Below, piece by piece: positions 1-27,544 of a DNA stretch of 27,544 bases. Positions within the stretch are counted from its first letter, which is position 1; each line of letters begins with the position of its first letter. The notes under the pieces are model-generated. The model did no database searches. It was not told where the DNA came from and was given only the letters and a program-made list of their open reading frames with translations. Both the position numbers and the translations under genes were made by a program. This stretch comes from a virus: positions 1 to 27,544 of IMG/VR virus record IMGVR_UViG_3300042125_000027. The stretch is one strand, 5' to 3'.

Positions 1-2
1 AC

Positions 3-1019
3 CTCGAGCACCTGGTCCACATGCTCGTTGAGCAGATGGAGTACCTGGACGCCGAGAGCATCGAGCTGATCTACCGCTACCCGATGGACGTTCTGGCGGC
101 CTGCGTGCGACCGGTGGTGCAGGCGCGCCCCGGCTACATGTTCCTCGACGTCGACTTGAACGCCATCGAGAACCGTGTGCTCGGCTGGTTGGCCAACTGC
201 CAGAAGATCCTCCGCGTTTTCCGGGAGGGCCGCTGCCCCTACGTCGACTTCGCCACCTACATGTACAAGCAGCCCTACGACGTGCTGTATCACGAGTACA
301 AGGTGCTGAAGGACAAAACGAAGCGCACCGTGGCCAAGCCCGGCGTGCTCGGCTGCGGCTATATGCTGTCGGCCGGCGTGGAGTTCGAGAACGAGACCAC
401 CGGCGAGATGGAAGCCACCGGCCTGCTCGGCTACGCCTGGAACATGGGCGTGCAGCTGACTCACGAGCAGGCGAAGCTGTCGGTAGACGTTTTCCGCGGC
501 ACCTTCCACGAGGTCCCGGCCTACTGGAAAGAGATCGACCGCGCCGCGCGCCGCACCATCAGCACCGGCCGCCCGCACGAGGCCGGCCCTGTGACGTTCG
601 ACCGCTCCGGCCCGTTCCTGCGCATGCGCCTGCCCAGCGGCCGCTACCTGCACTACTACAACCCGCGCATCGAGAATCGCCGGATGCCCTGGGGCGATAT
701 GCGCCCCTCTATCGTCTACAAGGGCCTCAACGATAAGAAGCAGTGGGTCGACACCACCACGCACCCCGGCAAGCTGACCGAGAACGCGGACCAGGCTATC
801 GCGAGGGATCTACTGGGCCACGGCATGCTGCTGGCGCGCCAGGAAGGCCTCCCGATCCGTTTCCACGTCCACGACCAGATCATCGCTGAGGTGAAGGAAG
901 AGCACGCCGAGCGGCTTCTGCCGGTGCTCGAGGCGTGCATGCAAGACCAACCGAGCTGGGCGAAGGGCCTGCCGCTCGGTGCCGAAGGACACATAGACCG
1001 GATCTTCCGTAAGGACTGA
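3..1019 (+). CDS. Family A DNA polymerase, C-terminal polymerase domain (5' end outside window)
   Basis: Template-directed DNA synthesis, presumably phage genome replication. The frame is open to the left edge, so the gene is 5'-truncated; the first in-window ATG is at 21 and residues here count from it. The three polymerase motifs are visible: motif A DLNAIENRV at 45-53 (D45 metal ligand, E50, R52), motif B from R102 through K106 to Y114, and motif C HVHDQ with D285. The R-x3-K-x3-L-x3-Y spacing matches the O-helix of E. coli Pol I (R754, K758, F762, Y766), but the F762 position is Leu110. No 3'-5' exonuclease domain can be judged because the N-terminus is missing. The stop is three bases before the next start, so it is probably co-transcribed with the nuclease and helicase genes that follow. 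Confidence 0.93.
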   Translation, partial: LEHLVHMLVEQMEYLDAESIELIYRYPMDVLAACVRPVVQARPGYMFLDVDLNAIENRVLGWLANCQKILRVFREGRCPYVDFATYMYKQPYDVLYHEYKVLKDKTKRTVAKPGVLGCGYMLSAGVEFENETTGEMEATGLLGYAWNMGVQLTHEQAKLSVDVFRGTFHEVPAYWKEIDRAARRTISTGRPHEAGPVTFDRSGPFLRMRLPSGRYLHYYNPRIENRRMPWGDMRPSIVYKGLNDKKQWVDTTTHPGKLTENADQAIARDLLGHGMLLARQEGLPIRFHVHDQIIAEVKEEHAERLLPVLEACMQDQPSWAKGLPLGAEGHIDRIFRKD

Positions 1020-1022
1020 CGC

Positions 1023-1298
1023 ATGATCGAGAGCACCATCGAGGGCTACGGCAACGACCTGGCCAAGGAGAACGGATTCCTGCACCGGAAACTCGGCTGG
1101 AAAGGCCGCAAGTCCGCCCCGGATCAGTTCTACAGCCGCGACGACACCGGCCCCTTCCTGGTCGAGTATAAGAGGCCCGGCGAGGAGCCGACCGTGATCC
1201 AGGCGCGCGAGCACCAACGCCTGCGAGACCACGGCACCAAGGTGTACATCATCAACAGCAAGAAGCAGTGCGACGAGGTGTTCCGTGCGCGAGATTGA
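1023..1298 (+). CDS. VRR-NUC domain nuclease
   Basis: A 91-residue single-domain protein with the layout of the VRR-NUC branch of PD-(D/E)xK nucleases: a PD pair at 33-34, ExK at 48-50 (EYK), and Q60 in the following helix. Family knowledge: stand-alone phage VRR-NUC proteins act on branched or flapped DNA and are commonly found beside a polymerase and an SNF2-type helicase, as here. An AAGGA ribosome-binding site at 1011-1015 lies seven bases before the ATG. The 3' end overlaps the GTG start of the helicase by 14 bases, which suggests translational coupling. The exact substrate cannot be read from sequence. Confidence 0.85.
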   Translation: MIESTIEGYGNDLAKENGFLHRKLGWKGRKSAPDQFYSRDDTGPFLVEYKRPGEEPTVIQAREHQRLRDHGTKVYIINSKKQCDEVFRARD

Positions 1299-2805
1299 GA
1301 TCCGCAGGCGCACGAAGATGCGCAAATACCAACGCCGGGTGAGCCGCCGCATCCAGAAGATGGGCTGCGCGATGCTGCAGATCGACATGGGCTTGGGGAA
1401 AACCGGCACTGTCCTGGACGCCGCGCGCCACCTGTTCGATCAGTTCGAGATCCGCCAACTCCTGGTTGTGGCGCCGCTGCTGGTGGCCGAGGAGACCTGG
1501 CCCGACGAGATCGAGGTCTGGGAGCACACCCGCCTGCTCAGCTACGAGGTGATCACTGGCGACGTGGCGCGCCGAGAAGCCAGGGTTCGCATCAAGGCCG
1601 ACATCCACATCATCAACCGCGAAAACCTACCGTGGCTGATCGACTTCTGGGGCGATAAGTGGCCCTACGACGCGGCGGTGATCGACGAGATCTCCGGCTT
1701 CAAGAATCCCCGCAAAATGACCGACCCGACCAAGGCGGCCCAGGCCGAGGCAGAAGCAAAGATGGCGGCGGCCGCCAAGCGCGGGAAGACGATCAGGGTG
1801 GCGGCGAAACGCAACCGCACCCGCTTCGGCGCCTTCTGCAAGGTGCGCAAGTACATGCGCTGGGTGATCGGCATGACCGGCACGCCGGCGCCGAACGGTC
1901 TGCTCGACCTCTGGTCGCAGTATTACATGCTCGACCAAGGCTACCGACTGGGCAGCGATTTCAAGTCGTTCACCGACCGCTGGTTCGACTCGGACTACAT
2001 GGGCTACAAGTTCACCCCGAAGGCCAACGCCTTCCGCGAGATCATGGCTCTGATCGCCGACATCACGATCAGCATGGACTCGGCCGACTACATCGAGCTG
2101 CCGCCGCGCGTGAACATCCCGATCTATGTCACCTTCCCGGACAAGGTGATGAAGTCCTACAAGAAGTTCGAGCGCACCTTCCTACTCGAGGAGCACGATA
2201 TCGAGGCGGTCAGCGAAGGCGTGCTGACCCAGAAGCTGCTGCAGCTCGCCAACGGCAGCGTCTACGATGAAGAGAAGACCCCCGTCGAGATCCACGACCT
2301 GAAGCTCGAGGCCCTGGAGCGAGTGGTCGAGGAGAATCCGGGCCAGCCGATCCTGGTGGCGTACAGCTACAAGTTCGACGTGGCGAAGATCAAGAAGCGG
2401 TTCAAGCATGCGGTGACCCTCGAGGACGACCCGAAGGCGGTGAAGAACTGGAACGCCGGCAAGATTCAGATGCTGGTCGTCCACCCCGCCTCCGCCGGGC
2501 ACGGCCTCAACCTCCAGTACGGCGGATATATCGCCGTCTGGTACGGCCTGCCGTGGTCCCTGGAGTGGTATATGCAGTTCAACAAGCGCCTGCACCGCCC
2601 GAACCAGAAGGCCGAGCGTGTGCTGATCTACCACCTCCTGGCCAAGGGCACCGTCGACGAGCGCGTGATGGCGGCGCTGATCGAGAAGGCTGCCGAGCAG
2701 GACAACGTGATCCAGGCGTCCCTTTACCGCTACAACCCAGAGACGGATGATGAACCAGCGGTGGAGGGGGAGATCGTAGACCTCGAAGCCCTCGCCCTGA
2801 TATAG
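1285..2805 (+). CDS. SNF2/DEAD-type superfamily 2 helicase
   Basis: ATP-dependent DNA helicase or translocase, probably in phage replication or recombination. Residues counted from the GTG at 1285: motif I MGLGKT at 35-40, motif II DEIS at 134-137, motif III TGTP at 198-201, motif V around the SAGHGLNL segment near 403-410, and motif VI QFNKRLHRPNQK at 431-442. The DEIS box, TGTP and the Q-x4-R-x2-RP-x-Q arrangement are typical of SNF2-like phage helicases. Length (506 aa) is normal for this phage class, with no accessory domain. The GTG start overlaps the upstream nuclease gene and has GAGG at a suitable distance. An in-frame ATG at 1318 is an alternative that would remove 11 residues without touching a motif. 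Confidence 0.92.
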   Translation: MREIEIRRRTKMRKYQRRVSRRIQKMGCAMLQIDMGLGKTGTVLDAARHLFDQFEIRQLLVVAPLLVAEETWPDEIEVWEHTRLLSYEVITGDVARREARVRIKADIHIINRENLPWLIDFWGDKWPYDAAVIDEISGFKNPRKMTDPTKAAQAEAEAKMAAAAKRGKTIRVAAKRNRTRFGAFCKVRKYMRWVIGMTGTPAPNGLLDLWSQYYMLDQGYRLGSDFKSFTDRWFDSDYMGYKFTPKANAFREIMALIADITISMDSADYIELPPRVNIPIYVTFPDKVMKSYKKFERTFLLEEHDIEAVSEGVLTQKLLQLANGSVYDEEKTPVEIHDLKLEALERVVEENPGQPILVAYSYKFDVAKIKKRFKHAVTLEDDPKAVKNWNAGKIQMLVVHPASAGHGLNLQYGGYIAVWYGLPWSLEWYMQFNKRLHRPNQKAERVLIYHLLAKGTVDERVMAALIEKAAEQDNVIQASLYRYNPETDDEPAVEGEIVDLEALALI

Positions 2806-2815
2806 GAGTTCCACG

Positions 2816-3406
2816 ATGACCAACACCAGCCCGCTCACCCAGCTCGACTACGAACTGGCCGCCGCTCGACTTGGCGTCGAGATTGCTTCGATCAAGGCCA
2901 TGTACTCCGTGGAGTCCAGCGGCCGAGGCTTCCTGCTGGACGGCCAGATCAAGGTCAACTACGAGCCTCACATCATGTACCGCCTGCTGAAGGCGAAGTA
3001 CGGCTCGCGCCGGGCCGATGACATGATGCGGGAGAATCCGGACCTGATAGCGAAGAAGGCCGGCCACCTGGTAAGCCAGGGCCAGGAGCATCGAGACCTG
3101 GATCGGGCTACCAAAATCGACCGAGAATGCGCTCTCCAGTCGTGCAGCTGGGGCTCGCCGCAGATCATGGGTTTCCACTGGCAGCGCCTCGGCTTCGCCA
3201 ACGTGCAGGCGTTCGTCAATCGCATGTTCCAGGGCGAGGCCGGCCAGCTCGACACCTTCTGCCGGTTCATCGAGACCGACCCCTCGCTCCACGCCGCCCT
3301 GCGCGCCCGCGACTGGGCCATGGTGGCGTCGATCTACAATGGCCCCGGCTATGCCCGATACGGCTATGACAAAAAACTCGCAGATGCCTACCGGAAATTC
3401 TCCTGA
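2816..3406 (+). CDS. Endolysin, N-acetylmuramidase (DUF3380 family)
   Basis: Cleaves the glycan strands of host peptidoglycan at lysis. The 196-residue protein is essentially one N-acetylmuramidase domain. VES at 32-34 supplies the probable catalytic Glu33, followed by GFLLDGQ and the YEPH segment (Glu50). The C-terminal half carries the family-typical SWGSPQIMGF block, a GFANVQAFV helix and the ARDWAMVASIYNGPGYARYGYDKKLA ending, cited here only as a landmark. There is no hydrophobic N-terminus, so it is not a signal-anchor-release lysin and would need a holin encoded elsewhere. AGGAG at 2804-2808 overlaps the helicase stop and sits seven bases before the ATG. The stop overlaps the terminase small subunit start (TGATG). 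Confidence 0.9.
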   Translation: MTNTSPLTQLDYELAAARLGVEIASIKAMYSVESSGRGFLLDGQIKVNYEPHIMYRLLKAKYGSRRADDMMRENPDLIAKKAGHLVSQGQEHRDLDRATKIDRECALQSCSWGSPQIMGFHWQRLGFANVQAFVNRMFQGEAGQLDTFCRFIETDPSLHAALRARDWAMVASIYNGPGYARYGYDKKLADAYRKFS

Positions 3407-4095
3407 TGGTCACCAAAACCGTAGTCGGCGAGCAGAAGCGCGCCGTGAAGAAGGAAGAGGACCGCAAACGGCTTGACGCCGAGATTGCCGCCCTCCTGGG
3501 CGAAGAGCCCGCCGATCCGGAGACCACCCTGGCCGGCCAGAAGCTCGACCTCAGCGACGTGTTCGCCGGGGTCAGCGTCACCTGGCTGGCGCACGCATTC
3601 CAGATGGATCGGGTCACCTGCAAGAAGAAACTGGCGCAGTGCCCGCCCCTCCGGAAAGAGCGCGGCGCGCCGGTCTATAGCCTGCGTCAGGCCGCCGGTT
3701 ATCTGGTGGCGCCGAAGGTCGACATCGCCGAGTACATCAAGACGGTCAACCCGAAGGATCTTCCGCCGCTGCTGCAGGACTCCTACTGGTCGGCGATGAT
3801 CAAGCGCCAGACCTGGGAGGAGCGAGCGGGGAAGCTGTGGCCCTCAAGCAAGGTGCTGGAGATCCTGGCCAACCTGGCGCGCGACCTGAAGACCTCGATC
3901 ACCCTCTGGGCCGACAACATCGAGAGCATCACCGGCCTCACGCCGGAGCAGATGGTGCTGCTGTCCGAAGAGTCGGACGCCGTGCTCCGCATCATCCACG
4001 AAGTCCTGGTCACCGCCCCTGAGCGAAGCCTGACGCCGAGCAGTATCAGCGAGCAGCAGGAGGACGCCGATGGCGGTCGCGAAGAAGAAAGCTGA
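3406..4095 (+). CDS. Terminase small subunit, Nu1-like (DUF1441 family)
   Basis: DNA-recognition subunit of the packaging motor. In lambda the equivalent gpNu1 binds cosB and recruits the large subunit. The 229-residue protein has a charged N-terminus, then a winged helix-turn-helix-like segment at about residues 54-100 (WLAHAFQMDRVTCKKKL, then the YSLRQAAGYL strand-helix), and a helical C-terminal half consistent with oligomerisation and large-subunit contact. The tail is acidic (QQEDADGGREEES). It starts within the endolysin stop and overlaps the large subunit start by 26 bases, an order and overlap usual for lambda-type terminases. Assignment rests on the helix-turn-helix, size and position before a GpA-type large subunit. 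Confidence 0.83.
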   Translation: MVTKTVVGEQKRAVKKEEDRKRLDAEIAALLGEEPADPETTLAGQKLDLSDVFAGVSVTWLAHAFQMDRVTCKKKLAQCPPLRKERGAPVYSLRQAAGYLVAPKVDIAEYIKTVNPKDLPPLLQDSYWSAMIKRQTWEERAGKLWPSSKVLEILANLARDLKTSITLWADNIESITGLTPEQMVLLSEESDAVLRIIHEVLVTAPERSLTPSSISEQQEDADGGREEES

Positions 4096-6226
4096 AGAGA
4101 CGATCTTCGACTACCTGGAGGACATGATCCACGCCGTCGCGGACGGCGTTCGGCCCCCTACCCGGCAAACCGTCGCCCAGAGCGCGACCGAGCTGCGCAA
4201 GCTGAATAACCCAGGCGCCTACATCGGCGACTGGAAGAACGAGAAGGTGCCCTACCTGGTCGAGCCGATGGAGGTTCTGACCAGCATGGAGTACACCGGG
4301 ATGATCTTCGTCGGGCCTGCCCAGTGCGGCAAGACCGACATGTTCCTCAACTGGCTGGCGCACACCGTCGTGCACGACCCGGCCGACATGATGCTGATCC
4401 AGACGGCGATGAACACGGCGAAGGACTTCGCTCGCCGCCGGGTCGACCGCCTGCACCGCCACAGCGAGAAGGTAGGCGTGCATCTGCTCCGCCGGCGAGA
4501 CGCCGATTCGGTGCACATGAAGCAGTACCTGTCGGGCATGCTGCTGAGCATGTCCTGGCCAACGATCAACGAGCTGTCGGGGCGCCCGATCCCTCGCCTC
4601 TGGCTGACCGACTACGACCGCATGGACCAGGATATCGACGGGGAGGGCAACCCGTTCGACCTGGCGCGCAAGCGGGCCACCACCTTCCGCCGGCACGGCA
4701 TGACCGCTGCCGAGTCCTCCCCTGGCTTCGTGGTGACGGATCTCAACTGGGTGCAGCCGAAGGGCAGCCACATGGCCCCGCCGGCGCCAGGTATTCTCTC
4801 CCTGTACAACCGCGGCGACCGTCGCCTGTTCTACTGGACTTGCCCGCAGTGCGAGCGCCCCTTCGAGCCGGGCTTCCACCTGCTCAACTACCCGAAGAGC
4901 GAGGACCTGGTCGAGTGCGGCGAAGCAGCCGTGATGGTCTGCCCGCATTGCTCGTTCGACATCCGGCACGACAAGGACCCGCGCTACGGCTACAACGGCA
5001 AGTACGACCTCAACCTAAACGGCCGCTGGGTGCCTGATGGCATGTGGCTGGAGAAGGGCAAGCTCGCCGGCAAGCGCGTCCGCTCGGACATCGCCAGCTT
5101 CTGGCTGAAGGGGGTGTGCGCCGCCTTCGCCGACTGGAAGACCCTGGTGATCAACTTCGAGAAGGCCGACCGCGAATACGAGCAGACCGGCAGCGAGACC
5201 GCCCTGAAGACCACGATCAACGTGGACCAGGCGTGCGCGTATGTGCCGAAAGCCCTGAGCGAGGGCCGACTGCTCGAGACCCTGAAGGAGCGTGCCGATA
5301 CCGCCTACGAGAAAGGCACCGTCCCGCGCGGCGTTCGCTTCCTGATCGCCACGGTCGACGTCCAGAAGCACCGCTTCGAAGTCCGGATCTTCGGCTTCGG
5401 CGTGGGCGGCGACCAGTGGCTGATCGACTACTTCTCGATCCGCAAGTCCAAGCGCGTGGACGAGGACGGCGAACGCTATCCGGTGACCCCGCACGCCTAC
5501 CCCGAGGACTGGGAACTCCTCTACGACCAAGTCATGCAGAAGACCATCCCCCTTGCGGATGGCAGCGGCCGCATGATGCGGGTCAAGGCTACCGCGTGCG
5601 ACTCCGGCGGTAAGGCGGGGGTCACGACCCAGGCTTACGACTGGTACCGCCGCCTGATGCGCAACGAGGACAAGGAAGATCCGGACAACGGCCCGGCGCC
5701 GTTCCAGATCAACTCGCACCTGCGCTTCCAGCTGGTCAAAGGCCGGAAGTCGCAGAACGGAGACGTGGTGCCTCGGGTCACCCTGACCTATCCGGACAGC
5801 GAGCGCCGTGATCGTCACGCCGACGCCCGCGGCGAGATCCCCGTTCTGCTGATCAACACCGACGAAGCGAAGACCTTCATCGACAACATGATGGACCGGA
5901 AGGACACCAGCGGCGGCCGCTTCTACTTCCCCGCCAACACCCCCGACAGCCTGTACAACGAGTTCCTGGCCGAGGTGAAGACGGCCAAGGGTTGGGAGAA
6001 CATCAAGAAGCTGCCGAACGAGAGCTTCGACTTGGCAGGCTACGCGCGAGCCCTGGCCTGGTTCCGACCCATCAACATCGAGTACATCGACTGGACGGAC
6101 CCGGAAAGCTGGGCTAAAGACTGGGATCAGAACACCCTGGTCTTCGACCCGAACCAAGGCGAGGACGTTGCCGATGAAGACTCGGAGCTGTACGATCTCG
6201 CGGAATTAGGCGAACTCCTGGGGTAA
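4070..6226 (+). CDS. Terminase large subunit, lambda gpA family
   Basis: ATPase plus endonuclease that cuts concatemers and drives DNA into the prohead. Walker A is GPAQCGKT at 82-89 (Lys88). The Walker B region is RLWLTDYDRM at 176-185, followed by the family's EGNPFDLARKR block. Two CPxC pairs, 258-261 and 291-294, form a probable zinc ribbon, as in many GpA proteins. The C-terminal nuclease shows VDVQ (Asp430), CDSGG (Asp511) and a late SFDLAGYARALAWF segment, matching the three acidic clusters of this family. At 718 aa it has normal length. The ATG at 4070 has CAGGAGGA six bases upstream. Four bases separate its stop from the head completion gene. Confidence 0.95.
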   Translation: MAVAKKKAEETIFDYLEDMIHAVADGVRPPTRQTVAQSATELRKLNNPGAYIGDWKNEKVPYLVEPMEVLTSMEYTGMIFVGPAQCGKTDMFLNWLAHTVVHDPADMMLIQTAMNTAKDFARRRVDRLHRHSEKVGVHLLRRRDADSVHMKQYLSGMLLSMSWPTINELSGRPIPRLWLTDYDRMDQDIDGEGNPFDLARKRATTFRRHGMTAAESSPGFVVTDLNWVQPKGSHMAPPAPGILSLYNRGDRRLFYWTCPQCERPFEPGFHLLNYPKSEDLVECGEAAVMVCPHCSFDIRHDKDPRYGYNGKYDLNLNGRWVPDGMWLEKGKLAGKRVRSDIASFWLKGVCAAFADWKTLVINFEKADREYEQTGSETALKTTINVDQACAYVPKALSEGRLLETLKERADTAYEKGTVPRGVRFLIATVDVQKHRFEVRIFGFGVGGDQWLIDYFSIRKSKRVDEDGERYPVTPHAYPEDWELLYDQVMQKTIPLADGSGRMMRVKATACDSGGKAGVTTQAYDWYRRLMRNEDKEDPDNGPAPFQINSHLRFQLVKGRKSQNGDVVPRVTLTYPDSERRDRHADARGEIPVLLINTDEAKTFIDNMMDRKDTSGGRFYFPANTPDSLYNEFLAEVKTAKGWENIKKLPNESFDLAGYARALAWFRPINIEYIDWTDPESWAKDWDQNTLVFDPNQGEDVADEDSELYDLAELGELLG

Positions 6227-6230
6227 GGCC

Positions 6231-6440
6231 GTGGCTCTCGACTACGAAAAACTACTCGAAGAAGCCGAACTGGCCTACCACAAGCTGGCCACCGGCACCA
6301 AGGCCGTGGAGTTTCGCGACTCCAACGGCGAGACGATCCGCTACTCCCAGACGTCGATGGCCGACCTGGCGAAGTACATCCAATTCCTGAAAAACCAACT
6401 GGGCGTTGGCTGCAGCGGCCCGATGACGGTGAGCTTCTGA
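6231..6440 (+). CDS. Head-tail joining / head completion protein, gpW-like
   Basis: A 69-residue protein matching lambda gpW in size, position (between terminase large subunit and portal) and sequence pattern: an N-terminal helix with alternating Leu/Ala, a central TGTKAVEFRDSNGETIRY beta hairpin, then the S-x-A-D-L-x-K-Y-I helix and a short C-terminal tail. In lambda this protein binds under the portal after packaging and is needed before gpFII and the tail can attach. The start is GTG, with AAGG overlapping the upstream TAA stop. The portal gene begins two bases after its stop. Confidence 0.88.
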   Translation: MALDYEKLLEEAELAYHKLATGTKAVEFRDSNGETIRYSQTSMADLAKYIQFLKNQLGVGCSGPMTVSF

Positions 6441-6441
6441 C

Positions 6442-8115
6442 ATGTCTTTCTACGACCCCGAAGTAGACGCCCTGATCGGCAACTCGCCTAAGCTCCCCGC
6501 CGTCATCGTGGCGCCGCAACAGGCCGACCTGGCCATGGGCGCCTTCGACGGGGCCGACCGCCTCTCGGCCGAGCTGCTGTCCTGGAACCCAACCATCCTC
6601 TCCGCTGACGGCGAGCTGCTGGCCGACAAGCTGGAGCTGGATGGACGCTCCAAGGATTCGATGCGCAATGACTCCTACGTCCAGAACGGCGCGGACATCC
6701 AGAAGGATACCGTTGTCGGCTCGGCCTTCCTGCTCAACTCCAAGCCGGTCTCCCGAGTTCTGGGCCTGGACGAAGTCTGGGAGCAGGAATTCCAGGAGGA
6801 GGTCGAGGCTAAGTTCACCCTGGCCGCCGAGAGCCCGAACAACTACTTCGACGCTGCCGGCAAGCTGACCTTCACCGAGCTGATCCGCCTGTTCACCGGC
6901 ATCTACGCCTACTCCGGCGAGTACCTGGCCTCGGTGGAATGGCTGCGCGAAGCAGGGCGTCCGTTCCGCACCGCAATCCAGATGATCGACCTTGACCGCC
7001 TGTGCAACCCGTTCGGCGCGATGGACGACCAGAACCTTCGCCGCGGCGTCGAGATCAACCGCAATGGCCGCCCGGTGGCCTATCACGTCCTGAAGGCCTA
7101 CCCGACGGACAATGTCACCGACGGCAGCAACATGGAGTGGAAGCGGGTTCCGGCGCGCAAGCCGTGGGGCCGCATCCAGATGATCCACAAGTTCGACCCG
7201 TGGCGCCCGGACCAGTCGCGCGGCTTCTCCCAGATGGTCGCCGCCCTGAAAGAAATGCGGATGACGAAGAAGTTCCGCGACATCGTGCTGCAGAGCGCGG
7301 TGCTCCAGGCGACCTACGCGGCCACCATCGAGTCGGATCTCCCGAGCGAGGCGGTTTTCGCTGCCCTCGGCGCCGGGCAACGCACTAAGGGCATGAACGC
7401 CTGGGCCAACAGCTACATGGCGGACATCGCCAAGTACACCGGCAAACGCCACCTCCAGGTGAACAACGTCAAGGTCCCCCACCTGTGGCCGGGCACCAAG
7501 TTCAACCTGCAGACTGCGGCCACTCCCGGCGGCCTGGGCTCGACCTTCGAAGAGTCGATGCTGCGCTACATCTCGACCGCCCTGAAGGTGAGCTACGAAC
7601 AGCTGTCGCACGACTACTCCAAGGTCAACTATGCTTCGGCCCGCGCGGGCGCCAACGAAACTCAGAAGCACATGTTCGTCCGCAAGCGCATCTGCGCCGA
7701 CCACGCCGCCAGCTGCATCTATCGGCTGTGGCTGGAGGAGATGCTAAACACCGGCCAGATCGACTCGTTGCCGCGCAACCCGCCGAGCTGGTACGAAGGC
7801 ATGAACATGGACGCCTACGCCAACAGCGAATGGATTGGCGCCGGCCGCGGTCAGATCGACGAGCTGAAGGAAACCCAGGCCGCCGTTCTGCGCGTGAAGA
7901 ACAACCTGTCGACCTTCGAGGAAGAGATGGGCCGCCTGGGGAAAGACTGGCGCCGAGTGTTCAAGCAACGTGCTCGCGAGCAGCGGATCATGAAGGAACT
8001 GGACCTGACCATGCCCGAGGACAACATGATGAACGCGGCCAGCGGCTCCCCGCGCTCCGCCGACGACGTCGAAAAGGACAACGAGACCGAGAAGAACAAA
8101 GATGCCGATGAATAA
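6442..8115 (+). CDS. Portal protein, lambda gpB family
   Basis: Forms the dodecameric ring at one capsid vertex through which DNA enters and to which the connector proteins bind. The 557-residue protein has the family's early helix-rich RNDSYVQNGADIQKDTVVGS region (about 76-95), the MIDLDRLCNP block at 181-190, and the RGVEINRNGRPVAYHV segment at 201-216, typical of lambda-type portals. The C-terminus is charged (DDVEKDNETEKNKDADE). The ATG at 6442 comes straight after the gpW stop, and its 3' end overlaps the protease start by 14 bases. Length and context fit fully. Confidence 0.94.
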   Translation: MSFYDPEVDALIGNSPKLPAVIVAPQQADLAMGAFDGADRLSAELLSWNPTILSADGELLADKLELDGRSKDSMRNDSYVQNGADIQKDTVVGSAFLLNSKPVSRVLGLDEVWEQEFQEEVEAKFTLAAESPNNYFDAAGKLTFTELIRLFTGIYAYSGEYLASVEWLREAGRPFRTAIQMIDLDRLCNPFGAMDDQNLRRGVEINRNGRPVAYHVLKAYPTDNVTDGSNMEWKRVPARKPWGRIQMIHKFDPWRPDQSRGFSQMVAALKEMRMTKKFRDIVLQSAVLQATYAATIESDLPSEAVFAALGAGQRTKGMNAWANSYMADIAKYTGKRHLQVNNVKVPHLWPGTKFNLQTAATPGGLGSTFEESMLRYISTALKVSYEQLSHDYSKVNYASARAGANETQKHMFVRKRICADHAASCIYRLWLEEMLNTGQIDSLPRNPPSWYEGMNMDAYANSEWIGAGRGQIDELKETQAAVLRVKNNLSTFEEEMGRLGKDWRRVFKQRAREQRIMKELDLTMPEDNMMNAASGSPRSADDVEKDNETEKNKDADE

Positions 8116-9463
8116 CGCGGTCCTCGCTCGAATCGCCAACCAGCAGGTACTGGTCGCCGCTGGGCAAGACGCCTGGCTGAATCAGTGCCTGATGCAGCTG
8201 GCCACCGCCGTCGCCAACATCGAAGAACGCATGCTCGAGCCGCGCGCCGAGAACGTCGTCGCCTCGGCCAAGCCCACCACCGACAACGAAGATGGCTTCT
8301 GGCCGGCCGAGGACGACTGGCTCTCCTACTATCGGCCGTACAACGTCAAGGACGGTACGTTGCAGGTGCCGGTGCAGGGCATGTTGGTCCATGGGATGCC
8401 CTACGCCATCGGCACCTGGGCCACCGGCTACCCGTATATCCGCCGCGCGATCTCTCGAGGCATGGCCGACCCCCGTGTCCGCCGCATTGCCTTGGTGATC
8501 AACTCGGGTGGCGGCGAAGTGGCCGGCAACTTCGACATGGTCGACTGGGTCTTCACTCAGCGCGGCGTCAAGCCCATGTGGGCTATCGTCGACGAGCACG
8601 CCTACTCCGCCGCCTATTCGATTGCCTCGGTCGCCGACCGCATCGTGGTGGCCCGGACTGGCGGCGTCGGCAGCATCGGCGTTCTCACCGCCTGGGTGGG
8701 CATCGGCAAGGCTCTCGAGAAGCAAGGCATCGAGGTCCAGCTGATCCACGCAGGCAAGCACAAGGTTGACGGCAACCCCTACGAAGCCCTGTCCGACGCG
8801 GTGAAAGCCCGCATCCAGGCGCGGATCGACAACCTTTATGGTATTTTCACCGCCACGGTGGCCCGGAACCTCGGCATGGACGAGGCGAAAATCCGGGAAA
8901 CGGAAGCTCTGACTTACGGCGCAACTGAAGCCGTGGAGCTTGGCCTGGCCCACGAGGTCTTGCCTTTCGACGAAGCAATGGCCGCTTTCTCGCGCGCGCC
9001 CCTTACCACTACAGGAGTCACCACGATGGAACTTACCCAAGCAGAACTGGACAGCCAGCTCGCTTCGGCCCGCGCGCAAGGTCATGCCGCAGGCAAGGCG
9101 GAGGGCGAACAGGGCCAGGCAGCCGCAGTGGCCGCAGCCAAGGCTGAAGGCGTTTCCGAGGAGCGCGCTCGCATGAACGGCATCCTCGCCCACGCCGAAG
9201 CCGAAAAGCGTCCGAACCAGGCCAAGATGCTGGCCACCAAAACCAGCATGTCGGTTGAAGAAGCCGGCGAAGTGCTGTCCGCTTCCCCGGAGGAAGCGAA
9301 GGCCACCGCCCCCACCAAGCCTCGCGCCGATAACGCCTTCGTTGCGGCAATGGGCAAGGACAACCCGGAACTGGGTGAAGGCGGCGACGCCAACGCCGAA
9401 GACGACCAGGACACCCCGAAAGACCTGGTCGCCGAGTTCCGTTCCCTCACCGGTGCTAAGTAA
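8102..9463 (+). CDS. Head maturation protease, S49/SppA-like, fused to scaffold region (lambda gpC-type)
   Basis: Prohead protease that processes the scaffold and possibly itself during capsid maturation. Residues about 85-290 form an S49 peptidase domain with INSGGGEV at 133-140, Ser169 in AYSAAY as probable nucleophile and Lys221 in the GKHKVDG loop as general base, the dyad arrangement of the lambda gpC class. Residues 291-308 are a linker. Residues 309-453 are Ala/Glu/Gln-rich and helical, as expected for scaffold. The same frame contains a second start with a strong ribosome-binding site (listed separately). The gene overlaps the portal by 14 bases; an in-frame ATG at 8108 is an equally possible start two codons later. 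Confidence 0.93.
   Translation: MPMNNAVLARIANQQVLVAAGQDAWLNQCLMQLATAVANIEERMLEPRAENVVASAKPTTDNEDGFWPAEDDWLSYYRPYNVKDGTLQVPVQGMLVHGMPYAIGTWATGYPYIRRAISRGMADPRVRRIALVINSGGGEVAGNFDMVDWVFTQRGVKPMWAIVDEHAYSAAYSIASVADRIVVARTGGVGSIGVLTAWVGIGKALEKQGIEVQLIHAGKHKVDGNPYEALSDAVKARIQARIDNLYGIFTATVARNLGMDEAKIRETEALTYGATEAVELGLAHEVLPFDEAMAAFSRAPLTTTGVTTMELTQAELDSQLASARAQGHAAGKAEGEQGQAAAVAAAKAEGVSEERARMNGILAHAEAEKRPNQAKMLATKTSMSVEEAGEVLSASPEEAKATAPTKPRADNAFVAAMGKDNPELGEGGDANAEDDQDTPKDLVAEFRSLTGAK
9013..9017 (+). promoter_or_regulatory. Ribosome-binding site for the nested scaffold start
   Basis: AGGAG lies eight bases upstream of the in-frame ATG at 9026, inside the protease gene. The protease reading frame itself does not need a Shine-Dalgarno sequence here, which is why I read it as a real internal initiation signal. 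Confidence 0.75.
9026..9463 (+). CDS. Nested in-frame scaffolding protein (lambda Nu3-like)
   Basis: An internal ATG at codon 309 of the protease gene is preceded by AGGAG at 9013-9017, eight bases upstream, one of the best ribosome-binding sites in the window. Translation here would give a 145-residue protein identical to the protease C-terminus: helical, rich in Ala, Glu and Gln, with a Pro/acidic hinge near residues 95-130 and a KDLVAEFRSLTGAK tail. Lambda Nu3 is made the same way inside gene C and acts as capsid scaffold, with its C-terminus contacting the coat protein. Size, composition and position immediately upstream of the decoration and coat genes agree. The nested start is inferred from the ribosome-binding site; expression is not shown. 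Confidence 0.8.
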   Translation: MELTQAELDSQLASARAQGHAAGKAEGEQGQAAAVAAAKAEGVSEERARMNGILAHAEAEKRPNQAKMLATKTSMSVEEAGEVLSASPEEAKATAPTKPRADNAFVAAMGKDNPELGEGGDANAEDDQDTPKDLVAEFRSLTGAK

Positions 9464-9475
9464 GGAGCAGCCGAC

Positions 9476-9904
9476 ATGCCCGAGATCAAATACGGTAACG
9501 CCGGCCAAGCCGGTGTCTGGACCGATAGTTTCAGCCAACGCGAGATCCTGGCGGGCGACACCCCGCAACAGGTCTCGGCCTATGGCCTGCTGCAAGCCGC
9601 CAACGTCGCGGCAGGCATCCCGGCCTTCACCCCGGTCTACGTTCACCCGGAGACCCTGGCGCTGACCGTCGCCTCCTACGCGGCCGACGACAGCGGCGTG
9701 GAGCCGAACGCCCTGACCCTCGGCGACATCGAGGCAGGCACCGTGGCAGGCTCCAGCGTTCCGGTGTGGACCGCCGGCTGCTACAACATCTACGCGATCA
9801 ACTGGCCCGCCAGCTACGACACCGAAGGCAAGAAGCTGGGTGCCTTCGCCCGTACCATGGCGAACCAGATCGTCGTGAAAAAACCCTACAACGCCGACGC
9901 ATAA
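9476..9904 (+). CDS. Capsid decoration (head-stabilising) protein, gpD-like
   Basis: Binds the expanded capsid surface as trimers and stabilises the filled head. The 142-residue, beta-rich protein sits between scaffold and major capsid genes, exactly the place of lambda D. It has the family features of an early ILAGDTPQQVSAYGLL segment, a Pro/Thr-rich strand (AFTPVYVHPETLALTV), a VPVWTAGCYNIYAINW strand and a short basic helix near the end. AGGAG at 9463-9467 lies eight bases before the ATG. Lambda gpD is about 110 residues, so this member is somewhat longer. Confidence 0.87.
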   Translation: MPEIKYGNAGQAGVWTDSFSQREILAGDTPQQVSAYGLLQAANVAAGIPAFTPVYVHPETLALTVASYAADDSGVEPNALTLGDIEAGTVAGSSVPVWTAGCYNIYAINWPASYDTEGKKLGAFARTMANQIVVKKPYNADA

Positions 9905-9917
9905 GGACGCCGCTGCC

Positions 9918-10961
9918 ATGACCATTCAAGTAACGATGTACGACACCCGGCAGCTGCTCGGCCTGTACCGCGAGCAAGCTCCGGTGCAGACCTACTTCCG
10001 CCAGCTGGCCTTCCCCCAGGTGCTCGTGTTCGATGACGAGTACGTGGACTTCGAGAAGATCCGCGAAGGCCGCAAGCTGGCCCCGCTGGTCCTCCCCACC
10101 GCTCAGGGTCGTCCGGTCTATTCGCAAGCCGCCACCGCTGTGCGGATCAAACCGGCCTACGTGAAGCCGAAGGACCCGATCAGCCCGAGTCGTCTGATGA
10201 AGCGTATGCCCGGTGAAGGCCTGGTAGACATCAACTCGATGACTCCGGCGCAGCGCTTCACCCTGCTGCTGGCCGATATCCTCCGCGTTCATCGCGAGAC
10301 CATCGACCGCCGTGAAGAGTGGATGGCTGCCCAGGCCCTGATCTACGGCAAGGTCACCCTCGCTGATCCGGACTACCCGACTCGCGTCGTGGACTTCCAG
10401 CGTGCGGCCGACCATACCGTCACCCTGACCGGCGCGCAGCGTTGGGGCCAGGCCGGCATCGAACCGATGGACGACATCCAGGCCTGGGTCGACCGTGTCC
10501 GCCGTGCTCCGTTCGGTGGCCCGACCAACCGTCTCACCGTAGGCGCCAACGTGCTGAAGGTCCTGCTGGCCTCGACCAAGGTCAAGGAGCAGCTGGATCT
10601 GCAGACCCGCGGCACCAACGCCGACCTGAATACCGGCCTGCGTAGCGGCGAGTACGTCGAGTACATCGGCAAGCTGGGTCCGAACCTCGAGCTGTGGGTC
10701 AACACCGACTACTACGAGCAACCGGATGGTACCGCCGTACCGTTCATGGACCCGGACGGCGTGCTGCTGACCGGCCCCAACGTACAGGGCGTTCGCTGCT
10801 TCGGCGCGATCCTGGACGACGAGGCTGGCTACCGCGCGCTGGCGGCCTTCCCGAAACAATGGCGCCAGCCGGACCCGAGCGCCGTGTTCGTGATGACCCA
10901 GTCGGCGCCGCTGCCGGTACCGGTCAACCCCAACAACTCGCTGTACGCGAAGGTCCTCTAA
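9918..10961 (+). CDS. Major capsid protein, lambda gpE family
   Basis: Coat protein forming the HK97-fold icosahedral shell. The 347-residue length is the same as is usual for lambda gpE-type coats. Recognisable segments are the N-terminal TRQLLGLYREQAP helix, a VLVFDDEYVDFEKI strand pair corresponding to the gpE E-loop region, a RPVYSQAATAVRIKPAYVKPK segment, a long DILRVHRETIDRREEWMAAQAL spine-helix region, and the late WVNTDYYEQPDG strand with MDPDGVLLTGP. AAGGA about ten bases before the ATG serves as ribosome-binding site. An intrinsic terminator follows directly, consistent with strong, separately bounded expression of coat mRNA. Confidence 0.94.
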   Translation: MTIQVTMYDTRQLLGLYREQAPVQTYFRQLAFPQVLVFDDEYVDFEKIREGRKLAPLVLPTAQGRPVYSQAATAVRIKPAYVKPKDPISPSRLMKRMPGEGLVDINSMTPAQRFTLLLADILRVHRETIDRREEWMAAQALIYGKVTLADPDYPTRVVDFQRAADHTVTLTGAQRWGQAGIEPMDDIQAWVDRVRRAPFGGPTNRLTVGANVLKVLLASTKVKEQLDLQTRGTNADLNTGLRSGEYVEYIGKLGPNLELWVNTDYYEQPDGTAVPFMDPDGVLLTGPNVQGVRCFGAILDDEAGYRALAAFPKQWRQPDPSAVFVMTQSAPLPVPVNPNNSLYAKVL

Positions 10962-10982
10962 GGACTACCCTGAAACACGAAG

Positions 10983-11006
10983 CGACGGCCTCCGGGCCGT
11001 CGTTTT
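10983..11006 (+). terminator. Rho-independent terminator after the major capsid gene
   Basis: A perfect 8-bp stem (CGACGGCC at 10983-10990 with GGCCGTCG at 10995-11002) closes a TCCG tetraloop and is followed by TTTT at 11003-11006. It begins about 20 bases after the capsid stop and lies in one of the few real intergenic gaps of the window. Because downstream genes are still required, it is probably a partial terminator that lowers expression after the coat gene. Confidence 0.85.
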
Positions 11007-11037
11007 CGCTGTAGACCCCAACCAGGAGATCAATGCA

Positions 11038-11421
11038 ATGGCCGAGAAACTGCGACTTATCGCCCTCCACGAAATCATCCGCGACGGCAAGGACAAGAAG
11101 CGTGAGGTGATCAGCCCGCGCACCGCCTTCGACGCGGTCGACGAAGAAAACCTCCAGGAGCTGCTGAAGAGCGGCGCCGCCCGTCAACTGACCGCCGAAG
11201 AGCTGAAACTGCCGGCCGGCGCCACTGCCCCGGACCCTGCCGCAGCAGGAAACCCGAACAGCAACGAGAGCACCGTCAAGGTTCTGACCGAGATGAACGG
11301 TAACGAGCTGAAAGCGGAAGCCACCAAGCGTAAGCTGACCTTCGCCGGCAACGCCAGCAAGGCCGACCTGCTGAAGCTCCTGCAGGACGACGACAAGAAG
11401 AAGTCGGACGCCCTGGTCTGA
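11038..11421 (+). CDS. gpFI-position head protein with C-terminal SAP/HeH-like segment
   Basis: A 127-residue protein directly after the coat gene, the place of lambda FI (a DNA packaging accessory). The N-terminal 60 residues (ALHEIIRDGKDKKREVISP, then DEENLQELLKSGAARQLTAEEL) look like a small domain common in phage proteins of this position. A low-complexity Ala/Pro/Asn linker follows at about 60-78. Residues 80-116 (VKVLTEMNGNELKAEATKRKL, then NASKADLLKLL) have the helix-extended-helix pattern of SAP/HeH DNA-binding motifs. AGGAG at 11024-11028 is nine bases before the ATG. Function is inferred from position and this segment only; there is no clear sequence similarity to lambda FI. Confidence 0.7.
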   Translation: MAEKLRLIALHEIIRDGKDKKREVISPRTAFDAVDEENLQELLKSGAARQLTAEELKLPAGATAPDPAAAGNPNSNESTVKVLTEMNGNELKAEATKRKLTFAGNASKADLLKLLQDDDKKKSDALV

Positions 11422-11834
11422 TGGCCACGTTCCGGGAAGAGAAGATGGCCGCTCGCCTGGACCTCCATGAGGCCCTGGCCGAGCCGGTCATTTACTTCGC
11501 CACCCGCCAAGCTGCTCGGCGGGTGGTCCCGGTTCGTCTTCATCTGCAGGTGGGCGCCCAGGGCGAGCTGCGTAACCGCGGCTTTGCCGACTGGTCCGTG
11601 CCCACCCCGCAGATCGCTTTCGTCCCCAGCTCCACCCCGAATCCTGTTGTGCCCGCCAACGGCGCCTACGTGGTGACCAAGTACAACGGCGTGTGCAAGA
11701 TCGACACTACCGAACCTTTCGACGGGCTGCGCCAGATGGCGAACGTGACCGTCCTGGATTATCCTTCCGCCAAGCAACTCGGCTGGGACCCCACCAAGCC
11801 CTGGTGTGGCGAGAAACCCCCTACCGAAACCTGA
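11421..11834 (+). CDS. Head-tail connector protein, gpFII-position
   Basis: A 137-residue protein in the lambda FII slot, predicted to sit below the head completion protein and form the tail-attachment interface. Lambda gpFII is about 117 residues. The sequence has an N-terminal helix (REEKMAARLDLHEALAEP) followed by beta strands (VVPVRLHLQVGAQGEL, AYVVTKYNGVCKI, MANVTVLDYP), compatible with a small beta-sandwich connector. The ATG at 11421 overlaps the previous stop (TGATG). An in-frame ATG at 11445 has a GGGAAGAGAAG purine tract before it and is an alternative start eight codons later. Assignment depends mainly on gene order. Confidence 0.62.
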   Translation: MATFREEKMAARLDLHEALAEPVIYFATRQAARRVVPVRLHLQVGAQGELRNRGFADWSVPTPQIAFVPSSTPNPVVPANGAYVVTKYNGVCKIDTTEPFDGLRQMANVTVLDYPSAKQLGWDPTKPWCGEKPPTET

Positions 11835-11844
11835 GCATCCGGCC

Positions 11845-12444
11845 ATGGACGTCTACGCCGTTGCAGTTGAAGGGTTTGACGACCTGGTCGACCTGGAAAA
11901 CGCCCCGGACAAGATCCTGCTGGCCGCCCAGCGCGCGATCAACCGCGTCCTCGAAACCACCCGCACGGCGAGCGCCCGTGAGATCCTGAAGCAGGTGAGC
12001 CTGCCGGCCCGCTACGTCAGCGGCGCCAACGGCAGGCTCGCAGTGGCGAAGAAGGCGAGGGCCAAGGATCTCGAGGGCATCATCAAGGGCCGCGAGCGCC
12101 CGACCAGCCTGGCCAGGTTCCTGAAGGGAGCGCCGAAGATCGGCAAGGCAGGCGTCCGGGTCGAGGTGAAGCCGGGCAGCGCGCAGATCCTGCCGAAGGC
12201 ATTCGTGCTCCGCCTGCCGCAGGGCAGCACCTTGACCGACACCGTGTTCAACCTGGGCCTGGCCGTTCGACTCACCGAGGGCGAGGCCATGCGCAACAAG
12301 AAGAGTGTGATCCGCGTTGGCAAGGGCCTGTACCTACTGTACGGCCCGTCGGTGAACCAGGTCTTCCGCGATGTCGCAGAGGACCAGGCAGAGCCGGCGG
12401 CCGATAGACTCGAACGTGAATTCTTGAGGCTGCTCGACCTATGA
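11845..12444 (+). CDS. Minor tail / neck protein, gpZ-like
   Basis: Lies between FII- and U-position genes, where lambda Z (192 residues) is found; 199 residues here from the ATG at 11845. The protein is basic with a helical N-terminus (DLVDLENAPDKILLAAQRAINRV) and TRTASAREILKQVSLPARYV, the usual opening of prophage tail protein Z members, followed by a beta-rich middle (VRVEVKPGSAQILPKAFVLRL). Lambda gpZ is required for proper DNA positioning in the tail and tail completion. A GTG at 11806 would add 13 residues but lies inside the upstream gene and lacks a ribosome-binding site, so I prefer the ATG. The stop overlaps the next start (ATGA). Confidence 0.72.
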   Translation: MDVYAVAVEGFDDLVDLENAPDKILLAAQRAINRVLETTRTASAREILKQVSLPARYVSGANGRLAVAKKARAKDLEGIIKGRERPTSLARFLKGAPKIGKAGVRVEVKPGSAQILPKAFVLRLPQGSTLTDTVFNLGLAVRLTEGEAMRNKKSVIRVGKGLYLLYGPSVNQVFRDVAEDQAEPAADRLEREFLRLLDL

Positions 12445-12944
12445 ACCCACCCTTCCGCCTCCGCGTGCTGATGGCGCTGCAGAACTGCATGCAAGCCATG
12501 ACCCCGGCGAACGGCTACACCTACGATCTCAGCCAATCGGTCTTCGTCGGCCGCGATATGTTCGGAGACGACGACCCGGTCCCGCTGATCGCCATCCTGG
12601 AAGATCCGGACACGCCCCCGCTGCGCCTCACGCCGCGCGACGCCACGGATCGAGTGAACACCTGGACCCTGCTGATCCAGGGCTTCATCAACCCCGATCA
12701 GGGGGACATGCCTTTGCGGCCGGCATACGTGCTCGCTGCGGAGACTGCCAAGGCGTTGATCGACGGCGCCAGGCGGATGGATGGCCACACGCCCGACTAC
12801 TTCGGCATGGGGGGTCGTGTCGACCGCTTCGCGCTGGGTCCGGCTATCGTGAGACCGGCAGAGATCGGTGTTTCGGACAAAGCCTTCTTCTGGTTGAGGC
12901 TTACGCTCGAGATAGTGGAGAATCTGCTCGATCCCTACGAGTGA
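12441..12944 (+). CDS. Tail terminator protein, gpU-position
   Basis: A 167-residue protein in the lambda U slot directly before the tail tube gene. Tail terminators cap the growing tube when the ruler length is reached and join the tail to the head. The sequence starts with a helix (RLRVLMALQNCMQAM), has a DDPVPLIAILEDPD strand, a WTLLIQGFI strand, and a final DKAFFWLRLTLEIVENL strand, an alpha/beta pattern consistent with the gpU/TrP fold. Its ATG overlaps the preceding TGA. No strong sequence identity to lambda gpU can be claimed by eye. Confidence 0.65.
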   Translation: MNPPFRLRVLMALQNCMQAMTPANGYTYDLSQSVFVGRDMFGDDDPVPLIAILEDPDTPPLRLTPRDATDRVNTWTLLIQGFINPDQGDMPLRPAYVLAAETAKALIDGARRMDGHTPDYFGMGGRVDRFALGPAIVRPAEIGVSDKAFFWLRLTLEIVENLLDPYE

Positions 12945-12983
12945 CCGGGGGTTTCGCAACGCAACTACACGAGGAAAAACGAT

Positions 12984-13775
12984 ATGGAACAGTTCACGAA
13001 AAACTACACCCTCGGTCGGGGAGAGCTGCACTTCGGCCAGTTCCGCCCGGACAGCCAGGTGCCGAAGGGCTTCCTGTACCTGGGCAACACCCCGGAGTTC
13101 AACCTGACCATCGAGACCGAGAAGCTGGATCACTTCAACAGCGACCGCGGTGTTCGTGAGAAGGACGACTCGGTGGCGCTGCAGACCAACCGTACCGGCT
13201 CGCTGATCACCGACAACATCAACTACGACAACCTGTCGTACTTCTTCCTGGGTGAGGCGCTGACCACCACCCTGGCAGCGTCGACCGGCAAGTCCGATAC
13301 CTTCCTGGACGTCGAGACCCGCCGCAGCTACCAGCTGGGCATCACCGAGGCCACGCCGTCGGGTACCCGTAACGTGGCCACTGTGGTGGTGAAGGACGAC
13401 ACCACGCCGACCCCGACCACCTTCACCCTGGGCACGGACTACGTGGTGGACCTCGTGGCGGCCATCGTGACCCCGTTGGAAGGCGGCGCCATCGTGGACG
13501 GAACCAACCTGGTGGTGGACTACGACCAGTCGGCTTCCACCCGCGACCGCATGGTCTCCAAGTCGGCCACCATCGAGGGTGCGCTGCAGTACCGCGCGAA
13601 GAACCCGAAGGGCAAGAACATCGACTACCTGATGCCTTGGGTACAGATCAGCCCCAACGGTGACTTCGCGATCAAGGCGGAAGAGTGGCAACAGCTGCCG
13701 TTCACCCTCGAGATCCTGAAGAAAGGCAACCTGGAGGCCATCTACGCGGACGGCCAGCCCTACACTCCGGTTTGA
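12984..13775 (+). CDS. Major tail tube protein, gpV-like
   Basis: Hexamer rings of this protein build the tail tube. The 263-residue protein begins with a strand-rich GRGELHFGQF segment, then GFLYLGNTPEFNLTIETEKLDH, the arrangement typical of siphovirus tube proteins. A central Thr/Pro-rich region (about 130-170) and a VSKSATIEGALQYRAKNPKGKN segment precede the closing strand LPFTLEILKKGN. Lambda gpV is about 246 residues. A GAGG ribosome-binding site lies upstream in a 39-base gap, one of the larger gaps here and consistent with strong independent translation. Position before the chaperone and tape measure supports the call. Confidence 0.86.
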   Translation: MEQFTKNYTLGRGELHFGQFRPDSQVPKGFLYLGNTPEFNLTIETEKLDHFNSDRGVREKDDSVALQTNRTGSLITDNINYDNLSYFFLGEALTTTLAASTGKSDTFLDVETRRSYQLGITEATPSGTRNVATVVVKDDTTPTPTTFTLGTDYVVDLVAAIVTPLEGGAIVDGTNLVVDYDQSASTRDRMVSKSATIEGALQYRAKNPKGKNIDYLMPWVQISPNGDFAIKAEEWQQLPFTLEILKKGNLEAIYADGQPYTPV

Positions 13776-13785
13776 GGTGTAACAC

Positions 13786-14268
13786 ATGGGCCTGCGTGAC
13801 CTGAAACACCCCACGGCCCAGGTCGAGACCCCCGGCGGCAGTTTTGTCGTCCGGGGGCTTTCGCTTGAGGACCTGACGATTTTGATGAAAGACCACACCG
13901 AAGAGGTGGGGACCCTGTTCAACCAGTTCCGCGATTGGTCGCTGACCCCGGATACTCAGGAGAAGGTGCCGGTGCATCAGTTCCTGGTCCGCATCGTGTC
14001 GCAAACCCCGGCTTTGATCAGCAGGGTGATCGCTCGAGCGGCGGACGAGGACGACGCGGAAGGCATCCGCTCTGCGGCCAAACTGGTGCCCGAGGACCAG
14101 AGCCAGGCGCTGGAGAAGATCGGCGGCCTGACTTTTCGGAGCGAGGCCGAACTCGAAAAGATGCTGAAGCTGGCGATTCGGAGTCTCGACCAGCTGACTC
14201 GCGCGCTGATCTCCGACAGCGCTGGCCTGGATCAGCCAGAGCTTGGCTCTGGAGCCTCCGGGCAGTAG
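13786..14268 (+). CDS. Tail assembly chaperone, gpG-like
   Basis: A 160-residue acidic, mainly helical protein between tail tube and tape measure genes, the place of lambda G. It likely coats the tape measure protein before tube polymerisation. The N-terminus has two short strands (AQVETPGGSFVVRGLSLEDL), then helices, ending in ELEKMLKLAIRSLDQLTRAL and a flexible GSGASGQ tail. Near its 3' end a second frame (one base back) stays open to 14474 and encodes a sequence that looks like the T extension. GAGGTG upstream of the ATG overlaps the tube-gene stop. A strong hairpin covers codons 15-24. Confidence 0.8.
   Translation: MGLRDLKHPTAQVETPGGSFVVRGLSLEDLTILMKDHTEEVGTLFNQFRDWSLTPDTQEKVPVHQFLVRIVSQTPALISRVIARAADEDDAEGIRSAAKLVPEDQSQALEKIGGLTFRSEAELEKMLKLAIRSLDQLTRALISDSAGLDQPELGSGASGQ
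13829..13857 (+). other. GC-rich hairpin inside the 5' part of the chaperone gene
   Basis: CCCCCGG at 13829-13835 pairs perfectly with CCGGGGG at 13851-13857. The 15-base interval can pair further (13836-13840 with 13845-13849, one G-U pair and one bulged base), leaving a short loop. Only three T residues follow, so it is not a classic terminator. It lies 43 bases into the gene after the highly expressed tail tube gene and could slow ribosomes or stabilise upstream mRNA. Confidence 0.4.
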
Positions 14269-14279
14269 CCAGCGCACTG

Positions 14280-14474
14280 ATGGAAGCGGGTCATCCGGAT
14301 TGCCGGAGCTACCCGTTAGGAATGCTGATCGACGAGGACACCCTGCTCCGCGAACGCAAAAGGGAAGACCGGGCCGCCTGGATCTCCGACCTCAACCTTG
14401 GGGTCGCGGCGGTGATCAGCAAGGAGGCGGTCCAGGAACTCAACAAGCTGCTGAGGAAGTTGAACGATGGCTAA
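14280..14474 (+). CDS. Tail assembly chaperone second-frame extension (gpT-like), via -1 frameshift or reinitiation
   Basis: The frame one base behind the chaperone frame is open well upstream and runs to the TAA at 14472-14474. Its protein-like part begins near 14241 (AWLWSLRAVASALMEAGHP), continues YPLGMLIDEDTLLRERKREDR and ends with a Lys/Leu-rich helix. A phage T-type domain is expected here as a frameshifted C-terminus of the G protein. The coordinates given start at the only nearby ATG, 11 bases after the chaperone stop, so coupled reinitiation is also possible; that ATG has no good ribosome-binding site. No canonical X-XXY-YYZ heptamer is visible in the right frame. The stop overlaps the tape measure start by eight bases. 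Confidence 0.6.
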   Translation: MEAGHPDCRSYPLGMLIDEDTLLRERKREDRAAWISDLNLGVAAVISKEAVQELNKLLRKLNDG

Positions 14475-17400
14475 GCGTGACGTTGAGCTGATTATCCGGG
14501 CGAAAAACGCTGCCAGCCGCGAGCTGGATGCGGTGACTAAGTCGCTGGAGCGCCTGGACGATCAGCAGACTGCAGTGGGCGAAAGTGCCCGGAAAACGGA
14601 CTCTTTGATCGGGCAACTGGCCGACGAGTTCTCGAAGCTGCAGACCGTCAGCGGAAACCTGAAGTCCCTGGACAAGATCCGTGAGCAAGTGGAACGCTCG
14701 GGCCAAGCTCTGCAGCGTCAGAAGACCGACCTGCAGACGGCCCGCGCCAACCTTCAAGAATTTACCACCGCCCAACAGACGGCGGCCGCATCCTCCAACC
14801 GCCTGCAGAAGGAACTGGCCGAGTCCAGTGCCGCCCTGAAGCAGGAGGCCCAGGCCGTGGCGCAGACCCGCCAGCAGTTCAAGCAGTATGAGCAGGACGC
14901 CCGGCGCGCCGCTGCTGCTGCAGCTGCTGCCGAGAAGGCCCTGGCCGCCGCGCGCCAGCGCTACGCCACGAAGCCCAGCATCTCGAACGAAGCCAACCTG
15001 GTCGAATCCTCGTTGGCGGTGCAGCGCGCTCGTCAGGCGCAGCGGGAAGCCGAGCTGGCCGTGGCCGGCATGACCCAGGCCCTGTCCCGCCAGAACCAGC
15101 AACTGGGCGCCAACCAGAAAGCGAACGCCGAACTGGCCGCAACCCTGAAGACCACGCAGCAGGCAGAGTCTGGCCTGGCCCGAGAGATCGCCCGCACCGA
15201 CGCTGCTATCTCCGCCCAGGGCAGCGAGATCGCCGAGGCCGAGAAGCACTACGCCGAACTGGCGCAGGTGGTCGAGCGCGCAGAGGCGACCTTCCGCCAG
15301 GCTGCCCAGGCCAATGGCGTCGTCGGCCAGTCCGCCGCCCAGGTGGGCCAGCAGCTGACGATCCTGAAGGCGAAGATGCTCGAACTGCAGGCGGCCCAAC
15401 GCAGCATGGGCGCCGGCGTCCGCCCGTTGATCGACGCGCAGTCCATCCGGGACGGCGACGTGGCCTTGCGTGAGGCGACCACCACCATTCGCGCGGCGAC
15501 CAATGCTGCTGCTCGAGGAGAGGTGAGCCTGCGGGAACTCGGCAACGCCGTGGAGCAGACCGCCCGTTCCGCCCAGCAGCTGGACAAGCTCGAGGCCGCG
15601 ATCAGCAAGCAGGGCCAGGCGGTCACCAGCACCCTGGCCGACTGGAAAGCGGCGGAGGCGGAAGTCAAGCGACTGGCCCAAGCCCTGCGCGCTACCGCCC
15701 GCCCCTCCGAGGAACTGGCGGCCGCGTTCGGCAAGGCGCAGGGTCAGGCCAAGGCCGCCAAGGCCGCCTTCCAAGCCGAGGAAGCCGCAGCGGAATCCCT
15801 CAGCGCCTCGCTGCGGGCCGCCGGCATCTCGCACCAGAATCTCAACGAAGCCCAGGCCACCCTGCAGGCGCGCATCGCCAGCGTTCGACAATCCCTGTTG
15901 ACCGGGCGCGCGGCGCTGATCGGCTATGGCGAAGCCGGCGGCGGTGCTGCTCGAGGCTCGCAGAACGCGGCCAACGGCCTGCGGCAGATCCCCGGCGCGG
16001 CCAACCAGGCCAGCAGCAGCTTGAAGGATCTGATTCGCCAGCTCTCCGGCGTGGAACAGCAGGGTCGCCAATCGCTCAGCCTGTTCCAACGCTTCCGGGG
16101 TCAGCTGCTGTCCATCGCCGCGGCGTCCGGCGGTGTGTACGCCGTGCAGTCCGCTCTCCAAGGCGTGGTGCAGGCGCAGCTCTCCCTGGACGCGGTGCAG
16201 TCGCGCTTCTCGGTGGCGTTCGAGGGTGACCAGTCGAAGGTGCAGCGCGCCATGGACTTCACTCGCCAGACCGCCGACGAGCTGGGCCTGGTCTACACCA
16301 CCCTGGCCACCCAGTATTCCAAGCTGGCGGCGGCTTCGCTCGGCACCAACCTCGAGGGCGAGAAGACCGAGCAGATCTTCCGCTCGATTTCCGAGGCGGC
16401 CCGCGTGCTGCGGCTGACCGATGACGAGGTGGCCGGCTCCTTCAAGGCGCTCACCGACATCATCTCGAAAGGCACCATCCAGGCGGAAGAACTCAAGGGC
16501 CAGCTGGGCGACCGATTCCCCGGCGCGGTGCAGATCATGGCGAAGGCGCTCGGCGTGGGCACCGAAGAACTGGCCTCCATGATGGAGCAGGGCCAGCTGA
16601 CCTCGGATTCTCTCGTCGAGTTCGCCGCCGAGATCAAGAAGCGCGTGGCCCCGGCCTTGGGCGAAGCCATCGAGTCGCCGGCCGCCGCGTTCGACCGACT
16701 GCGCAACGCCATCTTCGACGCACAGACCACCATCGCGCAGTCGGGCTTCCTGACCGAACTGGCCAACGGCGCCGAAGACCTGGCCAAGGCCTTGAGCGAC
16801 CCCGCTATCCAGGAAAGCCTGCGCGCCATCGGCAAGGGCCTGGGCGACTTGATTCGACTCGGCGCGGACGTGATCCCCTACATCGAGGAGATCGGCACGG
16901 CCCTGCAGGTGCTGGCCGCCTTCATGGTCGCCCGCTTCGTCGGCGGCGCCCTGGCCGACACCGTCAAGGGCTTCCAGAAGCTGCGCCTGGCCGCGACCTT
17001 CGTGAAGGCGGAACTGCCGCAACTGCTGACCGCGTTCGCCAACCTCTCGACGGCCGCCACTGCTGCGGGCGGCGGGGTCAAGGGCCTGGCCGCCGCCCTC
17101 GCCGGTTCCGGCCTGGTCCGCGCCGGTCTGTGGGGCGTGATCGCCGGCGAGATCTACCTGATCGCCGACGCCGCTTACGAGGCCTACCAGGCTCAGCAGC
17201 AACTGGAGAACTTCCGCACGCAGTCGGCCGCTCAGGGCGCCGCCGCCCAGGACGAGCTGCGGGAGAAGACCGAGGCCTTCGTCCGCGCGCAGGAAGAGGC
17301 TCAGGGCAGCCTGGTGAAAACCGGGGAGCAGGCGAAGACCACCGCCGAGCGGATGGCCGAGCTGGCGGATCGTTCCGCCAAGGCCTACCAGGATGCGACC

Positions 17401-19536
17401 AACGCTCAAGGCGGGTGGATCAAGTCCGGCGACAAAGTCCTGAAGATGACGGACAAGGAGATCGACGCCTATCAGGAGTACCTGATCGCCCTGATGAAGG
17501 TGACCGGGCAGCGCCGCACCTACGCGATGACTCAGCCGCACACGGAAGAGAACGCGCAGCTGATCGCCAACCTCACGCTGCAGGAAAACGAGCTGGCCCG
17601 CGCTGTCGAATTCTCGGCGACCGTAGAGCGCGGCCGCGCCGAGGCCGTGAAGAAGACCGCCGGCAGCGTCAAGGAAATGGCCACGGCTATCGAAGATGCC
17701 GAGGGTGCTGCTGACGCGCTGGACCGCCGCCTGAATGCGGTGGCCACCATGAACTTCGAGAACTCGATCATCGCCCTCGAGCGCGTGCACAACGCCAAGA
17801 TGGCGGCCCTTACGGTATCCGGCGCCGACGAGAACAAGATCCTGGCCCAGACCACCTCGTTCGAGCAGAAACGCCTGGACCTGGTGCGCCAGTACAGCCA
17901 GAAGCAGCTCGCCCTGGTGCAGCAGGACACCGACAAGCGCAAGCAGATCCTCGCCGGCCAGGAGATGGACGCCCTCAAACGCGCCCAGGCCATCACGAAG
18001 ATCGAACAGGAAGCGGCCGACCGCCGCATCCAGATCGTGCAGAACGAAGCCCAGCAGGTGCAGTCCGCTCGCGAGGCGGCCCTCAACCGCTACATGGCGG
18101 CGCTCGGCCGTGTCGCAGACCTGGACCGTCGGATTGCGGATCTGCGTCTGCAGGGCGAATTCCAGGTGCAGGACATCCGCCGCTCCGCCATGACCGAGTA
18201 CCAGGCCTACCTGTCGCGCCAGGCCGAGCTGACCAAGCTCAACGGCCGCATCCAGGAGGAAGTGGCCAAGGGCAACCTGGAAGTCGCCGAAAGCCTGGCC
18301 CAGCGCCAACTCGCCCTGGCGCAGCAGCTCAACACCGAGATCAAGGACGGCGAGCGGGTGATCGTCTCGAAGGAGCAGGCCGCCCAGAACGCCGTTTCCG
18401 GCACCGAGAAAGCCAACGCTAACCTGATCACCGTCCTGGAAAAGCGTCGGGCTATCGAGAAGGCCGAAGCCGAGGAGCAGAAGGCTCTCTACGAGAACCT
18501 GACGACCACCCTGGAAAAGCTCAACACCACCCTGGCGAAGATGGCCGGCGCCACCGAAGTGGACATCCCGCTGTCGGTCGACGAGCAAAAAGCCCAGGAC
18601 GAACTCAAGGCCACGATGGAGAAGATGCGCGCGGTCGCGTTCCAGCAGAAGGTCGGCGTGCCGATCACCGCGGACACCCGCGACTACCTGCAGAAGTTCG
18701 ACAGCGAGGTGCTGTCGGCGGACGGCAGCAAGATCCGCGTGGGTGTGTTCCTCGAGGACGGCGCCTACAAGCTCAAGGTCAACGAGATCAAAAACGAGGA
18801 GATCGTGGCCACCGCCCGCGTGGAGTTCTCCGGCACCGACCTCGAGAAGGCGATTAACCGGGCAAAAGAGATCATCGCGGGCGATGTTCCGGAGATGCAG
18901 CTGGCGTTCAACAGTCAGGCCGTGTACGACGAATTCCAGAAGTTTTCCTCGGAAGTGCAGGCCAAGCTGTCGGAGGAGTCGTTCGTCGTCACCACCCAGT
19001 TGCAGGGCAACGACGAGGAGCTGCAGGCGAAGATGGCGGAGATCGCCGCGACGGTCACCCCGAGCGAGGTCAACTTCGTGCCGAACACGGCCGCCGCCGA
19101 CCAGGCTCGCAACGCCATCGCTCAGCCGATCATCGTGCCGGTGCAGTACGTGCCGACCAACTCGGTTCCCCAGCGCTCCAACGGCGGGGTTATCCGCGTG
19201 CCCGGCTTCGCTAACGGCGGATCTCCGGGCGGCATGATCTCGGGCCCTGGAACCACCAAGTCCGACTCGATCCTGGCAGCCGTCAGCAACAAGGAATACA
19301 TCGTGCGGGCCATGGCGGTGAAGAAGTACGGCCAGGGCTTCATGAACGCCCTCAACTCCGGCGCCATCAGTGCGGATCGCCTGAAAGGCGTCATGGGCGG
19401 CGGATCGCAGTACGAGGCCACCTTGAACCTGACGATCAACGGCCAGGGCATCGGCGCCTTGTCCGGCAGCCAGCAAACAGTCAATAATTTAGTGGACGCG
19501 CTCAGCGAGCTGCAGCGCCAACTGGGGAACTCCTGA
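14467..19536 (+). CDS. Tail tape measure protein
   Basis: Sets tail length and is ejected ahead of the DNA; 1,689 residues. Residues 1 to about 550 are a long Ala/Gln/Glu-rich coiled coil. Residues about 560-770 hold the tape-measure N-terminal-type domain (SRFSVAFEG, TLATQYSKLAAAS, then SKGTIQAEELKGQLGDRFPGA). Hydrophobic segments near 812-832 and 886-905 may cross the host membrane during ejection. A second coiled coil spans about 900-1390. The C-terminus has the Gly-rich GGVIRVPGFANGG stretch followed by KSDSILAAVSNKEYIVRA and a KYG-x-G-F-M-N motif near 1572-1640, widespread in tape measure proteins. GAGGAAG at 14453-14459 lies seven bases before the ATG. Only one TTA, CTA or TCA codon is present, at 19489. 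Confidence 0.96.
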   Translation: MAKRDVELIIRAKNAASRELDAVTKSLERLDDQQTAVGESARKTDSLIGQLADEFSKLQTVSGNLKSLDKIREQVERSGQALQRQKTDLQTARANLQEFTTAQQTAAASSNRLQKELAESSAALKQEAQAVAQTRQQFKQYEQDARRAAAAAAAAEKALAAARQRYATKPSISNEANLVESSLAVQRARQAQREAELAVAGMTQALSRQNQQLGANQKANAELAATLKTTQQAESGLAREIARTDAAISAQGSEIAEAEKHYAELAQVVERAEATFRQAAQANGVVGQSAAQVGQQLTILKAKMLELQAAQRSMGAGVRPLIDAQSIRDGDVALREATTTIRAATNAAARGEVSLRELGNAVEQTARSAQQLDKLEAAISKQGQAVTSTLADWKAAEAEVKRLAQALRATARPSEELAAAFGKAQGQAKAAKAAFQAEEAAAESLSASLRAAGISHQNLNEAQATLQARIASVRQSLLTGRAALIGYGEAGGGAARGSQNAANGLRQIPGAANQASSSLKDLIRQLSGVEQQGRQSLSLFQRFRGQLLSIAAASGGVYAVQSALQGVVQAQLSLDAVQSRFSVAFEGDQSKVQRAMDFTRQTADELGLVYTTLATQYSKLAAASLGTNLEGEKTEQIFRSISEAARVLRLTDDEVAGSFKALTDIISKGTIQAEELKGQLGDRFPGAVQIMAKALGVGTEELASMMEQGQLTSDSLVEFAAEIKKRVAPALGEAIESPAAAFDRLRNAIFDAQTTIAQSGFLTELANGAEDLAKALSDPAIQESLRAIGKGLGDLIRLGADVIPYIEEIGTALQVLAAFMVARFVGGALADTVKGFQKLRLAATFVKAELPQLLTAFANLSTAATAAGGGVKGLAAALAGSGLVRAGLWGVIAGEIYLIADAAYEAYQAQQQLENFRTQSAAQGAAAQDELREKTEAFVRAQEEAQGSLVKTGEQAKTTAERMAELADRSAKAYQDATNAQGGWIKSGDKVLKMTDKEIDAYQEYLIALMKVTGQRRTYAMTQPHTEENAQLIANLTLQENELARAVEFSATVERGRAEAVKKTAGSVKEMATAIEDAEGAADALDRRLNAVATMNFENSIIALERVHNAKMAALTVSGADENKILAQTTSFEQKRLDLVRQYSQKQLALVQQDTDKRKQILAGQEMDALKRAQAITKIEQEAADRRIQIVQNEAQQVQSAREAALNRYMAALGRVADLDRRIADLRLQGEFQVQDIRRSAMTEYQAYLSRQAELTKLNGRIQEEVAKGNLEVAESLAQRQLALAQQLNTEIKDGERVIVSKEQAAQNAVSGTEKANANLITVLEKRRAIEKAEAEEQKALYENLTTTLEKLNTTLAKMAGATEVDIPLSVDEQKAQDELKATMEKMRAVAFQQKVGVPITADTRDYLQKFDSEVLSADGSKIRVGVFLEDGAYKLKVNEIKNEEIVATARVEFSGTDLEKAINRAKEIIAGDVPEMQLAFNSQAVYDEFQKFSSEVQAKLSEESFVVTTQLQGNDEELQAKMAEIAATVTPSEVNFVPNTAAADQARNAIAQPIIVPVQYVPTNSVPQRSNGGVIRVPGFANGGSPGGMISGPGTTKSDSILAAVSNKEYIVRAMAVKKYGQGFMNALNSGAISADRLKGVMGGGSQYEATLNLTINGQGIGALSGSQQTVNNLVDALSELQRQLGNS

Positions 19537-19922
19537 TGAACACCCTTCGTCTCGGCGGCATCGAGCTGAATTCGCAGATGGTGTGGTCTGACCGGCACAC
19601 CTCGCAGGCGGTCGCCCAGGCCGTCCTGCGCACGCTCGGCGGGGCACCGGTGGTCTTCAGCCAACAGTTGGTCGCAGGGCAGAGCATCACGCTCGAAGCG
19701 CGTCAGGATCGCGGCTGGATTCGCGGCAGCGTGCTGCAGGAACTGATCGCCCTGGCGAACGTGGCGGGCAATATCATGGAGCTGCAGGTCAACACGCTGT
19801 CGATCCAGGTGATGTTCCGCCATCATGAAGCACCGGCTCTCGACTTCGAGCCAATCACCCCTCGCCTCAACGAGGGCAACAACGATATCTACACTGGCAC
19901 GATCAAGCTGATCACCGTCTAG
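19536..19922 (+). CDS. Minor tail protein, probable distal-tail (gpM/Dit-position) protein
   Basis: A 128-residue beta-rich protein starting in the tape measure stop (TGATG), where lambda has M. It opens with LRLGGIELNSQMVWSD, continues AVAQAVLRTLGGAPVVFS and GQSITLEARQDRGWIRGSVLQEL, and closes with a YTGTIKLITV strand. This resembles small phage tail proteins that begin with a 'L-x-G-x-x-L' strand and carry a 'G-x-x-I-T-L' strand. It may form the ring between tube and tip. Similarity to lambda gpM itself is not evident, so the role is inferred from position and fold pattern. Confidence 0.55.
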   Translation: MNTLRLGGIELNSQMVWSDRHTSQAVAQAVLRTLGGAPVVFSQQLVAGQSITLEARQDRGWIRGSVLQELIALANVAGNIMELQVNTLSIQVMFRHHEAPALDFEPITPRLNEGNNDIYTGTIKLITV

Positions 19923-19931
19923 GAGCCGTTC

Positions 19932-20930
19932 ATGTCCATTACCCCTTCCGAACTCCGCTGGTACAAGTCGCAAACGGTCTCCGACAGCTCGGCCAATGGC
20001 GGCCGTATGAGCACGGTGGAGTCGCCGTCCGGCGTGAAGAACAACATTTTCCCCGACGTCAGCCTGGCCGAACGAACTGCCGGCATCGTGCGTCTGCGCA
20101 AGCTGTTCCTGAAGGTGGCCAACGATGACGATCTGACGTTGTTCAACGGCCGGGTCTTCATGCAGCTCAACACTCCGGGCGACGACAACGTGACCTTCTT
20201 CCCCGGCAACCAGCGCGGCACCCAGGCTTCGGTCACCGGATCTGAGCGCCTGTACGGCGGCGGCCGTCTGAATGCCAACGTCTCGGCCGGCGCGCTGACC
20301 TTCGTGGTGGCCACCGAAGGCGCGGCGTTGAACTACCTGCGCACCGGGGACGTGATCCGGATCACCGACAAGACCTCGGTCGGCGGCAGCGGCAACGAGG
20401 AATTCGTGACCGCGAGCAACGTGACCTGGGCGGGCGACCTGGCAACCGTCACCATCCCCAGCCCTGGCCTGGCCAATGGCTACACGGCGTCCAACACCGG
20501 CGTGTCCTCCGTCTACGAGGCGGGCGACGTCAAGACCAACGTCACGGCCCCTGCGATCACCTCGGCCACCGGCACCGCCGACTTCGTGGCGAACCCGATC
20601 CTCGGCGACAACATCGCCACCATCGAGCAGGACTGGACGCTGACCTTCACCAGCTCGACCGCCTACACCATCGTCGGCGACGTGGTCGGCAGCGTGGGCT
20701 CGGGCAACATCAGCTCCGACGCCACCCCCGGCAACCCGAACTTCTCCGGCAAGCCGTACTTCACTATCCCGTCTGCAGCTTGGGGCGGCACCTGGGCACC
20801 GGGCGACACGGTCACCTTCACGACCAGTCCGGCGGCCATCCCCGTCTGGTATCGCCAGGCTGTCCCTGCTGGCGCGTCTGCGCTGTCCGGTGACCGCGTT
20901 ATCATTGGCCTGTCCGGCGAATCCGCATGA
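19932..20930 (+). CDS. Virion structural protein, tail-tip region, function unknown
   Basis: A 332-residue protein without cysteine and with strongly beta composition (many Thr, Val, Gly, Ser). Residues about 1-90 look like one domain (ELRWYKSQTVSD, IVRLRKLFLKVANDD, NGRVFMQL); the rest has repeated short strands (GALTFVVATEG, GDVIRITDKTS, GDLATVTIPS, WTLTFTSSTAYTIVGDVVG, GDTVTFTTS). No catalytic motif or transmembrane segment is seen. AGGAG at 19921-19925 overlaps the previous stop and is six bases from the ATG. Its stop overlaps the next start (ATGA). Location and composition fit a tail-tip structural protein, but I do not recognise a named family. Confidence 0.6.
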   Translation: MSITPSELRWYKSQTVSDSSANGGRMSTVESPSGVKNNIFPDVSLAERTAGIVRLRKLFLKVANDDDLTLFNGRVFMQLNTPGDDNVTFFPGNQRGTQASVTGSERLYGGGRLNANVSAGALTFVVATEGAALNYLRTGDVIRITDKTSVGGSGNEEFVTASNVTWAGDLATVTIPSPGLANGYTASNTGVSSVYEAGDVKTNVTAPAITSATGTADFVANPILGDNIATIEQDWTLTFTSSTAYTIVGDVVGSVGSGNISSDATPGNPNFSGKPYFTIPSAAWGGTWAPGDTVTFTTSPAAIPVWYRQAVPAGASALSGDRVIIGLSGESA

Positions 20931-22102
20931 GCACGCAGGCTGAAGTCACGGTCGCGATCACCGGGCCTGCCGACAGCCTGCAACTCGTCTACCTCAAAGA
21001 AGACAACCTGCTGCCGTCTGAAATCGAGGCGGCCAAGGAATCTGCGGACAACATCGCCGCCGGCTGCAACGCCGTCTCGACGGGGCCGGTGAAGACGCCG
21101 GCCGAACTCAACGCCGAGAAGGAAGCCCTGCACCACCTGGACCAGCACGCTTGGCCGATCCGGAAGCTGCGCCTCTACCCGGCGGTGAACGCGGTTCTGC
21201 GCTGCTCCTACGGCACGATCATCGGGCAGCACGTCGTCAACGCCGTGGAGAGCGAGATCATCACCTTCTCCGGCTCGGACCAGACCACCCTCGAGCACCG
21301 CGGCGACCCGATCTCCATCACCCCGATTGGCCGCGTCTACGACGAGAATGCCAACCAGGTGAACACCCCTTCCCTCCAGTACCGTGGCCGTGGCCTGCTG
21401 ACGGCCGACCGCCGGATCTGGGGGCAGTTCGAGGCCCGATACAACACCCAGTACCGGGTTCTGCAGCTGACCGTGGTCCCGACTGGCGCGAGCTTCGAAG
21501 TCCAGGTCATGGCCAAGCACGGCGACGAGATCGCGGACACCCTGGTGCCGTTCGAGCTGCTTGAGTTCGACACTGGGCAGGTGGCCGGCGTGGACTGTGG
21601 AGGCGGAATCGACGCCAATCCGGAGCCCACCAATCCGCCGCCGCCGGCAGGCCGGTACCAGCTGATCGCCATGAACCACGCCCCGGAGGTCGAGAAAGGC
21701 AAGACCCTGGCGGTGACCTTGATCCTGCGCAATATCAACGGCGTGCAGGGTTCCGGCTCGGTCACCTTCGGCCTTCGATACACCGACGATTCGGCGAGCG
21801 CCACCTTCTCCTGCGACGCGAATGGCCAGACTTCCGTGAACCTCAACGTCACCTGCACCGAGGTCGGGCACTTCATCACCGAAGGCCGGATCATCGGCGA
21901 CTTCTTCAGCACCCGCACCGGCAGCGTCCAGGTCACCGACCCGGCCGAAGAAGAGCCCGAGGAGTGGCCCGAGCTGGAGCGCGAGATGTCGGAGATCGAT
22001 GTCAACGGCGTGCTGATCAAACGGATCGAGACCGTCACCTTCGAGAAGGGCGAGACGGGCAAGAAGGTCAAACTGATATTCGACAACACGGACGTCGAGT
22101 GA
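20927..22102 (+). CDS. Tail-tip structural protein with an Ig-like domain
   Basis: 391 residues with visible modules. Residues 1-225 are a mixed alpha/beta region. A Pro-rich linker (NPEPTNPPPP) occupies 231-240. Residues about 244-337 form an Ig-like beta sandwich (KGKTLAVTLILRNING, GSVTFGLRY, TSVNLNVTCTEVGHFITEGRI, TGSVQVTD). An acidic linker follows at 339-354, then a short C-terminal module (IDVNGVLIKRIETVTFEKGE). Ig-like domains are frequent on phage tail proteins and often give weak cell-surface binding. Function otherwise unknown. The gene overlaps both neighbours by one to four bases, so it is translated as part of the same tail operon. Confidence 0.62.
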   Translation: MSTQAEVTVAITGPADSLQLVYLKEDNLLPSEIEAAKESADNIAAGCNAVSTGPVKTPAELNAEKEALHHLDQHAWPIRKLRLYPAVNAVLRCSYGTIIGQHVVNAVESEIITFSGSDQTTLEHRGDPISITPIGRVYDENANQVNTPSLQYRGRGLLTADRRIWGQFEARYNTQYRVLQLTVVPTGASFEVQVMAKHGDEIADTLVPFELLEFDTGQVAGVDCGGGIDANPEPTNPPPPAGRYQLIAMNHAPEVEKGKTLAVTLILRNINGVQGSGSVTFGLRYTDDSASATFSCDANGQTSVNLNVTCTEVGHFITEGRIIGDFFSTRTGSVQVTDPAEEEPEEWPELEREMSEIDVNGVLIKRIETVTFEKGETGKKVKLIFDNTDVE

Positions 22103-23262
22103 TGGCCGGGATTATCGAAGGGCCTTTCCGCTACATCGTCCAGGTGCCCAGCTTCAATCCCTTCCTTCGCGGCATGCAGGAGCTGATGTTCCCTTTCTCC
22201 GCCGGCCACCAGCTGATCGGCGAGGCCAACGCCGGACCTGGGCCGACGCCGACAGGAACCTACTCCTACGTCGACTCGATCTCCTTCGATCCGGGGTCGA
22301 GTGAGTTGAGCGAGGTATTCACGGCCGCGGTGCTGACGGCTTCCGAAACCCCTTGGGGCTACCAGCGCGGGTTCCGGGTTCTGCTGGAAATCGGTGAGTG
22401 GGGCAGCAAGATCGGCCGTTGGGTTGGCCAGTACGTTCGGGTGAACGGCGAACTGCGGCGGCCGTGGCACTTCAGCCGTACCTTCGTCTCGGGCTACTGG
22501 CAACTGGATTTCTACCTGAATGGGGTGCAGGCGCTGGAGACCGACGAGGTCACCGTGCAGCTGATACTGACCACGCTGCCGGATAACTACAGTCCGAAGA
22601 CCAGCCAGATCGTCATCCGCGTAGGCGACACTCCCCCCTTCGACTATGAGGCGGAGAAGGCCACCGTGCAGAGCGTACTGGGCTCGCAGCCGGCCAGCCC
22701 GGCGTGGCCGGTTTCGGACGGTGCCGTGGTCACCTCCTTCTCCCGCACCACCGAATCATCCGAGAACCCTCGGCCGGAATACTTCGAGAGGCTGACCTAC
22801 TCGGTCCAACCCCTGGAGATGACCGACCCCAACATCTTCTGGGCGGTTGGGCGCGCGAGCGTGCCGACCATGGGCCAGGTGCAGTTCTACTTCGGCGTGT
22901 ACCGGCACGATGCCTCGGGAAGAGTGCCCTGGCCCTACGGCACCAACGTCTCGGGAAGTCCGACCTCCGTGCTCACCGCGGCGACTGTCACTTTGTCGCG
23001 TCCAGCGCCGCTCCGGGTCTTCATCGAATCAACCGGCAGCTCGCCGATCATGACCCTGAAGGCTGAATTCACCGGCGGAGATATCGAGGACATTGCTTCC
23101 ATCGACGTTTCGGAACTCGACGGCGAATACCTGGCAGATCGAAAATTCCTCGTCCAGGAGGCGTTGTCGTCGACGTCCGAGTCCTACGACTACAGTATCC
23201 CCGGCTACTGGTACACCGAGAAAGCCTGCCTGGTCCGAGGCCTGGCTTGCTACTATCCCTAG
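22102..23262 (+). CDS. Virion structural protein, tail-tip region, function unknown
   Basis: 386 residues from the ATG at 22102, which overlaps the previous TGA. The frame is open further left to a GTG at 21964, but that lies wholly inside the upstream gene, so I use the ATG. The protein is rich in aromatic and beta-forming residues (FRYIVQVPSFNPFLRG, GYQRGFRVLLEIGEWGSK, YWQLDFYLNGV, VTVQLILTTLPDNYSP, GQVQFYFGVYRHD) and ends in a Tyr/Trp-rich segment with two Cys. No signal peptide, membrane helix or enzymatic motif is seen. The context suggests a tail-tip or receptor-binding structural component. Confidence 0.58.
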   Translation: MAGIIEGPFRYIVQVPSFNPFLRGMQELMFPFSAGHQLIGEANAGPGPTPTGTYSYVDSISFDPGSSELSEVFTAAVLTASETPWGYQRGFRVLLEIGEWGSKIGRWVGQYVRVNGELRRPWHFSRTFVSGYWQLDFYLNGVQALETDEVTVQLILTTLPDNYSPKTSQIVIRVGDTPPFDYEAEKATVQSVLGSQPASPAWPVSDGAVVTSFSRTTESSENPRPEYFERLTYSVQPLEMTDPNIFWAVGRASVPTMGQVQFYFGVYRHDASGRVPWPYGTNVSGSPTSVLTAATVTLSRPAPLRVFIESTGSSPIMTLKAEFTGGDIEDIASIDVSELDGEYLADRKFLVQEALSSTSESYDYSIPGYWYTEKACLVRGLACYYP

Positions 23263-23292
23263 CCGAAGAGTCCCTATCAGGAGCCTTAGACC

Positions 23293-24801
23293 GTGGCCAC
23301 CTTCCCGATTCGCAACCGCATTCTCGCCAAGCTCAACCCGGAGACCTACTGGGCCAATGCCAGCCCCGGCGACGTTCCGGATCTGCTCAACGTCTCGGAC
23401 GCCACGCGCGTTCTGCACTACAACGCATCGACCACGGCATACGATCCCGACGAGAACTGGCGCGAGGTTGGCCGGGTCATGACCGGGACGACCGCCCTGG
23501 CGCCCGACTACATGGCCATGCGGCAGGTGTTCACCGGCGGCAAAGCGCTGCTCGTGCAGCTCAACATCCGTGGCGCGTTCTCCTATTCGGGCGGCGTGGC
23601 CAAACGGGATCTGCTTTCCTTGGAGCCGGTCGGCGGCGCCGGAGCCACTGACGACAACGCTTTCGTCCTCACCCTGGTGCAGGAGGAAGCCACGAAGCAG
23701 GCCAAGCTGGTCGGCCAGGTCTACGAATCAGGCGCATGGGGCACGCACAACGAGATCCCCCTGGGCGCCCTGAATGCCAGCGACGACCGAGACCTCTACA
23801 TCCACGTCTACAGCTCCCCGGAAGACGGCACCGTTGTGATCGACCTGGCCACTCCAGGGCACACCATCGAGCAGGCCGCCTACATCTACCAGACCGGCCT
23901 GGACATGCGCCTGGCCCAGTTCAACTCCGCGGACAACCTGGCAGGCAACCGCCCGGACATCGGCTTGCCTCCGGAGACCGGCACTTCGCAGGACGTGGCT
24001 TTCTGCTTCGCCGCGAACCTCCCTGCGCCGTGCACCCAGGATCTGCTGTGGGAGCTGGCCAAGGTGGACCAGATCGCAGCCACGGGCGACTACAACTCGC
24101 CGCTGTGGCCCTACGACAATTCCCGCGCCGAGCTGACCAGCAGCCTGTCCTCCGGCAGCAACCCGGCCATGATCACGTTGCCGTCTGAGCAGCTGAAGAA
24201 ATTCCGCGCTCCGGGCCAGATGGAGAGGGCCTACGTCACCTTGGTCGATCCGGAAGATCCGACGATCAACGAGCGCTGCTGGATGATGAACCTGGACATC
24301 CTGGTCGGCACCATGACCCTGCTGCGCGGGCCCTACGCCTTCAACGACGAGATGCGGGACTGGCCGGCGGGCACCCTCGTTCGCGGCCTGCTGCTCTCCT
24401 CGTTCAACGATCATGTGGTGGGCGGCGAGGAGATCCTGCCGGGCATCATGAGCGACCCGCTGCTCAGCAACGAACCGGTCAAGGTCTATCGCAGCCAGGC
24501 CGCCCTCAACTTCGCCGGTGACACCTGGAAGATTCAGTTCCCCAACGGTCGCGGCCTGATGGTCGAGGAAGTGCTGGTGATCAGTGGCACGGACATTACT
24601 ACCGGCACCTTGAACGTGGGCATCGAGGCCGAGCCGGACGTGGTGCTGACGGAGACCGTGCCTGCGATTGCCGAGGGCGGGGAAGTGTGGGTAGCCTCCG
24701 GGCCGACCAACCGCAAAGCCCGCAACGAACTGGTGGTGACCCTTTCCGGCGGCACGGGCTACGGCTACGTCTGCTTGAAGGGCGCCTTCCAACCCCTCTA
24801 A
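23293..24801 (+). CDS. Virion structural protein, tail-tip region, function unknown
   Basis: 502 residues starting at GTG 23293, with AGGAG at 23279-23283 nine bases upstream in a 30-base gap. The N-terminus (FPIRNRILAKLNPETYWANASPG) is short and polar. The body is mixed, with strands and acidic loops (VIDLATPGHTIEQAAYIYQTG, ERCWMMNLDILVGTMTLLRGP, WPAGTLVRGLLLSS). The C-terminal 100 residues look like a beta sandwich (WKIQFPNGRGLMVEEVLVIS, GTLNVGIEAEPDVVLTETV, RNELVVTLSGGTGYGYV). I do not recognise a family. It lies just upstream of the hub-like gene and probably contributes to the tail tip. Confidence 0.58.
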   Translation: MATFPIRNRILAKLNPETYWANASPGDVPDLLNVSDATRVLHYNASTTAYDPDENWREVGRVMTGTTALAPDYMAMRQVFTGGKALLVQLNIRGAFSYSGGVAKRDLLSLEPVGGAGATDDNAFVLTLVQEEATKQAKLVGQVYESGAWGTHNEIPLGALNASDDRDLYIHVYSSPEDGTVVIDLATPGHTIEQAAYIYQTGLDMRLAQFNSADNLAGNRPDIGLPPETGTSQDVAFCFAANLPAPCTQDLLWELAKVDQIAATGDYNSPLWPYDNSRAELTSSLSSGSNPAMITLPSEQLKKFRAPGQMERAYVTLVDPEDPTINERCWMMNLDILVGTMTLLRGPYAFNDEMRDWPAGTLVRGLLLSSFNDHVVGGEEILPGIMSDPLLSNEPVKVYRSQAALNFAGDTWKIQFPNGRGLMVEEVLVISGTDITTGTLNVGIEAEPDVVLTETVPAIAEGGEVWVASGPTNRKARNELVVTLSGGTGYGYVCLKGAFQPL

Positions 24802-24813
24802 CCGGAGCCCGCC

Positions 24814-26424
24814 ATGGAGCTGAATTCCGGTCTGCTGAATGAGAGCGGCCTCAACGACGCGGGCGGGGCCGGCGGCCCGACACCCCCCGGTTTGCTGGTC
24901 GTCCAGGAGCACGAGGCCACCTGGTCGCTTCGGCCGCAGATCCAAGCCTGGCACGAGGCGCGCTGGGAACCCCTGGGCCGAATCGCCCAGTGGCACGAGG
25001 CCTTGTTCGGCGCGGTTATCACGGGCTACCACGAGGCGCGCTGGGGCTTCTCCATCGACACGGCCTACCACGTCGCTCCGTATTCGCTGCGCCCGCTGAT
25101 CAGCCAGCAGCACGAAGCCCGCTTCGACCTGGATCTCCTGCAGGAGGTTGGCCAGCAGCACGAAGCCCGTTGGTCGTCGCCGGTCAGCCAGCAGCACGAA
25201 GCCCGTTGGTCGATGCGCGCCAAGGTCGAGCGCCACCACGAAGCAACCTGGTCGCAGACCAACCCGGTCGCCCAGCAGCACGAAGTCCTGTTCGACCTGA
25301 TGCTGCGCAACCCGGTGCGGCGAGGCCACTTGGCCCCGTACAGCATGCTCTCCGCCGTGGTGCAGAACATCACCGGCGCGCCCTACGTGATCAAGGACGG
25401 CCGCCAGGTCGGGATCTCGGGCGCGGACTTCTCGTGCGCGGAGGACGGCTACGCCTGGACCTGCAATGTCGACTTGACCGCGATCCCCGACTACCAGGAT
25501 TTCCAGCGCGACGATCTCTTCGCCGTGGTGCTGTTTGGCGACAGCTACATCTTCATGATGGACTCGAAGGGAATCTCGCGGCCGGGTCCGGCGCAGGCCA
25601 CCATGTCGGTCAACGGCATCAGCCCGGCCGCCTGGCTGGACCGCCCTCGAGCGACCTTGATCTCGAAGACCTGGGATACGCCGACCATGGCGCAGGACAT
25701 CGCGCTCGAGGTCTGCGGCACGGTGAACCTGGACTGGCAGATCTACGACTGGCTGATCCCCGCCGGCCGCCTGGCAGTGAACGACGCGACCCCGCTCTCC
25801 GTGCTCCAGCAACTGGCGACGGCGGCAGGCGCCGTGGTCGAGGCGGACACGCAGGGCGGTATCGTGGTGCGGCCGGAGTTCCCGGTGTCGGTGCCCGACT
25901 GGGAATCGGCGACTCCGGATCACGTCTTCTCGGATCTGCCGGACAACATCTCGATGCGTGAAGGCGTGGCCGCGGCGGACCACTTCAACCGGTTCTACCT
26001 GGCCGACATGGCAGCCGGCAGCACGAACGATCGTATCGAGTTCGAGGCCGATGAAGGCAACGCCTACGCCGGCACGCTGCGCGTCTATCCCGGCACCTGG
26101 CGCACCAACCTGGTGGTCACCAGCACCCGCGACGGGGTGATCCTGGTCCCTGCTGGCGTGCAGTACCGGGAAGAGGAAGAGACTATCGAGATCACCCAGG
26201 GCACCGGGCAGACGGCGTTCCCGATTGACGCTATCCTCAGCACCGAATGGCTCGACCGAGATCTCGGCGCGGTGTCCTTCGTCAACTACACGAACGTCGT
26301 GACGGTACCGGGTACCGGCGACCGGTACAGCCTGCTGAAGATCCGCTACCGGACGAAGGCCCTGGTTTACCGGGCCGAATATGCCGAGAATGGCGAAGCT
26401 CAATTCCTGGTGGAGGAAGTCTGA
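24814..26424 (+). CDS. Tail hub-like protein with N-terminal HEARW repeats
   Basis: 536 residues. After a short Gly/Pro-rich start, residues 33-176 carry eleven copies of an H-[E/V/L]-[A/V]-x-[W/F/Y] motif spaced 12-16 residues (H33, 47, 61, 73, 86, 100, 116, 128, 142, 156, 172). From about 185 the protein changes to a globular region with features of phage tail or baseplate hub proteins: GADFSCAEDGYAWTCNVDL, NGISPAAWLDRPRA, and ATPLSVLQQLATAAGAVVE followed by GGIVVRPEFPV, a pattern like 'helix then reference-frame strand' in gp27-type hubs. The hub call is moderate and based on that pattern and on the small tail-tip genes that follow. The next gene starts directly after its TGA. Confidence 0.6.
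   Translation: MELNSGLLNESGLNDAGGAGGPTPPGLLVVQEHEATWSLRPQIQAWHEARWEPLGRIAQWHEALFGAVITGYHEARWGFSIDTAYHVAPYSLRPLISQQHEARFDLDLLQEVGQQHEARWSSPVSQQHEARWSMRAKVERHHEATWSQTNPVAQQHEVLFDLMLRNPVRRGHLAPYSMLSAVVQNITGAPYVIKDGRQVGISGADFSCAEDGYAWTCNVDLTAIPDYQDFQRDDLFAVVLFGDSYIFMMDSKGISRPGPAQATMSVNGISPAAWLDRPRATLISKTWDTPTMAQDIALEVCGTVNLDWQIYDWLIPAGRLAVNDATPLSVLQQLATAAGAVVEADTQGGIVVRPEFPVSVPDWESATPDHVFSDLPDNISMREGVAAADHFNRFYLADMAAGSTNDRIEFEADEGNAYAGTLRVYPGTWRTNLVVTSTRDGVILVPAGVQYREEEETIEITQGTGQTAFPIDAILSTEWLDRDLGAVSFVNYTNVVTVPGTGDRYSLLKIRYRTKALVYRAEYAENGEAQFLVEEV
24910..25341 (+). repeat. Array of eleven HEARW-type coding repeats
   Basis: Protein repeats of about 14 residues within the hub-like gene (residues 33-176). 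Strongest copies read HEARW, HEARF or HEATW; degenerate ones read HEALF, HEVLF, HVAPY and HLAPY. Four copies also share a near-identical DNA core CCAGCAGCACGAAG beginning at 25104, 25152, 25188 and 25272. The pair at 25152 and 25188 is identical for 25 bases and exactly 36 bases apart, suggesting recent in-frame duplication. Confidence 0.85.
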
Positions 26425-26925
26425 ATGGCGGTCACCGCTTCTCTTGTCGTCCAGTTTGGCTCGGACGCTGCCGACGACGCGCTGCTGATCGCCGAGGTCG
26501 ACAACCGAGATCTCTCGGAGGGCGGGCTCAACAACGGCCGCACCCAGTTCCTGCCCGGCGATACGGTCTTCTACCTGGTCTACAAGTACAAGCTGAGCAG
26601 CACCGAGCACCGCAGCAGCGCCGGCACCATCTCCGCCAGCGGCATCGGCCAGCGCCAGGTCGAGGAGGTCGTGACCTTCTTCGACACGCAGGAAGGTTCG
26701 GTGCGGTATCCGATCTACACCATCGACAGCGTCGAATGGCTGGGCAATAATCTCGGCGCCATCTCGGCCTCCGGCGGACAATCCATCCGTGCCGCTACCG
26801 CCGGGGTCGGGGTGGCCATCGTCAAGTACACCACCAAGTACGACGTCTTCCGGCTCAACTCCCCCTCCCAGATCAACGGCCGCGATTCCTTCGACATCGC
26901 GATCCTGGTCATCGGTAAACCGTAA
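26425..26925 (+). CDS. Small tail-tip structural protein, function unknown
   Basis: 166 residues, beginning immediately after the hub-like gene's stop with a GGAGGAAG ribosome-binding site inside that gene. The protein is predicted all-beta (ASLVVQFGSD, TQFLPGDTVFYLVYKYKLSS, QVEEVVTFFD, YPIYTIDSVEWLG, GVGVAIVKYTTKYDVFRL, FDIAILVIGKP) with a glycine/serine-rich middle. No cysteine and no membrane segment. Its final TAA overlaps the next ATG. It is clearly a translated gene by codon use and packing, but I do not recognise its family. Confidence 0.58.
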   Translation: MAVTASLVVQFGSDAADDALLIAEVDNRDLSEGGLNNGRTQFLPGDTVFYLVYKYKLSSTEHRSSAGTISASGIGQRQVEEVVTFFDTQEGSVRYPIYTIDSVEWLGNNLGAISASGGQSIRAATAGVGVAIVKYTTKYDVFRLNSPSQINGRDSFDIAILVIGKP

Positions 26926-27227
26926 TGGTCGAGGCCTACGTCCAGCGCGGTGCCGGAGATCTTCCCGGCCCGGATATCATTGACCCTCTGATGTCGGAGC
27001 TGCCGGTCCTGCTGCTGCGCGGCAAGACGGCCATCGACCGGGCCAGCAACCTGCAGAAGATCTACCTGGACGTGGTCTATCGGGCCAACGTGGCGCGCGG
27101 CCAATTGGTCGAGGTGCAGGACTCCATGCAGGGGGCCAACTGGCGCGGCAAGATCGTCGCCATCGCCTACACTGCGCGCGGCGGCACCGTGCTGCTGTCG
27201 GTAACCATCTTGAGGGCGGCCCTATGA
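26925..27227 (+). CDS. Small tail-tip protein, hub-associated beta domain (putative)
   Basis: 100 residues. The N-terminal half is helical (DPLMSELPVLLLRGKTAIDRASNL). The C-terminal half (VARGQLVEVQDSMQGANWRGKIVAIAYTARG, landmark only) has the 'G-x-L-V-x-V-x-D ... W-x-G-K-V' pattern seen in short domains next to phage tail hubs. The start overlaps the previous stop and its own stop overlaps the next ATG (ATGA). Role inferred from position and this pattern. Confidence 0.5.
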   Translation: MVEAYVQRGAGDLPGPDIIDPLMSELPVLLLRGKTAIDRASNLQKIYLDVVYRANVARGQLVEVQDSMQGANWRGKIVAIAYTARGGTVLLSVTILRAAL

Positions 27228-27466
27228 TCTCTTCCCAGGCGCTCGTCGCCCTCCGCCAGCTGCTGGCTCCCTCCGCCCAGGATCTGCGCGGCGTGGTCTT
27301 GTCCTCTGAGGGGGGCCGTTTCACCGTGGCTACCTCCCGAGGCGCCAAGGCCTACCCAGCGGCCCCCGGCATCGCACCCCTGGTTGAGCAGCGCGTGGTG
27401 ATCCAGAATGGGGTCATCGTCCAGGTGGTGGGCGCCAATGCTGGGGTGCCTACCTACTACGTCTAG
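27224..27466 (+). CDS. Small beta-barrel-like tail-tip protein (putative)
   Basis: 80 residues: one N-terminal helix (SQALVALRQLLAPSAQDL) followed by alternating strands (RGVVLSSEGGRFTVATSRGAK, LVEQRVVIQNGVIVQVVG) and a C-terminal VPTYYV. The 'loop then VEQRVVIQNGVIV' ending resembles small OB-like domains near phage tail hubs, but the similarity is by eye only. It overlaps the previous gene by four bases and is the last gene of the coupled tail-tip run before a 41-base gap. Confidence 0.5.
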   Translation: MISSQALVALRQLLAPSAQDLRGVVLSSEGGRFTVATSRGAKAYPAAPGIAPLVEQRVVIQNGVIVQVVGANAGVPTYYV

Positions 27467-27507
27467 CCGCGGTGTATGATCCCCGGCATTCCACAGGAGC
27501 GACTGCC

Positions 27508-27544
27508 GTGCCTTCGACGCCACCCACTGCGAACTTGACCATCC
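27508..27544 (+). CDS. Start of the next gene (3' end outside window)
   Basis: A GTG at 27508 opens a frame (MPSTPPTANLTI) that continues past the right edge. AGGAG at 27495-27499 lies eight bases upstream, with correct spacing. Only twelve codons are visible, so nothing can be said of function beyond the expectation that another tail gene follows. Confidence 0.6.
   Translation, partial: MPSTPPTANLTI

Follow-up and report, generated by a model that had tools for sequence, protein, structure and literature searches.

A phage tail hub protein with an N-terminal array of histidine-flavoured repeats that appear to represent a widespread, unnamed repeat

Our analysis suggests that the array of histidine motifs at the N-terminus of a phage tail hub protein is one chemical flavour (His) of a widespread, unnamed structural repeat, whose pattern and spacing can be recognised in many phages and prophages. 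The protein is encoded in a 27,544-nucleotide stretch of viral DNA, which was analysed as a whole and is hereafter called the window. The explanation towards which we lean, with slightly better than even confidence, is that the array is a His-flavoured repeat of about 14 residues, whose stacked units form a folded N-terminal arm or stalk on the hub.

The motif array is far beyond chance. The 536-residue protein contains 11 H-x-[A/V]-x-[W/F/Y] motifs, while 20,000 shuffles of the whole protein gave a mean count of 0.26 and a maximum of 4, confirming the eleven-copy His/aromatic array described in an earlier, sequence-only reading of this DNA. The motifs start at residues 33, 47, 61, 73, 86, 100, 116, 128, 142, 156 and 172 (the starts span nucleotides 24910 to 25341), occupy residues 33-176 and are spaced, from the N- to the C-terminus, by 14, 14, 12, 13, 14, 16, 12, 14, 14 and 16 residues. 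Twelve of the 14 histidines of the protein lie within this segment (residues 33, 47, 61, 73, 86, 100, 116, 128, 141, 142, 156 and 172); no pair of them is two residues apart, and thus the H-x-H motif is absent. The sequence-only reading had also reported two copies identical over 25 bases. The exact repeat exists but is one base longer: it is the longest in the array, with 26 bases and an offset of 36 nt, corresponding to one 12-residue unit (Table 1). Just units 7 and 8 are nearly identical at the DNA level. Tandem Repeats Finder did not report the array, because the copies are too diverged and their spacing is variable. Note that the tape measure gene of the window also has an imperfect tandem repeat, of 26-27 nt, at 16139-16207.

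Table 1. Features of the hub gene and its repeat array (positions in the window)
Feature	Position	Strand	Basis
Tail hub protein, 536 aa: N-terminal repeat array and Mu gp44/gp27-type hub	24814..26424	+	PHROG matches, structure matches
Repeat array, residues 30-187: 11 HxAx(W/F/Y) units and hub junction	24901..25374	+	motif count, relatives
Outer seven units, anchors 33, 47, 61, 73, 86, 100, 116; unit number differs among relatives	24901..25185	+	
Hub-proximal four units, anchors 128, 142, 156, 172, gaps 14, 14, 16; spacing constant across relatives	25186..25374	+	
Penultimate hub-side unit, contains FDLxxxxPV	within 25186..25374	+	
26-nt exact repeat, copy 1	25151..25176	+	
26-nt exact repeat, copy 2	25187..25212	+	
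Canonical hub core, residues 188-365; model residue 188 opposite Mu gp44 residue 3	25375..25908	+	
Hub C-terminal part, residues 366-536, phrog_24698; domain common with next ORF	25909..26424	+	

The protein had been called hub-like from its sequence, and this assignment was supported by both profile and structure comparisons. In the PHROG scan, it matched phrog_6079 ('tail protein'; 8e-23, residues 194-380) and phrog_24698 (1e-46, residues 211-536); the Pfam and NCBIfam scans of the whole 536 residues gave no family match. AlphaFold2, run on the whole protein with 27 sequences of relatives, produced a model in which residues ~190-357 and ~405-536 are well folded. Residues 187-365 of this model aligned with Mu gp44 (1wru; Foldseek E 1e-7, VIA Z 14.3) and with the MuSo2 tail protein (3cdd; VIA Z 14.4), that is, with the core of the trimeric hub family of Mu gp44, T4 gp27 and VgrG, at a Z of about 14. 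Judged by the model, the window protein is a gp27/Mu gp44-type tail hub. Since the canonical hub fold starts at residue ~188, the array is an addition before a complete hub of this type. In agreement with this, Mu gp44 begins in the alignment where the window hub reaches residue ~188 and, unlike the window protein, has no N-terminal repeat array. By analogy with Mu gp44 and T4 gp27, the hub would be a trimer, so that each virion would carry three arrays.

The gene context also fits the hub family, because the hub ORF lies downstream of a TMP_3 tape measure ORF, among virion tail genes. One homologue of the window hub, ORF28 of the Pseudoalteromonas phage B8b, was detected by MS in purified virions (PMC4294664, Table 1); the N-terminus of the B8b hub did not score as this repeat with our repeat profile. 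The 166-aa ORF that follows the hub (26425-26925) shares 29% identity with residues 436-521 of the hub (E 3.8e-5), and adjacent genes thus appear to contain a duplication of the hub C-terminal domain. The upstream ORF (23293-24801, 502 aa) had no family match and resembles its counterpart in the closest relative, L001, in a central stretch only (33% over 113 residues); at the sequence level, such variability is as would be expected for a variable receptor-binding protein.

The homologous hubs found by profile searches came from 33 viral contigs, 19 bacterial contigs and 32 records of Vibrio siphophages, plus a few more. Where the N-terminus is intact, most of these relatives have an array, made of units of 12-17 residues, that immediately precedes the hub or is encoded by the upstream ORF. 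The unit has a consensus of ~14 residues, with an aliphatic residue at position -4, an array-specific residue (the anchor) at position 0, A or Q at +2, often P at +3, Y, W or F at +4 and G, S, D or N at +5. The residues used differ by relative: F-x-S-x-Y in the Vibrio phages, FEAPYSLRGLVPAE in L024, LEQYYGSADLLRR in L028 and W-x-L-P-F in L048. Repeats were scored with a position-specific profile and a spacing-constrained chain, and compared with shuffled sequences. The window array obtained a chain score of 156, against a shuffle maximum of 21, and most of the relatives' arrays were likewise far above their shuffles; the profile was trained partly on the same arrays, and these scores are a description and not an independent test. 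None of the other window ORFs tested as negative controls scored above its own shuffles. In the window, the units abut the hub core and end in gaps of 14, 14 and 16, in line with the rule (14 or 15, then 16) by which a hub repeat was recognised.

The hubs of the Vibrio siphophages (SIO-2, VHS1 and the VH2_2019 group) and of B8b belong to the window hub family, with 22-31% identity. Several of the Vibrio hubs have 4-6 F-x-S-x-Y-type units directly before the hub, with final gaps of 14 and 16 as in the window. These arrays differ from that of the window in having fewer units and Phe in place of His, and several of them, too degenerate to be recognised by the repeat profile, were assigned by eye. 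Distant arrays are alike in pattern and spacing, without strong sequence scores. In the same N-terminal place, the distant hubs L078, L079, L080 and that of the Acidovorax phage ACF1 (L101) have a W-Q-[D/E]-A type repeat of ~14 residues, on which the profile gave a modest score for L080 only and none for ACF1. The hub of L009 (4148-7093) has an additional N-terminal part, with GVVGSLALTGN-type repeats, ahead of its H/N-type array.

When the gaps of 21 representative arrays were counted from the hub, a constant ladder appeared: the last gap is 16 and the third-last is 14 in all 21, with a value of 14 or 15 for the second-last. Over the last three gaps, agreement was 0.84 with counting from the hub side and 0.33 with counting from the outer side; shuffles gave 0.30 (maximum 0.45). 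Note that in 5 arrays the chain overran into the hub by one or two units, and the surplus gaps were removed by hand before counting; note also that the chain algorithm slightly prefers 14, a bias that cannot produce 16 in every array. Inheritance of the last four units together with the hub is the simplest cause of the ladder. Over the whole arrays, spacing is even in 80% of the gaps. The sequence-only reading had stated that the spacers vary. This is correct for their length but not for their order, which is conserved: unrelated arrays share their hub-side gaps, and the closest hub, L001 (52% identity), shares the array without any indel over residues 33-185.

Most arrays have a single residue type at the anchor. 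It is always His in the window and in L025, nearly always Phe in L024 and Leu in L023, Leu in L045, Trp in L048, and His or Asn in L009. The mutual information between protein and residue peaked at positions 0 and +2, with a z of about 26. In-register stacking of the units would explain one anchor residue per array; concerted evolution over longer times is a possible alternative cause of this uniformity. The earlier statement that the histidine is kept is thus valid within one group of relatives only. Between the window and L001, conservation alternates along the unit, with 91% at position 0, 64% at -4, +2 and +5, 0% at +3 and 9% at +7. The eleven evenly placed histidines, retained in L001 at 91% of the anchor positions, could be taken as metal sites, like those of metal-bound phage spikes and as the sequence-only reading had suggested. 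However, Leu, Phe or Trp occupies the anchor before homologous hubs (His/Asn in L009), and the array has none of the His-x-His motifs found in the HxH metal-bound spikes and needles (gp37 tip, gp5C-type, gpV, gp138). We consider this explanation very improbable. A metal-binding needle as the main role was rejected; metal binding is unlikely to be the purpose of the array, and is disfavoured for the window's own clade.

Arrays gain and lose whole units. The L001 and L008 proteins (75% identical) are set apart by exactly one unit, of 15 residues, close to the outer end, and the proteins of the Aeromonas phages BUCT552 and PhAER-6 are 56 residues apart overall, which is exactly four 14-residue units. 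Among homologous hubs, arrays go from 4 units (L033) to 34 (L051); repeat number, whose comparison among relatives the sequence-only reading had proposed, is therefore not constant. These whole-unit changes agree with the proposed growth by in-frame duplication, but a recent expansion in this phage is mostly rejected, since the window and L001 share the same 11 units in one order (unit-by-unit similarity, p = 0.003). Moreover, when compared with L001, L008, L009 and L046, the window units are more similar to the unit in the corresponding position than to the rest (p 0.003 to 0.04); no such match by position was found to L024 or L045. Thus, the order of the units is old within that set, and the uniformity of the array is not simply the product of recent duplication. 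In the 34-unit array of L051 (5252-6754), the spacing order 14,13,12,12,13,17,17,14,14 is present twice, which suggests that a block of some ten units was duplicated.

AlphaFold2 gave no confident model of the array, either in the whole window protein (27 sequences) or with the array of the relative L023 (12 mostly in-register sequences): the pLDDT was about 30-50 and the elements drawn were low-confidence helices. Since the low-confidence elements are helices, a beta stack has no support from the prediction. Most arrays have a hydrophobic periodicity of 180 degrees, but in the L023/L028/L029 group several members have one of about 90-105 degrees, suggesting strands in most arrays and a mixed picture in the L023/L028 group. 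An obligate trimer would account for the failure of the monomer prediction, a conjecture on our part. Foldseek rows listing families without the array were not counted as evidence of a new fold. The very low confidence would also agree with a flexible, unfolded linker. This we find scarcely credible, because the array is rich in aromatic residues, low in Gly and near-neutral, and because it shows alternating conservation, the fixed spacing ladder and purifying selection: the comparison of L001 with L008 gave a dN/dS of about 0.20 for the array and of 0.14 for the hub (rough ratios, as dS is near 1), and therefore both are under purifying selection. The stacked or solenoid-like structure proposed in the sequence-only reading is, from these patterns, plausible.

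As that reading had stated, no named domain with this pattern was found. Pfam (E up to 1) and NCBIfam searches over array residues 30-187 gave no named repeat or domain, and sequence searches of the solved structures with the window, BUCT552, L024 and L057 arrays and with whole KVP40 gp15 gave no credible match on any array, the matches of KVP40 gp15 being limited to its T4 gp15 part. Among the PHROGs, phrog_6079 alone touches the window array, weakly (0.039). Repeats of 14 and 15 residues are present in trimeric fibres, in the left-handed beta-roll of the YadA head and in the adenovirus-type triple beta-spiral. The window array is similar to these in repeat length, but had no Pfam match to such families, the YadA-type 14-residue head repeat included (E up to 1). 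The open-licence literature on 14-residue phage tail repeats contained no description of this repeat, although an earlier account elsewhere is possible. The repeat module and its rules thus appear to be undescribed, while repeat-bearing tail proteins themselves are common.

The repeat also occurs in other positions. In the Magnetococcales loci, the array has an ORF of its own, immediately upstream of the hub ORF, and in 5 of the 6 loci checked the two ORFs overlap at an ATGA; from the aligned positions, the C-terminus of this separate product appears to cover the first strand of the hub. In the Casjensviridae (Chi-like) Aeromonas phages BUCT552, PhAER-6 and vB_C4, tail proteins have 15-25 copies of a 14-residue unit, QAELLAPYNLRSTV, that fits the repeat profile. 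Unlike the window array, these are C-terminal, on a different hub-type tail protein (Phage-tail_3, PF13550), with almost uniform 14-residue spacing and nearly identical units. No locus was confirmed when the viral contigs were scanned with the BUCT552 array, and low complexity is the probable reason. Finally, the tail completion protein gp15 of KVP40 (L100, 814-2166) has a C-terminal extension, absent from T4 gp15, of at least eleven 14-residue units of x-D-W type. This extension matches the hub family phrog_6079, at positions 42-191 in its N-terminal half (2.7e-9), a sequence match that would link it independently to the hub arrays; unlike the window array, it follows the T4-type gp15 domain of a tail completion protein, and its likeness to the hub arrays may reflect homology or convergence.

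The presence of the repeat on KVP40 gp15, and the overlap of the split array and hub genes as if translationally coupled, would agree with a sleeve or assembly element that wraps or braces the tail tip (the neck in KVP40-like phages) without direct host contact. We regard this as unlikely: a variation from 4 to 34 units is hard to fit with the wrapping of a body of fixed size, and the outer end of some arrays bears lectin-like domains. These are LamG in L030 and L060 and in the separate array protein of L057 (9e-21 and 2.4e-16), and SPRY in L032 (2.4e-8). L026 gave a weak, below-cutoff discoidin-like match, and the L048 sequence also suggests a discoidin-like domain. Since most array-bearing hubs, including that of the window, have no recognisable fused lectin-like domain, a display function is not direct for them.

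The array could instead be the receptor binder itself, with a weak site for a saccharide or surface protein in each unit and the copy number setting avidity. The exposed tail-tip context, an aromatic residue in nearly every unit, quick copy-number change and the faster evolution of the array compared to the hub (37% against 51-58% identity between the window and L001) are in its favour. We nevertheless judge it improbable, since the anchor and its same-parity neighbours are conserved and the alternate positions are free, as expected of a core, since the conserved hub-side spacing suggests a structure and not independent sites, and since the lectin-like domains at the outer end in relatives would be unnecessary.

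In the arm or stalk that we prefer, the units would stack in register, so that equivalent residues would touch and change together, and the anchor His would be a packing residue of the stack and not a dedicated ligand. The four hub-side units would dock on the hub, and the outer units would form a stalk of adjustable length, displaying or positioning a receptor-binding part. In this phage that part would be a separate protein, for example the product of ORF 23293-24801, while in relatives the arm would bear a host-contact domain at its outer end. More tentatively, and only as a possibility, the arrays may constitute an unnamed class of tail repeat: a tight stack whose anchor swaps en bloc (His, Phe, Leu or Trp), with a fixed hub-side ladder, mobile as a module among the hub N- or C-terminus, a separate gene and a neck protein, and serving as an arm of adjustable length for host-contact domains.

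Descriptions of tail hubs usually centre on the core fold, and 'hypothetical' is the only annotation given to the variable regions at the N-terminus of the hubs in this group. Our results suggest that many of these regions are one repeat module with its own rules, namely even spacing, a hub-side ladder, one residue type per array, gain and loss of units at the outer side and, in some, a lectin-like cap. The repeat profile offers a search tool for this module, with the prediction that arm length varies in 14-residue steps.
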